From Flavobacteriaceae bacterium (GTDB taxonomy: Bacteria > Bacteroidota > Bacteroidia > Flavobacteriales > Flavobacteriaceae): a DNA stretch of 64,000 nt. Under the pieces are notes generated by a model. It did not search any database and was not told the origin of the DNA. It worked only from the letters and a program-made list of their open reading frames with translations. Both the position numbers and the translations under genes were made by a program. Positions within the stretch are counted from its first letter, which is position 1. Every line of letters begins with the position of its first letter. The stretch lies in NCBI GenBank assembly GCA_016744415.1, contig JADGEL010000001.1:806001-870000 (forward strand). Direction: 5' to 3'. Positions 1-64,000 of the stretch are shown piece after piece.

Positions 1-395
1 CAAAAAACAACGGAGCAGCAAATTCATCTTGGATGAGTAGAAACATGGCAATTTCAGGTTTTGCGATTTTAGCTTTTATTGTATTGCATTTTATTGATTT
101 CTGGATTCCAGAAATCAATCATAAATACATAGCTGTATTACCTGAAGACCCAACTAGATATTTTCATGAGTTACAACATAAATTTGTAAACCCGTTAAGA
201 GTAGGAGCTTATGTCATCGCATTTGTGTTGTTAGCTTTGCACTTATTACACGGATTTCAGTCAGCATTCCAATCTATGGGAATGAATAATAAATATACAA
301 AATATGTTAAGCGCTGTGGAAAAGCCTACGCGATTGTAATTCCGTTAGGATTTATTTTCATTGCACTATTTCATTACATCACTCAACTATCATAA
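1..395 (+). CDS. sdhC: Succinate dehydrogenase cytochrome b subunit (3' part)
   Basis: Membrane anchor of succinate:quinone oxidoreductase, which binds haem b and passes electrons from SdhB to menaquinone. The reading frame is open from base 3 back past the window edge (KNNGAANSSWMSRNMAISG spans the apparent Met at 33), so this is the C-terminal part of a protein of roughly 220 residues and position 33 is not its start. Three hydrophobic segments are visible, with membrane histidines in LHFIDFW and ALHLLHGF that are candidates for haem ligands. sdhA follows after 11 bases. No sdhD is present, which fits the single-anchor (type B) enzyme usual in Bacteroidota. Confidence 0.93.
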   Translation, partial: KNNGAANSSWMSRNMAISGFAILAFIVLHFIDFWIPEINHKYIAVLPEDPTRYFHELQHKFVNPLRVGAYVIAFVLLALHLLHGFQSAFQSMGMNNKYTKYVKRCGKAYAIVIPLGFIFIALFHYITQLS

Positions 396-406
396 TTTCC
401 TAACCT

Positions 407-2422
407 ATGGCAATTTTAGATTCAAAAGTACCTGATGGTCCTATCAAAGATAAATGGACTAATTATAAAAATAAGATTGACTTGGTTAATCCTGCCAACA
501 AACGTAATATTGATATTATTGTTGTTGGAACTGGATTAGCAGGAGGTTCTGCAGCTGCTACATTAGCCGAACAAGGGTATAATGTAAAAGCATACTGCTA
601 TCAAGATTCGCCTCGTCGTGCACATTCAATAGCAGCACAAGGAGGAATCAATGCTTCTAAAAACTATATGGGTGATGGAGATTCGGATTATCGACTTTTT
701 TATGATACCGTAAAAGGTGGCGATTATCGTTCTCGTGAAGCAAACGTATATCGTTTGGCAGAAGTTTCTGGAAATATCATTGATCAATGTGTGGCACAAG
801 GAGTTCCTTTTGCTCGTGATTATGGTGGGCTTTTAGATAATCGTTCATTTGGTGGAGTGTTGGTTTCAAGAACTTTTTATGCAAAAGGACAAACAGGACA
901 ACAACTATTACTAGGAGCTTATTCTGCAATGAACAGACAAATCGCTCGTGGTAAGATTGAAATGTTTAACCGTCACGAAATGTTAGATGTTGTAAAGGTT
1001 GATGGAAAAGCTAGAGGAATCATTACTCGTAATTTAATTACCGGAGAAATTGAAAGGCATTCTGCTCACGCAGTAGTAATAGCAACTGGAGGTTATGGAA
1101 ATGTATATTTCTTATCTACTAACGCTATGGGATCAAATGCAACAGCTGCTTGGAAAATTCATAAAAAAGGAGCTTATTTTGCAAACCCTTGTTTTACACA
1201 AATTCATCCAACATGTATTCCTAGATCTGGTGACTATCAATCTAAGCTAACTTTAATGTCTGAATCATTGCGTAATGACGGACGTATATGGGTGCCTGCA
1301 AAAATTGAAGATGCAAAAGCAATACAAGAAGGGAAATTAAGGCCTACAGCAATTGCAGAAGAAGACAGAGACTATTATTTAGAAAGAAGATATCCCGCAT
1401 TTGGAAACTTAGTGCCTCGAGATGTTGCATCAAGAGCTGCAAAAGAACGCTGTGATGCTGGTTACGGTGTAAATGCAACGGGAGAAGCGGTGTATTTAGA
1501 TTTTGCAGATGCTTTTGTACGTTATGGTAAAGAGCAAGCAAAAATTCACGGAATTCATAATCCTTCAAAAGAAGAAATAGTAAAATTAGGTCAAGGTATT
1601 ATTGAAGAAAAATACGGAAATTTATTCCAGATGTATGAAAAAATCATTGCAGAGAATCCGTATGAAACACCAATGATGATTTATCCAGCAACTCATTATA
1701 CTATGGGGGGTGTTTGGGTTGATTATAATTTAATGACTACCGTACCAGGATTATATTGTTTAGGAGAAGCAAATTTCTCTGATCACGGAGCAAACAGATT
1801 AGGAGCATCAGCATTGATGCAAGGTTTAGCAGATGGATATTTTGTATTACCTTATACTATTGGTGATTATTTATCTGATGATATTAGAACTGGAAAAATC
1901 TCTACAGATTCAAAAGAATTTGATGAAGTTGAAAAGGAGGTAAATGACAGAATCGATTTCTTTATGAATAATAAGGGAACAAAATCTGTAGATCATTTCC
2001 ACAAACGCTTAGGAAAAGTAATGTGGGATAAAGTAGGTATGGCACGTAACGAACCGCATTTAAAAGAAGCCATGGCTGAGATTAAAGCAATTCGTGAAGA
2101 GTTTTGGAAAGATGTTAAAGTTCCAGGAGATGCCAACGAAATGAATCTGGAATTAGAAAAAGCAGGTCGTGTAGCAGATTTCTTAGAGTTAGGAGAGTTG
2201 TTTGCCAAAGATGCGTTGGATAGAAACGAATCTTGTGGAGGACATTACAGAGAAGAAAGCGTTGTGAAAGAAGGAGAACAAAAAGGAGAAGCACTACGTA
2301 ATGATACTGATTTTGGATACGTATCAGCCTGGGAATACAAAGGAGAACCTGCAGATGCAGTTTTGCATAAAGAAGAATTAGAATTTAAAGATATTGAACT
2401 TAAACAACGTTCATACAAATAA
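407..2422 (+). CDS. sdhA: Succinate dehydrogenase / fumarate reductase flavoprotein subunit
   Basis: Catalytic subunit that oxidises succinate to fumarate in the TCA cycle, on the cytoplasmic face of the inner membrane. 671 residues. Visible features: the FAD-binding dinucleotide fold [12 protein letters not shown] near residues 39-50; the covalent flavin histidine in [14 protein letters not shown] (His73); a substrate-site histidine in the TQIHPT segment; and the C-terminal flavin-domain signature [15 protein letters not shown]. Its length matches the long SdhA form of Bacteroidota and epsilonproteobacterial-type enzymes. It lies between sdhC (11 bases upstream) and sdhB (9 bases downstream), so the three genes form one operon. 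Confidence 0.97.
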
Positions 2423-2431
2423 AAAAGACAC

Positions 2432-3178
2432 ATGAATTTAACTTTAAAAATTTGGAGACAAAAAGGACCACAGGATAAAGGTGCTATGGTCGAATATAAG
2501 GTAAATGACATTTCAGAGCATATGTCTTTTTTAGAAATGATGGATGTTTTGAATGAGCAACTAGTAAACTCTGGAGACGAACCTGTGGCTTTTGATCATG
2601 ATTGTCGTGAAGGAATTTGCGGTATGTGTTCTTTATACATTAATGGAGAAGCACACGGACCAGATAGAGGAATTACAACTTGTCAATTACATATGCGTAT
2701 GTTTAACGATGGTGATACTATTTATATTGAGCCATGGAGAGCAGCAGCTTTCCCTGTAATTAAGGATTTAGTAGTAGATAGAATGGCTTTTGAACGTATT
2801 CAACAAGCAGGAGGATTTGTTTCTGTAAATACTTCAGGAAACACGCAAGATGCAAATGCACTCCCTATATCTAAGCATGCAGCAGACGAAGCAATGGATG
2901 CAGCTGCTTGTATTGGTTGTGGAGCTTGTGTTGCTTCTTGTAAAAACTCTTCAGCAATGTTGTTTGTTGGAGCAAAAGTTTCGCAATATGCTTTATTGCC
3001 ACAAGGAAAAGTAGAAGCAGCAGATCGTGTAATGAATATGGTCCATCAAATGGATTTAGAAGGATTTGGAAACTGCACCAATACAGGAGCATGTGAAATA
3101 GAATGCCCTAAAGGAATTAAGTTAACCAACATTGCTCGTATGAATCGTGAATTTTTAAAAGCGAGTATCAAAGGTTAA
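2432..3178 (+). CDS. sdhB: Succinate dehydrogenase iron-sulfur subunit
   Basis: Electron-transfer subunit joining SdhA flavin to the membrane haem and quinone. 248 residues. All three cluster motifs can be read: [2Fe-2S] cysteines at Cys58, Cys63, Cys66 and Cys84 (CREGICGMC then ITTC); a ferredoxin-type [11 protein letters not shown] (Cys160, 163, 166, 170); and [12 protein letters not shown] (Cys215, 221, 225), which complete the [4Fe-4S] and [3Fe-4S] sites. Last gene of sdhCAB; a strong hairpin terminator follows 24 bases after the stop. Confidence 0.97.
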
Positions 3179-3202
3179 AAATTAGTTTTTAATTGTATAT
3201 TT

Positions 3203-3231
3203 AAAGTCCAAGCTATTTTAGTTTGGACTTT
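3203..3231 (+). terminator. Rho-independent terminator of sdhCAB
   Basis: AAAGTCCAA pairs perfectly with TTGGACTTT across an 11-base loop, followed by a run of T. It ends the sdh operon before the next gene on the same strand. Confidence 0.85.
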
Positions 3232-3251
3232 TTTATTTTAAGATTTTAAAA

Positions 3252-4397
3252 ATGGAACATAGATCTAAACTCCCAAACGTTTCAACTACTATTTTTACTG
3301 TGATGAGTGGGTTGGCACAAAAATACAATGCACTTAATTTGTCACAAGGCTTCCCAAATTTTGATGTGAATGCTGATTTGTTGGATTTGGTTAACAGCGC
3401 CATGATAAATGGCAACAATCAATATGCACCAATGGCAGGAGCATTAGAATTACGAAAAGAGATTTCAAAGAAATATGAATTGTTGTATGACTCGTCATAT
3501 CAACCAGAAAATGAAATCACAGTTACTGCAGGTGCTACTCAAGCAATTTACACCATTATTTCTGCATTCATTTTTCCTGACGATGAAGTACTCGTTTTTA
3601 AACCTGCTTATGATTGTTACGAACCAGCAATTGAATTGAATGGTGGTAAAGTAATTCCGATTCAATTAAACGCTCCAAATTATAAGGTAGATTGGGTAGA
3701 GGTTGAAAATAAAATAACTTCTAAAACTAAGATGATTATTTTCAACACACCTCAAAATCCAAATGGTACAATTTTTTCTAAAGATGATTTATTGCAGTTA
3801 CAAATGCTAACGAAAAACACCAATATCATTGTATTGAGTGACGAAGTTTATGAGCATATTATTTTTGATGGATTACAGCATGAGAGTGTTTGTAAATTTC
3901 CTGATTTAAAAAAACGAAGTTTTATTACCGCTTCCTTTGGGAAAACATTTCATGTTACAGGTTGGAAAATCGGTTATTGTTGTGCCCCAAAAGATTTGAT
4001 GGATGAGTTTAGAAAAGTGCATCAGTTTAATGTGTTTAGTGTACATCATCCAAGTCAGGTTGCAATAGCTACCTATTTAAAACAACCCAATAATTATTTA
4101 GATTTGAATACCTTTTATCAGCAAAAAAGGGATGTGTTTCTAGAGCTGATTAAAGATTCTAATTTCAAATTTGTTCCATCACAAGGCACTTATTTTCAGA
4201 ATTTGAGCTATGTGAATATTTCAAATGAAAATGATGTAGACTTTGCAAAACGGTTGGTTACTGAATTTGGAATTGCGTCAATTCCTTTATCAGTTTTTAA
4301 TGTTAATCAACAAGATGATAAAATGTTGCGTTTCTGTTTTGCTAAAACTGATGACACGTTAAAACGTGCTGCTGAAATTTTAAATAGAATTAGTTAG
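3252..4397 (+). CDS. PLP-dependent aminotransferase, methionine/glutamine type (YbdL-like)
   Basis: Class I/II (fold type I) aminotransferase of 381 residues. Seen: NTPQNPNG (residues 166-172), the pyridoxal-phosphate Asp in SDEVYEH (Asp197), and the Schiff-base lysine in SFGKTFHVTGWKIGY (Lys231). The SDEVYEH and GKTF.TGWK signatures place it in the glutamine transaminase K / kynurenine aminotransferase / YbdL branch, whose members transaminate 2-oxo-4-methylthiobutyrate or similar oxoacids. An omega-amidase-like nitrilase lies 2.2 kb downstream on the same strand, which supports a methionine-salvage or glutamine-transaminase role. Substrate is inferred, not read. Its 3' end overlaps the convergent S46 peptidase gene by 8 bases. 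Confidence 0.82.
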   Translation: MEHRSKLPNVSTTIFTVMSGLAQKYNALNLSQGFPNFDVNADLLDLVNSAMINGNNQYAPMAGALELRKEISKKYELLYDSSYQPENEITVTAGATQAIYTIISAFIFPDDEVLVFKPAYDCYEPAIELNGGKVIPIQLNAPNYKVDWVEVENKITSKTKMIIFNTPQNPNGTIFSKDDLLQLQMLTKNTNIIVLSDEVYEHIIFDGLQHESVCKFPDLKKRSFITASFGKTFHVTGWKIGYCCAPKDLMDEFRKVHQFNVFSVHHPSQVAIATYLKQPNNYLDLNTFYQQKRDVFLELIKDSNFKFVPSQGTYFQNLSYVNISNENDVDFAKRLVTEFGIASIPLSVFNVNQQDDKMLRFCFAKTDDTLKRAAEILNRIS

Positions 4398-6522
4398 TTT
4401 GTAATTCTAAGTTAGAATTTGTTTCATCTTTACTTTTTGCTTTTGGATGCACCAAAGTCATCTCATCAATCAGATGTGAAGCACCAGCATATTTATCAAT
4501 AATAAAGAGAACATAACGAACATCAACCATAATATTTCTACAAATATCTGGGTCATAGTTCATATCACTCATCGTTCCTTCCCAAACGCGGTCAAAATTT
4601 AAACCCACCAAATTACCATCAGCATCAATCGCTGGACTTCCAGAATTACCGCCAGTTGTATGGTTTGTTCCTATAAAGCAAACAGGTAATTTTCCATTGG
4701 TATCTGCATAGTTACCGTAATCTTTTTCTCGATAAAGATCTAATAACTTTTCTGGTACATCGAACTCATAATCGTCAGGGATATACTTTTCTACAACACC
4801 ATCTAAATAGGTAACAGGTGTGTAATAAACAGCATCTCTAGGCGCGTATCCTTTAACTTGCCCGTAGGTTATTCTGAGGGTGCTATTTGCATCAGGGTAG
4901 TAGCGTTTATCAGGCATTACTTGCATTAAAGCTTTCATGTATTTTTTTTGAACTGCTGCAATTTCAGTTTTTAATTGATTGTATTTTGGACCAATCGTTT
5001 TGTAATATTCATCAAAAAATGGTTTAGCATATTGATAAGCAACATCTTTACTTAATTTTTTTACAACTTGTTTAGAGTTTCCATTTAGTAGTTTTGTTGC
5101 AGTTTCTAAAGATGTAAATCCTGTCTTGTCATAAATGCTTTCATCAACATTAGTGGTAAATAAAGGCATAGTGGCTTCATACACTTTTCGGTCAACAGTT
5201 GCATTGTAGTTTTTGTAAAATGTGTTAAAACTTTCTACTACATTGGCTCTTGCATTTTCAAAACTTTCTTTTGATTTTGCTCCTTTCAATTCCATTTGAT
5301 ACACTTTTAAAAGGATTTTCATTAACTCATTATTTGTATTAAACACTTCTGAGAAGTTAGATCTTTTTATAGCAATACTTTCAAAATCGGTATATAATTT
5401 ATCAAAATCAGAAAGTATAGAACCATATTCATTTTCGATTCCTTGTTTTTTAACTTCGGCAGCAAATATTGCTTCAAAATCTCTCTTTTTTTGGATGGCA
5501 TCACTTTTTTCAATTCCAAGATTTTCACCAATCCAACGTTTCCATGAGTTTGCAATTCGCGCTTGTTTTGAAGCATATTGGATTCTAATTTGATCATCAT
5601 TTTTCATATAATCATCAATAATTTTTAATGCAGCATTTCTAATTGCAATGTTACTAGGATTTATTTTTTGAGTGATTTGCTCTATGGCAATAGCTGGTAA
5701 GTATTCATTTGTCCTCCCAGGAAAACCAAACACCATAGTAAAATCTCCTTCTTCAACTCCATCTAAAGAAACAGGTAAATGATGTGCAGGTTGATATGGA
5801 ACATTGTCTTTAGAATAGGTTGTAGGCTTGTTATTTTTATCAGCATAAATTCTGAAAATAGAAAAATCTCCTGTATGTCTAGGCCATACCCAATTGTCGG
5901 TGTCAGAACCAAATTTACCAATGCTTGTTGGAGGAGCACCTACCAAACGGATGTCTTCGAAGCGTTCGGTAATAAATAAAAAGTACTGATTCCCTTTAAA
6001 AAAAGGTTTTACTTTTATTTCTTGCCAAGATTCTTTTATTGCAGATTTTCTTAGGGTATAAATATTTTTGTCAATTGCAGCTTGTTTTTCTATTTCGGTC
6101 ATAGTATCCACAACACCATTTAAAGCTTGAGCTGTTACATCATCAATTCGTTTGATAAACTCAACATACAATCCTTCATTTGGCAACTCTTCATTGAGGC
6201 TCATTGCCCAGAAACCATTTTTTAAATAATCGTTTTCTAAAGAAGAGTGTGATTGAATTTGACTAAAACCACAATGATGATTGGTTAATATTAATCCATT
6301 AGAAGAAATAACTTCTGATGTGCACCCACCATTAAAATGTGCAATTGCATCTTTTAAACTTGAGTTGTTAACGTCATAAATGTCTTGTGCAGATAAATGG
6401 CTTCCTAAGTTTTCCATTTCTTGTTCATTCATTCCATTTAGCAGAGAAGGAATCCACATACCGCCTTGTTGAGCTGCAATTTGTAATGAAATAAGAAATA
6501 CGAGGAATTTGATAATTTTCAT
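4390..6522 (-). CDS. S46 family dipeptidyl-peptidase, DPP11-type (Asp/Glu-preferring)
   Basis: Serine exopeptidase that releases N-terminal dipeptides from oligopeptides in the periplasm. 710 residues with an N-terminal signal peptide (cleavage near Ala17-Gln18). Seen: the catalytic histidine region LTNHHCG (His82/83) and the nucleophile in TGGNSGSP (Ser627). Eighteen residues after that serine is an arginine (Arg645, in LNFDRVWEG). In Porphyromonas S46 enzymes the residue here is Arg in DPP11 (acidic P1) and Gly in DPP7 (hydrophobic P1), so this is predicted to be the acidic-specific type. Single gene, convergent with the aminotransferase and divergent from the nitrilase. Confidence 0.9.
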   Translation of the reverse strand: MKIIKFLVFLISLQIAAQQGGMWIPSLLNGMNEQEMENLGSHLSAQDIYDVNNSSLKDAIAHFNGGCTSEVISSNGLILTNHHCGFSQIQSHSSLENDYLKNGFWAMSLNEELPNEGLYVEFIKRIDDVTAQALNGVVDTMTEIEKQAAIDKNIYTLRKSAIKESWQEIKVKPFFKGNQYFLFITERFEDIRLVGAPPTSIGKFGSDTDNWVWPRHTGDFSIFRIYADKNNKPTTYSKDNVPYQPAHHLPVSLDGVEEGDFTMVFGFPGRTNEYLPAIAIEQITQKINPSNIAIRNAALKIIDDYMKNDDQIRIQYASKQARIANSWKRWIGENLGIEKSDAIQKKRDFEAIFAAEVKKQGIENEYGSILSDFDKLYTDFESIAIKRSNFSEVFNTNNELMKILLKVYQMELKGAKSKESFENARANVVESFNTFYKNYNATVDRKVYEATMPLFTTNVDESIYDKTGFTSLETATKLLNGNSKQVVKKLSKDVAYQYAKPFFDEYYKTIGPKYNQLKTEIAAVQKKYMKALMQVMPDKRYYPDANSTLRITYGQVKGYAPRDAVYYTPVTYLDGVVEKYIPDDYEFDVPEKLLDLYREKDYGNYADTNGKLPVCFIGTNHTTGGNSGSPAIDADGNLVGLNFDRVWEGTMSDMNYDPDICRNIMVDVRYVLFIIDKYAGASHLIDEMTLVHPKAKSKDETNSNLELQTN

Positions 6523-6600
6523 TGATAGGGTAGATTTAATTATTGAGTCAAAGGTATGTAAATAAGAGTGATTGGTATGAAATATTTACTATTTTTGAGT

Positions 6601-7380
6601 ATGAAAAATTTGTTAAAAATAGCAAGCCTCCAAGTTGATATCATTTGGGAAAATCCACAAAAAAACATTGAGAAGTATACAACAATAATTAACTCAATTG
6701 CTGAAGATGTTGATTTGGTTGTTTTGCCTGAAATGTTCTCCACCGGATTTTCTATGAACCCAAGTACTTGTGCTGAAACAATGAATGGAGAAAGTGTAAC
6801 TTGGCTGCAAGAAATGGCATGTAAAAAACAAATTGCTATTATGGGTACTTTGGCAATTAAGGAAAGCGGCACATTTTATAATAGACTTGTTTTTGTACAT
6901 CCAAATGGAGAAATAGAAACTAATAACAAACGACATTTGTTTTCGTATGGAGGTGAAGACAAAGTTTATACACAAGGAAATGAACAAATCATTATCAACC
7001 ATAAAGGATGGAAAATTTGCCCTATGATATGTTATGATTTACGTTTTCCTGTTTGGACTCGTAATACAAATGATTATGATATTTTAATTTTTATGGCGAA
7101 TTGGCCTAAGCCAAGAATCAGTGCATGGGATGTATTATTAAAAGCGCGCGCCATTGAAAACATGTGCTATACAATTGGTGTAAATAGAGTAGGGAATGAT
7201 GGTAATAAATTAGAATATATTGGTCATACACAAACCATTGATATGTTAGGAAATGTAATTTCAGATTCTGTTGAAAATAAAGAAATGATTATAGAAGCTA
7301 CTTTAAATAAAGAAGAGCTAATTGCAACGCGCAATAAATTTCAGTTTTTGAATGATCGGGATTCTTTTGAAATAAAATAA
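6601..7380 (+). CDS. Carbon-nitrogen hydrolase, omega-amidase-like (YafV/Nit2 type)
   Basis: Nitrilase-superfamily amidohydrolase of 259 residues from this start. The catalytic triad is readable: Glu44 (LPEMFSTGF), Lys110 (NNKRHLFSYGGED) and Cys144 (ICYDLRFP). The KRHLFSYGGED stretch resembles omega-amidases (YafV, Nit2), which hydrolyse 2-oxoglutaramate or 2-oxosuccinamate formed when glutamine or asparagine donate amino groups. An earlier in-frame ATG at 6568 gives an 11-residue extension unlike the family, so the Met at 6601 (MKNLLKIASLQVD) is preferred. Likely partner of the aminotransferase at 3252-4397. Confidence 0.85.
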   Translation: MKNLLKIASLQVDIIWENPQKNIEKYTTIINSIAEDVDLVVLPEMFSTGFSMNPSTCAETMNGESVTWLQEMACKKQIAIMGTLAIKESGTFYNRLVFVHPNGEIETNNKRHLFSYGGEDKVYTQGNEQIIINHKGWKICPMICYDLRFPVWTRNTNDYDILIFMANWPKPRISAWDVLLKARAIENMCYTIGVNRVGNDGNKLEYIGHTQTIDMLGNVISDSVENKEMIIEATLNKEELIATRNKFQFLNDRDSFEIK

Positions 7381-7387
7381 GTACTAC

Positions 7388-7414
7388 TTGTCTTTCCCGA
7401 GAAATTGGAAAATC
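7388..7414. repeat. Short palindromic intergenic repeat, single arm
   Basis: TTGTCTTTCCCGA...AAAATC begins 8 bases after the nitrilase stop. It shares the TTGTCTTTC head with the elements at 9254-9325 and 51892-51920. Only one arm is recognisable here. Confidence 0.5.
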
Positions 7415-7421
7415 AATAAAT

Positions 7422-7459
7422 AAAAACGCTCATTTTAAAATTTTAAAATGAGCGTTTTT
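7422..7459. terminator. Bidirectional terminator, perfect 38-base palindrome
   Basis: The 19 bases 7422-7440 are the exact reverse complement of 7441-7459: AAAAACGCTCATTTTAAAA then its complement. With A and T runs at the outer ends it can stop transcripts from both the nitrilase (+) and the desaturase (-), which converge on it. Confidence 0.88.
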
Positions 7460-7479
7460 ATTTTATAATCAATTCTTCC

Positions 7480-8475
7480 TTAAATCGGGTTTATCCATTT
7501 GAAATCATATTTGGTATCTGGTATTACAATACGCTCTGTAATACGCGCCATACGGTCTGGTAGTTTCATTAAGTAGTCTCGAGCTTTTTCTGCTTCAGCA
7601 GTTAAGCCTGTAATTTTATCAATCTCCCAAGCATTGTTTAATTTCCTTAAAATATCAACATAATCAAAACCTGTATAAACACCACATCGTTGAGCTACCG
7701 TTGAAAATTGATCGAAAAGCGTTCCTTTTGCTTCAAATGATTCTCTTAAGTGCATTGCAGGCATTACGATTTTATGTTTCATCATGTGATGAAAAGCTAA
7801 CATCATTTCACTTGCATCATGTTGAAAAATTTGTCGTACAAATTCAACATACGCTAAGTGATGACGCATTTCATCACCTGCAATAATTTTGTTCATTTTC
7901 GCTAGCATTTTAAAACCTTTTTTACGTGCAAGTTTTGCAGCATTGTTATGAGAAACATAGGTTGCTAATTCTTGAAAACTAGTGTAAACAAAATTTTTGT
8001 ATGGGTCACGAGCAGTACCAATATCAAAACCGTCTGAAATCAAATGTTGAGTTGTAATTTCTACTTCACGCATATTCACCCTTCCAGATAAGTATAATAA
8101 TTTGTTAAGTACATCTCCATGTCTATTTTCTTCTCCAGTCCATGCTCTAATCCATTTTGCCCAACCATTGTCTTCAGTACTATCGCTGCTTCTAGAAGAA
8201 ACACCGTCAACATCAAGCAACCAAGATTCATAAGTTGGTAGTGCTTCTTCGGTAATGGTGTCACCAACCATACATACCCAAAAATCGTCATCTAAATCTT
8301 TAGAAAGCTCTCTTATTTCTTTTACTTCTTCAATAAAACTATCGCTTTGAGAATTTGGTAAAAAATCGGTTGGTTGCCATATTTTTTCTGGAGCTATTAG
8401 AAATTTACTTACAAATACTTCGATATTTTTTTCGAGTGTTTGCATTACCTCTAATCGTATGTTGTGTAAAGACAT
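7480..8475 (-). CDS. Acyl-ACP desaturase (di-iron, FA_desaturase_2 family)
   Basis: Soluble di-iron enzyme that introduces a double bond (usually delta-9) into acyl-ACP, making unsaturated fatty acids for membrane lipids. 331 residues. The two metal-binding motifs are readable: EENRHG (residues 115-120) and DEMRHH (residues 201-206), with further likely carboxylate ligands at Glu77 and Glu169. It is transcribed just downstream of the acyltransferase gene (14-base gap), so the pair probably works in phospholipid synthesis. A CAAAatTA box (8499-8506, a minus-strand TAnnTTTG) inside the end of the acyltransferase gene could give it its own promoter. Confidence 0.9.
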   Translation of the reverse strand: MSLHNIRLEVMQTLEKNIEVFVSKFLIAPEKIWQPTDFLPNSQSDSFIEEVKEIRELSKDLDDDFWVCMVGDTITEEALPTYESWLLDVDGVSSRSSDSTEDNGWAKWIRAWTGEENRHGDVLNKLLYLSGRVNMREVEITTQHLISDGFDIGTARDPYKNFVYTSFQELATYVSHNNAAKLARKKGFKMLAKMNKIIAGDEMRHHLAYVEFVRQIFQHDASEMMLAFHHMMKHKIVMPAMHLRESFEAKGTLFDQFSTVAQRCGVYTGFDYVDILRKLNNAWEIDKITGLTAEAEKARDYLMKLPDRMARITERIVIPDTKYDFKWINPI

Positions 8476-8489
8476 AATATAATGTTGTG

Positions 8490-9239
8490 TTAGGACTGCA
8501 AAATTACTGCATTTTTTATGGTTTGTTCTACTTTTTTAAACAATTCTGGGAACTTTAAAGACTTAGCTTCAATAGGTTCATGGACATCAAAAGTTAGATG
8601 TACACCAACTTCCATCGGATAGCCACCATATTTTAAAAACTGCCAAGAATTATTAATGGTAATTGGAACAACAACCGCATTGGGTGCATATTTTACCAGC
8701 ATTTTTAAACCATTTTCTGAAAATCGTTTTGGCTTACCATCTCTACTTCTGGTACCTTCAGGAAAGATAACTGCAGAATAGTTGTTTTTTTCGATGTATT
8801 GTCCCAAATTTTTGAGAACAGTCAAGGCTTGTTTTGGGTTATTACGATCTATCAAAGCACTACCACTATGGCGTAAATTAAATGACACACTTGGTATCCC
8901 TTTACCTAATTCTTTTTTTGAAACAAACTTAGGATGATTTTTTCGCAAGTACCAAGAAATGGTTGGAATGTCATTTAAACTTTGATGATTGGTAACAATA
9001 ATTAGAGGTCTGTCGTTTGGAATTTGATAATTATTTCGAAATGAAATTCGTGTTCCTAATATATGTAAGCAGCGAATTAATGTGAAATTTAATCCGCCTA
9101 CCATAAATTGATGACCCTTATAACCGCCTAATTTTAAACCCAACCATTGTAATGGATGGAAGAACAATAGTGTCAATCCAAAACTGATGTAGTAAAGAAT
9201 TGATAAAGGGTATGAAATTATTTTTTTTATTAGGTTCAT
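8490..9239 (-). CDS. plsC: 1-acyl-sn-glycerol-3-phosphate acyltransferase
   Basis: Membrane-associated acyltransferase of the PlsC family that converts lysophosphatidate to phosphatidate. Seen: an N-terminal hydrophobic stretch (about residues 5-30), the HX4D catalytic motif NHQSLND (His85 from this start) and the substrate motif FPEGTRSRDG. A longer reading from 9266 adds nine residues, but those codons partly come from an intergenic palindromic repeat (9254-9325), so the Met at 9239 (MNLIKKIISYP) is the better start. Gene product 249 residues. Confidence 0.87.
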   Translation of the reverse strand: MNLIKKIISYPLSILYYISFGLTLLFFHPLQWLGLKLGGYKGHQFMVGGLNFTLIRCLHILGTRISFRNNYQIPNDRPLIIVTNHQSLNDIPTISWYLRKNHPKFVSKKELGKGIPSVSFNLRHSGSALIDRNNPKQALTVLKNLGQYIEKNNYSAVIFPEGTRSRDGKPKRFSENGLKMLVKYAPNAVVVPITINNSWQFLKYGGYPMEVGVHLTFDVHEPIEAKSLKFPELFKKVEQTIKNAVILQS

Positions 9240-9253
9240 TATAAGGTTACATT

Positions 9254-9325
9254 TTGTCTTTCTCATGGAATTGAGAATCTATTTTAGGTGTTAATAGTGG
9301 ATTCACACTTCCGTGTGAAAGACAA
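9254..9325. repeat. Two-arm palindromic intergenic repeat (REP/MITE-like)
   Basis: Outer inverted repeat TTGTCTTTC (9254-9262) and GAAAGACAA (9317-9325). Inside are two hairpins: CTCatggaattGAG followed by AATC, and GATT followed by CACACttccGTGTG. The layout head-hairpin-GAATC...GATTC-hairpin-tail is that of a small mobile or REP-type palindromic unit. Related single arms lie at 7388-7414 and 51892-51920. Confidence 0.72.
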
Positions 9326-9354
9326 TTACTACTAATTTTTTTTGTAAAGTAAAA

Positions 9355-9777
9355 TTAAAACCAATTACTCCAAGGAATTCTACTTAAAACAATTAGTAAA
9401 GCTACTCCATAAAACAAACCAATTGTAATAAATTTTTTGGCATCTAGAGCTTTCTTTTTATGTCTCACCCATCCTATCGTAATTAGTGCAATAGCGATGA
9501 TCATCATAAGAGGATGTTCAACAGCTAGTAATCTAGAGTGTGCATCTAGCTCTCCAATACCCACTGCTTTTAAATTTTGATAAGCCACAGATGAGAAGTA
9601 AACACCCAATCCTATTAATAATTGAATATGTGCGAAAATAAGTGTGAATAAAGAAAGGCGTAAATCTTTGTCTTTAAATACTCTTTTAGAAGCTACACCA
9701 GAAAAGGCATTGATAACTGCTAAAACTAAAGTGATAAGCACTAAATATGCCCAATAAGAATGTATCGTTTGCATCAT
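9355..9777 (-). CDS. Small four-helix membrane protein, unknown function
   Basis: 140 residues with four strongly hydrophobic segments (about 8-28, 43-65, 83-103 and 118-136). Conserved-looking histidines (His6, His50, His80, His88, His105) lie in or near the membrane segments, which could suggest a cytochrome-b-like haem protein, but no diagnostic motif is visible. Similar proteins are common in flavobacteria without an assigned role. It starts after the TonB receptor terminator, so it is not in that transcript. Start is MMQTIHS; the second Met at 9774 is equally possible. Confidence 0.65.
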   Translation of the reverse strand: MMQTIHSYWAYLVLITLVLAVINAFSGVASKRVFKDKDLRLSLFTLIFAHIQLLIGLGVYFSSVAYQNLKAVGIGELDAHSRLLAVEHPLMMIIAIALITIGWVRHKKKALDAKKFITIGLFYGVALLIVLSRIPWSNWF

Positions 9778-9828
9778 GATATGTTAGGTTTTTGTTTGTG
9801 GTAAATGTACTAATTTTTAGGCATAAAA

Positions 9829-9853
9829 AAACCGCCCACTATGTGGGCGGTTT
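9829..9853 (-). terminator. Terminator of the TonB receptor gene
   Basis: AAACCGCCCAC and GTGGGCGGTTT form an 11-bp perfect stem with a 3-base loop. Read on the minus strand it is followed by seven T. It lies 24 bases beyond the receptor stop. Confidence 0.9.
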
Positions 9854-9876
9854 CAACTATTTTATTTAAGAATTTA

Positions 9877-12558
9877 TTAGAATTTGTATCTCACTGAGAA
9901 ATTCCAAGTTCTACCTAAACCGAAGTAACCTTGGTTACTAACGTTTATTCCATCATAAGTTTCGTCACCAGCTTCAGCAGCATCATTTGTACGCAATTCA
10001 GCAATATAGATATTATTGAATACATTGTTACAGTTAGCTCTTAGGTTAAATGAAGTTCCATTATCCATAGGGAAATTAAATGAAGCTCCCATATCAGCAA
10101 CACCAAAAGATGGTATTTCAAGATTTTCTTTAACCGCTCCTACATCAGCATATAAATTATCATAAAATCTATAATCAAAATCAACTGAAAGGTTATCCAT
10201 GACATTATAAACAGCACCTAAACCAGCAGTAAATTGTGCAGCATCACCTACTTTACCACCATCTACATCTTCTATTGTTTCCTCAAAAATATTTTGATCT
10301 TCGTCTCTTTTACTAGAAACTACTTCACCAACATACTCCCAGTTACCAACAGAAATAAATCCATTAATACGTAAATTTTGAGTTGCTTTAGCTACAAAAT
10401 CAAGCTCAACACCAGTATGTGTTTGTTCTTGACCAGATTTAACAGTAGTAACAATTTGTCCTAAATCATTATCAAACCTACTTGTACTTTCTACTCTTCC
10501 TTTCCAGTTAGTTCTATAAAGGTTTAAACTTGCTTTTACAAATTCACCAGTATAGCTATAGCCAGCTTCTAAACCGAGTATCTCCTCGTTTTCAGCATAT
10601 GGATCAACTTTGTTATTGTAACTATTAAAAATGTTGTCTTGATAAGGTTGACGTGAATAATATCCAGCATTTACATAAACTTTATTCTCTTGATTAACCT
10701 TATAACTAGCACCACCTTTTACATTATAACCAATATTTGATACTTTTTCAGAATCAACACCATCAGTAATATTAGAAGGCAAAGGTGTACCAGTACCTTG
10801 AGGATTCGTTCCATCAATTAAAGACTGATCAGCATATTGGTAATGGTCAAATCTTTGATGCCATTGGTTTGAAAGAGATCCTTGAAAGAATGCTGAAAAA
10901 TTGTCATTAGCATATTCTAATTGTGTAAATACTCCACCATAACTAATTCGTTCGTCATTACTATAAGCAATTTTTTCATCTTCATCAAAAGAAGAAGTTA
11001 ATGCTGTCCACGGATTAGCAGACATATCTCTAGTTGTAATCACATTTTTATATTCGCCATAGCCACCATATCTATCATGATTATTGTTTTGATCTCTTAA
11101 ACGAATATCTTCTTGCCATGAAGTTAAACCGTGGAAATTTTCAACAACTCTAAAGTGCTTACCATAATATGTTCTTAAATCTAAACCAACATTTAAAGTT
11201 AAGTTATCACTTAAGTTTTTAGTTAAATTAGATACGGCACCATACCAACTATGTAGGTTCATAGAAGCACGAGTTACATAACCATCTCCAGCAGTACGAT
11301 AACCGCCGGCTCCATTAGGCACAGATTCGTTAAAAGCATAAATAGCATCATAATCAATTTGTCCATCATCAGTTCTAATTCTATTTCCTCTATTTCCAGT
11401 TCCGCCACCACGTCCCCATGAACCATACAATACAGTTGATAAATTGGTAGTTTCGTTAATGTTAAAATCCCAGTTTAAGTTAGCAACAGGTTTGTGATAG
11501 AAGTTTCTTCTCTCGGTCATATACTCACCGTTATATGTACCCCAGTTATTATTATACTTTCTTCCGTATTCTAAGTAATCTGAAATATCTTTAGAAAAGT
11601 TTTGATCATGCCATTGTGGTGCACCTGTGATTAAGAAATTAAAATTACTTCTTTCACTTGCTTTATAACCAATAGAGATAAAATAATTTTGACCTTGACC
11701 AAAAGTACCTTCATTATATCCATTTCCTTGCCAATGAGACAACATAACAGTTGCTCCCCAACCTTTTTCATTAACACCAGTGCTATAACTAATAGTTGAT
11801 TTTATATAACCATCATTTGCAACACCTAATAAAAATTCACCACCTGCTTCTTTATCAGTAGATTTGGTAACAAAGTTTACTGTACCACCTACTGATGAAA
11901 TTGCTAATTTAGAAGACCCTAATCCTCTTTGAATTTGAACTCCATTAGCAATGTCAGACATACCAGACCAGTTAGACCAGTACATTTTACCATCTTCCAT
12001 ACCATTGATTGGTTGCCCGTTCAATAAGAAAGCAGTATTGTCTTGTTTAAATCCACGAACAGCAATTCTAGAATCACCATAACCTCCAGCTTGTCCTGCA
12101 ACATATACAGAAGGCGTGTTAACCAATGTTTGTGTAATATCTGCAGTACCAATTTTTGCTTGAATCTCTTTAACAGAAATTGAAGAAACAGCGATAGGTG
12201 TTTTTCTAGAATTAGCTAAATCGATAATTCCAGTTCCAACAACAACTATTTCATTTAATGCTTCTTGAGAAGGTTCTAATTTAATTTCACCTAAATCAGT
12301 AGTACCTGTAAATGCCATAGAAACGGTAGTATAACCGATAAAAGATACTTCAATAGTACCATTTTCTACATTTACATCTAATGAAAATGCCCCGTTAAAA
12401 TCGGTTGAAGTTCCAGTAGTTGTTCCTACTAGCACTACATCTGCACCAGGTAAGGGTTGATCTGTTTCATCCAGCACCGTACCAGTAACTGTTTGACCAT
12501 ACATGGTAGCTGATGTTACAAACAACATTACCATTAAAAATTTCATAATTTTCTTCAT
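9877..12558 (-). CDS. TonB-dependent outer-membrane receptor with carboxypeptidase-like N-terminal domain
   Basis: 893 residues. Order: signal peptide ending near MYGQ (residues 19-22); a CarboxypepD_reg-like beta domain (VTGTVLDETDQPLPGADV, residues 24-105); a plug domain with RIAVRGFKQDN and FLLNGQPINGMEDG; then a large 22-strand-type barrel ending in the aromatic F of WNFSVRYKF. It lacks the SusC-specific signature and has no susD neighbour, so an iron-siderophore, cofactor or other small-ligand receptor is more likely than a glycan importer; the ligand cannot be read. Single gene with its own terminator; 208 bases of AT-rich DNA upstream. Confidence 0.9.
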   Translation of the reverse strand: MKKIMKFLMVMLFVTSATMYGQTVTGTVLDETDQPLPGADVVLVGTTTGTSTDFNGAFSLDVNVENGTIEVSFIGYTTVSMAFTGTTDLGEIKLEPSQEALNEIVVVGTGIIDLANSRKTPIAVSSISVKEIQAKIGTADITQTLVNTPSVYVAGQAGGYGDSRIAVRGFKQDNTAFLLNGQPINGMEDGKMYWSNWSGMSDIANGVQIQRGLGSSKLAISSVGGTVNFVTKSTDKEAGGEFLLGVANDGYIKSTISYSTGVNEKGWGATVMLSHWQGNGYNEGTFGQGQNYFISIGYKASERSNFNFLITGAPQWHDQNFSKDISDYLEYGRKYNNNWGTYNGEYMTERRNFYHKPVANLNWDFNINETTNLSTVLYGSWGRGGGTGNRGNRIRTDDGQIDYDAIYAFNESVPNGAGGYRTAGDGYVTRASMNLHSWYGAVSNLTKNLSDNLTLNVGLDLRTYYGKHFRVVENFHGLTSWQEDIRLRDQNNNHDRYGGYGEYKNVITTRDMSANPWTALTSSFDEDEKIAYSNDERISYGGVFTQLEYANDNFSAFFQGSLSNQWHQRFDHYQYADQSLIDGTNPQGTGTPLPSNITDGVDSEKVSNIGYNVKGGASYKVNQENKVYVNAGYYSRQPYQDNIFNSYNNKVDPYAENEEILGLEAGYSYTGEFVKASLNLYRTNWKGRVESTSRFDNDLGQIVTTVKSGQEQTHTGVELDFVAKATQNLRINGFISVGNWEYVGEVVSSKRDEDQNIFEETIEDVDGGKVGDAAQFTAGLGAVYNVMDNLSVDFDYRFYDNLYADVGAVKENLEIPSFGVADMGASFNFPMDNGTSFNLRANCNNVFNNIYIAELRTNDAAEAGDETYDGINVSNQGYFGLGRTWNFSVRYKF

Positions 12559-12766
12559 TTTAATATAAGTTTTGAATAGTTGAACAAATATGCAACTTTT
12601 TTGGGAGCTACATTTAATTTTCTATTAAAAAATTAACAGAAAATTATGATTCACTCAAAAATAATAAAATGAAATGTTAATTATTGATATACAGATAATT
12701 AGATATTAACATATTGTAAACACTCATCTTTATTGTGTATTAAGAAAAGGTTATCTTTAGTATAAA
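12559..12766. other. Intergenic region upstream of the TonB receptor
   Basis: 208 bases, very AT-rich, between pgi and the receptor on the same strand. It should hold the receptor promoter. I see no coding frame, no clear hairpin and no perfect -7 box in it. Confidence 0.4.
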
Positions 12767-14338
12767 TTAAGAATTTGCATAGATTTTATGCGCTAATTCC
12801 TTCCCTAATTCAACCCCAAACTGATCATAACTGTAGATATTCCACACAACTCCTTGTACAAATATTTTATGTTCATACATGGTAATTAAAGACCCTAAAC
12901 TCTTAGGAGTTAGTTTTTTAATTAAGATAGTATTACTTGGTTTATTGCCTTCAAAAATTTTGAAAGGCAATAATTTTTCAATACTACTTTCTTTACCTTG
13001 TTGCTTTAAATCTAGATGTGCTTCTTGTCTTGTTTTCCCTTCAGCCAAAGCTTGGGTTTGCGCATAGAAATTAGCCATTAATTTTGCGTGATGTTCTCCA
13101 TTTCCGTATAAAGATTCTTCAAAACCAATAAAGTCTGCCGGAATCAATTTAGTGCCTTGATGCACCAATTGCATATAAGCATGCTGTGAATTAGTACCAG
13201 CACTGCCCCATATAATATTTCCTGTTTGGTAAGAAACCCGATTTCCACTTCTATCAATCGACTTCCCATTACTTTCCATAATGGCTTGTTGTAAGTAAGC
13301 TGATAATTTATTCAGATACTGTGAATAAGGAAGAATTACTTCTGATTCTGCACCAAAAAAATTGTTATACCAAATGCTCAACATTGATAATACAATTGGA
13401 ATGTTTTTTTCGAATGGTTCATTTTTAAAATGAGTATCCATTTCAGATGCTCCTTTTAAAAGTTGATGAAAATTATCATATCCCACTGCTAAACTGATAG
13501 ATAATCCAACAGTGCTCCATAAAGAAAAACGACCTCCAACCCAGTTCCACATAGGGAAAATATTATCATTGTCAATTCCGAATTCTGAAACTGATTTGAT
13601 ATTGGTTGATACCGCTACAAAGTGTTTTTTGATAGCATTTTTATCTGCAGATTCTAAAAACCATGTTCTAATAGTGTTCGCATTGGTGAGTGTTTCTTGG
13701 GTTGTAAATGTTTTTGAAACGATTACAAACAGCGTTGTTTCGGGATTCAAATTTTTGATAACCTCTTGAACGTGATCGCCATCAATGTTAGAAACAAAAT
13801 GAACATTCAAATGATTTTTATAATATTTTAAAGCATCTACCACCATATCAGGTCCAAGGTCAGATCCTCCGATACCGATATTTACAATATCGGTAATTTT
13901 TTTATTAGTATAGCCTTTCCAATCACCAGAAACTACTTTGTTTGTGAAGGCTTCAATTTTTGATAAAGCATTTTTTATTTCGGGCAATACATTAACTCCA
14001 TCAACTAAAACAGGACTTTCTTTTTGAGTTCTTAAAGCGGTATGTAAAACAGCTCTTTCTTCAGTTTTATTAATTTCATCACCATCAAAATATTTTGAGA
14101 TAGCATCTTTTAAATCCACTTCATTTGCTAATTGAATTAGCAAATCCATTGTTTTTTGATTAATTCTGTTTTTAGAATAGTCAACTGAAAAATCAGAAAA
14201 GTTAAGCGTAAAGTTGTTTTTTCGATCTATATTTTTATTAAATAAATCTCTTAAGTGTGTGTTTTTAATAGATTCAAAATGCGCCGCTAATTTTGTCCAC
14301 GCCTCTGTTTGAGTTGGATTGATGCTTTTTAATGCCAT
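12767..14338 (-). CDS. pgi: Glucose-6-phosphate isomerase
   Basis: Interconverts glucose-6-phosphate and fructose-6-phosphate in glycolysis and gluconeogenesis; cytoplasmic. 523 residues. Seen: [14 protein letters not shown] (phosphate/substrate site), [10 protein letters not shown], the catalytic Glu in the [13 protein letters not shown] region, [10 protein letters not shown], and [13 protein letters not shown]. Slightly shorter than the E. coli enzyme but all signatures are intact. Probably co-transcribed with the M23 lipoprotein, whose stop lies 14 bases upstream of the pgi start. Confidence 0.96.
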
Positions 14339-14352
14339 GTTAAGTTGTGTGT

Positions 14353-15609
14353 TTATTGGGTTGCAATTTCGGAAGAAATATCCGTATAACCAATTGCATC
14401 TAACTGCGTTTTTAAATCTGAAATAGACTCGAGATAAATTGGTTTTAGCGATTCTTTCATTGGTTTTGCAGCAGGCAATTTTTGTTTTAACGGATCAACC
14501 TGTTTGCCATTTTTCCAAAACCGATAACAAACATGTGGCCCTCCACTATTTCCTGTCATTCCAACATAGCCAATAATTTCACCTTGTTTTACAACGTCAC
14601 CGACATTAACTGCTCGCTTACTCATGTGTAAATATTGTGTGCTGTATGTGCCGTTATGTCTAATTTTTACATATTTACCATTTCCTCCTTTTCTACGAGA
14701 TTCTGTAACTCTACCATTAGCGGTTGCAATAATTGGTGTGCCTACTGGAGATGCAAAATCGGTTCCTTTATGGGGTTTAACACGATTACCGTAATAGGCA
14801 ATACGGCGTTTTAAGTTGTAACGAGAAGAAATGCGATAGTTGAATTGGATAGGTGCTTTTAAAAATTGACGGCGTAAAACATTGGTTTTTTCATCGTAAT
14901 AATCTTCGATCATATTGGTCGAATCTGCTGTAAATTTGAACGCATAAAAAGGTTTGCCTCCATGTTCAAAATAGGCAGCATTTATTCTTCCGATACCTGC
15001 AGATATAGTATCATCTATAAAACGTTCTTCATATACTATTTTAAATTTATCATTTTTTTGAAGTCTAAAAAAGTCAATGGTCCAAGCATAAATAGTAGAT
15101 AGCTCATTTGATATTACCGGGCTTAATCCTTGACTATCTAAAGTTTGAGACAATGAACTTGTAATAACTCCTGATGCTGTTTTAACGACAGTGGTTACAG
15201 GTTTTCTTTTTCTATTTGCATAAATCGAATCACCTAAACTAACTACAGTATATTCAATTTTGTTGTGCTGATAAATAAAGAATTGAGCCCTTTCGGTTGA
15301 ATCTTTTTTTGCTAAAACGGTATAGGGTTTTCCTGCTCTTAATCTACGGATGTTAAGTGTGTCTTTTATTGTTGCAGCAATCTTGTAAATTGCGGGTCCT
15401 TCTATATGTCCCCTGTCTAATATTTCGCCAAAACTTTCTCCTTTTTTAATAGTGTCTTTAATAACGATATAGTCGTCATAATTAAATCCAAATTCAATTA
15501 TAGGAACATGTTTTACAACAGGAGTTTCTTTAATATCAAGTGGTTTATCTTCTTTGCAAGAAACCAGTAGGATTGCACCAAGTAGGAGTAGTACAAGATT
15601 TTTTTTCAA
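14353..15609 (-). CDS. M23-family metallopeptidase lipoprotein with altered zinc motif
   Basis: 418 residues. Signal peptide with lipobox LVSC (lipid on Cys18), a long N-terminal region of unclear fold, and a C-terminal LytM/peptidase M23 domain (about residues 270-375). The HxxxD motif HKGTD (His280, Asp284) and the catalytic His of QYLHMS (His328) are intact. The usual HxH, in GPHLHYEF of the family, reads GPHVCYRF here: His359 is kept but the second His, a zinc ligand, is Cys361. It may use Cys as ligand or act as a non-enzymatic LytM factor in cell-wall processing. Probable minus-strand promoter at 15646-15653. Confidence 0.88.
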
Positions 15610-15645
15610 AAGGAATACGTTAAAGGGTTACTAGAAATACAAAAG

Positions 15646-15653
15646 CAAAAATA
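15646..15653 (-). promoter_or_regulatory. Predicted promoter -7 box for the M23/pgi unit
   Basis: CAAAaaTA on the plus strand, i.e. TAttTTTG read on the minus strand, 37 bases before the lipoprotein start. No good -33 element was found. Confidence 0.45.
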
Positions 15654-15657
15654 CAAT

Positions 15658-16431
15658 TTAATTGTCAATAATAATGTTAAATGAGTTTGCCAATCCTTTG
15701 AAGGCTTCGAGATCTGCTTTTAGTGATCCTACTGCTAATTCGGCTTTAATCCTTACCGGAATTTTATTTTTATCGGCAGTTACCCAAACTGTTAAACTCT
15801 CATCAGCTTCGAAAACTCTACCAGACTGTACCATAGGTCTTAATATGTGGCATTTTACTTTTCCGAATTTTGTTTTTATAGTTTCAGAGCCTAAATATTT
15901 TAATCTAAAATCAAAAGTTTCAGCATCAAAAAACATATCAATTTTAATTTCATCACCAGATTTCATGTTTTCGATATCTTGGTTTCGCAAATAATAAAAA
16001 GAAGAAATCATGTCTTGAACATTTCCAATATTTACTGTTTGTTTTTTATTGTATTTGTGATTTTCAATTTCGGCAGTATTATTTTTATAATCAAAATAAA
16101 TATCGCGAGAAATAATATGTCCACCCTCATTTACACGTCTTTTAAAATGGTAAGGTTTTAAGTTTTCTTTGTAAAAAGACGTTTCATAATTATCTTCAAC
16201 TTTAAAAAATAAACTGATAAATCCAGTTGTCCATCCATTGCCGATAACATGGTACGCTTCTTTAGATTTATGAATAGTATCTTTAATTTCAATGGTGGCA
16301 TAACCTGCATTTACCAATCCGTAATGCATTCGGTATTTTAACCATTCGCCACTTTTATAAACAGGTTTTTCTGTTTGTGCGTTTGAATTAAATCCAATAA
16401 TTATTAAAAAAAGGAATACTATTTTTCTCAT
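15658..16431 (-). CDS. DUF3108-like secreted protein
   Basis: 257 residues with a signal peptide (cleavage after NSNAQ, about residue 19). The body fits the DUF3108 family: WLKYRMHYGLVNAGYA near the N-terminus, FDAETFDF in the middle, and a C-terminal VWVTADKNKIPVRIK strand pattern, presumably a periplasmic or outer-membrane-associated beta fold. Biochemical role unknown. It lies 48 bases upstream of the M23 lipoprotein on the same strand, a pairing I recall from flavobacteria but cannot check. Confidence 0.78.
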   Translation of the reverse strand: MRKIVFLFLIIIGFNSNAQTEKPVYKSGEWLKYRMHYGLVNAGYATIEIKDTIHKSKEAYHVIGNGWTTGFISLFFKVEDNYETSFYKENLKPYHFKRRVNEGGHIISRDIYFDYKNNTAEIENHKYNKKQTVNIGNVQDMISSFYYLRNQDIENMKSGDEIKIDMFFDAETFDFRLKYLGSETIKTKFGKVKCHILRPMVQSGRVFEADESLTVWVTADKNKIPVRIKAELAVGSLKADLEAFKGLANSFNIIIDN

Positions 16432-16501
16432 ACAATTTCTTTGTGAGGTTTCTTTTTTGGTCTTTAAAACCTTTAAAAATTTACAATTTCAAAAATAAAA
16501 A

Positions 16502-16527
16502 AAGCTCAACGATTAAACGTTAAGCTT
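16502..16527 (-). terminator. Terminator of the tryptophan-dioxygenase-family gene
   Basis: AAGCTcAACG and CGTTaAGCTT form a 10-bp stem with one mismatch and a 6-base loop; on the minus strand it is followed by T-rich sequence. Confidence 0.7.
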
Positions 16528-16556
16528 CTGTGAAAATTATATTTTGATTTTATTAA

Positions 16557-17507
16557 TTAAAGACCAGTCAGAGTTTTACATCCTTCAAGATTGCTAATGC
16601 CCCAATTTTTTAATTCATTTTTATTCCATAATTCAGGAAAGAAAATACGGCGTTGGTATTTTGGGTGCATGTATTTTCTCCAATCACTTCCGCCTGTGGC
16701 TTCTACGTCTTTTTTACCCGCGTTCAAATATTTGCCTGCAGCATGATAATGGGCCATTACCCAAGTAACATTCACCGTGTGGTCATAATGTCGCATTGCA
16801 TTTACCAAGTTTATATTTTTTTGATCCTCCTTCGGAAGTTCTTTAAATCGGCTCCATAAATTGGTTAGGTTATACTCCTTCATAAACCGGATAAAACGAT
16901 CCTTGTACTTTTTTTCGAACGATTTTAAGAGAATTGTTTTTTCTCCTGTACTGTGATCTTTTCCTGCAGCTTGCCAATATAAATGTTCAAATGCATGTTC
17001 GTAAGGTGTATTTTGATCGATGGTTGTTCTAAATCGATAATCAATCAAATTAATTAACTCGGTTGATGCAAACTCAATCATTCTATATTGAGCTGATTGA
17101 AATCCACTTGCAGGAGTCAGTGTATGGCGGAATTTTAAATACTGCTCAGGCTCCATACCTTCTCCCATAATGTCAAATGAAGTGGTAAGCATATCAAAAT
17201 AGCGACTAACCCTTCCTAGTCTTGCAGTAAAAAAATCAGCAGATAAATTTTCTTTTTTAGAAATTTGAGTCAGTTCCCAAAGAATCATCTTAAACAATAA
17301 TTCATTAATTTGATGATACATGATAAACACCTTTTCATCAGGTAAAGTTGTCCGTTGTGTTTGCAAAGAAAGCAAAGGGCTTGTTTGAATGTAATCCCAA
17401 TAATTTACAGGTTTACTATGCAATAGACCTTCTAACATGGCATCGACAGGAATACCTAAATCGTTGTATTTTTTATCAATTTGTTTAAGAATATCTTCTT
17501 TTTCCAT
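16557..17507 (-). CDS. Tryptophan 2,3-dioxygenase family haem protein
   Basis: 316 residues. It carries divergent versions of TDO landmarks: MYHQINELLFKMILWEL (residues 63-79, the distal His/substrate helix), GFQSAQYRMIEF (residues 135-146), and a candidate haem-ligand helix TWVMAHYHAAGKYL (His253 or His255) followed by TGGSDW (residues 271-276), which matches the GTGGS segment of TDO. If active, it opens tryptophan to N-formylkynurenine using O2. No kynurenine-pathway neighbour is adjacent; nfu and mrp lie just upstream on the same strand (14-base gap). Family assignment is firm, substrate is not. Confidence 0.82.
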   Translation of the reverse strand: MEKEDILKQIDKKYNDLGIPVDAMLEGLLHSKPVNYWDYIQTSPLLSLQTQRTTLPDEKVFIMYHQINELLFKMILWELTQISKKENLSADFFTARLGRVSRYFDMLTTSFDIMGEGMEPEQYLKFRHTLTPASGFQSAQYRMIEFASTELINLIDYRFRTTIDQNTPYEHAFEHLYWQAAGKDHSTGEKTILLKSFEKKYKDRFIRFMKEYNLTNLWSRFKELPKEDQKNINLVNAMRHYDHTVNVTWVMAHYHAAGKYLNAGKKDVEATGGSDWRKYMHPKYQRRIFFPELWNKNELKNWGISNLEGCKTLTGL

Positions 17508-17521
17508 CTACTTATTAGGAA

Positions 17522-17764
17522 TTAATTTTGACCGATTTCAATAACTTGTTCTATTTGTGGAGCGAACCTTTTAATAGTAGCTTCAACTCCATTTTTCAAA
17601 GTCATTTGATTTACAGAACAACCAACGCAAGCTCCTTCTAAACGGACTTTTACAATATTATCTTTCACTTCGATAAGCGTAATATTGCCTCCATCGGTAA
17701 TTAAATAAGGCCTTATTTCTTCTAAAGCCGCTTCTACTTTAATTTCGAGTTCACTCGCTGTCAT
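17522..17764 (-). CDS. NifU C-terminal-domain iron-sulfur scaffold (Nfu)
   Basis: About 80 residues: a single Nfu domain with LITDGGNITLIE and the cluster-binding CxxC in GACVGCSVNQMTLK. It assembles or delivers Fe-S clusters to target proteins. A reading from 17791 is possible but would overlap mrp by 23 bases and add residues (MVVAQNNKP) atypical of the family; the Met at 17764 (MTASELEIKVE) leaves 4 bases after the mrp stop and fits homologues. Co-transcribed with mrp. Confidence 0.88.
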   Translation of the reverse strand: MTASELEIKVEAALEEIRPYLITDGGNITLIEVKDNIVKVRLEGACVGCSVNQMTLKNGVEATIKRFAPQIEQVIEIGQN

Positions 17765-17768
17765 AGGC

Positions 17769-18899
17769 TTATTGTTTTGTGCTACAACCACTCATGGTTG
17801 TAATTCTTACAACTTCAGTAGGTGGTAAATGTTCATTCCTTTTTACCAACTCAGCAGTCATATTTTTAGTAATATCACTAAATATTTTTTCTAGCTCAGT
17901 ATCTTCTTGCAACGCTACAGGACTTCCGAAATCGCCACTTTCTCTAATAGATTGTACTAGTGGAACTTCTCCTAAAAACTTAACATCTAATTCATCAGCT
18001 AAATTTTTTGCACCATCTTGTCCAAAGATATAATATTTATTATTTGGTAATTCTGCTGGTGTAAAATAACTCATGTTTTCTACAATTCCCAAAACTGGAA
18101 CATTGATATTGTCTTGTTTAAACATAGAAACTCCTCTTACTGCATCAGCTAAGGCTATGTTTTGAGGTGTACTAACAATCACAGCTCCTGTGATTGGAAG
18201 AGCCTGTACCATAGACAAATGAATATCTCCAGTACCTGGAGGTAAATCAACAATTAAAAAATCTAACTCACCCCAATCTGCATCAAAAATTAATTGATTC
18301 AATGCTTTAGATGCCATCGCACCTCTCCAAATAACGGCTTGGTTTGGCTCAGTAAAAAATCCAAGGGAGAGTATTTTTACTCCGTAATTTTCTACAGGTA
18401 TCATTTTTGGGCGCCCATCTACGTTGGTTGATTTAGGTTTTTCTAAGGCAACATCAAACATTAAATGCATTGATGGCCCGTAAACATCGGCATCTAGAAC
18501 ACCTACTTTAAATCCCATTTTTGATAAGGATACTGCTAAGTTTGCAGTAACGGTAGATTTTCCAACACCACCTTTACCTGAAGCAACAGCGATAATATTT
18601 TTTATTCCAGGAATTTCATTTCCTTTAATTTGATTTGTTGGTTTTTCAACCGCTACAGCTTTTACATTTACCTTAACATCAGCTTTTGGATGTACTTTCT
18701 CATGAACTATTTTCATGATGTCAACCTCTACTCTTTTTTTTGCTTGTAAAGATGGGTTGCCAATTTCAACATCAATAATAATCTCTTTGTCAAAAATAAC
18801 AATATTTTTAACTGAATTACTTTCTACTAAGCTTTTGCCTTCTCCGGGAGCAGTAATACTTTCGAGTGCTCCTAATATATCTTTTTTTGTAATACTCAT
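17769..18899 (-). CDS. Mrp/NBP35-family Fe-S cluster carrier ATPase (ApbC)
   Basis: 376 residues. N-terminal MIP18/DUF59-type domain (residues 1-85), then a deviant Walker A P-loop GKGGVGKST (108-116) and the DLPPGTGD motif. The protein binds and transfers Fe-S clusters; its partner Nfu follows directly. Odd point: most bacterial members have a CPxC/CxxC after NMSYF for the shared cluster; here the segment reads NMSYFTPAELPNNKYYIFG with no cysteine. I recall this from other Bacteroidota, so it is probably lineage-typical. The C-terminus TMSGCSTKQ holds a single Cys. Confidence 0.92.
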   Translation of the reverse strand: MSITKKDILGALESITAPGEGKSLVESNSVKNIVIFDKEIIIDVEIGNPSLQAKKRVEVDIMKIVHEKVHPKADVKVNVKAVAVEKPTNQIKGNEIPGIKNIIAVASGKGGVGKSTVTANLAVSLSKMGFKVGVLDADVYGPSMHLMFDVALEKPKSTNVDGRPKMIPVENYGVKILSLGFFTEPNQAVIWRGAMASKALNQLIFDADWGELDFLIVDLPPGTGDIHLSMVQALPITGAVIVSTPQNIALADAVRGVSMFKQDNINVPVLGIVENMSYFTPAELPNNKYYIFGQDGAKNLADELDVKFLGEVPLVQSIRESGDFGSPVALQEDTELEKIFSDITKNMTAELVKRNEHLPPTEVVRITTMSGCSTKQ

Positions 18900-19004
18900 G
18901 CTTACTAAATTAAAATGATTCTAAACAGCAAATATACAGATTTAGACTCACAAATAGGATACGTAAAAAAAGAATTATTAGTCTTTTTTACGAAAAAAAT
19001 TTAA

Positions 19005-19343
19005 TTATTTGATTAACTCTTGTGAAGGATTCCAAAACACTTTTTCTAGGTTTTGAATTTGGTTGTCAATAATTTCAATACCTTCATTTTCTAATAATTG
19101 TTGCATTAGATTTGTGCCGTCAAAATGATGTTTTCCAGTTAACAATCCTTTTTTATTAACAACTCTATGAGCGGGTACAGTATCGTCGTTATGAGTAGCA
19201 TTCATTGCCCAACCCACCATTCTTGCTGAGCGTGCTGCTCCTAAATAAGTTGCTATAGCGCCATAGCTTGTAACGCGACCAAATGGAATTAGTCTTGCAA
19301 CTGCATATGACTTTTCAAAGAAGTTATCGTTGGTTTTTTTCAT
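19005..19343 (-). CDS. Alkyltransferase-like protein (ATL), MGMT domain without the active cysteine
   Basis: 112 residues, only the DNA-binding domain of O6-methylguanine methyltransferase. GRVTSYGAIA, the helix with the Arg finger (SARMVGWAM, Arg41) and the active-site strand are present, but PCHRV reads PAHRV: the acceptor cysteine is Ala58. ATL proteins of this kind bind and flip alkylated guanines and hand the lesion to nucleotide excision repair rather than repairing it themselves. A catalytic Ogt is encoded at 51952-52443. Confidence 0.88.
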   Translation of the reverse strand: MKKTNDNFFEKSYAVARLIPFGRVTSYGAIATYLGAARSARMVGWAMNATHNDDTVPAHRVVNKKGLLTGKHHFDGTNLMQQLLENEGIEIIDNQIQNLEKVFWNPSQELIK

Positions 19344-19382
19344 TGAATAAAAATAGTAAAAAACAATGAGTTTTCAGATGAG

Positions 19383-19449
19383 TGTCATTCTGAGCTTGAT
19401 GAAGAATCTTTAAAACATTTTGAGATTTCTCACATACATTAGAAATGAC
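19383..19449. repeat. Bipartite inverted-repeat element (GTCATTCT type)
   Basis: GTCATTCT (19383-19390) pairs with AGAAATGAC (19441-19449) with one mismatch or bulge, and inner AAGAATCT pairs with AGATTTCT. The GTCATTCTGAGC...GAAGAATCT layout resembles short palindromic intergenic repeats that I recall as common in Bacteroidota. Lies between trmB and the ATL gene. Confidence 0.6.
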
Positions 19450-19482
19450 GAATTAAGATCCTTGTTTCTTAAAGAATAGAGC

Positions 19483-20157
19483 TTAGTAATTCAGGCTGAA
19501 TTTAATATAGGTAATCGCTTTCCCAGTTTCTAAATATTGACTTTCATAAAATGTTTGCGTGCCAATTACTTCTTCCGGAGCATGTTGATTATTTTTATAC
19601 ACATCATGATGGGCATATAATATTTCGTGATTTTCACCATGTAACAAGCCAAGAGTATAGCCATGCATAAATTCGCTATCCGTTTTTAAGTGGATGATTC
19701 CATTTGGTTTTAAAATGGTATGATACTTTTCTAAGAAAGTTTGATTGGTTAGTCGGTGTTTAGTACGGGTATATTTTATTTGAGGATCTGGAAAAGTAAT
19801 CCAAATTTCATCTACTTCATGTTTGTCAAAACAAAGGTCAATCAATTCTATCTGAGAGCGTAAAAAACCAACATTAGATTGATTTTCTTCTAGGGCTGTT
19901 TTAGCTCCTCGCCAAAAACGAGCACCTTTAATATCAACTCCGATAAAATTTTTAGTTGGGTTTTTTTCTGCCAAAGCCAAGGTGTATTCGCCTTTGCCAC
20001 AACCTAATTCTAAAACTATTGGATTGTCATTTTTAAAGAATTCATTCCATTTCCCTTTGTAAGAGAATCCAGAAAAAACTTCTTCTCGTGTAGGTTGAAT
20101 TACGTTTGCAAACGTATCATTCTCACGAAATCGTTTCAGTTTGTTTTTGCTTCCCAT
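19483..20157 (-). CDS. trmB: tRNA (guanine-N7-)-methyltransferase
   Basis: 224 residues. Methylates G46 in the variable loop of tRNAs using S-adenosylmethionine. Seen: SAM motif LELGCGKGEYTLALAE, FIGVDIKGARFWRGAKTA, the catalytic/target-site segment WITFPDPQIKYTRTKHRLT, and NGIIHLKTDSEFM. Length and motif order match TrmB. It is followed by a small repeat element before the next gene; upstream on the same strand is a small membrane protein. Confidence 0.95.
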   Translation of the reverse strand: MGSKNKLKRFRENDTFANVIQPTREEVFSGFSYKGKWNEFFKNDNPIVLELGCGKGEYTLALAEKNPTKNFIGVDIKGARFWRGAKTALEENQSNVGFLRSQIELIDLCFDKHEVDEIWITFPDPQIKYTRTKHRLTNQTFLEKYHTILKPNGIIHLKTDSEFMHGYTLGLLHGENHEILYAHHDVYKNNQHAPEEVIGTQTFYESQYLETGKAITYIKFSLNY

Positions 20158-20193
20158 TAGGAAATAATATTAAGAATAATGAAGAAAAAGAAA

Positions 20194-20394
20194 CTATTGG
20201 TTTCCTTCTTTTTTGAATTTGTTCAATTGAAGCATCCAGTATACAAAATAGGACATGGTAATTAAAGCAAGTACCCAGCTAAAAGCATTTTGAAGCCACC
20301 AGTTATCCACATCGTTACGAATCCAATCATACGGAGCAAAAGCAACGTTAGTAAAAAAGTCTCCTATAGCTCTAAAAATATTGTTTGCAATCAT
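20194..20394 (-). CDS. Small membrane protein, DUF6341-like
   Basis: 66 residues with one clear membrane helix (about 37-57: SWVLALITMSYFVYWML) after an amphipathic, tryptophan-rich N-terminus (APYDWIRNDVDNWW). It resembles the small flavobacterial family I know as DUF6341, which lies beside a larger membrane protein and upp, as here. Function unknown. A CAAAtgTA minus-strand promoter box sits 20 bases upstream. Confidence 0.7.
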   Translation of the reverse strand: MIANNIFRAIGDFFTNVAFAPYDWIRNDVDNWWLQNAFSWVLALITMSYFVYWMLQLNKFKKEGNQ

Positions 20395-20414
20395 TGTTAA
20401 ATATATTTACTTTG

Positions 20415-20422
20415 CAAATGTA
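20415..20422 (-). promoter_or_regulatory. Predicted -7 box for the small membrane protein gene
   Basis: CAAATGTA on the plus strand is TAcaTTTG on the minus strand, about 20 bases before the 20394 start. Confidence 0.4.
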
Positions 20423-20434
20423 TAAAAACTAAGG

Positions 20435-21358
20435 ATGATTGCCAATTTTTTTCAAAAAACAAAACCTATACATGCGATTATCATCAGCATGTTGTTTTTA
20501 ATTTATTTTTTAGCTACTATCATTTTTGTAGAACAACCTCTCTTTTCTTTTTTATTGATTATAAAAAAGTTAGGATTGCTACTAGTTTTTTTTATTCTCT
20601 TTTTTCTTATCCGATTTATAAACAGAAAAAATTACCTTTCAGAAATGAATGCCTATGTACTGCTGATTTTAGTTATACTTTTCGGCACATTTCCAAGGAC
20701 AATGCAAATGGATAATTTATTCCTTGCTCATTTTTTGCTACTTTTTTCTTTTAGACGAATTTACAGTGTCCGCACTTTTAAAAGTGTAAATCAAAAATTA
20801 TTTGATAGTGGGTTTTGGATTGGGATTGCTACCTTTTTTTATTGTTGGAGTACCGTATTTATGTTATTAGTTTTTGCTACTGCTTTGGTGCATAAAAAGA
20901 ATTCGATTAGGACTATTCTAATTCCTATTGTTGGTTTTGTAACTCCACTTTTTTTAGCATTTACTTATTTTTTTGTGACCGATGACATTGTTACTTTTTA
21001 TCAAAAACTAACTTTTGTTTACAGCTTTGATTTTGATATATATAGAGAGATGTTAATGTTAGTTCCATTAGTGGTTTTGTTTGTACTAACATTTATGTCA
21101 ATAGGATTGGTAAGTATTAGGTCTGCTTCTTTATCAAATGATTTAAAACAATCTTGGTTGTTAGTAATTGTTCATTTTTCATGTGCAGTTTACATCATAT
21201 TGATGGCATCTTCAAAAGAGGGTTCGGAAATGATATTTTTGTTTTTTCCAATAGCTATAATACTAACTAATTACTTGCAATTACTCAATAAAAACATATT
21301 TAGAGAAATAATAGTTTATACCCTTTTAGTGTTATCACTGAGTGCATATATCTTATAA
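20435..21358 (+). CDS. Polytopic membrane protein, DUF6427-like
   Basis: 307 residues, about nine hydrophobic segments covering most of the sequence, short charged loops, and no motif I can link to a transporter or enzyme. Start MIANFFQKTKPIHA. The protein resembles a flavobacterial family of unknown function (DUF6427) found next to upp and the DUF6341-type gene. Its 3' end overlaps the convergent upp gene by 6 bases. The neighbour set hints at a role linked to the envelope or uracil uptake, but this is only association. Confidence 0.68.
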   Translation: MIANFFQKTKPIHAIIISMLFLIYFLATIIFVEQPLFSFLLIIKKLGLLLVFFILFFLIRFINRKNYLSEMNAYVLLILVILFGTFPRTMQMDNLFLAHFLLLFSFRRIYSVRTFKSVNQKLFDSGFWIGIATFFYCWSTVFMLLVFATALVHKKNSIRTILIPIVGFVTPLFLAFTYFFVTDDIVTFYQKLTFVYSFDFDIYREMLMLVPLVVLFVLTFMSIGLVSIRSASLSNDLKQSWLLVIVHFSCAVYIILMASSKEGSEMIFLFFPIAIILTNYLQLLNKNIFREIIVYTLLVLSLSAYIL

Positions 21359-22003
21359 TTTTGGACCAAAACACAAATCACCTGCATCTCCCAAACCAGG
21401 AACAATATATCCTTTATCATTAAGAGTATCATCTATGGTTGAGATCCAAAGATGTGTATTTTCTGGAAAGTGATCTTGAATAAAATCGACACCTTCTTGT
21501 GCACCAATAACAGCTACAATATGTGTTTCTTTAGGTGTTCCATTTTTAAGAATTGCCTCATAAGTAGCTACTAAAGATTGCCCAGTAGCAAGCATTGGAT
21601 CTGCCAAAATCAAAGTTTTATTTTCTAAAGTAGGTGATGCAAAATATTCTACTTTAATTTCAAAATTTGTTGCATCAATATGTTTTCTGTAGGCTGAAAT
21701 AAAAGCACTTTCCGTTCCGTCTAGATAGTTTAAAATTCCGTGATGTAGAGGTAAGCCAGCACGTAAAATAGAACACAACACAATTTCATTTGTAGGTAAA
21801 TTCATAGTTTTTGTACCTAAAGGAGTCGTTACATCCTTTTTATTATAATTCAAAGTTTTACTCAATTCATAACTCAAAATTTCACCAATACGTTCAATAT
21901 TTCTTCTAAAACGCATCATGTCTTTTTGGATGGTTGCATCTCTAATTTCGGAAATAAATTTGTTAAGAATTGATAAATCGTCACTAAAATTGTGAATGGT
22001 CAT
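21353..22003 (-). CDS. upp: Uracil phosphoribosyltransferase
   Basis: 216 residues. Salvages uracil to UMP with PRPP. The PRPP-binding motif reads LADPMLATGQSLVATYEAI and the uracil-binding C-terminus GLGDAGDLCFGP is intact. Minus-strand promoter box CAAAgaTA at 22021-22028 lies just upstream, leaving a leader of only about 14 bases. Confidence 0.95.
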   Translation of the reverse strand: MTIHNFSDDLSILNKFISEIRDATIQKDMMRFRRNIERIGEILSYELSKTLNYNKKDVTTPLGTKTMNLPTNEIVLCSILRAGLPLHHGILNYLDGTESAFISAYRKHIDATNFEIKVEYFASPTLENKTLILADPMLATGQSLVATYEAILKNGTPKETHIVAVIGAQEGVDFIQDHFPENTHLWISTIDDTLNDKGYIVPGLGDAGDLCFGPKL

Positions 22004-22020
22004 AGTTGTAATAATTTAAG

Positions 22021-22028
22021 CAAAGATA
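22021..22028 (-). promoter_or_regulatory. Predicted promoter -7 box of upp
   Basis: CAAAGATA on the plus strand is TATCTTTG, the Bacteroidota -7 consensus, on the minus strand, 18 bases before the upp start codon. Confidence 0.55.
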
Positions 22029-22088
22029 TATTATTATTTCAGATTATAATTAGAAATAGTCTCATCTTTGCAGTCGCAATTATAAATT

Positions 22089-22997
22089 ATGAATAACAGA
22101 AAAGTAGCTTTATTTGCAGCGTTTCTCGCCACGATTGTCTATGGTTTAAATTACACCATTGCTAAAGATGTAATGCCCAATTTTGTAAAACCAAATGGGT
22201 TTATTCTATTACGAGTTGCTGGAGCACTATTGCTTTTTTGGATTGCAGGGATTTTTGTAAAAAAAGAAAAAATAGAGCTTAAAGATTTTAAATATATTTT
22301 CTTAGCAGGATTATTTGGAGCAGGGTTAAATATGCTCACTTTTTTTTGGGGACTCAATCTCACAACACCTATCAATGCATCTGTAATTACGGTTATGGTG
22401 CCGATAATTGTTTTTGTTATTTCTGTGATTTTTTTAAAAGAAAAATTGATACGTCATCGAATTATTGGAGTTATGATTGGTTTGTTAGGAGCTATTGTTT
22501 TAATAGTTTATGGACATGATTCTGCTGTAAATGCCCCAGATATTGTTACCGGTAATATTTTTGTTTTTTTTAATGCCATTTTTTATTCTATCTATCTAGT
22601 TACCGTTAAGAAACTGATTTCAAAATACAATCCGTTGGTTTTTGTAAAATGGATTTATCTCATCGGGTTTTTGATTGTACTTCCTTTTGGCTTCCAAGAT
22701 TTTTTAGAAATTAATTGGATTTCGATGCCAACAAGTATTTGGCACAGCATTTTATTTGTGGTGATAGGCACAACTTTTTTAACCTACATATTAAACCTTT
22801 TTGCCTTGACAAAATTAAAACCAACTACAGTTAGTGCTTTTGTTTATTTACAACCTGTGGTAGCAACAGCTTTTGCGCTTATTCTTAAAAGCGATTCAAT
22901 AGATGTGATTAAAATAATAGCAGTTGTTTTTATTTTTATAGGAGTGTATTTGGTTAGTAAACCACCTAAGAGTAATTTCAAGATATCTAAAAAGTAA
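22089..22997 (+). CDS. EamA/DMT-family transporter
   Basis: 302 residues with ten hydrophobic segments arranged as two five-helix EamA repeats: the first from LFAAFLATIVYGLNYTIAKD, the second from GNIFVFFNAIFYSIYLVTVKK. Inner-membrane drug/metabolite exporter or permease of unknown substrate; many relatives export amino acids or metabolites. Basic C-terminus (KPPKSNFKISKK) is cytoplasmic. Stands alone; a near-consensus box CATCTTTG lies at about 22064-22071. Confidence 0.85.
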   Translation: MNNRKVALFAAFLATIVYGLNYTIAKDVMPNFVKPNGFILLRVAGALLLFWIAGIFVKKEKIELKDFKYIFLAGLFGAGLNMLTFFWGLNLTTPINASVITVMVPIIVFVISVIFLKEKLIRHRIIGVMIGLLGAIVLIVYGHDSAVNAPDIVTGNIFVFFNAIFYSIYLVTVKKLISKYNPLVFVKWIYLIGFLIVLPFGFQDFLEINWISMPTSIWHSILFVVIGTTFLTYILNLFALTKLKPTTVSAFVYLQPVVATAFALILKSDSIDVIKIIAVVFIFIGVYLVSKPPKSNFKISKK

Positions 22998-23046
22998 ATT
23001 CTAAAATCGGCAGGTATAATCAGTCAAAGAACCAAATAGAAAAATG

Positions 23047-23054
23047 TATCTTTG
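23047..23054 (+). promoter_or_regulatory. Predicted promoter -7 box of yicC-gmk-nadD
   Basis: TATCTTTG, a perfect TAnnTTTG, 20 bases before the yicC start. No TTG at the expected -33 spacing. Confidence 0.55.
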
Positions 23055-23074
23055 CCTAATTTTATTTTTTACTG

Positions 23075-23932
23075 ATGATACAATCGATGACAGGTTATGG
23101 CAAAACCGAACTACAACTGCCAACAAAAAAAGTGACTATTGAAATCAAATCTCTCAATAGTAAAAACTTAGATTTAAACGTTCGGACCCCTTCTTACTAT
23201 AAAGAAAAAGAACTTGAGGTTCGTAAGAAAATTGCTAAGGTATTGGTAAGAGGCAAAATTGATTTTTCTATTTATGTAGAATCGATAGGTCAAAATTTAT
23301 CATCAGAAATTAATACCCAAGCCATAAAAACTTATATGAGTCAGCTAAAGGGGGTTTCTGATGCATCAGATGTAGAGCTGCTGCAAATGGCAATTAACTT
23401 ACCAGAAACCATGCAAACAAGTCGCGAGAAGCTGGATGAGAATGAGTGGAAATCTATCAGTAATGGGATTGATGAAACTCTCAATAAAATTAAAGCCTAC
23501 CGCAGTGATGAGGGGGCTGTTTTAAAAGAAGATTTTAAAACGCGATTGAAAATTATTGAAGACAGATTAAAAGATGTTGTTGAAATTGACCCTGAGAGAA
23601 TTGGTAATGTAAGAGAACGATTGAGAAGATCAGTTTCAGAATTAGAAGCCAAAGTTGATGAAAATCGTTTTGAACAAGAATTGATGTATTATCTAGAAAA
23701 ACTGGATATTACTGAAGAAAAAGTACGACTTCAAAATCACTTAAGTTACTTTTTACAAGAACTAAATTCTGAAACATCAAACGGGAAAAAGCTGGGTTTC
23801 ATTACTCAAGAAATAGGAAGAGAAATTAACACTATTGGTTCTAAAGCTAATTTTTCAGCAATGCAAAAATTGGTAGTTCAAATGAAAGATGAATTAGAAA
23901 AAATAAAGGAACAAAACTTAAACGTTCTTTAA
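23075..23932 (+). CDS. yicC: YicC-family endoribonuclease
   Basis: 285 residues. N-terminal MIQSMTGYGK and KSLNSKNLDL mark the YicC N-domain; the C-terminal DUF1732 domain contains YLEKLDITEEKVRLQNHL, HLSYFLQEL and GKKLGFITQEIGREINTIGSKA. Members act as endoribonucleases on RNA. The gene is followed by gmk after two bases, a classical linkage, and then by nadD. Confidence 0.93.
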   Translation: MIQSMTGYGKTELQLPTKKVTIEIKSLNSKNLDLNVRTPSYYKEKELEVRKKIAKVLVRGKIDFSIYVESIGQNLSSEINTQAIKTYMSQLKGVSDASDVELLQMAINLPETMQTSREKLDENEWKSISNGIDETLNKIKAYRSDEGAVLKEDFKTRLKIIEDRLKDVVEIDPERIGNVRERLRRSVSELEAKVDENRFEQELMYYLEKLDITEEKVRLQNHLSYFLQELNSETSNGKKLGFITQEIGREINTIGSKANFSAMQKLVVQMKDELEKIKEQNLNVL

Positions 23933-23934
23933 AT

Positions 23935-24504
23935 ATGAAAGGAAAATTGATTGTATTTTCGGCACCTTCGGGTTCAGGTAAAACAACTATTGTTAGACAT
24001 TTGTTAGCACACTCAGAATTGAATTTAGAGTTTTCAATTTCTGCTGCATCAAGAGAAAAAAGAGGAGAGGAGATTGACAAAAAAGATTACTATTTTTTAT
24101 CAACTCAAGAGTTTAAGAATAAAATTAAAGCCGAAGAGTTTTTAGAGTGGGAAGAAGTGTATCGCGATAATTTTTACGGAACACTAAAAACCGAAGTAGA
24201 GCGAATTTGGGCAAAAGGGAAACATGTCATTTTTGATATTGATGTTTCTGGAGGCTTGAGAATCAAACGAAAATTTCCTGAAGAAACTTTGGCGATTTTT
24301 GTAAAACCACCAAGTATTGACGAATTAAAAATTAGACTTAAAAAGCGTCAAACCGAAAGTGAAGACAAAATAAATATGCGAGTTGCTAAAGCTTCAGCTG
24401 AATTAGCGACTGCACCTTTATTTGATATAATTGTTGTAAATGAAGATTTAGAATCGGCTCAAAAAGTAGCATATAATTTAGTAAAAGAGTTTGTAAATAG
24501 TTAA
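23935..24504 (+). CDS. gmk: Guanylate kinase
   Basis: 189 residues. Phosphorylates GMP to GDP. P-loop SAPSGSGKTTIV (residues 9-20), the GMP-binding SREKRGEEIDKKDYYF region and the adenine-side RQTESEDKINMRV segment are present. Translationally close to yicC (2 bases) and nadD (3 bases), so one operon. Confidence 0.96.
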   Translation: MKGKLIVFSAPSGSGKTTIVRHLLAHSELNLEFSISAASREKRGEEIDKKDYYFLSTQEFKNKIKAEEFLEWEEVYRDNFYGTLKTEVERIWAKGKHVIFDIDVSGGLRIKRKFPEETLAIFVKPPSIDELKIRLKKRQTESEDKINMRVAKASAELATAPLFDIIVVNEDLESAQKVAYNLVKEFVNS

Positions 24505-24507
24505 GTA

Positions 24508-25089
24508 ATGAACATCGGTTTATTTTTTGGTAGTTTCAACCCTATACATGTAGGGCATCTAATTATTGCAAATCATTTGGCCGAATTTTCTGATTTAGAC
24601 AAAGTTTGGTTTGTGGTAACACCACACAATCCACATAAAAAAAAGAATACTTTATTGGCAGATCATCATCGGCTACAAATGGTAAATATTGCAGTAGAAG
24701 ATTATCCGAATTTAGAAGTATCTAGCATTGAATTTGATTTACCACAACCATCATATACTGTAAATACTTTAATACATATTAGTGAGAAATTTCCTCAACA
24801 TAAGTTTTCATTGATCATGGGAGAAGACAATTTAAAGAGTTTTCATAAGTGGAAAAATTATGAAACAATTTTAGAAAATCATCAAATATATGTATATCCA
24901 AGAGTTGCAAATAAAATCGCTAACCCAGAATTATTAGAACACAAACATATTCATAAAATAGATGCGCCAATTGTTGAATTGACTTCTACATCCATCCGAA
25001 AAGGAATTGCAACACAAAAAGAGATTCGCCCATTAGTACCACAAAATGTTTGGCAATACTTAGATGAAATGAATTTTTACAAAAAGTAG
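24508..25089 (+). CDS. nadD: Nicotinate-nucleotide adenylyltransferase
   Basis: 193 residues. Converts nicotinate mononucleotide to deamido-NAD in NAD synthesis. Seen: the nucleotidyltransferase motif GSFNPIHVGH (residues 8-17), TPHNPHKKK, IMGEDNLKSFHKW and the C-terminal STSIRKGI (ISxxxIR equivalent). Last gene of the yicC-gmk-nadD operon; a weak hairpin (ATGGAA/TTCCAT near 25113-25125) followed by T-rich DNA may end it. Confidence 0.95.
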   Translation: MNIGLFFGSFNPIHVGHLIIANHLAEFSDLDKVWFVVTPHNPHKKKNTLLADHHRLQMVNIAVEDYPNLEVSSIEFDLPQPSYTVNTLIHISEKFPQHKFSLIMGEDNLKSFHKWKNYETILENHQIYVYPRVANKIANPELLEHKHIHKIDAPIVELTSTSIRKGIATQKEIRPLVPQNVWQYLDEMNFYKK

Positions 25090-25233
25090 TGCATTTGATT
25101 GGGATGATAGAAATGGAAATTCCATCTATTACTTCAATTTTTTTGAATATGTGTTTTACACATGCTTCTAGTAAATATAGTTTTTTAACAAATCCAATTA
25201 ACAAATTGTACTACCTCAAATAAAAATCCGTTG

Positions 25234-25241
25234 TATATTTG
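25234..25241 (+). promoter_or_regulatory. Predicted -7 box of the M23-GH3-MOSC operon
   Basis: TATATTTG (TAnnTTTG) 14 bases before the M23 start codon; a TTG lies at 25206-25208 but the spacing (25) is long. Confidence 0.45.
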
Positions 25242-25255
25242 CTTACTAGCAAAAG

Positions 25256-26122
25256 ATGGCAAAAAACAAAAAAGACAAAAAGAAACTCAAAAAAAAACTC
25301 ACCCATAAATACCGTATGGTAGTGATTAATGAAGATACTTTTGAAGAAAAAGTTACTTTTAAATTAAGCCGCCTTAATGTATTTGTTTTTAGTGGACTGC
25401 TTTCTGTTTTACTGATTGTTTTTACGATTTTACTCATCGCATTTTCTCCATTAAAAGAGTATATACCAGGGTATGAAATAGTTGGTTTAGAAAAAAAAGC
25501 AACAGATTTAGCAATTAAAATAGATTCTTTAGAGCAAGAATTAGAGGTAAACAATATTTACATCAACAATATTAAAGATGCTTTATTAGGAGATGTTTCT
25601 AGTTTTAAATTTGATAGTGACTCTGTTTTAGAAACAATCAATTCAGATGAATTTTTACTAGTTGATGCTACAGCAAACGACTCGCTTTTTAGATTAGAGG
25701 TTGATAGGGTAGATCGTTATAGTTTTTTTGAAGAAGCTAAAAAAGATGTGGGAATTGTTTTTTTTGCTCCCATTTCAGGAATTATTACTGCTGATTATGA
25801 TATCAACCAAAAACATTTTGCGGTAGATGTTGCTGTAAAAACAGGAACACCGGTAAAAGCGGTTGCAGAGGGTACTGTGATTTTTGCAGAATGGACTGCG
25901 GCTACTGGGCATGTGATTATTTTAGAGCATGCGAAAAGCTTTATTTCTATATACAAACACAATGGTTCTTTGCTAAAGCAACAAGGCGATTTGGTAAAAT
26001 CGGGTGAGGTTATTGCAAGTTCAGGTTCTACAGGAGAACTCACTACAGGGCCTCATTTACATTTCGAATTGTGGAGTGATGGTTATCCTGTAGATCCTAT
26101 TAATTTTATTGATTTTGAATAA
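25256..26122 (+). CDS. M23-family peptidase, membrane-anchored
   Basis: 288 residues: a very basic N-terminus (MAKNKKDKKKLKKKL), one membrane helix (about 41-63), a short coiled-coil segment (about 78-105), and a C-terminal LytM/M23 domain. Zinc and catalytic residues are complete: HFAVD (His187, Asp191), YKHN (His235) and GPHLHFEL (His267, His269). Likely cleaves peptidoglycan crosslinks in the periplasm. First gene of a tight operon with the GH3 and MOSC genes. It contrasts with the other M23 protein at 14353, whose HxH is altered. Confidence 0.9.
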   Translation: MAKNKKDKKKLKKKLTHKYRMVVINEDTFEEKVTFKLSRLNVFVFSGLLSVLLIVFTILLIAFSPLKEYIPGYEIVGLEKKATDLAIKIDSLEQELEVNNIYINNIKDALLGDVSSFKFDSDSVLETINSDEFLLVDATANDSLFRLEVDRVDRYSFFEEAKKDVGIVFFAPISGIITADYDINQKHFAVDVAVKTGTPVKAVAEGTVIFAEWTAATGHVIILEHAKSFISIYKHNGSLLKQQGDLVKSGEVIASSGSTGELTTGPHLHFELWSDGYPVDPINFIDFE

Positions 26123-26124
26123 TT

Positions 26125-27615
26125 ATGATTAAGTCGATTCTTGCCAAACCTTATGCATATCGTATCGCAAAACGTGTTCAGAAATGGGCAGCAAATCCAG
26201 AAAAAATTCAACAAAAAGTTTTTAAAAAATTAATCAAAGAGGCTAAGAATACTGCTTTTGGAAAGGATCATCATTTTAATAAAATCAATTCTTATATAGA
26301 TTTCAAAAAGCAGGTTCCAATTAGAGATTATGAGGGTTTAAAAAATTATGCAGATAGAGTTGTAGCTGGCGAGCCAAATGTTTTATGGAAAGGGAAACCT
26401 TTGTATTTTGGTAAAACCTCTGGTACCACATCTGGCACAAAATATATTCCGTTAACTAAAGAGTCAATGCCTGAGCATATCAAGGCTGCAAGAAATGCCT
26501 TATTGATGTATATCAACCGAAAAAGGAATGCAGATTTTGTAAATGGTAAAATGATTTTTTTACAAGGAAGCCCCGCTTTGGAGGAGAAAAACGGAATCAA
26601 GGTTGGAAGACTTTCTGGGATTTCAGCTCACTTTGTTCCTAAGTATTTACAAAAAAACAGATTACCTAGTTACAAGACCAATTGTATTGAAGATTGGGAA
26701 ACTAAAGTAGAAAAAGTCATTGACGAAACCATCAATGAGGATATGCGATTGATTGGCGGAATTCCATCGTGGGTGCAAGTGTATTTTGAACGGATAGTAG
26801 AACGGACTGGGGAAAAAGTAGGAGATGTTTTTCCAAACTTTAACCTCTTTGTTTATGGAGGAGTGAATTATGAACCTTATCGTAAAAAGTTTGAAGAATT
26901 GATTGGACGCAGTGTTGATTCGGTAGAATTATATCCTGCCTCTGAAGGATTTATTGCTTACCAAGATACAGATGAAGTAGGAATGTTATTGACTTTGAAT
27001 GCGGGTATCTTTTACGAGTTTATTCCTGCAGATGAATTCTTTGATGAAAACCCAACACGTCTTAGTATTGGCGATGTTAAGTTGGGTGTAAACTATGTTA
27101 TTATTCTTAACACTAATGCTGGATTATGGGGATATAATATTGGCGATACAATCGAATTTATTTCGATAAAACCTCACCGTATTTTGGTTACAGGTCGTAT
27201 TAAACATTTCATATCAGCCTTTGGAGAGCATGTGATAAGTAAAGAAGTAGAGCGTGCTATGGAAGCAGCAACAGATAAATTTGAAGCAAGCATTATGGAG
27301 TTTACAGTAGCACCAAAAATTGATACTGTAAATGAATTACCGTTTCACGAATGGTTTGTAGAATTTGACGAAACACCAAAAGATATGGATGCTTTTTCTA
27401 AAGTGATTGATGATAACTTACAGCAGCAAAACTCTTATTATTTTGATTTGATTTCAGGAAAAATATTACAAGCTCTAAAAATCACCATTGTTAAAAAAGG
27501 TGGATTTCATGAGTATATGAAATCTCAAGGAAAGCTAGGTGGTCAAAATAAAATTCCGAGATTATCTAATGACCGTAAAATTGCGGATGCTTTGAAAGAA
27601 TTTTTGACTATATAA
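26125..27615 (+). CDS. GH3-family acyl-adenylating/ligase protein
   Basis: 496 residues, full GH3 family length. The ATP-binding loop is FGKTSGTTSGTKYIPLT (residues about 93-109), with VYGGVNYEPYR, SVELYPASEGFIAYQ and GDTIEFISIKPHRILVTGR downstream. Plant GH3 proteins join amino acids to acyl acids through an acyl-adenylate; bacterial members are common in Bacteroidota but their substrates are not known. It starts 2 bases after the M23 peptidase stop. Confidence 0.88.
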   Translation: MIKSILAKPYAYRIAKRVQKWAANPEKIQQKVFKKLIKEAKNTAFGKDHHFNKINSYIDFKKQVPIRDYEGLKNYADRVVAGEPNVLWKGKPLYFGKTSGTTSGTKYIPLTKESMPEHIKAARNALLMYINRKRNADFVNGKMIFLQGSPALEEKNGIKVGRLSGISAHFVPKYLQKNRLPSYKTNCIEDWETKVEKVIDETINEDMRLIGGIPSWVQVYFERIVERTGEKVGDVFPNFNLFVYGGVNYEPYRKKFEELIGRSVDSVELYPASEGFIAYQDTDEVGMLLTLNAGIFYEFIPADEFFDENPTRLSIGDVKLGVNYVIILNTNAGLWGYNIGDTIEFISIKPHRILVTGRIKHFISAFGEHVISKEVERAMEAATDKFEASIMEFTVAPKIDTVNELPFHEWFVEFDETPKDMDAFSKVIDDNLQQQNSYYFDLISGKILQALKITIVKKGGFHEYMKSQGKLGGQNKIPRLSNDRKIADALKEFLTI

Positions 27616-27622
27616 TACTACT

Positions 27623-28165
27623 ATGAAACTATTATCAACAAATATTGGAGAACGTAAAACAGTTACTTGGAAAAATAAAACTGTAGAAACAGGTATTTAT
27701 AAACAGGCAACGAATACACCTATTTTTTTAGGTGAAGAAGATGTAGTTGATGACGCTGTAGTTGATAGAAAATATCATGGCGGAATTGACCAAGCAGTTT
27801 ACGGGTATTCTTTTAAGCACTATAAATACTTTCAAAAGTTATACCCAGATTTAGAATTTAAGTTCGGAATGCTTGGTGAAAATCTCACTTTTGATGATTT
27901 AAACGAAGAAGAAATTACCGTAGGTTCTACATATAAATTGGGTGAATGTATTTTAGAAGTAACAAAGCCAAGGCAACCTTGTTCTAAATTAGGAATTAAA
28001 TTTGGTACTCAAAAAATTGTTAAACAGTTTTGGAACACATCTTATAGTGGCATCTATTTTAAGGTCTTAAAAACGGGTTTTGTTAAAGCAGGCGATGCAC
28101 TTCAGCCTATTCAAAAACAAAAAAACACCCCAACAATAGCCGAGGTGTATGAAACTAAAAAGTAG
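27623..28165 (+). CDS. MOSC-domain protein (YiiM-like)
   Basis: 180 residues. MOSC beta-barrel landmarks: RKYHGGIDQAVYGY (residues about 49-62), FGMLGENLTFD, and the conserved cysteine in KPRQPCSKL, which in the family binds a sulfur/molybdenum cofactor. May reduce N-hydroxylated bases or act in sulfur transfer, by family. Third gene of the M23-GH3-MOSC operon (7-base gap). Convergent with mscL two bases downstream. Confidence 0.88.
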   Translation: MKLLSTNIGERKTVTWKNKTVETGIYKQATNTPIFLGEEDVVDDAVVDRKYHGGIDQAVYGYSFKHYKYFQKLYPDLEFKFGMLGENLTFDDLNEEEITVGSTYKLGECILEVTKPRQPCSKLGIKFGTQKIVKQFWNTSYSGIYFKVLKTGFVKAGDALQPIQKQKNTPTIAEVYETKK

Positions 28166-28167
28166 TT

Positions 28168-28569
28168 TTATTTTTTTAACGCATCTCTAATTTCTTTTAA
28201 TAAATCATTATCACTTGGTCCAGATGGAGCAGTAGGTGCTTCTGGTTTTTTAGTTTTGTTTATTGCTTTTATAATCATAAACATTACAAATGCAACAATA
28301 ACAAAGTCAATAACATTGGTTAAGAAGTCACCCCAAAGAACAGCTACTTCTCCAGTAACTTTTCCTTCGGCATTTGCTAATCCTTCTCTTACAATATATT
28401 TCATGTCTTTGAAATCTGAATCAAATAATAATCCGATTAGAGGTGAAACGATTCCACCAGTAAATGAAGTAACTACACTTTTAAAAGCAGCACCCATCAC
28501 AAAACCAACGGCAATGTCAACAAGGTTCCCCTTCATTGCAAAATCCTTAAACTCTTTTAGCATTCCCAT
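28168..28569 (-). CDS. mscL: Large-conductance mechanosensitive channel
   Basis: 133 residues from this start. Inner-membrane pentameric channel that opens on hypo-osmotic shock. N-terminal EFKDFAMKGNLVDIAVGFV and the second helix ending before the basic KAINKTKK tail are typical. Reading from 28599 adds ten residues (MVTNLKINLF) not seen in the family; MGMLKEFKDFAMKGN aligns directly with E. coli MSIIKEFREFAMRGN, so 28569 is chosen. Confidence 0.94.
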   Translation of the reverse strand: MGMLKEFKDFAMKGNLVDIAVGFVMGAAFKSVVTSFTGGIVSPLIGLLFDSDFKDMKYIVREGLANAEGKVTGEVAVLWGDFLTNVIDFVIVAFVMFMIIKAINKTKKPEAPTAPSGPSDNDLLKEIRDALKK

Positions 28570-28645
28570 AAATAAATTTATTTTTAAGTTGGTTACCAAT
28601 ATACTAAAAAAGAAGTATTTATAAAAGTTGGATTTAAAAAATAGT

Positions 28646-29737
28646 TTATCGCTTAACTCGTTGTGAAATTGCCGTCAACAATTCATAAGAAATAGTGCCA
28701 GAATTTTTTGCTAAAGTTTCAACCGTTTCTTGATTATCAAAAACAACAATTTTATCACCTTCAGAGCAATTGATGTCAGTAACATCAACCATAATCATAT
28801 CCATGCAAACATTACCAACAATAAAAGCTTTTTGATTGTTAATGTGAACAAAGCCATTTCTATTTCCTAATTTACGACTGATTCCATCAGCATGCCCAAT
28901 TGGTATGGTAGCTGTTTTCATAGATTTGTTGGCAATACAACCTCGATTATAGCCAATACTGCCCCCTTTGTTGATAGTATGAATTTGAGAAATGTAACTG
29001 TGCAATGAAATCACATTTTTTAAGTCAGCAGTTTTCTCTTTTTCATTGGCAAAACCATACAGTCCAATTCCCAACCGTACCATATTAAAATGAGCTTGTG
29101 GGTAATTTAATATCCCTGAAGTATTGCACATATGTAGGGTTGGTTTAAAACCAATTTGATTCTCAAAATCATCGACTATCTTTTTAAAAATTGAGATTTG
29201 CTCTAAAGAAAATTCAGTTTCATTTTTATCTTCTGATGCTGCTAAATGCGAAAAAATAGAATTGACCTTTACTGTCGTATTAGATTTTAATTTTGTTGTA
29301 ATTTCAGAAAGTTGGTTCCCTAAAAACCCTAAGCGGTTTAAACCAGTATTGAATTTTATATGTATTGGATAATCAATAAAACTCTTGCTTTTTGCAAGTG
29401 CTATAAAAGCATCTAAAATACGATGGCTATACAAGCTTGGTTCTAACTGATGGGTAACCAATAATTCTAAATTCTCTACTTGTGGATGAAGCACAAGAAT
29501 GGGAGTTTTGATTCCGGCAGCTCTTAAAGCAATCCCTTCTTGGGCATAAGCAACAGCAAAATAAGCGACTTTGTTTTGTAGGTGTTTTGTAATTGCAATA
29601 GCATCACTACCATATCCAAATGCTTTGACAACGATGAGTAATTTTGTATTTTTTTGAAGTTTAGATTTAAAATAGTTTAAGTTAAAATCAACAGATTTTA
29701 AATTGATTTTTAAAGAAGTTACATGATTATTTTTCAT
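28646..29737 (-). CDS. alr: Alanine racemase
   Basis: 363 residues. PLP enzyme making D-alanine for peptidoglycan. Seen: the Schiff-base lysine in [11 protein letters not shown] (Lys38), [31 protein letters not shown] (the catalytic-Tyr region) and [12 protein letters not shown]. The start overlaps the tdk stop by 11 bases, so the two are translationally coupled on the minus strand. Confidence 0.94.
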
Positions 29738-30356
29738 TTTTTATTTCTTCTTCAACCACATCCATTTTAGCAACCTCAGTTTTTAGAATTGCTTTGTAAT
29801 AAGCAGCTCTACTCAAAGGCTCATATTCTTGTACTTCACCCAACATCACCAAATCTTCATTTGCGGTTTTACGATGACTATAATGTGCTAGATTTCCGGT
29901 ATGTGTGCAAACAGCGTGTACCTTAGTAACATACTCGGCAGTTGCCATAAGCGCAGGCATTGGACCAAACGGATTACCTTTAAAATCCATATCAAGTCCA
30001 GCCACAATTACACGAACACCCTTATTGGCTAAATCGTTGCAAACAGATACAATTTCATCGTCAAAAAATTGTGCTTCATCAATACCAACAACTTCTACAT
30101 TATCTGCCAATAATCTAATATTTGCTGATGAAGGGACGGGTGTAGAGCGAATTTCATTGGCATCATGGGATACCACTTTCTCTTCATCATACCTTACATC
30201 AACCGCAGGTTTAAAGATTTCAACTTTTTGTTTCGCAAATTGAGCACGTTTGAGACGTCGGATTAGTTCTTCGGTTTTACCAGAAAACATCGAGCCACAA
30301 ATAACTTCAATCCAACCAAATTGTTCTGTATGATTTACCGTATTTTCAAGAAACAT
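29727..30356 (-). CDS. tdk: Thymidine kinase (type II) without the zinc cysteines
   Basis: 209 residues. Phosphorylates deoxythymidine. P-loop GSMFSGKT (21-28), the Walker [11 protein letters not shown] and the catalytic Glu region are normal. The lasso domain that in type II kinases binds structural Zn through CxxC...CxxC reads VCTHTGN (Cys150, then Thr153) and PLSRAAYY (Ser182, Ala185), so only one of four ligands remains and zinc is probably not bound. I recall the same pattern in other flavobacteria. Coupled to alr. Confidence 0.92.
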
Positions 30357-30413
30357 TTTGTAATTTTCGGACTTGTAAGGGTTCTTGTAAAGAATTATTC
30401 AATACTATCTTTA

Positions 30414-30421
30414 CAAATGTA
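30414..30421 (-). promoter_or_regulatory. Predicted -7 box of tdk-alr
   Basis: CAAATGTA (minus strand TAcaTTTG) 58 bases before tdk; a second candidate CAAAAATA follows at 30423-30430. Confidence 0.35.
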
Positions 30422-30461
30422 TCAAAAATAAACAATCAACACTCATAAAATTTAGCAACTT

Positions 30462-31274
30462 ATGCACAAAAAACTGGAATCGGAATTGATGAGCATTGCA
30501 CACAGTATTTTGCAAATGAAAAATAAAAATGATGTTGTTGCTTTGAAAAATAAAGCACAAGAATTGTATGAGCGCCTTTCAGTTTTGGCCTTTGTTGATG
30601 AATATATAGAAATCACACCGGATACGGTCGAAACTAGTGAAACGCTAGTTTCTAAAATAGAATTAGCAGTAAAAGGTGTATTTACTACTCCTGAACAAGT
30701 TGATGGATTTTCGAAAGAGGATGAGTTAGATCCTATTGCTGAAGAAAGTAATGAAGATATTGAATCTGATTTTAGATCAGAAGAAGCGAATGAGGAAATA
30801 CTAGTTAACAAGATTGAGTTGGCAGTAAAAGGTGTATTTACTGATTCTAACCAAGCAGCAGAAGAAGAAGAAATTACTGAAGTAATAGTAGATGAGTCAA
30901 AAGAAGAAGCTGTTAACCCCCCAAAGAAGCAATTGTCTTTAGAAGAAGAATTTAAAGATGCTGTTTCTGTTGATGTTACGCAGGATTTATTTCAAAAAGT
31001 AGAAGAAAAAACTACATCAACAAAAACAACTTTGAACGATACATTGATGCAAAAAAATATCCAAGTTGGTTTAAATGATCGCATCGCATTTGTAAAACAT
31101 TTATTCAATCATAGTCAAGCAGATTTTAACAGAGTGTTGTCTCAACTTAATTCGATTGACAATGAAAAAGAGGCCAAAAATTTTATCAATAAAATGGTGA
31201 AGCCAGATTATAATTGGTCTGGTAAAGAAGAGTATGAAGAACGTTTGATAGCTTTGATTGAGCGTAAATTTTAA
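30462..31274 (+). CDS. Acidic protein with internal duplication, unknown function
   Basis: 270 residues, cytoplasmic (no signal or membrane segment). Three parts: a helical N-terminus (1-55); a very acidic linker that holds two copies of the motif KIELAVKGVFT (about residues 66-76 and 117-127); and a basic C-terminal helical domain (about 195-270) with NDRIAFVKHLF, DFNRVLSQLN and VKPDYNWSGKEEYE. Homologous C-terminal sequences are familiar from flavobacterial 'hypothetical proteins'. No enzyme motif is visible; the shape suggests a scaffold or adaptor. The glycosyltransferase gene starts 6 bases after it. Confidence 0.7.
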   Translation: MHKKLESELMSIAHSILQMKNKNDVVALKNKAQELYERLSVLAFVDEYIEITPDTVETSETLVSKIELAVKGVFTTPEQVDGFSKEDELDPIAEESNEDIESDFRSEEANEEILVNKIELAVKGVFTDSNQAAEEEEITEVIVDESKEEAVNPPKKQLSLEEEFKDAVSVDVTQDLFQKVEEKTTSTKTTLNDTLMQKNIQVGLNDRIAFVKHLFNHSQADFNRVLSQLNSIDNEKEAKNFINKMVKPDYNWSGKEEYEERLIALIERKF

Positions 31275-31280
31275 AGTTCT

Positions 31281-32012
31281 ATGATTCAAAATAATTATAT
31301 TTTCTGTATGAAATGGGGCACACTTTATGGTGCCGAATATGTAAATAGACTTTATTCAATGGTCAGTAAAAACTTGACTTATGATTTTAAAATGATCTGT
31401 TTTACTGATGATGAAACTGGAATTATAGATGCTGTAAAATGTTATCCAATTCCCGAAATTAATTTAGACTCTAAGCTTCCGGAGAGGATGTGGAAAAAAC
31501 TTACCACATTAAAAGAAGATTTATACGGTTTAGAAGGTCGCGCTTTGTTTTTAGATTTAGATATTGTTATCGTAGATAATATTGATTGTTTTTTTGATGT
31601 TGAGGGTGAATTCAGAATCATTAAAGACCATAGTTGGCGCTCTTGGCGAATTACAGGAAATTCATCGGTTTATAGATTTGACATAGGTAAACACGGTTAT
31701 GTGTTTGATGAATTTATCAAAAATTTTGATACCATAAGAACCATTCATCGCAATGAACAAGAATATTTGACTCATGCAATTAACGATAAAGGAAAGTTAC
31801 AGTATTGGCCAAAAGAATGGTGTCCTAGCTACAAATACGATTGCCTTTCAAGGTTTCCTTTAGCTTTTTGGAAAAAACCAACAATTCCTGAAGCTGCAAA
31901 AATTATTATTTTTCATGGTGAGATAAATCCTCATAAAGCAATTGTTGGAGGTCGTGGGAAATGGTATAGATATGTAAGATCCGCACCTTGGGTTGCAGAT
32001 TACTGGAAATAG
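31281..32012 (+). CDS. Glycosyltransferase-like protein (GT-A fold)
   Basis: 243 residues. The DxD-type motif LFLDLDIVIVDN (Asp92, Asp94) following a Rossmann-like N-terminus, and a late FHGEINPHKA histidine, resemble GT8/GT-A transferases that bind a nucleotide sugar through a divalent metal. No signal peptide, so it acts in the cytoplasm. Co-oriented with the acidic protein upstream. Its stop codon (32010-32012) abuts the stop of the convergent gene, with no intergenic base. Confidence 0.75.
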   Translation: MIQNNYIFCMKWGTLYGAEYVNRLYSMVSKNLTYDFKMICFTDDETGIIDAVKCYPIPEINLDSKLPERMWKKLTTLKEDLYGLEGRALFLDLDIVIVDNIDCFFDVEGEFRIIKDHSWRSWRITGNSSVYRFDIGKHGYVFDEFIKNFDTIRTIHRNEQEYLTHAINDKGKLQYWPKEWCPSYKYDCLSRFPLAFWKKPTIPEAAKIIIFHGEINPHKAIVGGRGKWYRYVRSAPWVADYWK

Positions 32013-33677
32013 TTAACGTCTTTTTTTACGTTTTTTTTTCGAAGCTTCGGTTTCATTTCTTCCAGAAACAGTATTGATGATTCCGTTTTGTAAAGTCTTC
32101 CAAAAATAGTTGCCAAGGCCTTTGTAAATAATGCGCTCGGTATGTAAAGTAACCTCTCTTGGAGTTTTATTTTTTTTAGGATTAGATTCTTTTATGAGCG
32201 TGTTTACTGTCCAACTCAAAAATTTATTTCCTTCATTTGCTGATTTAGATTTAAAAACTTCTGCTTCTAAATTATGATAGAGCATTGTCATTTTACCATT
32301 AGACTCTGTTTCGTTTGCACTTGCGCTAAAAGTAAGTTTATCAAGATCACCTTCTAGAACTTTTAACCCTAAAACGGGATACAGGGCAGCATCAAATATT
32401 TTCATTTTAGAATGTCCTAAAGAACCATTAAAATAAAAAGTATTTTGATGATCTTTAAGCGGAAATGAAGCATCCAAATGCGCCACTCCGGTTTTCATTA
32501 ATAGTCCATCTGTAGTAACTTTCATTGGATTATCCCTGAAAGTTTTTATGGAGGTGATGTTAGTAATATTTGCATTTAAATTACTGATAGGGATATTCAT
32601 TAGTACATCAGATTTATCCATATGAGTTTCTATTAAAACGTCACTGTTATTTACAGTAACTTTTTGAACATACATTGGGAATTTCATTCTTTTTAACCCA
32701 GTATGTGGCAGTCCAGGACGCTTATTTTCATTAAAGGGTTTTCGGTCATCTTTATATATTTTTAGGATTAGATTGGCTACTTGTAAACTATCGATAAACA
32801 AACCTTCACCTTTTATAAGTTTGGGTAATTGAAAGTTATATATTTTTAGTTGCTTAAGATTAACATCATAAATAGGGTCATTGTACTCATAGATATTAGC
32901 TAGTTTTTGTCGATCAATTTGAGGTTTAAATTTGATGTTGTTAATGGCAACAAAACATTTTTTGAAATTCAATGAAATTTGATCGATAGAAAAATCATAT
33001 TGAACATCTTCAAAATTTAATTGAATGTTATTTATTTCAAATTTTTCTTTTGCAGGATTTAATTTAAAATAATGATTACCTAAATCTTCTAAAACGATTC
33101 CTGAAGATTTAAAACTTAAAGGTTGACTTTTAAAAGTAGTTTTGTTTTTAGCAAAATCATACACTTCATATTGAAAATTATTGAAAACAATATTGTTGAT
33201 TGCTAACCCATTTAATTTGGCTAAATAAATTGAATCTATATTTAATGGTTTCTTTTCTTTTTTCTTTTCCTGTATTTGTGAATTTTCGAATTTGTGAATC
33301 AATAAATCATTAAAAACAATTGAATTGATGTCAATAGTTTTATTAAAAAGGATGTCAAATAAATCAATTCCATTTAATTTTAAAGATGAAAGTGTAATGT
33401 TTTCTAAGTTTTCTTTTGATGATTTTTTTGACTTTAAACTATCAATCGATTTTTTGTTAGGAATGATAAAAACATCAGTTAAAGTAATTGATCTTCTCAA
33501 CAATTTAAAGCTTACATCTTCTACTGTGGCTGTATAGTAGTCAGATTCATTTTGCAATAATACTTCTGAAATTTTTTGTTTAATGATTGATGAAATCGTA
33601 AAGTTGATAGCAATAATAAAGAGAAGTACTCCTAAAAAAATGAAGGCTTTTTTCTTTGTGTTTTTTCTTGTTGCCAT
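32013..33677 (-). CDS. AsmA/DUF748-like membrane-anchored protein
   Basis: 554 residues. A basic start (MATRKNTKKK), one N-terminal membrane helix (about 11-31), then a long periplasmic region of repeated short beta-rich segments (e.g. INSIVFNDLLIHKF, LAINNIVFNNFQYEVYD), ending in a strongly basic tail (SKKKRKKRR). This is the pattern of AsmA/DUF748-type proteins, which are thought to bridge inner and outer membranes and carry lipid. Assignment rests on architecture only. Confidence 0.6.
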   Translation of the reverse strand: MATRKNTKKKAFIFLGVLLFIIAINFTISSIIKQKISEVLLQNESDYYTATVEDVSFKLLRRSITLTDVFIIPNKKSIDSLKSKKSSKENLENITLSSLKLNGIDLFDILFNKTIDINSIVFNDLLIHKFENSQIQEKKKEKKPLNIDSIYLAKLNGLAINNIVFNNFQYEVYDFAKNKTTFKSQPLSFKSSGIVLEDLGNHYFKLNPAKEKFEINNIQLNFEDVQYDFSIDQISLNFKKCFVAINNIKFKPQIDRQKLANIYEYNDPIYDVNLKQLKIYNFQLPKLIKGEGLFIDSLQVANLILKIYKDDRKPFNENKRPGLPHTGLKRMKFPMYVQKVTVNNSDVLIETHMDKSDVLMNIPISNLNANITNITSIKTFRDNPMKVTTDGLLMKTGVAHLDASFPLKDHQNTFYFNGSLGHSKMKIFDAALYPVLGLKVLEGDLDKLTFSASANETESNGKMTMLYHNLEAEVFKSKSANEGNKFLSWTVNTLIKESNPKKNKTPREVTLHTERIIYKGLGNYFWKTLQNGIINTVSGRNETEASKKKRKKRR

Positions 33678-33711
33678 AGTACAGATTAAGAATTATAAAT
33701 ATATAAAATAA

Positions 33712-34071
33712 TTATAACTGATTTTCTTTGATTGCAGCTTGTAGGCTTTCAACATTTTTTTTGCTATTACCAATAAATATTTTTTCATTGATTATAATCA
33801 CAGGGCGTTTTAAGAAAGTGTATTCATCAAGTATCAATTGCCGATAATCTTTTTCAGATAACGTTTGATTTTTTAAATCCATTTGTTTGTATTTTTTTGC
33901 TCTTCGACTAAATAAATCCTCGTAACTACCAGTTAATTTTTGCATATCTTCGAGCTGGTTAATAGTGATAGGATTGGTTTTAATTTCTTGCAATTGAAAA
34001 CCTTCAATGTTGATTGATTTTAGAATGCGCATGCTCGTGTCGCAAGTCTTTAAGAAGTATATTTTTTTCAT
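33712..34071 (-). CDS. ArsC/Spx-family thioredoxin-fold protein
   Basis: 119 residues. N-terminal KIYFLKTCDTSMRIL places a single cysteine (Cys10) where ArsC has its nucleophile and Spx its CxxC; the second position is Ser (CDTS). Later SGDLF-like ySYEDLFSRRAK and the cis-Pro loop LKRPVIIINEKIFIG are typical of the family. Could be an arsenate-reductase-like or YffB-type protein; no ars genes are nearby. 34 bases upstream of the AsmA-like gene. Confidence 0.78.
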   Translation of the reverse strand: MKKIYFLKTCDTSMRILKSINIEGFQLQEIKTNPITINQLEDMQKLTGSYEDLFSRRAKKYKQMDLKNQTLSEKDYRQLILDEYTFLKRPVIIINEKIFIGNSKKNVESLQAAIKENQL

Positions 34072-34129
34072 GTGTTAAAAATATCTGATTTAAATTGAAA
34101 AATTAATTATTTTTATAAAAAATATAAAA

Positions 34130-34585
34130 ATGAACAACCCATTTGAAATTCTTAAAAAAAATAGGGCATTAATTTTAAAAGTCATCGATGGTTTTACTCT
34201 TGAGCAACTCAATAAAATACCTAATAGTTTTGGAAATAATATAATTTGGAATGTAGCACATTTAGCAGTTGTCCAGCAAATACTGTGTTATAAACTATCA
34301 AGATTACCGATGCATATTTCAGATGAAATGGCAGCAAAGTATATGAAAGGCACTAAGCCAAATAGCGATGTGACTCAAGCAGAGGTGGATAAAATTAAAG
34401 AATTGTTTATCTCGTTACCCAATCAATTTGAAAAAGACTATAAGGCTAATATATTTAAAGAATATGAGGACTATACAACGAGTGTTAATGTTACGCTTAC
34501 TGATATTGATTCGGCAAATGCGTTTAATAATTTTCACGAGGGGATACATTTAGGAGTAATTTTGGCATTAAGAAAACTAGTTTAA
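34130..34585 (+). CDS. DinB-family four-helix metalloprotein
   Basis: 151 residues. Candidate metal ligands are His in [10 protein letters not shown] (about 46) and the pair in [10 protein letters not shown] (about 138 and 142), the DinB/YfiT three-His pattern. Related proteins use a metal for thiol (bacillithiol or similar) transfer or hydrolysis. Function here unknown. The antiporter gene starts one base after its stop, so the two are co-transcribed. Confidence 0.82.
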
Positions 34586-34586
34586 T

Positions 34587-35822
34587 ATGGACGTATTTTT
34601 TGTAAGTACAATTTTAGTAGTACTGTCGGCAATCTTTGGTTATATCAATGTGAGGTTCTTAAAACTACCCAATACTATTGGTTTAATGACCATTACAATT
34701 TTATTTACCCTTGTCGTTTTTGTAATCAGCTTTTATGATGATACGATATTAGAAAGAGAGAAGCATTTTATTATGCAAATCAACTTTGAAACTGTTTTGT
34801 TAGATGTTATGCTGAGCTTTTTATTATTTGCAGGAGCCTTACATACTAGTTTTCAGCAATTAAAAGTACAGCGAAAACCCATCTTGGTTTTTGCCACTTT
34901 AGGGACTTTGCTTTCTACATTTATTGTAGGTTTTTTTGTGTATTACCTCTTGCGGTTTTTAGATTTAAACATCGATTTTATTTATTGTTTACTCTTTGGG
35001 GCATTGATTTCTCCAACCGACCCCATTGCTGTATTAGGAATTTTGAAAAAGGCAAATGCACCTAAAAAATTAGAAACAAAAATTGTTGGTGAATCGTTGT
35101 TTAATGACGGAGTTGGCGTTGTTATTTTCTTAACTATTTATCAAATTGCAAAAGGAGGAGCTGATATTGCAGTAGCCCATGTTGCCGAAATGTTTTTGGT
35201 AGAGGTTGCTGGTGGAATCGCCTTAGGGCTGGTTTTAGGATGGATTACATATCGTCTTTTAAAATCTATAGATGACTATGATACAGAAGTAATTATTACC
35301 ATTGCTGTTGTAATGGGCGGAACAATTTTGGCACAAAGATTACATTTATCAGCTCCATTGGCTATGGTAACTGCAGGATTGATGGTTGGAAATGATACTG
35401 TTCGTAACAATGCCATGAGTAGAGTTACCGAACAATATGTAGATAAATTTTGGGAATTGGTGGATGTCCTTTTAAATGCCATTTTGTTTGTAATGATTGG
35501 GATGGAAATATTAGTATTGACTTTTGAAGGTGATTATATTTTAGCCGGAGTATTAGCCATACCACTGCTATTATTTGCACGTTTTTTATCTCTTACGCTT
35601 CCAATAAAAATGTATGCAAAGAAACTAGATTTTGTTCCTAACACGAACTTATTAATGACCTGGGGTGGATTGCGTGGAGGGATATCTATAGCATTAGCAT
35701 TGAGTTTGACTCAAGAAATGCACCGCGATTTGTTTTTAGTAATTACTTATATTGTTGTGGTATTTTCAATAATTGGTCAGGGATTAACCGTAGGAAAACT
35801 TGTAAAAAGATTAACGAAATAG
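34587..35822 (+). CDS. Na+/H+ antiporter, NhaP/CPA1 type
   Basis: 411 residues, about twelve hydrophobic helices. The ion-site signatures are present: [10 protein letters not shown] (about residues 138-147) and [14 protein letters not shown] (about 168-181), with the conserved Arg-containing [15 protein letters not shown] near the C-terminus. Exports Na+ in exchange for H+ across the inner membrane. No large cytoplasmic regulatory domain is attached. Transcribed with the DinB gene. Confidence 0.92.
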
Positions 35823-35832
35823 AAGGTTCATT

Positions 35833-36708
35833 TTAATTTAGGTAAAAGACATACCCTATATTTGCAAACAAACTCCAATCGTTAAATAAGTTATTTGGAT
35901 CACTATTATCACCACCATATGGTTGTGTTGCATTTAAACCGTCAACCCAATCAGAAAAGTAATATTGCCATTTTGCTTCTATAAAAATATCAGAATATTC
36001 ACCCAATTTCAGCCTTGTTCCTGCACTAGCAGTAATAGAAAAAACAAACCTATTGTTCATGTCAACAGCACCAGGAACAGCCCATTTTTCATACAAAATA
36101 CTTTGGTCAGCTTCCCAATCACCATCACCAAAATCAGAAGAAAGAGATGGCATAGCATACACACCCATCATTCCAAAACTTATGTATGGAGATAAAATTA
36201 AATGTGGATTTCTTCTAGAGCCAAAGTCGGTAATATTTACAAAATGGTATTCTAATTGTGTTCCCAAATTAATTACTTGAGTTTTACCGTGCATTCCTCT
36301 TAATTTATCAGCTTCAAGAGAAGTTTGACTTTCATCAACATAAATTCCGAAATGGTCTAGTGTAGCATTAAAATAAGAAAGTTCATTTCTAAATCTAAAG
36401 TGATCTCTAAAATAATTTGTACGTTGATTCCAACGATACCTATAATCAGCAAAAGTTAGATAATGCATGATACCTATACCAAAACCAACATTACCTCCAC
36501 CGCTACTTTGAAATTCAAATCGTTGGCCGTAATCTGTTGAGAAGAATGCTGCACCTGCCAAGAAACCTATTTCATGGGTTACTTTTCCATGTTTTTTCCA
36601 GTTTTGGGCAGACGCATTTGTAATAAATAAAAATATTACAAATATTGGGGTTAATATTTTTGTAATCTTAATCAAATAAATCTTTTTCTTAAAAGACAAA
36701 AGTAACAA
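35833..36708 (-). CDS. Outer-membrane beta-barrel protein (THC0290_0291-like)
   Basis: 291 residues. Signal peptide with cleavage near ASAQ (residue 35); body rich in alternating aromatic strands ending in NIGYVFYLN. HEIGFLAGAAFFSTDYGQR followed by GFGIGIMHYLTF resembles a flavobacterial family of unknown function named THC0290_0291; I recall the family from memory and cannot confirm it. The first dozen residues before the signal core look long, so the start may lie slightly downstream at a non-ATG codon. Confidence 0.65.
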   Translation of the reverse strand: MLLLSFKKKIYLIKITKILTPIFVIFLFITNASAQNWKKHGKVTHEIGFLAGAAFFSTDYGQRFEFQSSGGGNVGFGIGIMHYLTFADYRYRWNQRTNYFRDHFRFRNELSYFNATLDHFGIYVDESQTSLEADKLRGMHGKTQVINLGTQLEYHFVNITDFGSRRNPHLILSPYISFGMMGVYAMPSLSSDFGDGDWEADQSILYEKWAVPGAVDMNNRFVFSITASAGTRLKLGEYSDIFIEAKWQYYFSDWVDGLNATQPYGGDNSDPNNLFNDWSLFANIGYVFYLN

Positions 36709-36794
36709 AATCTATGTTATACACAAAGATTTTAATTTTTCTTTAGTATTATTAATATTATTCTGTTTTTTTAAACGGTGTAATTAAGGATAAA

Positions 36795-38405
36795 TTACCT
36801 GGCATTGTTTAAATTAAATTCTTCATTAATCTCCCAATTAGCCCTTAATTCGATAATGCTTTTTCTATACAATACTTTTTCTGGCTTTGTTTTATTTAAA
36901 TAGTTACCTGTATCCCACTTTTTATTACTATTAGTATCATAAATCACACGAATAATATATTCATCTGGACTTAGATTTTCTAATTTAAAATATGATTTGT
37001 CTGTAACATACTCTCTATAAACAAGCTCTTCCTTTTTGTCTAATAGCTCTAAAATATACGGATAGCTTTCAATGTTTTTTAATGTTAAATATATGCTGCC
37101 ATAAATATCAGAATTTTTTGTAGTCGCTGAGTATTTTAAAGTATCATTAACATTTCCAAATAAATCTTCAATAGCATTTGGTAAAAATTGCAATTGATAC
37201 TTTTGATTATATTCTTTATGAAAATCTAATTTTAACCTTTTTTTAGAACTAGTTATATGTGTTGTAAAATTCACAGGCAATGAATCGTTATCTATAATTC
37301 TAATTTGTGATTTATTTATAGTATGGATAGGAATATTTGTAGCAATAGAAAAAGTATCTCGTAAACTTAAAATGCCACTAGTCATATTATTTATCATTAA
37401 AGAATCAATTTCTTTTGATCGCAATTTAACAGTTAAAGTGTCTATTAAATTATTATGAGAAACTTTAAATAGTAACGAGTCTGCAGCTATAGGAGTATAC
37501 CAATAACTAACAGAGTCCATCATGTTTTCATATACAATTCTCGATTTATAATCAGCTGGTTTGTCAGAAATTAAGTCAATTTTAATTCCTTTCGGGTCAC
37601 CTTCATGTGCAAAATAAATATGTCCTTTTTTAACTTCAGTTGCTCGCATAAACTTAAAAGATAATTCTTCTTTAAACAACTTGATGTGAAAAACAGAATC
37701 AGTAGGCAGCGTAATTAAGCTTGGAAAGTACCCAACCTTATCTAGTTTTGGCTCAAAAGTATAATTGTTACTTTCATCTTTTAAAGCAATCATTAAATAT
37801 TGACCTTCTTTTAAATTAGTCAATTCAAACCCAATACTATCAAGTACATTTGCTACATAGCTTGGGCGTTCCTTAAAAATAATAGAGTCCGTAAAACTAT
37901 CAGTCACTTCATACAATTGAATGCTAACTTCTTCATCAGCCTCAATATTATAAGCATCAGATATAGTACCAGAAACGGTCAAAGAATCAATATAGTTGCC
38001 AGTTGAAAACACATATTTAAATTGCTCTAAAATATTCCCTTCATTATTATCTTCAATACTATTTCCGAAATTAAAAGTATAGGTGGTATTTTCTTTTAAG
38101 GTGTCTAATATTTTAATATTGATAAAGTTACTTGCTGTACCAACAGGTGTTATTTCAGGTTCATGTTTCATTGGTGGAGAAATGACCAATTGTTTATTGA
38201 TGTCTTGAAGTTTTATATATTCATCAAAATTAAGTCTGATTTTTTTTGCTTTAAAGTTGATGCTTTCATGTTTAGGATTAGCAGTAATAATGATTGGCGC
38301 ATCTAAATCTTTTTCTCCGCCACTTGGTCTTCCTTTACGTGCACAACTTCCAGTTAGTAATAAAACGGATAGTATAGAAATAAATGTAAGGACTCTAAAT
38401 TTCAT
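36795..38405 (-). CDS. Lipoprotein with bacterial Ig-like (SbsA/Big_5) domain
   Basis: 536 residues from this start. A lipobox LTGSC follows a typical hydrophobic core (MKFRVLTFISILSVLLLTGSC); reading from 38450 would place 15 extra residues before it. After it: an Ig-like Big_5 domain (about residues 35-130, with IRLNFDEYIKLQD and TYTFNFGNSIEDNN) and a long beta-rich region with no known motif. The final segment (YIIRVIYDTNSNKKWDTGNY) is calcium-domain-like. A surface or periplasm-facing anchored protein; role unknown. Preceded on the same strand by comF. Confidence 0.78.
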   Translation of the reverse strand: MKFRVLTFISILSVLLLTGSCARKGRPSGGEKDLDAPIIITANPKHESINFKAKKIRLNFDEYIKLQDINKQLVISPPMKHEPEITPVGTASNFINIKILDTLKENTTYTFNFGNSIEDNNEGNILEQFKYVFSTGNYIDSLTVSGTISDAYNIEADEEVSIQLYEVTDSFTDSIIFKERPSYVANVLDSIGFELTNLKEGQYLMIALKDESNNYTFEPKLDKVGYFPSLITLPTDSVFHIKLFKEELSFKFMRATEVKKGHIYFAHEGDPKGIKIDLISDKPADYKSRIVYENMMDSVSYWYTPIAADSLLFKVSHNNLIDTLTVKLRSKEIDSLMINNMTSGILSLRDTFSIATNIPIHTINKSQIRIIDNDSLPVNFTTHITSSKKRLKLDFHKEYNQKYQLQFLPNAIEDLFGNVNDTLKYSATTKNSDIYGSIYLTLKNIESYPYILELLDKKEELVYREYVTDKSYFKLENLSPDEYIIRVIYDTNSNKKWDTGNYLNKTKPEKVLYRKSIIELRANWEINEEFNLNNAR

Positions 38406-38486
38406 TAAATTTTGTTTGACACAAAGAAACAATATATTTTTTTTATTCAACGTATTCTATTTGCAGATATTTTCTAATTTTATACT

Positions 38487-39182
38487 TTACTCCGTATATG
38501 CCATTATCGCAATACTAATTTTTACTCCCTTAGTTTTAAATAATTCATTACAACAGCTTTCCATGGTAGCCCCTGTTGTAATAACATCGTCAATTAAAAG
38601 AAGGTGTTTGTTTTCAAAATAAGAGTTGTCATTTAATTCAAATAATTCTTGCACATTACGCCAGCGCCCAATTTTTCCTTTTAAGGTTTGTGTTTCCGTC
38701 ACTCCAATTTTTATGAGCTTGTTTGGTATGAACGGAATGTCTAATTTTTTAGATAATATTTTGCCAAATTTTGTAAGCTGATTGTAACCTCGCTTTTTTA
38801 ATTTCTTTGGATGTAAAGGAACAGGAACAATAAAATCTAACCTCTTAAAGCGATCAGACTCCAATATTTCATCGCCCAACCAGTTACCTAAAAAAGTTCC
38901 GATCTCTTGCTGTCCTTTGTATTTTAATTCATGAATAAGTTGTTGCGATTTCCCTTTTTTATGAAAATATAATAAGGCTGTTGCTTCAATAATAGGGATG
39001 CGTCCAATAAAACTTTTTTCTACCAAATTGTTAGGATAGTTTGTGAATTCAGTTAACGGAAAATCATGTCGGCACTTTGTGCAAATCGTTTTTTCATTAG
39101 TAGATAATTGCAATTTGCAACTTAAACAAACATCTGGAAAGAATAAATTAAAGAGGTTCTTTAAGGAATTCATCTTTTTCAA
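38487..39182 (-). CDS. comF: ComF-family phosphoribosyltransferase-like protein
   Basis: 231 residues. N-terminal zinc-finger cysteines (DVCLSCKL and ICTKCRHDF) and a C-terminal PRPP-binding motif LLIDDVITTGATMESC, with IVPVPLHPKKLKKRGYNQ in between, define ComF. The family is required for natural DNA uptake in some bacteria, with an unclear biochemical role. A second Met (39173) could also be the start. Confidence 0.9.
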   Translation of the reverse strand: MKKMNSLKNLFNLFFPDVCLSCKLQLSTNEKTICTKCRHDFPLTEFTNYPNNLVEKSFIGRIPIIEATALLYFHKKGKSQQLIHELKYKGQQEIGTFLGNWLGDEILESDRFKRLDFIVPVPLHPKKLKKRGYNQLTKFGKILSKKLDIPFIPNKLIKIGVTETQTLKGKIGRWRNVQELFELNDNSYFENKHLLLIDDVITTGATMESCCNELFKTKGVKISIAIMAYTE

Positions 39183-39328
39183 TTTTGACTAAAATTAATC
39201 AAAATTTTTTAGAATTGACAAAACCCATTCAATATAAATAGCGACTAATGAGTTGTTTAAATTAAATGGTGTTAATGTAAGTTAGATTGCTTTTTGTCGA
39301 AAAAACACTAACATATAATAATTTAGCG

Positions 39329-39336
39329 TAATTTTG
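39329..39336 (+). promoter_or_regulatory. Predicted -7 box upstream of the coiled-coil protein gene
   Basis: TAATTTTG (TAnnTTTG) 38 bases before the start at 39375; no convincing -33 TTG. Confidence 0.4.
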
Positions 39337-39374
39337 CGCGTTCAATACAATCAACCCTATAAAACCTTAATATC

Positions 39375-40262
39375 ATGGAGAATGACAACAAATCAACAAA
39401 AGTAATAGTCGGAATTGTACTATTAGTTTTACTAGCCGTTTTAGGCGGTTACACCGTTTATCAAAACAATCAATTAAATGATTCTAATACTTTTTTAGAA
39501 GAAGAAAAAGCAAATATTGAAAATGATTTAGATGTAATGGTTACAAAATACGATGCAGCTATTGCAGAAAATTCATCTTTAAGCGATGAACTAAAACTAG
39601 AAAGAGAAGATATTGTTTTATTAAGAGATTCTGTTAAAAACTTAAAGAGTACTAATTATAGTTTAATTAGAAGATATCGAAGTAAAATTGAATCATTAGA
39701 AACATCTAATCAAGAGTTGTTTAAACAAAATGATTCGTTGCGAATAGCAAATAATATTTTAGCTGTAGATCTTGGTGAAGCTCAAGATTCTATTTTTGTG
39801 CAATCAACTCAAATTGACACACTGAATATTCAAAACACTGCATTGAATGAGAAAATCGGAATTGGTGCTCAGTTAAAAGTAAATACCATCAAGACAGTCA
39901 CAATGAAAAAGCGTATGCTTAGTGATAAGTTGGTAGAAACAACCAGAGCAAATCGTACTGATGCTTTGCGAATTAGTTTTGTAATTGCCGAAAACGAATT
40001 GGCTGACAAGAGTAAACGAAATGCTAAGATTCAAGTAGTAAATCCAAAAGGCGGAGTTATCAATGCTATTGGTTCGGCAACTACTGATGAGGATATAGAA
40101 TTTGATTATTCTGACGAAACATCTGTAGATTATGAAAATAATAATTTAGGAGTTGTTACAATGTTAGAAGTAGATAGAAAAACAATGCTAAAAGGTAATT
40201 ATCGAGTTAATGTTTATATTGATAATAAATTAGTAGCCATATCAGGATTTACACTTAAGTAA
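39375..40262 (+). CDS. Membrane-anchored coiled-coil protein, unknown function
   Basis: 295 residues: a short N-terminus, one membrane helix (about 9-27, VIVGIVLLVLLAVLGGYTV), a long coiled-coil (about 30-165, regular heptads with LKLEREDIVLLRDSVKNL) and a C-terminal globular domain (about 175-295) containing KTVTMKKRMLSDKLVET, NAKIQVVNPKGGV and YRVNVYIDNKLVAISGF. Similar proteins are widespread in flavobacteria and sometimes mislabelled as partition proteins; I see no ATPase motif. Single gene with a strong terminator. Confidence 0.72.
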   Translation: MENDNKSTKVIVGIVLLVLLAVLGGYTVYQNNQLNDSNTFLEEEKANIENDLDVMVTKYDAAIAENSSLSDELKLEREDIVLLRDSVKNLKSTNYSLIRRYRSKIESLETSNQELFKQNDSLRIANNILAVDLGEAQDSIFVQSTQIDTLNIQNTALNEKIGIGAQLKVNTIKTVTMKKRMLSDKLVETTRANRTDALRISFVIAENELADKSKRNAKIQVVNPKGGVINAIGSATTDEDIEFDYSDETSVDYENNNLGVVTMLEVDRKTMLKGNYRVNVYIDNKLVAISGFTLK

Positions 40263-40283
40263 TATTAATAATTATAATTTTTT

Positions 40284-40318
40284 AAATGTGGATGTTCTTT
40301 TTTAGGACATCCACATTT
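40284..40318 (+). terminator. Terminator after the coiled-coil protein gene
   Basis: AAATGTGGATGT pairs perfectly with ACATCCACATTT (12 bp), extendable by a G-T and a C-G pair, followed by T-rich DNA. Confidence 0.88.
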
Positions 40319-40332
40319 TTATTTTTAGATGA

Positions 40333-40361
40333 TTGATTTATTAATTCCTTTGTTATTTTTG
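40333..40361 (+). promoter_or_regulatory. Predicted glyS promoter, almost leaderless
   Basis: TTG (40333-40335), 18-base spacer, TATTTTTG (40354-40361), matching the Bacteroidota TTG/TAnnTTTG promoter. The glyS ATG is at 40366, only 4 bases after the box, so the transcript should begin at or next to the start codon. Confidence 0.6.
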
Positions 40362-40365
40362 CACC

Positions 40366-41907
40366 ATGGCAAAACAAGAAGATAAATTTAAAAGTGTTAT
40401 TTCACATGCAAAGGAATATGGTTATGTATTTCAAAGCAGTGAAATTTATGATGGACTTAGCGCTGTATATGACTACGCGCAAAACGGAGTGGAATTAAAG
40501 AAAAACATTAGAGAATATTGGTGGAAAGCGATGGTGCAGATGAATGAGAATATCGTTGGTTTAGACTCCGCAATATTTATGCATCCAAAGGTGTGGAAAG
40601 CATCTGGTCATGTTGATGCTTTTAGCGACCCTTTAATTGATAATAAAGATTCTAAAAAAAGATACAGAGCTGATGTTTTAATTGAAGACTATGTTGCAAA
40701 ACTAGATGCTAAAATTGAAAAGGAAGTAAAAAAAGCAACCAAGCGTTTCGGCGATGCTTTTGATAAAGTAGAATTTTTAGCTACCAATGGTAGAGTTCTA
40801 GGATATAAAGAAAAAGGAGCAGCAATTTTAAAGCGCATGGGGCAATCTTTAGAAAAAGAAGATTTAGCTGATGTAAAAGCCTTGATAGAAGAATTGGAGA
40901 TTGCATGCCCACTATCTGGATCTAAAAACTGGACAGATGTTAAGCAATTTAATTTAATGTTTGGTACTAAGTTAGGAGCCTCGGCAGAATCGGCAATGGA
41001 TTTATACCTACGCCCAGAAACTGCTCAAGGAATTTTTGTAAATTTCTTAAACGTTCAAAAATCTGGACGTATGAAAATTCCGTTTGGTATTGCTCAAACA
41101 GGAAAAGCGTTTAGAAACGAAATAGTTGCAAGACAATTTATTTTTAGAATGCGCGAGTTTGAACAAATGGAAATGCAATATTTCATAAAACCAGGAACTC
41201 AAAAAGAATGGTATGAGTATTGGAAAGAAACACGGATGAAATGGCACATGTCATTGGGTATGGGCGAAGAAAATTACCGTTTTCACGACCATGATAAATT
41301 AGCGCATTATGCAGATGCAGCTGCTGATATTGAATTTAGATTCCCCTTTGGCTTTAAAGAATTGGAAGGAATTCATTCAAGAACTGATTTTGATTTAAAA
41401 GCACACGAAGAGCATTCGGGTAAAAAATTACAATATTTTGATCACGAAGAAAATAAATCATATGCTCCTTATGTGTTAGAAACATCTATTGGATTGGATA
41501 GAATGTTTTTGGCGGTTTTCTCAAATTCTTTACAAGAAGAAGAATTAGAAAACGGAACTACAAGAACCGTTTTAAAATTACCATCAGTTTTAGCTCCAAC
41601 TAAAGCGGCTATTTTACCATTGGTAAAGAAAGATGGTTTACCAGAAATTGCTCGTAAAATCATGGGAGATTTAAAGTGGGATTTCAATGTTGCATATGAT
41701 GAAAAAGATGCTGTGGGTAGAAGATATAGAAGAGCAGACGCGAATGGGACTCCATTTTGTATTACTGTAGATCACGATACTTTAAATGATGATTCAGTTA
41801 CTATTCGTCATAGAGATACAATGGAACAACAACGTGTAAAAATTTCAGAATTAAAAGATATTATTAGTAAAGAAGTTTCAATGAAAAATTGGTTGTTGAA
41901 AATGTAA
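40366..41907 (+). CDS. glyS: Glycyl-tRNA synthetase (single-chain, alpha2 type)
   Basis: 513 residues. Charges tRNA-Gly. Class II motifs can be read: LATNGR region, LRPETAQGIFVNF (motif 2 substrate loop), GKAFRNEI, the anchor MREFEQMEMQYF, IGLDRMFLAVF (motif 3) and a C-terminal anticodon-binding domain from VLAPTKAAILPLV. This is the homodimeric type, not the alpha2beta2 type of proteobacteria. A tRNA-Gly gene lies at 48060-48131. Confidence 0.97.
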   Translation: MAKQEDKFKSVISHAKEYGYVFQSSEIYDGLSAVYDYAQNGVELKKNIREYWWKAMVQMNENIVGLDSAIFMHPKVWKASGHVDAFSDPLIDNKDSKKRYRADVLIEDYVAKLDAKIEKEVKKATKRFGDAFDKVEFLATNGRVLGYKEKGAAILKRMGQSLEKEDLADVKALIEELEIACPLSGSKNWTDVKQFNLMFGTKLGASAESAMDLYLRPETAQGIFVNFLNVQKSGRMKIPFGIAQTGKAFRNEIVARQFIFRMREFEQMEMQYFIKPGTQKEWYEYWKETRMKWHMSLGMGEENYRFHDHDKLAHYADAAADIEFRFPFGFKELEGIHSRTDFDLKAHEEHSGKKLQYFDHEENKSYAPYVLETSIGLDRMFLAVFSNSLQEEELENGTTRTVLKLPSVLAPTKAAILPLVKKDGLPEIARKIMGDLKWDFNVAYDEKDAVGRRYRRADANGTPFCITVDHDTLNDDSVTIRHRDTMEQQRVKISELKDIISKEVSMKNWLLKM

Positions 41908-42088
41908 TTATGATTTCATTTATTGGTTTTTGGAAAATAGTTGTATTCGTATTTTTTTTTAATCCCTATATATTGTCATAGGAATTATAAATAAAAAAGA
42001 ATAATTTCCTATAATTTATTTCATAAAAATAGTTATTGTAACAAGTATCATCATGAGCAAGTTATACTAGAAACTAACGATTCAAATA

Positions 42089-43009
42089 ATGAAAACAATA
42101 TTTATTACATCATCCGGAAAATTTAGAATCATTTGGCGTTTTATTTTATTTATAGCTGTTTTTATGACAATAAGTCTTCCGTTACAATATGGAATAAGGC
42201 AAGTTCTAGAACCAGGCTTAACAAGAAGTAACATAGCAATGCTCATAGTCACAATTTCTATGATATTAAGTCTTTATGCTCAGGTAAAATATTTTGATAA
42301 AAGTTCTTTTAAAAAGTATGGTTTAAAAGTTGACAAAATATGGATGAAAGAATTCTTATTTGGCTGTTTCATTCCGTTGGTTCAACTTAGTGTATTCTTT
42401 GCCATTTTATATTATAGTCAGCATTTAACAATTGTAGATCATTACGTTTCTAGCAGTTCAGAACATTCATTTATCTATGGTTTTACTTCAGAAATATTTA
42501 GACAGTTAAGTGTTGGGATATACGAAGAAATATTATCTAGAACCTTTCTGTTTTTTATTATTTACGAAATGCTAAAGTCATTTAAAATAAATGCAAAAAC
42601 AAGTATTATAATTTCAATCTTATTTAATTCACTACTTTTCGGGTTGATGCATATAGGTAATGACAATGCTACTTGGTATACATCATTAAATATTAGCATG
42701 GACATACTAACGCTTTGTTTACCTTTTTTATTAACGGGTAGATTAGGAATGTCTATAGGAATGCATTTTGCTTGGAATTTTATTCAAAGTGCTGTATTCG
42801 GTTTTGCCAATAGCGGAAATATTACTAAGGGAGCTTTATTAAAAATAGAAGTTACAGACAATCCAATAACTGGTGGAGCATTTGGTCCTGAAGGAAGCGC
42901 TATTTTAATTGTTCTAGGTTTTATAGCAATAGCCTTCATTTACTTCTGGAAAAAAAGAAATCAAATGAAGGATTGGATTAATCCAGAATTCTATGAATAT
43001 GGTAACTGA
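42089..43009 (+). CDS. CPBP-family intramembrane glutamic endopeptidase
   Basis: 306 residues, about eight membrane segments. The CPBP (Abi) active-site motifs are present: EExxxR as YEEILSRTFLF (Glu151-Glu152 region), then FGLMHIGN and GMHFAWNF, which supply the catalytic histidines. Such proteins cleave or process membrane substrates; some act in bacteriocin self-immunity. The substrate is not deducible. The 181 bases upstream have no clear promoter; the stop abuts the stop of the convergent gene. Confidence 0.88.
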   Translation: MKTIFITSSGKFRIIWRFILFIAVFMTISLPLQYGIRQVLEPGLTRSNIAMLIVTISMILSLYAQVKYFDKSSFKKYGLKVDKIWMKEFLFGCFIPLVQLSVFFAILYYSQHLTIVDHYVSSSSEHSFIYGFTSEIFRQLSVGIYEEILSRTFLFFIIYEMLKSFKINAKTSIIISILFNSLLFGLMHIGNDNATWYTSLNISMDILTLCLPFLLTGRLGMSIGMHFAWNFIQSAVFGFANSGNITKGALLKIEVTDNPITGGAFGPEGSAILIVLGFIAIAFIYFWKKRNQMKDWINPEFYEYGN

Positions 43010-43597
43010 TTAAAAACGATATCCGAGTGACATTCCAAGTCGAGGTACAAACTCAAAAGCAATATCATTGTTAGATGTAGCTAAGTTTCTACCAACACCA
43101 CCATAAAACTCAAATAGAAATCCTTTTTTACTTACAAATTTTCCACCTACTGCTAACCCTAAAGCAAAGTTGTTTGAGCTTTCGTCACTAGAAACAAGAT
43201 TTGTGTCATTGCCATTGTCTATATAATAAGTGTCATAAATTTTTTGTTGATTGTACATTGCAAAGGCTTCCATAAAAAATCCCCAAGCATATTTTCTTGA
43301 AAAGAAATGACGGTAGTAAGGGGTTATGGCAAATGACTCATTGTAATATGGTCCGTCTTCAAAAAAATCTGACTCATTATTTTGAAGGTTTATCAATACA
43401 GAGATACCTACTGAGGATTCAGAATCTAATAAATATTCATAAGAGAAATCGACAGATTTAAAAATGATAGTGTTAAAAGCGTTTAGCTTTACTTCATGCT
43501 TTTTTATTTTTTCTTCATTTTCTTTTGTATCATTTTCTTGTGCAAAAGAAGAAAGGCTTGTAATAAAGACAATTGCAATTAAAGTTAGTTTTTTCAT
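43010..43597 (-). CDS. Outer-membrane beta-barrel protein (DUF3575-like)
   Basis: 195 residues. Signal peptide ending SSFAQ (about residue 20), a short charged linker, then about eight predicted strands finishing in the outer-membrane end signal GMSLGYRF. The internal segment ITPYYRHFFSRKYAWGFFMEAF resembles DUF3575-type small barrels. Function unknown. Shares no intergenic space with the CPBP protease (convergent, zero bases). Confidence 0.75.
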   Translation of the reverse strand: MKKLTLIAIVFITSLSSFAQENDTKENEEKIKKHEVKLNAFNTIIFKSVDFSYEYLLDSESSVGISVLINLQNNESDFFEDGPYYNESFAITPYYRHFFSRKYAWGFFMEAFAMYNQQKIYDTYYIDNGNDTNLVSSDESSNNFALGLAVGGKFVSKKGFLFEFYGGVGRNLATSNNDIAFEFVPRLGMSLGYRF

Positions 43598-43655
43598 GGT
43601 TAGTTTTTTATAAGATGCCGAATATAATAAAAGGTTGCGTGAAGTGAAAATGATT

Positions 43656-46600
43656 TTAAAAATTAGCCCTCAATTGCACCGTACCCGTATGGATTGTTTT
43701 AGAAGTTTCACTCTTTCTACCCAAATAACTAATGTTTAAATCTAAGAAATTAGTAAGGCGTTGTTGCCATAACAAACTCCAAGTAAAATTCTTTCCGGGT
43801 TGTAAGCCTTCTAGCATTTGGTACGCAACAGGTGAGTTTTGATTGCCCTCAAAATTGTTGATATAGAAATTAAAATCCGCATTAACAGAAGTCTTTTTTT
43901 GGTTAGATGCTTTAAAAGATATTCCCATTTTATGAGCATCTAAAGTCTCAAAACTTCCGATGGTATTTTCTTTATTCTTAAATTCATAAAACACATCTAA
44001 CGAAGTAAAACTATTGTATAAATAAGAAATTTTAGGGTTGATAGAATAGCTATCCAAATCATAATTTCTATTACTATAATTAGATGATGAGTTTTTGTTG
44101 TTGGCTCCCGTTCCTTTTAAATCTAACAACCAATAATCCCCCATTTTATGTACAAATTGCAATTGATGTAGTTTTATTTTATTCTCAACATTGTCTACAG
44201 TAAAACTAGTTTTAACCCTCGAGTTAATGATGGTATAATTAGTAGAAAAGCGTTGTTTACCTCGATTAAAAAACAAACTGTTTTTAAAACTAGAGTTCAA
44301 CCCTAACAAATTTTCAGTTTCAAATGGATTCATATTAAAGCTATCTCCAATGCGCTCTTGTTTGTTGTCAATCAACAAAAAAGTTTGATTTTGAAAATGC
44401 GATACTATTTTTTTAAATCCACTTTTATTACTCCATTGCTGCAGATTAATATTGATAGATTGACTCAATTTTGTTTGATGAGTTGGGATGTAATTTAGGG
44501 TTGGTAAAGCCACTCTCAAAAAGGTAGCTTCATCAGGGAATTGAGCAATTTCAAATTCATTTAATTCTTGAATTCCGTTGTCATTATAATCTATCCAGGT
44601 ATAAAAACCTTGCCCTGGTTCAACCTCTATATAGGTAAATTCTTGTTGAGATAAATTACCAGAAGCTGTTTCATAAACTGTGTTTAAACTCACCATTCTA
44701 TTAAACAATTGTTGGTTGTATAGCAATCTAGAGTTGAGTGATTTGGTGTCTTCAAAATTGATATTTTCAACAGTTCTATAATTTACAAACAAAGACAATC
44801 GGGTGTTTTTATTTTGAATTAATTGAGAATTTATAAAATAAGTTTGAGCATTACTAACGCGTTCAAGAGCATTACTTTTCACACTGTCATTTGCTCTAAT
44901 GTTTACACCGACTTCTACAAAAACTTTAGTAGAATCACCTATTCCAAAAAAACCTTCGTATTCCGAAAATTTCTGGCTTAGAGGCGATAAGTTATGAGTT
45001 ACAATATCAGTTTGTTTGTTATCTTCGGCATTAATTTTCGCACCTACCCAACTGTTATTAAAGCTGTATTTTGCTACTGAATACAATCGTAAAAAGGAAT
45101 TTTCTTCGATAATTGTTTTGCTGTTAAGTAGGCTGCTGACTATATCAATTTTCAACTTGTCAAAATGTAAGTTGGCATTGAGATTATGTCTGTTTCCGTC
45201 AAAAGAGTCACTAAATTTTAAAAATTCAAAAATATAATTTATGGCACCATTTTCTTCGTTTCCGTAAGAGATGCCCGCATTAAACAACTGTTGATTCCCT
45301 GTTGGGTTTTCTAAATTCCAATCACGGTTAAATTCAATATTTCGAAAACGCTGTACCGTTGTAAAATTTTCACTGACTGATTCAAAATTAACATTAGATT
45401 TTAAATCCCATTTATTATCAACAATCGTTTGTTGCCAACCTACCTTGGTGGCAAGACCATCATTTGTGTTATTATCAATATCCGAAAATAAATTTTGATC
45501 ATTTTGACTTAGCGCAATTTCTGCATATATATTTGTTTTGTCTGACGGATTGTACCCCGCGCTTACAATTGCCAATTGCAATTTGTTTGGAGCTACTAGT
45601 TGAACGACAGGAGCAAAATCACCCATATTCTCTCCAATGTATTCATAAATTTTTCCTGTTGCTATGGTTTCTCTTAATTGATAAGCACCTAAATTATTTC
45701 CTAGATTGCTAAATCTTACAGCATATAATTCGTCATTAGAATCGGTAGAATATACAAAGGTTTCGGTGGTACCCACAATTTCTTTGCGATATAATATTTT
45801 GTTTTCAGAATACGAAGTTAACACCGCACTTGGCGCTACCATTTTAGTTTTGTCATTTCCAGCATCTGCTAAAATTTGCTTTTGTTCATCCGTTAAATCT
45901 TGTTGTACAGGTTGATTTTTAGCATCACTTTCTAAATAATAGGAAGCACCAATACTAAACTTTTCATCTTTATATTCTCCGCCATTATGGGTGATAAACC
46001 GTGTGTAATTCTGATCAGAATATTGAAAATCTACAGATATACGCATATTAGCATTGATAGGAAACGTTGGCATAAAAGTTATTTCAGAAGTATTGTAATC
46101 GATTATGTAATCATTGTTTTCGCCACGTTTTAGAGGCAATCCATTTACATAAACTGTTTCACTTCCAGATATGATAATGATGTATTGCTCGTTATTTGGG
46201 CCAAATAATCGATAGGGACCTTGATTGCTTTCTTGCCCCACAAATTCATAGCTGGTAAACTTACCTCTTACCAAAGCACAAGAAGCAAAAATAGTAGTTT
46301 TAGCATCGGCATGATTGATAGTCCCGTTAACAGAAATACCAGATACTTTTTTCATAAAATTACCAAAATAGGTATTAGAGGTTTGCAGGTTTACATCACC
46401 AGCCTTGATGCTCCAATTGTCAGTAAATAATTCGATAAATACACGATCAAATTCATTGAGTTGCTGTGTGTATCCGTTTTCTTGAATTGGAATATTACTA
46501 TCGGTAATAGAGGCTCTTAAAGTAACTTTATCTGATAATTTTCCAGCAATTTGCAAATCGAGTGCTGAATTCACAACCGCATCTTGATTGCTTCCAACCG

Positions 46601-47033
46601 TTAATCCACGACTAATACTCCCTGATGTATTTAGGCCATCAAAAGGTTTAAAAAATTGATTTTTTCTATCAGTAGAGTAAGAATATAAAGTTGCGTTTGG
46701 TGTTGCATATGGAACGATTAACTTTTTATCGAATTTGTAATAGGTTTTGGTTAAAAATTCTGGATATGCATAATATTCAATTTCGATTGTTGGGTATTTT
46801 TCTTTGCTGATAATCAATAATGATTTGGAAAAGTCAATGCTGTAGTTTGTTGAATCAATAAGGGTTTTGTCTGCATCAAAAACTCTAAAAATAAATGGAT
46901 TGATACTGACAGAATCAATATAAACAGAATCCTTTTTAATGGATATTTTTTTAGATCGAAAGTTAGTATTGTCAGTTTGAGATTGGGCAAATAAACCCCA
47001 AAAAACGACACATATAAGTAAAACTTTCTTCAT
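43656..47033 (-). CDS. Very large outer-membrane beta-barrel protein, unknown function
   Basis: 1125 residues. Signal peptide (MKKVLLICVVFWGLFAQSQ), an N-terminal globular region (20-130), then long runs of amphipathic beta-strands such as SRGLTVGSNQDAVVNSALDL and KVTLRASITDSNIP, and a barrel-like end LGRKSETSKTIHTGTVQLRANF finishing with Phe. A calcium- or loop-like WIDYNDNGIQELNEFE segment lies near residue 800. It looks like a large barrel related to unassigned flavobacterial surface proteins; no TonB box or plug is visible, so it is not an ordinary receptor. Single gene. Confidence 0.68.
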   Translation of the reverse strand: MKKVLLICVVFWGLFAQSQTDNTNFRSKKISIKKDSVYIDSVSINPFIFRVFDADKTLIDSTNYSIDFSKSLLIISKEKYPTIEIEYYAYPEFLTKTYYKFDKKLIVPYATPNATLYSYSTDRKNQFFKPFDGLNTSGSISRGLTVGSNQDAVVNSALDLQIAGKLSDKVTLRASITDSNIPIQENGYTQQLNEFDRVFIELFTDNWSIKAGDVNLQTSNTYFGNFMKKVSGISVNGTINHADAKTTIFASCALVRGKFTSYEFVGQESNQGPYRLFGPNNEQYIIIISGSETVYVNGLPLKRGENNDYIIDYNTSEITFMPTFPINANMRISVDFQYSDQNYTRFITHNGGEYKDEKFSIGASYYLESDAKNQPVQQDLTDEQKQILADAGNDKTKMVAPSAVLTSYSENKILYRKEIVGTTETFVYSTDSNDELYAVRFSNLGNNLGAYQLRETIATGKIYEYIGENMGDFAPVVQLVAPNKLQLAIVSAGYNPSDKTNIYAEIALSQNDQNLFSDIDNNTNDGLATKVGWQQTIVDNKWDLKSNVNFESVSENFTTVQRFRNIEFNRDWNLENPTGNQQLFNAGISYGNEENGAINYIFEFLKFSDSFDGNRHNLNANLHFDKLKIDIVSSLLNSKTIIEENSFLRLYSVAKYSFNNSWVGAKINAEDNKQTDIVTHNLSPLSQKFSEYEGFFGIGDSTKVFVEVGVNIRANDSVKSNALERVSNAQTYFINSQLIQNKNTRLSLFVNYRTVENINFEDTKSLNSRLLYNQQLFNRMVSLNTVYETASGNLSQQEFTYIEVEPGQGFYTWIDYNDNGIQELNEFEIAQFPDEATFLRVALPTLNYIPTHQTKLSQSININLQQWSNKSGFKKIVSHFQNQTFLLIDNKQERIGDSFNMNPFETENLLGLNSSFKNSLFFNRGKQRFSTNYTIINSRVKTSFTVDNVENKIKLHQLQFVHKMGDYWLLDLKGTGANNKNSSSNYSNRNYDLDSYSINPKISYLYNSFTSLDVFYEFKNKENTIGSFETLDAHKMGISFKASNQKKTSVNADFNFYINNFEGNQNSPVAYQMLEGLQPGKNFTWSLLWQQRLTNFLDLNISYLGRKSETSKTIHTGTVQLRANF

Positions 47034-47125
47034 TTATTTAATCAACGAAATAAAAACAAAAATAGTTTAAATATATTCACGGTCATTTGTGAGTTCTAAA
47101 AACTATTTGAGGAAATTTGAAGAGG

Positions 47126-47794
47126 TTATTTCTTTTTATTCACTACAAAATCCTTGAGGTAAAAAGGCTCAAAATATGCAGAATTTTCAAAATCACTTAG
47201 CTGTAATTTTTGAAAAGCCAACATTCCCATTTCATTTGCTGATGGTAATCTATCCTCAACAAAAACTGCATTTGGATGTGAAATCAATTCCTTGGTTTTT
47301 GGGACTCCATCACCAATAAAAATAACTTGACCTTTTTCCAAATAATCTTGAAAAGAAAATTCATCTAAAATCTGCGCTTCAATTTCTCTTATCTGATTAT
47401 TATTTATATCAAAAACAGCAGAATATACTTCCATCCGTCTTGCATCTAACATTGGTATGACAAATCCATTTTCAAGATCTCTTTGTAAAGCCAAACTTTG
47501 TAAGGTGCTAATAGAAATCAATGGAATATCTAAAGCAAAACACAAACCTTTTGCCGCAGAAACTCCGATACGCAACCCCGTAAAAGAGCCAGGGCCTTTA
47601 CTAATTGCAACAGCATCGAGTTGTTGCATATTAACACCTGCTTTATTTAAAACGGAATCAATAAAAACATGAAGTTTCTCGGCGTGAGAATAATTACCAT
47701 CATTAATTTCTTTTAAAGCGATAACTTTTCCATTTTCTGATAATGATACCGAACAGTTTTTAGTACTTGTTTCTATGTTTAAAATGAATGCCAC
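47126..47794 (-). CDS. tsaB: tRNA threonylcarbamoyladenosine biosynthesis protein TsaB
   Basis: About 222 residues from a GTG start (VAFILNIETST; 47794-47792). TsaB is the non-catalytic partner of TsaD in making t6A at position 37 of ANN-decoding tRNAs. LNIETSTKNCSVSLSENGKV, NYSHAEKLH and GPGSFTGLRIGVSAAKGL are family signatures. An ATG-started reading from 48010 exists but its first part is tRNA-Leu translated in frame (MVELVDTPDLKS...), so it must be rejected. A TATCTTTG box (minus strand, 47816-47823) lies 22 bases before the GTG. Confidence 0.9.
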   Translation of the reverse strand: MAFILNIETSTKNCSVSLSENGKVIALKEINDGNYSHAEKLHVFIDSVLNKAGVNMQQLDAVAISKGPGSFTGLRIGVSAAKGLCFALDIPLISISTLQSLALQRDLENGFVIPMLDARRMEVYSAVFDINNNQIREIEAQILDEFSFQDYLEKGQVIFIGDGVPKTKELISHPNAVFVEDRLPSANEMGMLAFQKLQLSDFENSAYFEPFYLKDFVVNKKK

Positions 47795-47815
47795 AGGTTT
47801 GTTTTTTGATAAATG

Positions 47816-47823
47816 CAAAGATA
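47816..47823 (-). promoter_or_regulatory. Predicted tsaB promoter -7 box
   Basis: CAAAGATA on the plus strand is TATCTTTG on the minus strand. It lies between the tRNA terminator and the GTG start, which supports that start. Confidence 0.6.
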
Positions 47824-47901
47824 CATTATTCCCCTGTATTTTTTTAAATAGTGTTTGGCTGTTGTAATAATTTTTAAAGCTATTTGAGTTTTTTACAAAA
47901 A

Positions 47902-47930
47902 AAAACAGCTCCAATATTTGGAGCTGTTTT
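47902..47930 (-). terminator. Terminator of the tRNA-Gly/tRNA-Leu operon
   Basis: AAAACAGCTCCA and TGGAGCTGTTTT form a perfect 12-bp stem with a 5-base loop. On the minus strand it starts 2 bases after the tRNA-Leu end and is followed by a long T run. Confidence 0.93.
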
Positions 47931-47932
47931 AG

Positions 47933-48016
47933 TACTGAAGGCGGGACTTGAACCCGCACGCCCCAAAGAGCACAGGATTTTAAGTCCGGCGTGTCTACCA
48001 ATTCCACCACTTCAGC
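47933..48016 (-). tRNA. tRNA-Leu (anticodon TAA)
   Basis: 84 bases, class II (long variable arm). Acceptor GCTGAAG pairs with CTTCAGT (G-T at the end), discriminator A73, D-loop GGTAGACACG, anticodon loop CTTAAAA with TAA, and T arm GCGGGTTCAAGTCCCGC. No CCA is encoded. Position 28-42 of the anticodon stem reads as a C-T mismatch in my folding, so the stem register should be checked. Confidence 0.93.
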
Positions 48017-48059
48017 ATTAGATTGCGCACTGCAATCATTGGTATATTTTAATGAGTTG

Positions 48060-48131
48060 AGCGAAAGACGGGATTTGAACCCGCGACCCCCACCTTGGCA
48101 AGGTGATGCTCTACCCCTGAGCTACTTTCGC
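48060..48131 (-). tRNA. tRNA-Gly (anticodon GCC)
   Basis: 72 bases. Acceptor GCGAAAG/CTTTCGC, D-arm AGCTCAGGGGTAGAGC, anticodon stem-loop ACCTTGCCAAGGT with GCC, T arm GCGGGTTCAAATCCCGT, discriminator U73 as usual for bacterial tRNA-Gly. First gene of a two-tRNA operon. Confidence 0.95.
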
Positions 48132-48177
48132 AGTCGTTTTTTTAAAGAACGTTCGTTTAGTTGTTTAAACGAGACGG

Positions 48178-48206
48178 CAAATTTAAAACATTTATATAAA
48201 TCGCAA
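48178..48206 (-). promoter_or_regulatory. Predicted promoter of the tRNA-Gly/tRNA-Leu operon
   Basis: On the minus strand: TTG (48206-48204), 18-base spacer, TAaaTTTG (48185-48178). Good match to the Bacteroidota consensus; start expected near 48174. Confidence 0.6.
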
Positions 48207-48263
48207 AGCTTTTTTGTAAATTATTTTTTAATAAAATCCATTAGATAATATGGTAGAATAAAA

Positions 48264-48271
48264 TATCTTTG
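48264..48271 (+). promoter_or_regulatory. Predicted -7 box of the cytochrome oxidase operon
   Basis: TATCTTTG, a perfect TAnnTTTG, 31 bases before the TTG start of ctaB. Confidence 0.55.
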
Positions 48272-48302
48272 CAAGGTTTTAAAACACAAATAATTTCAAC
48301 TT

Positions 48303-49196
48303 TTGGAAACCCAAAATAAAGCAATAACATTTTCTAGTGCGTTTAGTGATTTTAAGCAACTTACTAAAGTTGGCTTATCACTGAGTGTAGTATTTTCATC
48401 AATAGCAGGATATTTATTAGCAGTTGAAACTGTTGATTACACGATTCTACTTTTATTAGCTGTCGGTGGTTATTTAATGGTAGGGGCTTCAAATGCATTC
48501 AATCAAATTATAGAGAAAGATACAGATGCCTTAATGAAGCGGACTAAAGACAGACCGTTGCCTACGAATAGAATGACAATTTCTACGGCAATGACTATTG
48601 CAATTGTCTTTACAATTATAGGTATAGCAATACTTTATTATATCAATCCTAAATGCGCTTTGTTTGGAGCCATTTCTATTTTTTTATATACAAGTGCTTA
48701 TACCCCATTAAAATCTGTGACTCCTTTATCTGTTTTTGTAGGAGCCATTCCAGGTGCGATTCCTTTTATGTTAGGGTGGGTTGCTGCAACTGGTAGCTTT
48801 TCTATTGAACCAGGAACTTTATTCTTGATTCAATTCTTTTGGCAGTTCCCGCATTTTTGGGCAATTGGTTGGTTGCAATTCGATGAATATAAAAAGGCAG
48901 GATTCAACATGATGCCAATGGGGAGGAAGGACAAAGCAGCAATTCGTCAGATTATTTTATACACAGTGGTGATGATGTTGGTTTCTATTGTGCCAGTTTT
49001 AAAACTTACGGGCGATTTTTGGATTTATCCAGCAACTGCGGTTATAATATTTTTATTAGGAGGCTTAATGCTATACTATGCTGTGAAATTATACAAATAC
49101 CAAACAGATAAAATTGCTAGACAATTAATGTTGTCTAGTGTATTATATATTACTTTAATTCAAATCATTTACGTTGTAGATAAATTTTTACATTAA
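48303..49196 (+). CDS. ctaB: Protoheme IX farnesyltransferase (haem O synthase)
   Basis: 297 residues from a TTG start (METQNKAITF...); no nearer ATG would keep the first helix. UbiA-family prenyltransferase that adds farnesyl to haem B to make haem O, the precursor of oxidase haem. The Asp-rich prenyl-diphosphate site NAFNQIIEKDTDALMKRTKDRPLP spans about residues 61-84; a second polar motif is FDEYKKAGFNM. About nine membrane helices. Its stop overlaps the start of the next gene (TAATG). First gene of the oxidase operon. Confidence 0.94.
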   Translation: METQNKAITFSSAFSDFKQLTKVGLSLSVVFSSIAGYLLAVETVDYTILLLLAVGGYLMVGASNAFNQIIEKDTDALMKRTKDRPLPTNRMTISTAMTIAIVFTIIGIAILYYINPKCALFGAISIFLYTSAYTPLKSVTPLSVFVGAIPGAIPFMLGWVAATGSFSIEPGTLFLIQFFWQFPHFWAIGWLQFDEYKKAGFNMMPMGRKDKAAIRQIILYTVVMMLVSIVPVLKLTGDFWIYPATAVIIFLLGGLMLYYAVKLYKYQTDKIARQLMLSSVLYITLIQIIYVVDKFLH

Positions 49197-49780
49197 TGGA
49201 AAATCAAAATTTAGAGCTAGACTATAAAATGGCAAAACAAAAATCAGCAAAGCCAATGTTGTGGATTTCAATGGTAAGTATGACCATGATGTTTATAGGG
49301 TTAACAAGTGCTTATATTGTTAGTAGTAAAAGAGAAGATTGGGTATCTTTTGAAATGCCATCAGCATTATTTATAAGTACATTACTTATTATTTTGAGTA
49401 GCATTACATTTTTACTCGCAAAAAAAGCCATCAAAAAAGATGATAGAAAAAGTGTAACACTATTTTTATTAGTAACTTTAGCATTAGGTATAGGGTTTGG
49501 ATATTTTCAGCTAGAAGGGTTTTACCAGTTAAACGAAGCGGGTATATTTTTATCAGGAAAAGGAAGTCTTGTTTCGGCATCTATGCTTATGGTCATCTCG
49601 TTTGCGCACTTAGTACACGTACTTGCAGGCTATATTGTACTACTTGTTGTTATTTATAATCATTTTAAAAAACGATACAATGCTACGGAAACACTCGGCT
49701 TAGAGTTGGGTGGTGTCTTTTGGCATTTTGTAGATATTTTGTGGGTATTACTCTTTTTATTTTTCTATTTTATTACCTAA
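49196..49780 (+). CDS. Cytochrome c oxidase subunit III-like protein (short paralogue)
   Basis: 194 residues, five membrane helices. Characteristic subunit III C-terminus with FAHLVHVLAGYIVLLVV and GVFWHFVDILWVLLFLFFYF. Shorter than the next paralogue, which holds the full seven-helix form. Two adjacent subunit III genes are typical for the Bacteroidota oxidase cluster. Probably associates with the oxidase in the inner membrane. Starts at the ATG overlapping the ctaB stop. Confidence 0.88.
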   Translation: MENQNLELDYKMAKQKSAKPMLWISMVSMTMMFIGLTSAYIVSSKREDWVSFEMPSALFISTLLIILSSITFLLAKKAIKKDDRKSVTLFLLVTLALGIGFGYFQLEGFYQLNEAGIFLSGKGSLVSASMLMVISFAHLVHVLAGYIVLLVVIYNHFKKRYNATETLGLELGGVFWHFVDILWVLLFLFFYFIT

Positions 49781-49835
49781 TATAATTTGTTTAAATTTGG
49801 CGAGTTAAAAAAAACTTAAAACTAATATACTTTTT

Positions 49836-50810
49836 ATGGAAGCAAATGTTGCTACTACTAAAGAACAAACTTGGGGAGGCGGAGATTCGAAACCTTTAGG
49901 TTCGAGTTATGGAAAAATGATGATATGGTTCTTTATCGTATCTGATGCACTCACGTTCTCAGGATTCATTATCGCTTATGGCGCAATGCGTTTCAAATTT
50001 TTAGAAACTTGGCCGATTGCCGATGAAGTGTTTACACACATTCCTTTTATACACGGAAATTTCCCAATGCTATATGTAGCATTTATGACCTTTGTGCTGA
50101 TTTTTTCTTCAGTTACAATGGTGTTAGCTGTTGATGCAGGACACAGAATGCAAAAAAATAAAGTTGCTTGGTATATGTTAGCGACTATTATTGGTGGTAT
50201 CATTTTCGTTGGATCACAAGCTTGGGAGTGGAAAACTTTTATCAATGGTTCTTACGGTGCAGTTCAAATGCATGACGGAAAAATATTGCAGTTTGTTGAT
50301 GAGACAGGGCATCAAATTACCTTAGAAAGTTTTGTTTTAGCAAATCATAGTGAAAGAGCTCAACACGAAAGCAATAATGGATTGTGGTTTGTTTCAGAAA
50401 CTGCCTTACCAGAATTTACTCTTGCAGAAGTTACAGCAGCGTTTAAAGCAAATCCAGATATAAGAGTTAGAACTGAGAAAATAGATATGGCTACCAAGTC
50501 TAAAGAAATTCTTTCTAGAGAATCTTCTCTTAATTATTTAGCCGAAGGAAAAGCTATTGTTAAAGGGGCAAATTTAAAAGCAAATGAATATGGTACAACA
50601 TTGTTTGCTGATTTCTTTTTCTTTATTACAGGGTTTCACGGGTTTCACGTTTTATCAGGAATCGCATTCAACATTATCATTTTCTTTAATGTAATTATTG
50701 GGACTTATGAGAAGCGTAAGAGTTATGAAATGGTAGAAAAAGTTGGACTGTATTGGCACTTTGTAGATTTAGTTTGGGTATTTGTATTCACATTCTTCTA
50801 CTTAGTTTAA
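49836..50810 (+). CDS. Cytochrome c oxidase subunit III
   Basis: 324 residues. Seven-helix subunit III with ITGFHGFHVLSGIAFNI and YWHFVDLVWVFVFTFFYLV. A polar insert of roughly 100 residues (about 140-245, from SYGAVQMHDGKI to KGANLKANEYG) lies between helices where other oxidases have a short loop. It lies 55 bases after the short paralogue and 20 before subunit IV. The catalytic subunit I is not in this window. Confidence 0.92.
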   Translation: MEANVATTKEQTWGGGDSKPLGSSYGKMMIWFFIVSDALTFSGFIIAYGAMRFKFLETWPIADEVFTHIPFIHGNFPMLYVAFMTFVLIFSSVTMVLAVDAGHRMQKNKVAWYMLATIIGGIIFVGSQAWEWKTFINGSYGAVQMHDGKILQFVDETGHQITLESFVLANHSERAQHESNNGLWFVSETALPEFTLAEVTAAFKANPDIRVRTEKIDMATKSKEILSRESSLNYLAEGKAIVKGANLKANEYGTTLFADFFFFITGFHGFHVLSGIAFNIIIFFNVIIGTYEKRKSYEMVEKVGLYWHFVDLVWVFVFTFFYLV

Positions 50811-50830
50811 TCAAAAAAATATTAGATAAA

Positions 50831-51184
50831 ATGGCACACGAAGCAGCACATGAATCTCACACAGGATTAATCTGGAAAGTATTTATTTTCCTTTCTATAA
50901 TTACTTTGGTAGAAGTTGTATTGGGTATATACAAACCAGCATCTTTACACCTTTCATCAATTTTAGGAACAAGTCCTTTAAACTGGATATTCTTAATCTT
51001 AACCTTGGTTAAAGCCTACGGAATTACATGGTATTTTATGCACATGAAAGAAGAAAAAGCCTCAATGCGTAGAGCAGTAGTTTGGACAAGTATCTTTTTA
51101 ATTTGTTATTTAACAGCCTTACTGTTAATTGAAGGTAGTTATTTAAACGAAGTGATGACTCCCTATGTAAAATGGGATTATTAA
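50831..51184 (+). CDS. Cytochrome c oxidase subunit IV family protein
   Basis: 117 residues from the Met at 50831 (MAHEAAHESHTGL). An upstream frame starting at 50753 lies inside the subunit III gene and is not used. Three membrane helices (about 14-35, 47-66 and 80-100) with KAYGITWYFMHMKEEKASMRR, the COX4/caa3-type pattern. Small structural or assembly subunit. A hairpin terminator follows 22 bases after the stop. Confidence 0.87.
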   Translation: MAHEAAHESHTGLIWKVFIFLSIITLVEVVLGIYKPASLHLSSILGTSPLNWIFLILTLVKAYGITWYFMHMKEEKASMRRAVVWTSIFLICYLTALLLIEGSYLNEVMTPYVKWDY

Positions 51185-51205
51185 TAAAATAAAATGGTAA
51201 ACAAG

Positions 51206-51225
51206 AAGGTGGATTTTTCCACCTT
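51206..51225 (+). terminator. Terminator after cytochrome oxidase subunit IV
   Basis: AAGGTGGA pairs with TCCACCTT around a TTTT loop, then eight T. It lies between subunit IV and the Sco-like gene and overlaps a too-long upstream reading of that gene. Confidence 0.82.
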
Positions 51226-51244
51226 TTTTTTGATATTAACACAA

Positions 51245-51886
51245 ATGAATAAGACAAAAAAATTTCTTGTACTTTTTACACTTTTTATAGTACCCTTACT
51301 TTTTTATATCTTCTTGTCTAAAGGAATTTATAAATATGCCAATTTACCAATCTTAACAGAAAATGTTGTTGATATTAGTGGAGATGCCACTTTTGAAGAG
51401 CATTTTACTGTCGTATGTTTTTTAGGAGATGACCTGTCAAAAACTAAAGGACAACTCTTTAATTTGAATGAAACAATTTATAAAAGGTATAATAAGAGTT
51501 TATATTTTCAAACATTAGTGATTGTTGCTCCTGGAGAAGAAGATGAAATTGAGCAGATAAAAAATAGATTAGGAACTTATGCAGATGCTAGCAAATGGAA
51601 ATTTGTTATAACTACTAAAGAAAACATTGTAGCTATTTTTAACAGCTTTGATACGCCTTATATGCTAAATGATAATTTTGGATCTGACTACGCTTTTATT
51701 GTTGATAGAGAATTGCGCTTACGCGGTAGAAAAGACGATGATGATATAGATGACGGAAAGTTATATGGGTATGATATGAATTCCGTTGCTATACTAAAAA
51801 ACAAAATGCGCGATGATATCGGAATCATTTATTACCAATTAAAAAAGTCAATGCAAAAAGAAAAACGTCGTAAAAGAGAAATCTAA
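51245..51886 (+). CDS. Sco/thioredoxin-fold-like membrane protein lacking the copper cysteines
   Basis: 213 residues from the Met at 51245 (MNKTKKFLVLFTLF). One N-terminal membrane helix, then a domain whose layout matches Sco1: FTVVCFLGDDLSKT where Sco has T.C..xC, ADASKWKFVIT, then SDYAFIVDRELRLRGR. The Cys pair that carries copper is absent (only one Cys). It probably supports the oxidase complex structurally or is a degenerate Sco paralogue. A starting codon at 51194 would include the terminator and is rejected. Ends in a basic tail (KEKRRKREI). Confidence 0.7.
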   Translation: MNKTKKFLVLFTLFIVPLLFYIFLSKGIYKYANLPILTENVVDISGDATFEEHFTVVCFLGDDLSKTKGQLFNLNETIYKRYNKSLYFQTLVIVAPGEEDEIEQIKNRLGTYADASKWKFVITTKENIVAIFNSFDTPYMLNDNFGSDYAFIVDRELRLRGRKDDDDIDDGKLYGYDMNSVAILKNKMRDDIGIIYYQLKKSMQKEKRRKREI

Positions 51887-51891
51887 TTTAC

Positions 51892-51920
51892 TTGTCTTTC
51901 CCGCGTAGGCGAGAATCCAG
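51892..51920. repeat. Palindromic intergenic repeat, single arm
   Basis: TTGTCTTTC followed by CCGCgtagGCGAGAATCCAG; the inner TTCCCGC/GCGAGAA arms form a hairpin with one mismatch, then T-rich DNA. Same family as 9254-9325; it may double as a terminator of the Sco-like gene. Confidence 0.6.
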
Positions 51921-51951
51921 TTTTTTAATTAAGATTGTAAGAGGCAGTTTT

Positions 51952-52443
51952 CTAAAAAAGCGATTGTTGTTTTACACCACTTTCATGTTCTAATAACCAT
52001 TTTTTGCGCCAGATGCCCCCTGCATATCCTGTTAATGAACCATCAGAGCCTATGACTCTGTGACAAGGAATAACAATCCACAGTGGGTTTTTTCCATTGG
52101 CCGATGCAACAGCTCTTATCGCTTTTACATCGCCTATTTTTTTGGTCTGTTCTAAATAACTTCTTGTTTTTCCAAATGGGATATTCAATAATTCTTTCCA
52201 AACAGATTGTTGAAATACAGTGCCTTGGGGATTCAATTTTAAATCGAATTCTTTTCGTGTATTGTCAAAGAATTCTTTTAATTGAGTAACACAATCTAAT
52301 AAACATTCAGGTATTTCGTTTTGAACACTAAGTGGAGTTGAAGCGTCATCATCCAAAACGGAAATTTCAGTGAGTCCATTTTCATCACCAGTAATTTTGG
52401 CAATTCCGATAGGAGTATTTATGTGTGTGGTTTCAAGTTCCAT
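51952..52443 (-). CDS. ogt: Methylated-DNA--protein-cysteine methyltransferase
   Basis: 163 residues. Suicide repair enzyme that takes the alkyl group from O6-alkylguanine onto a Cys. N-terminal domain plus the DNA-binding domain FQQSVWKELLNIPFGKTRSY; the acceptor cysteine is Cys127 in IPCHRVIGSDGSLTGYAGG. It complements the Cys-less ATL protein at 19005-19343. The SDR gene is 4 bases upstream on the same strand. Confidence 0.94.
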   Translation of the reverse strand: MELETTHINTPIGIAKITGDENGLTEISVLDDDASTPLSVQNEIPECLLDCVTQLKEFFDNTRKEFDLKLNPQGTVFQQSVWKELLNIPFGKTRSYLEQTKKIGDVKAIRAVASANGKNPLWIVIPCHRVIGSDGSLTGYAGGIWRKKWLLEHESGVKQQSLF

Positions 52444-52447
52444 AGTA

Positions 52448-53164
52448 TTACATTCTTTTGTAAATCCAGCTAGGGATTATTTTTAGTAATAAAGCAATAA
52501 GTTTCCAACGTTTGGTAACATATCCAATTTCCTTCTTTTTTTGGATAATAAAATAAATTTGTTTTGCCACTTTCTCTTTTGGAGCTATCCAAAATAAACC
52601 ATCGCCTTTCGCCATATCAGTATCCACCAAACCAGGTCTAATATCAGTTATATAAATCAATTTTTTTGATTGCTTTGCTTTTTGTCTTAAGCCTTCTAAG
52701 TAATTAATTTGATAAGCTTTTGAGGCATTGTAAGAAGGTGCAATGCCACTTCCTCGCAATCCGCCAACAGAACTAATTGCCGTAATTTGACCTACACCTT
52801 GTTTGTCGAAATAATTATATGTCCAATCTATTATTTCTGTGAATGCGCTAACATTTAAATCTATGGTAGCTTTTTCTAATTTATAATTTAAATCCGGATT
52901 TAATTCGCCCGTTCCAGAACTCAAGATAAGTAAATCCAATCCGCCTAATTCATCAACTAACTCCTTTAGTTTTTCTGAGTTATTATCAGAGGTACAATCA
53001 AAATTTTTAATATAAAACCTTGAAGGGTTTGTCGCTTTTAACTCTTTAAGTTTTTTAATGCGCCTTCCAGTAATTCCAACAAGCCAATTAGTATTTTCAT
53101 AAATTTTTGCAAGTTCATTTCCAATACCAGAAGTGGCACCAACAATTATTACTTTTTTCTTCAT
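52448..53164 (-). CDS. Short-chain dehydrogenase/reductase (classical SDR)
   Basis: 238 residues from the second Met (MKKKVIIVGATSGIG). NAD(P)-binding motif GATSGIG, catalytic Ser in SSVGGLRGSG and YxxxK in YNASKAYQINYLEG. An NAD(P)-dependent oxidoreductase of unknown substrate. Sits between ogt and tatD on the same strand, with short gaps (4 and 9 bases). Confidence 0.88.
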   Translation of the reverse strand: MKKKVIIVGATSGIGNELAKIYENTNWLVGITGRRIKKLKELKATNPSRFYIKNFDCTSDNNSEKLKELVDELGGLDLLILSSGTGELNPDLNYKLEKATIDLNVSAFTEIIDWTYNYFDKQGVGQITAISSVGGLRGSGIAPSYNASKAYQINYLEGLRQKAKQSKKLIYITDIRPGLVDTDMAKGDGLFWIAPKEKVAKQIYFIIQKKKEIGYVTKRWKLIALLLKIIPSWIYKRM

Positions 53165-53173
53165 ATGCATTGG

Positions 53174-53941
53174 TTATATTCCAAAAATTTCTTTTGAATT
53201 TTGTGTTGTGATTTTTGCAATTTCATCAAATGTCAATCCATAAATATCAACTAGTTTGTCAATTACATTGATGATATAGCGGCTTTCATTTCGTTTACCT
53301 CTATAGGGTGTTGGGGCTAAATAAGGCGAGTCAGTTTCTAACACAATATGTTCTATCGGAATTTGATTTAGAAACTTATCAATCTTGCCATTTTTAAAAG
53401 TGACAACTCCACCAATACCTAATTTCATATTATAAGAAATGGCGCGTTGAGCTTGTTCTTCAGTTCCTGTAAAACAATGAAAAATTCCAAAGAGATTTTC
53501 ATCCTTTTCAGATTCTAATACTTCAAATATTTCATCAAAAGCATCTCGACAGTGAATCACAATTGGTATTTTTTTTTCTTTAGCCCATTGTATTTGAGTT
53601 TTAAAAACTTCTTGTTGTTGTATTAAAAAAGTCTTGTCCCAATACAAGTCAATCCCAATTTCTCCTATAGCATAAAACGATCTTTTGTCAATCATTTCTC
53701 TTACGTGAGCCAATTCTTCTTTGTAATTTTCTTTTACTGATGTTGGATGCAGACCCATCATTAAGAATACGTTTTCAGGATAGTTTTTTTCTAAAGACAA
53801 CATCGAATCTGTGTATGCAGAATCAATTGCAGGAATAAAAAAACGAGTAACTCCAGCATCCAAAGACCGTTGCATCATTTGGTTACGATCTTCGTTAAAT
53901 TGTGAGCTGTATAAATGGGTGTGTGTATCCGTAATATTCAT
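53174..53941 (-). CDS. tatD: TatD-family metal-dependent hydrolase (nuclease)
   Basis: 255 residues. TIM-barrel hydrolase; family members are 3'-5' exonucleases or deoxyribonucleases. Metal ligands are readable: THTHL (residues 5-9), GEIGIDLYWD (Glu), IVIHCRDAF, GIFHCFTG and ETDSPYLAP. First gene of tatD-SDR-ogt. It is divergent from the retropepsin-like gene. Confidence 0.94.
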   Translation of the reverse strand: MNITDTHTHLYSSQFNEDRNQMMQRSLDAGVTRFFIPAIDSAYTDSMLSLEKNYPENVFLMMGLHPTSVKENYKEELAHVREMIDKRSFYAIGEIGIDLYWDKTFLIQQQEVFKTQIQWAKEKKIPIVIHCRDAFDEIFEVLESEKDENLFGIFHCFTGTEEQAQRAISYNMKLGIGGVVTFKNGKIDKFLNQIPIEHIVLETDSPYLAPTPYRGKRNESRYIINVIDKLVDIYGLTFDEIAKITTQNSKEIFGI

Positions 53942-53951
53942 CGAGTTTATT

Positions 53952-53959
53952 TACTTTTG
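53952..53959 (+). promoter_or_regulatory. Predicted -7 box of the retropepsin-like gene
   Basis: TACTTTTG (TAnnTTTG), 27 bases before the Met at 53987. It supports that start, because an earlier one at 53915 would sit upstream of the box and inside tatD. Confidence 0.5.
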
Positions 53960-53986
53960 GTAAAAATACTATTTTATATTACCAAT

Positions 53987-54442
53987 ATGAAGCGACTAAA
54001 AAGTATCTTATCTAGAAATGGATACATCAAAATAAAATTGACAAAAACTGCCACCAATCATTTTGAATTGAAAGCCAAAATTAATGGTGTTAAAGGACGA
54101 TTTATTTTAGATACAGGTGCGTCGAGTTCTTGTGTTGGATTTGATATGATTGATCATTTTAAATTAGAAGCTACAGACTCAAAAGTAAAGGCTGCTGGTG
54201 CAGGGGCGTCATCAATGGATACTCAGCAAGCGTCAAAAAATAAGATTAAAATAAGAGACTGGAAATTTAAAAATTTTAATTTAGTGCTGTTCGATTTAAC
54301 ACATGTAAATACTGCATTAGAAAATCATGGTGCAAAAACGGTAGAAGGAATTATTGGTGCAGATATTTTAGATCTTGGCGAAGCGATTATCGATTATAAA
54401 AAGAAGCGGTTATATTTAAAAAAATTAGTATTTAAATATTGA
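53987..54442 (+). CDS. Retropepsin-like aspartic protease
   Basis: 151 residues. One retropepsin domain with the catalytic signature FILDTGASSSCVG (Asp at about 47) and a C-terminal GIIGADILDLGEAIIDYKKKRLYL typical of the family's second half. No signal peptide. It probably functions as a homodimer, as single-domain members do. Start is MKRLKSILSRNGYIK. Confidence 0.85.
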   Translation: MKRLKSILSRNGYIKIKLTKTATNHFELKAKINGVKGRFILDTGASSSCVGFDMIDHFKLEATDSKVKAAGAGASSMDTQQASKNKIKIRDWKFKNFNLVLFDLTHVNTALENHGAKTVEGIIGADILDLGEAIIDYKKKRLYLKKLVFKY

Positions 54443-54483
54443 TTACCAAAAAATTAGAGCAAATGTTTTTGATATTATGTGCT

Positions 54484-54510
54484 GTAACTAAAAGTCCCTT
54501 AACCCGTCTT
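54484..54510 (+). promoter_or_regulatory. Candidate distal ECF-sigma promoter
   Basis: GTAAC (54484-54488), 16-base spacer, CGTCTT (54505-54510). The AAC -35 and CGT -10 motifs with 16-17-base spacing are the hallmark of many ECF-sigma promoters. It lies 61 bases upstream of a second copy. Confidence 0.45.
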
Positions 54511-54542
54511 TAGAATATATAAGAAAAATATTTTATATCTCA

Positions 54543-54571
54543 GGCAACCTTTTTACAAAACTAAGCGTCTT
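54543..54571 (+). promoter_or_regulatory. Candidate proximal ECF-sigma promoter of the sigma operon
   Basis: GGCAACC (54543-54549), 16 bases, CGTCTT (54566-54571); start expected near 54578, about 28 bases before the sigma gene. An inverted repeat GTCTT...AAGAC (54567-54585) overlaps the -10. The match suggests the sigma factor activates its own operon. Confidence 0.55.
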
Positions 54572-54605
54572 TATAAATAGAAGACTAAACGAAACTTAAT
54601 TTTTT

Positions 54606-55169
54606 TTGAAAATTATTCAACTTCATACAAACGAAGCAGTATTAATTAAAAGAGCGATTCAAAATAATCGAGAGGCACAACATGCCTTATATGAAAAACA
54701 TGCTCCAAAAATGTTGAGTGTTTGTAGATATTATATAAAAGATGTTCAACAAGCAGAAAGTGCAATGCTAAGCGGGTTTCTTAAAGTATTTACAAAGTTA
54801 GATACTTTTAAAAGTGATGGGGTTTTTGAAGGATGGGTGAGAAAAATAATGGTGAGAGAGTCCATCTCATTTTTAAGGTTTCAGAAAAATCTAGAGTTTT
54901 CAATAGACGAAGTTACCATCGGAGAGAGTCATTCTAACAATATTAATATTGAAATGGATGTAGCTAAGATTCAGAAATTAATTGATGAATTACCTGATGG
55001 GTATAGAATTGTTTTTGTGATGTATGCTATTGAAGGATACAAACATAAAGAGATTGCGAGTGAATTAAATATTACTGAGAGCACTTCAAAATCGCAATTA
55101 TTTAAAGCTAGAAAATTATTGCAACAAAAAGTGATTGAATTAAATAAAATAAATTATGGCACCATTTAA
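54606..55169 (+). CDS. ECF-type RNA polymerase sigma factor
   Basis: 187 residues, TTG start (KIIQLHTNEAVLIKRAIQ). Region 2 spans about residues 18-80 (ALYEKHAPKMLSVCRYYIKD, GWVRKIMVRESISFLR) and region 4 about 118-178 (LIDELPDGYRIVFVMYAIEG, HKEIASELNITESTSKSQL, a helix-turn-helix). No sigma region 3. Its stop overlaps the next gene by 14 bases, so the membrane protein that follows is translationally coupled and is the likely anti-sigma factor. Two ECF-type promoter motifs lie upstream. Confidence 0.9.
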   Translation: MKIIQLHTNEAVLIKRAIQNNREAQHALYEKHAPKMLSVCRYYIKDVQQAESAMLSGFLKVFTKLDTFKSDGVFEGWVRKIMVRESISFLRFQKNLEFSIDEVTIGESHSNNINIEMDVAKIQKLIDELPDGYRIVFVMYAIEGYKHKEIASELNITESTSKSQLFKARKLLQQKVIELNKINYGTI

Positions 55170-55896
55170 GTTTGAAGAAGACATAAAATCAGTGTTGGAA
55201 AAAAGAACCATTACTCCATCAAAAAAAGGTTGGAATGAATTGGAAAAAACATTGGAAAAAACTTCAAAACCTAACAAAAAAAAGGGTTTTTGGTGGGTCG
55301 GGGTTGCTGCAAGTGTTGTTGGAATACTTTGGGTTTCAATTTCCTTTTTTAATAAAGGAGAAGTGATTGTTGAACCAATTATTGTTGAAACTCCTAAAGA
55401 AAATAGTTCTACTCCCTTCACAAAAAACATAAATGAAGAAGAAAAAATTGAGCAAGTAGTTGCAATTGAAAAACCAGTAAATGAAGATTTGATAGCTGTT
55501 GAAGCTCCATCAAGAATATCTAAAAAAGGGAAGGCTCCTGAAATTGAGAGTTACAAGAATAAAGAAGTAGAGAAAGGAATTTTGGTAACAAAAGTGTCTA
55601 TTGAATCTCCAAAGAGTATTTCAGAAGAAGATATGCAATTACAAGAAGTTGCGGCGCAAGTAGCTGTTTTAGAAAAAGAAAATGCTACTGATGCAGAAAT
55701 TGATTTACTTCTAAAAAATGCTCAACAAAAAATAACAGATAAAAAAATTAAGGAAAGTGGAATGTCAGTTAGTGCCTACGCTTTGCTATTTGAAGTAGAA
55801 GAAGAATTGGATCCAACCTTTAAAGATAAAGTGTTTAAAATACTTTCAGAAAATTACAGTTCTGTAAAAAATGCAGTTGCTCAACGCAACGAATAA
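55156..55896 (+). CDS. Putative anti-sigma factor (single-pass membrane protein)
   Basis: 246 residues: a cytoplasmic N-terminus (about 1-42) that begins MAPFKFEEDIKSVLEKR and holds a helical segment, one membrane helix (about 45-64, WWVGVAASVVGILWVSISFF), and a periplasmic acidic region of low complexity with repeated helices. This layout, and translational overlap with the ECF sigma gene, suggest an anti-sigma regulator, though the usual zinc-binding ZAS motif is absent. Which signal it senses is unknown. Confidence 0.68.
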   Translation: MAPFKFEEDIKSVLEKRTITPSKKGWNELEKTLEKTSKPNKKKGFWWVGVAASVVGILWVSISFFNKGEVIVEPIIVETPKENSSTPFTKNINEEEKIEQVVAIEKPVNEDLIAVEAPSRISKKGKAPEIESYKNKEVEKGILVTKVSIESPKSISEEDMQLQEVAAQVAVLEKENATDAEIDLLLKNAQQKITDKKIKESGMSVSAYALLFEVEEELDPTFKDKVFKILSENYSSVKNAVAQRNE

Positions 55897-55928
55897 AAAG
55901 AATAATCATACAAATTAAAAATTAAAAA

Positions 55929-56990
55929 ATGATGCGTAAACTTACACATTACACCCTATTTATTGCCTTAATTTTTGGGCTACAATTATTTGCTCAGGAA
56001 GAAAACAATACAGAGAGAATTGAAGGTTTAAAAGATCAACGAGAAAAAATTACAACTCAAGAGCGCTCATATTTAAAGATTGAAGTTGAGGCAATCAACA
56101 TCCGATTGACAGAAGGTGAAATTACCAAGGAAAAAGCAGATAAATTAAAACAAGAAGCTGCTGAAAAACGCGCTTTGAATATTGAAAATAGAACCGCAAT
56201 TATTGATAATAAAATAGCTTTATTGGAACGCAATAAAGAAGGGTATAAGCCAAATGATGGAGAACCATCTATTGCAGGATTCACTATTTCTGATGAAGGA
56301 ACTTTTATTGGAATTAATGTTAGAGGAGAGAATAAGCCTATAAAATATGATCGACGTACTACAACAGCTTTAGTAATGGCGATTGGCTTTAATAATGCGA
56401 TTATTGAAGGAGAAAAATTTGATGATACTCCCTATGAAGTTGGTGGCTCTCATTTCTTTGAATTAGGTTGGGCTTGGAAAACGAGAGTTTTTAAAGAATC
56501 AAATTTTTTAAGAATTAAATACGGATTCTCTTTTCAGTTTAATGGTTTAAGAGCTGATGACAATATGTATTTTGTTCAGAATGGAGATGTTACAACCTTA
56601 GAATTACATCCACATGATGTGAAAAAAGCAAAACTGAATGTTACAAATTTGGTTTTTCCTTTACATTTTGAGATTGGCCCTTCTAAAAAAAGCGAATATG
56701 CAACCCATTTTAGATACTCTACCCATCATCAATTTAAACTCGGACTAGGAGGGTATGTTGGATTTAAAACAGGTGTGTATCAAAAATTAAAATACAAAGA
56801 AGACGGAGAAAAAGTGAAAGAAAAAAACAAGAATAGTTATAATACGAGCAATACAGTGTATGGTTTGAGTGGGTATTTAGCATGGGGACATACTGCTCTT
56901 TATGTTAAGTATGACCTAAATACGATATTTAAAAATCAGGCAGTTGACCAACAAAATATTTCTCTTGGACTCCGATTTGATATGGATTAA
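55929..56990 (+). CDS. Secreted outer-membrane-type protein in the sigma operon
   Basis: 353 residues. Signal peptide (cleavage near LFAQEEN, about 19-20), an N-terminal coiled-coil or helical region (about 24-105, KDQREKITTQERSYLKIEVE), then beta-rich sequence with aromatic strand ends (YGFSFQFNGL, HHQFKLGLGGYVGFKTGV) finishing GLRFDMD. Probably an outer-membrane or periplasmic barrel-type protein controlled by the sigma/anti-sigma pair. No enzyme motif. Confidence 0.68.
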   Translation: MMRKLTHYTLFIALIFGLQLFAQEENNTERIEGLKDQREKITTQERSYLKIEVEAINIRLTEGEITKEKADKLKQEAAEKRALNIENRTAIIDNKIALLERNKEGYKPNDGEPSIAGFTISDEGTFIGINVRGENKPIKYDRRTTTALVMAIGFNNAIIEGEKFDDTPYEVGGSHFFELGWAWKTRVFKESNFLRIKYGFSFQFNGLRADDNMYFVQNGDVTTLELHPHDVKKAKLNVTNLVFPLHFEIGPSKKSEYATHFRYSTHHQFKLGLGGYVGFKTGVYQKLKYKEDGEKVKEKNKNSYNTSNTVYGLSGYLAWGHTALYVKYDLNTIFKNQAVDQQNISLGLRFDMD

Positions 56991-57015
56991 TTATTTTTGA
57001 ATTGTTGTTAAATGA

Positions 57016-57046
57016 AAAACTCCCGAACTTATGGTTCGGGAGTTTT
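57016..57046. terminator. Bidirectional terminator between the sigma operon and sucB
   Basis: AAAACTCCCGAAC and GTTCGGGAGTTTT: perfect 13-bp stem, 5-base loop, with T run on the plus strand and A-rich flank on the other. Genes converge on it. Confidence 0.93.
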
Positions 57047-57061
57047 TTCTAATTTCTATTT

Positions 57062-58267
57062 CTACATTTCTAATGCTTTCTTAATGTCATTATCCATTAA
57101 CAAATCAATTGGGCTTTCTAATGCTTCTTTTACAGCAACTAAGAAACCAACAGATTCACGGCCATCAATAATTCGATGGTCATAAGACAAAGCAACATAC
57201 ATAATTGGTTGAATCACAACTTCACCATTAACTGCCATTGGACGGTTTACAATATTGTGCATTCCTAAAATTCCACTTTGTGGAGGATTTAAAATAGGTG
57301 TAGATAGCATAGAACCAAACACACCTCCATTGGTAATAGTAAATGTACCACCGGTCATTTCATCAATAGTAATTTGACCATCTCTTGCTCTAATTGCCAA
57401 TCGCTTTACTTCGCTTTCAACACCTTTAAAAGTTAATTTTTCGGCATTTCTAATTACAGGAACCATCAATCCTTTTGGCCCAGATACTGCAATTGAAATA
57501 TCTTGAAAATCATTAGTAATTTGAAAATCGCCATCAATCATCGAGTTTACATCAGGATACATTTTTAAAGCTCTAACAACTGCCAATGTAAAGAAACTCA
57601 TAAAGCCTAGACCAACACCATGTTTAGCTTTAAAGTCTTCTTTATACTTTTTGCGTAAATCAAAGATAGGCTGCATGTTTACTTCATTAAAAGTAGTTAA
57701 CATAGCAGTTTCATTTTTAACAGATACCAATCGTTGCGCAACTTTACGTCGCAACATCGATAGTTTTTTTCGATCAGTTTTGCGCTCACCATTTTCTGGC
57801 ATCGTACCCATAGAAGGTACTGCTTTTATAGCGTCCTCTTTAGTAACTCTACCATCTTTACCAGTACCTTTTATTGTTGAAGCATCCATGCCTTTTTCAG
57901 CTAACACCTTTTTTGCAGCAGGTGATGCTGATCCAGTTGCATAGGTAGTAGTAGATTCAACTGGTTTTTCAATTTCTTTAGACACGGTTTTCTCAACTGA
58001 TTTTGTAGAGGTAGCTCCTTCCGGTTTTTTACCATCTAAATCAATTAAACAAACTATGGCACCAACTTCAACTGCGTCACCTTCTTCAGCTTTTAAAGTG
58101 ATGATTCCACTTTCTTCAGCGGGTAGTTCTAAGGTTGCTTTGTCTGAATCTACTTCGGCAATGACTTGATCTTTCTCTACATAATCACCATCCTCTACCA
58201 ACCATGTGGCAATTTCTACTTCGGTAATTGACTCTCCCGGTGATGGGACTTTCATTTCTAAAATCAT
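57062..58267 (-). CDS. sucB: Dihydrolipoyllysine succinyltransferase (E2 of 2-oxoglutarate dehydrogenase)
   Basis: 401 residues. N-terminal lipoyl domain with the lipoylated lysine in [12 protein letters not shown] (Lys43), a Pro/Thr-rich linker, a peripheral-subunit-binding domain ([20 protein letters not shown], about 115-150), and a catalytic domain ending [15 protein letters not shown] (catalytic His and Asp). Transfers the succinyl group to CoA in the TCA cycle. A small open gene (58281-58418) and sucA lie upstream on the same strand. Confidence 0.96.
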
Positions 58268-58280
58268 GATATTTTATCTT

Positions 58281-58418
58281 TTATATAGAACTATTTGCAG
58301 TAATTACAATTAAAATATACCCAACAATAACTAAACATGCTAACCCCCAATATTTCTTAAACATTGACTTAGTCCATTTATTTGCACCCCACATAGGGAA
58401 TTTATTGTTTTTTAACAT
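58281..58418 (-). CDS. Predicted 45-residue single-pass membrane protein between sucA and sucB
   Basis: A 45-codon frame with ATG start and TAA stop, in the 298-base gap between the sucA stop and the sucB start, on the same strand. The N-terminus (MLKNNKFPMWGANKWTKSMF) is basic with two tryptophans; the next segment KKYWGLACLVIVGYILIVIT is a clear membrane helix, and the tail is ANSSI. It stops 13 bases before sucB and is well placed for translation in the same transcript. I cannot match it to a known family. The regular hydrophobic pattern and the position argue for a real gene; the short length argues caution. Confidence 0.6.
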   Translation of the reverse strand: MLKNNKFPMWGANKWTKSMFKKYWGLACLVIVGYILIVITANSSI

Positions 58419-58565
58419 AAATACTTACTTTATTTACTAATTCAAAATTTTAATTTGTTCAATTCCTATATCAAACTTATATAAAAACTTTTTATCTAAT
58501 TTATTATATCTAAACATATAATTCCAAACAATTTCTTCTATATAATAAAACTGACGATATAATTT
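58419..58565. other. Intergenic stretch between sucA and the small gene
   Basis: 147 AT-rich bases with no coding frame, tRNA or clear hairpin that I can see. It could hold a minor promoter, but no perfect -7 box was found. Confidence 0.35.
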
Positions 58566-61304
58566 TTATATTTTATCAGTGCTAAATACACTATCAATAA
58601 CTCTTTGTTGTCTTCTTTTATCTCTTGTGCTAGAACCTGGTGCTGGTGCTGCTGCAAAATTTCTTGCTGAAACTTCTAATTTCACCAAGTTTAATCGCTG
58701 TAGCATAAATGACCATGCACCCATATTTTTAGGTTCTTCTTGTGCCCAAACATAATTTTTGATATTTGGATAACGGTCAATAACTTGTTGAATTTTTTCT
58801 AGATGTAGTGGGAATAACTGTTCTATTCTAACTAATGCAACATCTTCACTTTCTAGTTTTTCTCTTTCTGCTAGTAAATCATAATAGAATTTACCAGTAC
58901 AGAAAACTAATTTTTTTACTTTTGATGGGTTGATGGTATCATCAATTACTTCTTGGAATGTTCCTTCTGATAATTCACTAATCGATGAAATTGCTTTTGG
59001 ATGACGTAACAAACTTTTTGGAGTTAAAACAATCAATGGTTTTCTGAAAGTTCGTTTCATTTGCCGTCTCAATAAATGGAAGAAATTAGCAGGTGTTGTA
59101 CAATCTGCCACAATCATATTGTCTTTGGCGCACATTTGTAAATAGCGTTCCATACGTGCCGATGAATGTTCAGAACCTTGACTTTCATATCCATGGGGAA
59201 GTAACACTACTATTCCGTTTTGCATTTTCCATTTATCTTCAGCAGCAGATAAGTATTGGTCAAAAATAATTTGAGCACCATTACTAAAATCACCAAACTG
59301 AGCTTCCCAAATGGTTAGGGTATTTGGATTTGCCATAGCATAACCATAATCAAAACCTAAGACTCCGTATTCGGACAACAAAGAATTGTAGATTTGCATC
59401 TCTCCTTTATTATTAGGATTTGTATTTAGCAAGTTAATACGTTCTTCAGAAATTTCATCACGTAAAATTGCATGTCGGTGGCTAAAAGTTCCACGCTCTA
59501 CATCTTGCCCAGAAATACGAACATTAAACCCTTCTTCTAACAAACTCCCATATGCCATGGTCTCGGCCATACCCCAATCTAGCTTATCGGTTTCAAAAAC
59601 CATTTTAGCTCTACCGTTTAAAATGCGCTCAGCTTTGCGAACAAATTTTACACCTTCAGGAACTGTCGAAACAATTTTTGCAATCTTCTCTAAATTATTT
59701 TTAGCGTAAGATGTATCCGTCGGAACTAACATCCCTTCCAATTTTTCGCGTTTAAAATCTACCCAACGCTCTTGCATAAATTCACGCACTTTAGAAGATT
59801 TTTCTTCTTTAGATTTTATAAATTCACCTTCCATCATTTCTTTAAATTCAGAAATAATACCTTTAACATAAGTATCATCAATGGTGTTTTCAGTAATTAA
59901 TTTATCAGTATATATCTTTAAAGGGTTAATATGTTTCGAAATCGATTTGTATAATTTTGGTTGGGTAAATCGAGGTTCGTCACCTTCATTATGCCCATAT
60001 TTACGATACCCTAATAAGTCGATATAAACATCTTTTTTAAATTTCATTCTATAATCCAAGGCTAACTCTATGGCGTGTACTACAGATTCTACATCGTCAG
60101 AATTTACGTGTAGCACCGGAGATAAAACAACTTTTGCAACATCAGTACAATAAGTACTTGAACGGGCATCGAGGTAATTGGTTGTAAATCCGATTTGATT
60201 GTTGACAACAATATGGATAGTTCCACCAGTTTTGTAACCACTCAATTGACTCATCTGAGCAATCTCATAAGCAATTCCTTGTCCTGCAATCGCAGCATCA
60301 CCATGTACAATAATTGGTAAGATTTTAGAATCATCTCCATTGTAATCAGCATCTATTTTTGCACGAGTAATCCCCTCAGCAACAGAAGCAACTGTTTCTA
60401 AATGCGATGGATTTGGAACTAAATTCATTTTGATGGTTTTTCCGTTTTGATAGGTTTTATCAAGAGTCAATCCAAGGTGATATTTTACATCACCATCAAT
60501 ATTAGCGTCATCAAAATCTTTGCCTTCAAACTCACTAAACAACTCACGAATAGGTTTTCTAAACACATTTATCAAGGTGCTTAATCTACCACGGTGTGCC
60601 ATACCAATAACACATTCTTTAACTTCATAATCGTTAACAGCATTGAATATTGCAACGCTAATTGCCGGGATTAAAGATTCACCACCTTCTAATGAAAAAC
60701 GTTTTTGACCAACATATTTGGTCTGTAAAAAATTTTCGAAAGTAACAGCTTGATTTAGTTTTGAAAGAATATATTTTTTTGCACCAACAGAAAAGCTAGG
60801 ATGATTATCATTGGTATTCAATTTACTTTGCCACCATTTAATCACATCAGGATTTCGGATATACATATATTCAACTCCGATAGAATCGCAATATATTTGC
60901 TCTAAATGAAAAAGTATTTTTTGTAAAGAAACGTTCCCTAATCCTAAAACTTCACCAGCATCAAAATTAGTGTCCAAGTCATCTTTTGACAATCCGAAAT
61001 TTTCGAGTTCAAGAGTAGGCTTGTAGGCTCTTCGAGTTCTTACTGGATTAGTTTTAGTAAATAAGTGGCCACGAGTTCTGTAACCATTAATTAAATCGAG
61101 TACTTTAAATTCTTTGAGAACTTGCTCAGGGACCTTAGCATGAATTTCTTCACCATCAAAATCATAATCTTCATTGGCTAAATCATAGCCTTGAAAAAAA
61201 CTTCTCCAACTAGGTTCAATCGCATCTGGGTTTACTAAATACTTATCGTATAAGTCGGCAATAAATCCTGAATGTACTGCATTTAAAAACGAAAATCTAT
61301 CCAT
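58566..61304 (-). CDS. sucA: 2-oxoglutarate dehydrogenase E1 component
   Basis: 912 residues. Thiamine-diphosphate enzyme that decarboxylates 2-oxoglutarate and passes the succinyl unit to SucB lipoate. Signatures: N-terminal 2-OGDH domain (NAVHSGFIADLYDKYLVNP), GMAHRGRLSTLINV, the ThDP segment HGDAAIAGQGIAYEI, IGFTTNYLDARSS, and the C-terminal WAQEEPKNMGAWSFM. Followed on the same strand by a small membrane-protein gene and sucB. Probable promoter box at 61344-61351. Confidence 0.97.
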   Translation of the reverse strand: MDRFSFLNAVHSGFIADLYDKYLVNPDAIEPSWRSFFQGYDLANEDYDFDGEEIHAKVPEQVLKEFKVLDLINGYRTRGHLFTKTNPVRTRRAYKPTLELENFGLSKDDLDTNFDAGEVLGLGNVSLQKILFHLEQIYCDSIGVEYMYIRNPDVIKWWQSKLNTNDNHPSFSVGAKKYILSKLNQAVTFENFLQTKYVGQKRFSLEGGESLIPAISVAIFNAVNDYEVKECVIGMAHRGRLSTLINVFRKPIRELFSEFEGKDFDDANIDGDVKYHLGLTLDKTYQNGKTIKMNLVPNPSHLETVASVAEGITRAKIDADYNGDDSKILPIIVHGDAAIAGQGIAYEIAQMSQLSGYKTGGTIHIVVNNQIGFTTNYLDARSSTYCTDVAKVVLSPVLHVNSDDVESVVHAIELALDYRMKFKKDVYIDLLGYRKYGHNEGDEPRFTQPKLYKSISKHINPLKIYTDKLITENTIDDTYVKGIISEFKEMMEGEFIKSKEEKSSKVREFMQERWVDFKREKLEGMLVPTDTSYAKNNLEKIAKIVSTVPEGVKFVRKAERILNGRAKMVFETDKLDWGMAETMAYGSLLEEGFNVRISGQDVERGTFSHRHAILRDEISEERINLLNTNPNNKGEMQIYNSLLSEYGVLGFDYGYAMANPNTLTIWEAQFGDFSNGAQIIFDQYLSAAEDKWKMQNGIVVLLPHGYESQGSEHSSARMERYLQMCAKDNMIVADCTTPANFFHLLRRQMKRTFRKPLIVLTPKSLLRHPKAISSISELSEGTFQEVIDDTINPSKVKKLVFCTGKFYYDLLAEREKLESEDVALVRIEQLFPLHLEKIQQVIDRYPNIKNYVWAQEEPKNMGAWSFMLQRLNLVKLEVSARNFAAAPAPGSSTRDKRRQQRVIDSVFSTDKI

Positions 61305-61343
61305 ATATTATTTCGTGTTAAAACGATTTAATTTTAATGTTGA

Positions 61344-61351
61344 CAAAAATA
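61344..61351 (-). promoter_or_regulatory. Predicted sucA promoter -7 box
   Basis: CAAAAATA on the plus strand is TATTTTTG on the minus strand; start expected about 35 bases before the sucA codon. Confidence 0.45.
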
Positions 61352-61416
61352 CAATTTTTAAGAAAATGGGGGTTTGTTTATAGAATTAAATACTTTAAAT
61401 ATTTTTTTAAAAACAT

Positions 61417-61446
61417 TTGGCAGAAGTATAAAAACTAGTATATTTG
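61417..61446 (+). promoter_or_regulatory. Predicted tRNA-Asn promoter
   Basis: TTG (61417-61419), 19-base spacer, TATATTTG (61439-61446), an exact TTG/TAnnTTTG promoter. Start expected near 61450, about 23 bases before the tRNA. Confidence 0.7.
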
Positions 61447-61472
61447 CACACCGAAAATAAAATCGGAAACAC

Positions 61473-61546
61473 TCCTCCTTAGCTCAGTTGGTTAGAGCAT
61501 CTGACTGTTAATCAGAGGGTCCTAGGTTCGAGCCCTAGAGGAGGAG
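61473..61546 (+). tRNA. tRNA-Asn (anticodon GTT)
   Basis: 74 bases. Acceptor TCCTCCT/AGGAGGA, D-arm AGCTCAGTTGGTTAGAGC, anticodon stem-loop CTGACTGTTAATCAG with GTT, T arm CTAGGTTCGAGCCCTAG, discriminator G73. No encoded CCA. Confidence 0.96.
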
Positions 61547-61557
61547 CAACTTTAAAG

Positions 61558-61585
61558 AAAGACTTACATGAAAATGTAGGTCTTT
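61558..61585 (+). terminator. Terminator of tRNA-Asn
   Basis: AAAGACTTACAT and ATGTAGGTCTTT (one T-G pair) close a GAAA tetraloop, followed by six T. It stands 12 bases after the tRNA. Confidence 0.88.
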
Positions 61586-61646
61586 TTTAGTTTTGCATTG
61601 CCCCTTAAAGATGTTTTAATTTAAATATTGTTTGATAAACAGCTTA

Positions 61647-61757
61647 TTATAGTTCAAAACCGTTTGAAATGTCTTTTCCCTTATCTTTTAGTTTTTCTAA
61701 AGATTCAATTTTTATTTTCAAGAAATTAGTAGCTCCCATTCTTCTTTCGATCAACAT
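61647..61757 (-). pseudogene. Possible decayed coding remnant downstream of the DeoR regulator
   Basis: In the 271 bases between the tRNA-Asn and the regulator, a 36-codon frame encodes MLIERRMGATNFLKIKIESL followed by a Lys/Glu-rich tail. Just upstream on the minus strand, in another frame, the bases 61758-61817 give AQYLVKKWVEIVDQSK with no start. Both read like natural helical protein, suggesting the C-terminal part of a gene broken by frameshifts. I do not recognise the parent. Chance cannot be excluded. Confidence 0.3.
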
Positions 61758-61817
61758 GTTTTAGATTGATCGACTATTTCTACCCATTTTTTAACCAAAT
61801 ATTGTGCGCTTCTTGAT

Positions 61818-62573
61818 TTATAGGACTTCAACATTTTTACTGCGGTATTGATTTAACTCCTCTGAACTAGGATCTAATTCTGTTACGAGTGTATCTAGTG
61901 TTTCAATGTTACAAATCTTAAATTTATTATGTGTATTTAATTTTTCTGAAATGGTTAATGAAACTATTCTTTTAGATGCTTTGATCATTGCTTTCTTCAT
62001 TTGGGCAATTTCCCAATCAATAGCAGTAATTCCTTCATTAATATCTAACCAGCCTGTTCCTAAGAAGCAAATATCAGCTTTTACTTCAGAAAGTGCATCA
62101 ATAGAATTACCGCCAACTGTTAGTTGTGAACTTCGCGATAATTTCCCGCCAATAAAAATAACCTTATCATTTTCTGAAGCATTATTGAGCAATTCAATTG
62201 CCATAGGTAAGCTTGGGGTAAAAAATGTAAGGCTCAAGTTTTGAGGAAGTAGTTTGGCAAGTTCAATATTGGTTGACCCACCACTCATTAGTACAATGTC
62301 TCCGCTACTTAATAGAGAAATGCCTTTTTTTGCAATCACCGTTTTGTTTTCTAATTCATAGACTTCTCTATTTCTTCCTGAGTAAATATTAAAACCATTT
62401 GATACCGCCCCACCATGAACTTTTCTGAGACTCTTAATGTCATCAAGTTCTTTAATGTCTCTTCGTACTGTGTCCATAGATACATTTAAGATTCCGGCTA
62501 GGTCAGTAAGTAAAACCCTGTTATGAATGTTAACTTCATTTAAAATAATTTGGTGTCGTTGTTGTTTTTTCAA
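61818..62573 (-). CDS. DeoR-family transcriptional regulator
   Basis: 251 residues. N-terminal winged helix (LTDLAGILNVSMDTVRRDIKELDD, about residues 22-45, with RKVHGGAV wing), and a C-terminal sugar-phosphate-sensing DeoRC domain (VLMSGGSTNIELAKLLP, FIGGKLSRSSQLTVGG, DICFLGTGWLDINEGIT). Such repressors respond to phosphorylated sugars. Divergent from a SusC receptor gene, so it probably controls uptake of one sugar; repeats in the 195-base gap look like its operators. Confidence 0.9.
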   Translation of the reverse strand: MKKQQRHQIILNEVNIHNRVLLTDLAGILNVSMDTVRRDIKELDDIKSLRKVHGGAVSNGFNIYSGRNREVYELENKTVIAKKGISLLSSGDIVLMSGGSTNIELAKLLPQNLSLTFFTPSLPMAIELLNNASENDKVIFIGGKLSRSSQLTVGGNSIDALSEVKADICFLGTGWLDINEGITAIDWEIAQMKKAMIKASKRIVSLTISEKLNTHNKFKICNIETLDTLVTELDPSSEELNQYRSKNVEVL

Positions 62574-62647
62574 GTGATTAATTTTTTGTGCTTACAATAT
62601 TATGAAAAAGAAGGCTGATTTCCAATCTCTTAAGAGAATGCAGTAAA

Positions 62648-62686
62648 TATAGGCAAAAAATAGATTACCTGAATAATTATAGGCAA
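62648..62686. promoter_or_regulatory. Candidate operator: two direct repeats TATAGGCAA, 30 bases apart
   Basis: TATAGGCAA occurs at 62648-62656 and 62678-62686. The centre-to-centre distance of 30 is three helical turns, so both copies face the same side. They lie close upstream of the DeoR gene start and may bind it. Confidence 0.45.
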
Positions 62687-62700
62687 TATTTTAAATGTTA

Positions 62701-62749
62701 TGCAATAAAAAGTTGCAAAATAAATATATTGTTCTACCTTTGATGCAAC
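62701..62749. promoter_or_regulatory. Candidate operator with TGCAA/TTGCA half-sites over the susC promoter
   Basis: TGCAA (62701-62705), TTGCA (62713-62717, after G at 62712) and TGCAAC (62744-62749). The first pair is an inverted repeat with a 7-base spacer. GTTGCA and TGCAAC flank the core promoter, so a bound repressor would cover it. Confidence 0.4.
62713..62742 (+). promoter_or_regulatory. Predicted susC promoter
   Basis: TTG (62713-62715), 19-base spacer, TACCTTTG (62735-62742), an exact Bacteroidota promoter. Start expected near 62746, about 23 bases before the ATG. Confidence 0.6.
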
Positions 62750-62768
62750 TAATAAAATTATTACTCAA

Positions 62769-64000
62769 ATGAAAAAAAATTATTATCTATTATTAACACT
62801 CCTGATGGTGTTTTTTGCTCAAGGTGTTTTTGCACAAGTAAAAACAATTTCAGGAACAGTTACCGAGAAAGGTATTGATACACCATTACCAGGTGTAAGT
62901 GTAATTATTGAAGGAACCTCTATTGGGGGTGTAACCGATTTTGACGGAATGTATTCCTTTGAAGTCGATGATGTTACTGACAAATCACTAGTGTTTAGTT
63001 TTGTCGGATTTAAAACAGTTAAAGTTGCTTTAACAAGCGATAGCGATGTTGTTGATTTAGAAATGATGGCCGATTTACTTAATTTAGATGAGGTTGTAAT
63101 TACTGGTAGTAGTGTTGGTGTAAATAAGAGAACTCTAGGAAACTCTATTTCTACATTAAAATCAGATGATATTACCGATGGTGCCGCAACTCAAATTGAC
63201 CAAGCTATTTCTGGTAAAGTTACTGGGGCATTGGTGCAGCAAAATTCAGGTGACCCTGCAGGGGGTATCAGTATTAGGTTAAGAGGAGCAAGTACAATTA
63301 TGGGTAGCTCAGATCCTTTATATATTATAGATGGTATTATTGTAAGTAACTCTAGTGCTCAATTAGTAGATTTAGGTGGAACTTCACAAAATAGATTGGT
63401 TGATATCAATCCTAATGATGTTGAACGAATTGAGATTCTTAAAGGTGCTGCTGCTGCTGCAATTTATGGATCTAGAGCATCGAATGGTGTGGTTCAAATT
63501 TTTACTAAAAAAGGAAAAACAGGTGAAACTAAATTCAACTTTTCTACAAGTGTTAAAATGAACACACTTAGAAAAGAGATTGATTATAATACAGCTCCTG
63601 TAGCTTGGGAAGACCCATTTGATAATACGAACTTAAATACTGTACCGGTTACTCGCTATAATTATCAAGATGATTTCTTTGATACTGGTTTTGGAACAGA
63701 AAACTACTTATCTATGAGTGGTGGTACTGAAAAAACATCTTATTATGTTTCAGCTTCTCAGTTGAGTAACCAAGGTATTATTAAAAATACCGACTTTAAA
63801 AGATATGGCTTTAAAGTAAACATTAAACAAAAAGCTACAGATTGGTTAGATGTAAACGCTTCATTAAACTATACAAGAAGTAATAGTAGTGACATACCTA
63901 ATGGTGGTATTAACTCAGCTTACGGTGCAATTACAGGATATGTTTTTAGTGAAAACTCAGTAAATCCACAGCCAAACGAATTAGGAGTTTATCCAGTAAC
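62769..64000 (+). CDS. SusC/RagA-family TonB-dependent outer-membrane receptor (5' part)
   Basis: Open frame of 410 codons running past the window end. Signal peptide (MKKNYYLLLTLLMVFFAQGVFAQ...), a carboxypeptidase-like domain (about residues 28-105, with VIIEGTSIGGVTDFDG), then the plug with the SusC/RagA signature GDPAGGISIRLRGAS, SSDPLYIIDGIIV and RIEILKGAAAAAIYGSRASNGV. It imports an oligosaccharide or similar ligand through the outer membrane; the partner SusD should lie just beyond the window. The divergent DeoR regulator suggests it is sugar-regulated. Confidence 0.93.
   Translation, partial: MKKNYYLLLTLLMVFFAQGVFAQVKTISGTVTEKGIDTPLPGVSVIIEGTSIGGVTDFDGMYSFEVDDVTDKSLVFSFVGFKTVKVALTSDSDVVDLEMMADLLNLDEVVITGSSVGVNKRTLGNSISTLKSDDITDGAATQIDQAISGKVTGALVQQNSGDPAGGISIRLRGASTIMGSSDPLYIIDGIIVSNSSAQLVDLGGTSQNRLVDINPNDVERIEILKGAAAAAIYGSRASNGVVQIFTKKGKTGETKFNFSTSVKMNTLRKEIDYNTAPVAWEDPFDNTNLNTVPVTRYNYQDDFFDTGFGTENYLSMSGGTEKTSYYVSASQLSNQGIIKNTDFKRYGFKVNIKQKATDWLDVNASLNYTRSNSSDIPNGGINSAYGAITGYVFSENSVNPQPNELGVYPV

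Follow-up and report, generated by a model that had tools for sequence, protein, structure and literature searches.

An orphan family of predicted single-pass microproteins in Flavobacteriales, with a member in the sucA-sucB gap

The small frame in the sucA-sucB gap and its relatives

The window, by which we mean the whole analysed DNA stretch of 64,000 nucleotides, carries the genes for the E1 and E2 components of 2-oxoglutarate dehydrogenase, separated by a gap of 298 nt. As the original prediction had pointed out, an open reading frame of 45 codons (58281-58418, minus strand) lies inside this gap, on the same strand as both genes. Features of the locus are listed below in the order of transcription.

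58566-61304, minus strand: sucA, 2-oxoglutarate dehydrogenase E1 (NCBIfam NF006914, 1180 bits)
58275-58559, minus strand: 285-nt unit conserved across genera, beginning TATCGTCAG and ending TAAAAGATA, which contains the small gene (alignment; far more alike than sucB, with identity falling at the border; also present at a non-suc site, L067/L072)
58437-58559, minus strand: upstream open stretch YRQFYYIEEIVWNYMFRYNKLDKKFLYKFDIGIEQIKILN, closed by a stop and lacking an initial start codon, perhaps a vestige of a gene's 3' end (open in six units; pN/pS)
58395-58418, minus strand: eight further codons of the 45-codon frame, MLKNNKFP, more probably part of the leader immediately preceding the start (comparison of leaders in L061, L062 and L065)
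58281-58394, minus strand: probable coding sequence proper (37 aa, MWGANKWTKSMFKKYWGLACLVIVGYILIVITANSSI), a predicted single-pass membrane protein (homologues, selection, inferred start, helix model)
57062-58267, minus strand: sucB, E2 succinyltransferase with the E3-binding domain intact (NCBIfam NF004309, 499.8 bits; PF02817, E 2e-12)

A tblastn search through 397 genomes of the same family revealed the small-protein frame in another genus (G312, 80% identity) and in a third (G209, 52%), together with weaker relatives; the frame is shared with other genera at 49-84% identity. Weak matches located in longer frames or overlapping other genes (e.g. L035-L037, L096) were discarded as unrelated. 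With an eight-member profile and E ≤ 0.001, 11 of the 397 genomes gave a match, of which two are probably chance hits; E-values go down to 1e-21 among homologues, and each carrier genome has a single match. Scanning of the species genome set disclosed 25 loci, among them those of the cultured Lacinutrix mariniflava (suc form) and Aureicoccus marinus (free form). Carriers are mostly uncultured genomes.

Members of the family occur in two forms. The free-standing form (33-37 aa) is found beside many unrelated genes, and the suc form lies within a unit of 285-300 nt. The two differ in the residue after the WT pair, which is mostly K in the suc form and D in the free form, and the suc form has a TANSSI tail.

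Selection was assessed on nine suc-type sequences, in which pooled pN/pS is 0.47, with 0.24 in the first 19 codons counted from the MWG methionine and 0.85 in the rest, while two other reading frames of the same alignment give 0.95-1.13. In the free form, pS is 0.78 and pN 0.28. The difference between 0.24 and 0.85 suggests that the head half is held at the protein level, whereas the membrane and tail half (pS 0.26, pN 0.22) is conserved equally at the DNA level.

Length of the frame is weak evidence, because among 2000 shuffled versions of the gap with dinucleotides preserved, 38 (~ 2%) contain an ATG frame of at least 45 codons on the same strand. These shuffles speak for a chance open frame in an AT-rich spacer, an explanation that is rejected by conservation of the frame across genera and by purifying selection, and to which we assign hardly any probability. 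Judged by the sequence comparisons, the frame is a real coding gene with relatives in other Flavobacteriales.

Anatomy of the microprotein and comparison with known families

Alignment of 23 members shows M1, N5, W7, T8 and M11 to be invariant and W2, G3, F12, Y15 and W16 nearly so. The resulting near-invariant head motif, MWG[AG]N[KN]WTxxMF[KR][KR]YW, is followed by one membrane helix, in agreement with the Trp/Lys-rich start and single helix described in the original prediction. A structure model contains one helix at residues 6-36 (mean pLDDT 82), and hydropathy of the best 19-residue window equals 2.27.

The open frame of 45 codons is real, but the 45-residue product initially proposed is probably too long, a 37 aa protein starting at Met9 (58394) being likelier. 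This start is preferred because the upstream ATG of L061 and L062 lies in a different frame from the protein, the leader of L065 is not homologous, and free-standing members begin at MWG, except for one, in Aureicoccus, which begins at MLEH. In several free-standing members an in-frame stop is located just ahead of MWG. A shortened gene was observed in L032 and L033, in which the head has been lost through a 52-nt deletion and the frame is regained for the helix and tail.

No match above threshold was found for the microprotein in Pfam, NCBIfam, PHROG, PADLOC or PDB, so that its description as an unrecognised protein holds; PADLOC gave no match at all, PHROG matches were sub-threshold, and no solved structure in PDB matched. 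The nearest look-alikes, as far as profile comparisons indicate, are YniD and UPF0370, which resemble the family over a short segment leading into one helix and remain below cut-offs. YniD (NF041491), a small membrane protein of unknown function, is likewise tiny and single-pass. Its best score among members scanned singly is 16.4 bits, for the free-form L081 over MFKKHW plus the helix, against a cut-off of 40 bits; the match leaves out the WGANKWT head, and the window protein has no NF041491 match. UPF0370/PRK13664 (PF13980, NF010185) matches weakly over KYWW plus the helix. NF010185 is matched by 10 of the 23 members (best E 0.0086), and in a member scanned singly it reaches 10.6 bits against a 98-bit cut-off, with only positions 3-22 of the 65-position model aligned. 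DUF6724 (PF20485) scores 15.8 bits, below its gathering cut-off of 27 bits. Taken on its sequences, the family is a new, previously unnamed orphan family of single-pass inner-membrane microproteins of 33-37 aa in Flavobacteriales, represented in marine flavobacteria.

Distribution of the gene and of the unit that carries it

Most of the 25 loci lie away from suc, and no neighbour is common to all of them. Free-standing members are situated, among other places, behind the gene of an FAD oxidoreductase, behind that of a TSUP-type transporter, beside that of an MBL-fold protein and near that of a pterin dehydratase, all named by reading their sequences. In several genomes free-standing members follow the upstream gene at 2-22 nt, without a long leader. 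The free-form genome G200 has an ordinary sucA-sucB gap of 36 nt. One locus with the flavobacterial motif (L083) belongs to an assembly labelled Candidatus Rokubacteria; it shares neighbours with the Flavobacteriaceae MAG L079 and is probably a contaminating or misnamed contig.

The suc form is found in five of the 397 family genomes, including two with the short version, usually just upstream of sucB, and this position recurs in several genera. At L067/L072, the suc-form gene and its unit are situated between genes named by eye as enoyl-CoA hydratase and MOSC. Among 14 genomes of the genus to which the window belongs, one has the gene, and so does one of 19 in the genus of G312. The original prediction had tied the reality of the frame to its conservation at the same position in related genomes; the frame is conserved across genera, but it is missing from all 13 other genomes of its own genus. 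Those gene-lacking congeners that were checked keep sucA-sucB. Where congeners have a plain gap between the two genes, it is short: six that share the genus of the window have 16-29 nt, G112 has 11 nt and G376 has 33 nt.

Alignment of units disclosed a sharp left start and an identity that far exceeds that of the adjoining sucB in three pairs: 92.6% versus 73.5% between the window and L033, 97.2% versus 76.7% between L032 and L033, and 90.2% versus 68.0% between L061 and L032. Identity of the unit drops at the sucB border. The relation is reversed between L063 and L064, with 80.9% in the unit and 86.7% in sucB. Strong constraint on the DNA could in principle mimic recent transfer; uniform constraint does not appear to explain the pattern, because the units of L063 and L064 are less alike than their sucB genes. 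In a SucB tree the nine carriers do not form one group, and never do so in 200 bootstrap trees; their distribution needs four gains or losses, two of which are forced by strongly supported branches. Because identity of the unit exceeds that of sucB and stops at its border, and carriers are scattered, we suggest that the unit has spread horizontally between genera, independently of sucB, and that the microprotein is not an obligate subunit of the enzyme.

The first 123 nt of the unit are open in all six units compared, the window copy having an in-frame 15-nt deletion. With pN/pS of about 0.42, as opposed to about 0.7-0.8 in other frames, this stretch is mildly coding-like. It has no Pfam match, and assignment to a known protein was rejected on this ground; it could be what is left of the 3' part of a gene taken along with the unit. 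The initial 73 nt of the unit recur at 81% identity in genome G065 (L128, about 1501-1573), ahead of a gene read by eye as lspA, where the small gene is absent.

A structured RNA was also considered and rejected. The region has no Rfam match, the fold of the unit is no better than that of shuffled sequences (z -0.44), and a two-sided compensating change was observed at only one of 59 pairs.

These features invite comparison with a non-autonomous, MITE-like mobile element, in which the small frame would be kept mainly as a part of the element. The sharp left end, DNA identity confined to the unit, two kinds of location and the appearance of its first segment beside lspA are consistent with such an element, as are the unit ends, which are weakly complementary in the fold. 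However, the window's genome has a single copy of the unit, with one match in every other carrier genome, in place of the multiple copies of a MITE. Significant terminal inverted repeats are unsupported, since shuffles often score as well (63, 97, 318 and 10 of 1000 equalled the score in four units). In addition, the head half is under selection at the protein level, and free-standing homologues exist outside the unit. We regard a MITE-like element as unlikely, if still credible. The flanks, inspected by eye for a target-site duplication, are AT-rich. No insertion footprint was found, which, together with the terminal repeats, also counts against the spread of the unit suggested above.

Phage, virus or plasmid origin was rejected on the results of searches in these sources. 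No viral contig encodes a confirmed relative or holds the two DNA patterns; tblastn with the upstream peptide in phages and plasmids, with the small protein in plasmids, and with a made-up family-like sequence in phages returned nothing.

Other genes were also noticed in the sucA-sucB gap of relatives. The congeners L011, L012, L016 and L018, and also L113, have a gene with an ORF6N domain there (PF10543, with E 3.7e-36 in L016), and shortened ORF6N remnants are present in L019 and possibly L013. L011 is the closest relative of the window by SucB. Like the microprotein gene, ORF6N-domain genes are sporadic inserts in this gap, although the ORF6N-domain protein, with 170 aa, is unrelated in sequence. 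Unrelated genes identified by eye in the gap comprise a small secreted protein (L062, L152), a SnoaL-like protein (L065) and a lipase-like secreted protein (G148, L124). It would seem that the gap has served as a landing site more than once.

Relation to 2-oxoglutarate dehydrogenase and proposed role

The original prediction proposed that the small protein tethers or tunes 2-oxoglutarate dehydrogenase at the membrane. In a restricted version of this proposal, considered here, only the suc form would act as a membrane tether or modulator, and free-standing relatives would do something else. Recurrence of the suc form immediately upstream of sucB in several genera agrees with this, and so do the residue after WT and the TANSSI tail by which it departs from the free form. 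Against it, the gene is absent from nearly all congeners that retain sucA-sucB, the suc form resides away from suc in L067/L072, and the tail need not reflect binding given the near-equal pS and pN of that half. The free-standing relatives, the patchy carriers and the apparent movement of the unit apart from sucB weigh against the proposal in general and disfavour an obligate suc partner. A role in 2-oxoglutarate dehydrogenase is unlikely, and we consider the restricted version quite improbable; the location between sucA and sucB seems most likely incidental.

The eukaryotic adaptor MRPS36/Kgd4 is a small protein tied to the same enzyme, to which the microprotein is tied by gene position alone. 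Eukaryotic E2o lacks an E3-binding domain, for which MRPS36 substitutes, and prokaryotes have no orthologues of MRPS36 (PMC9974300). The window SucB, in contrast, retains its own E3-binding domain, which also speaks against a tether, and the window protein has a membrane helix, unlike MRPS36/Kgd4. No sign of kinship between the two was found, as had been supposed from the outset. A literature search found no report of a bacterial small protein at sucA-sucB.

Size, one membrane helix and sporadic spread would also fit a small hydrophobic type I toxin disseminated horizontally. In several genomes the tight spacing between free-standing members and the gene before them, which leaves no long leader, argues against a toxin, as do the PADLOC and PHROG results and the lack of an Rfam match in the region. 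We consider a type I toxin very unlikely.

With modest confidence, we favour a new orphan family of single-pass microproteins which, in the suc gap, is cargo borne by the unit, and whose members serve as stand-alone membrane accessories. By the positive-inside rule, the positively charged head would be cytoplasmic at the membrane surface and the tail periplasmic. With its aromatic and lysine residues the head may dock either to the inner leaflet of the membrane or to a partner. Anatomy and distribution are compatible with a protein that acts on its own as a helper or modulator in a membrane process whose genes lie elsewhere. The suc-linked unit would have spread horizontally, moved by transposition or by DNA uptake with recombination, and the sucA-sucB gap would be a permissive landing or recombination site offering its cargo an expressed, same-strand place.

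Recurrence of the suc form at the same place relative to sucB could reflect selection for position. A horizontally spreading microprotein that repeatedly settles in sucA-sucB and anchors or throttles the enzyme at the membrane would represent an optional, transferable regulatory subunit, a reading we hold to be highly improbable.

These microproteins add an uncatalogued family to bacterial small membrane proteins, with a motif sharp enough for finding members elsewhere. The findings suggest that a small gene can pass from one genus to another as part of ~ 290 nt of DNA and settle within an operon of central metabolism. They also caution that, for a gene with a patchy distribution that stands alone in other genomes, sharing the operon of an enzyme says little about a role in that enzyme.
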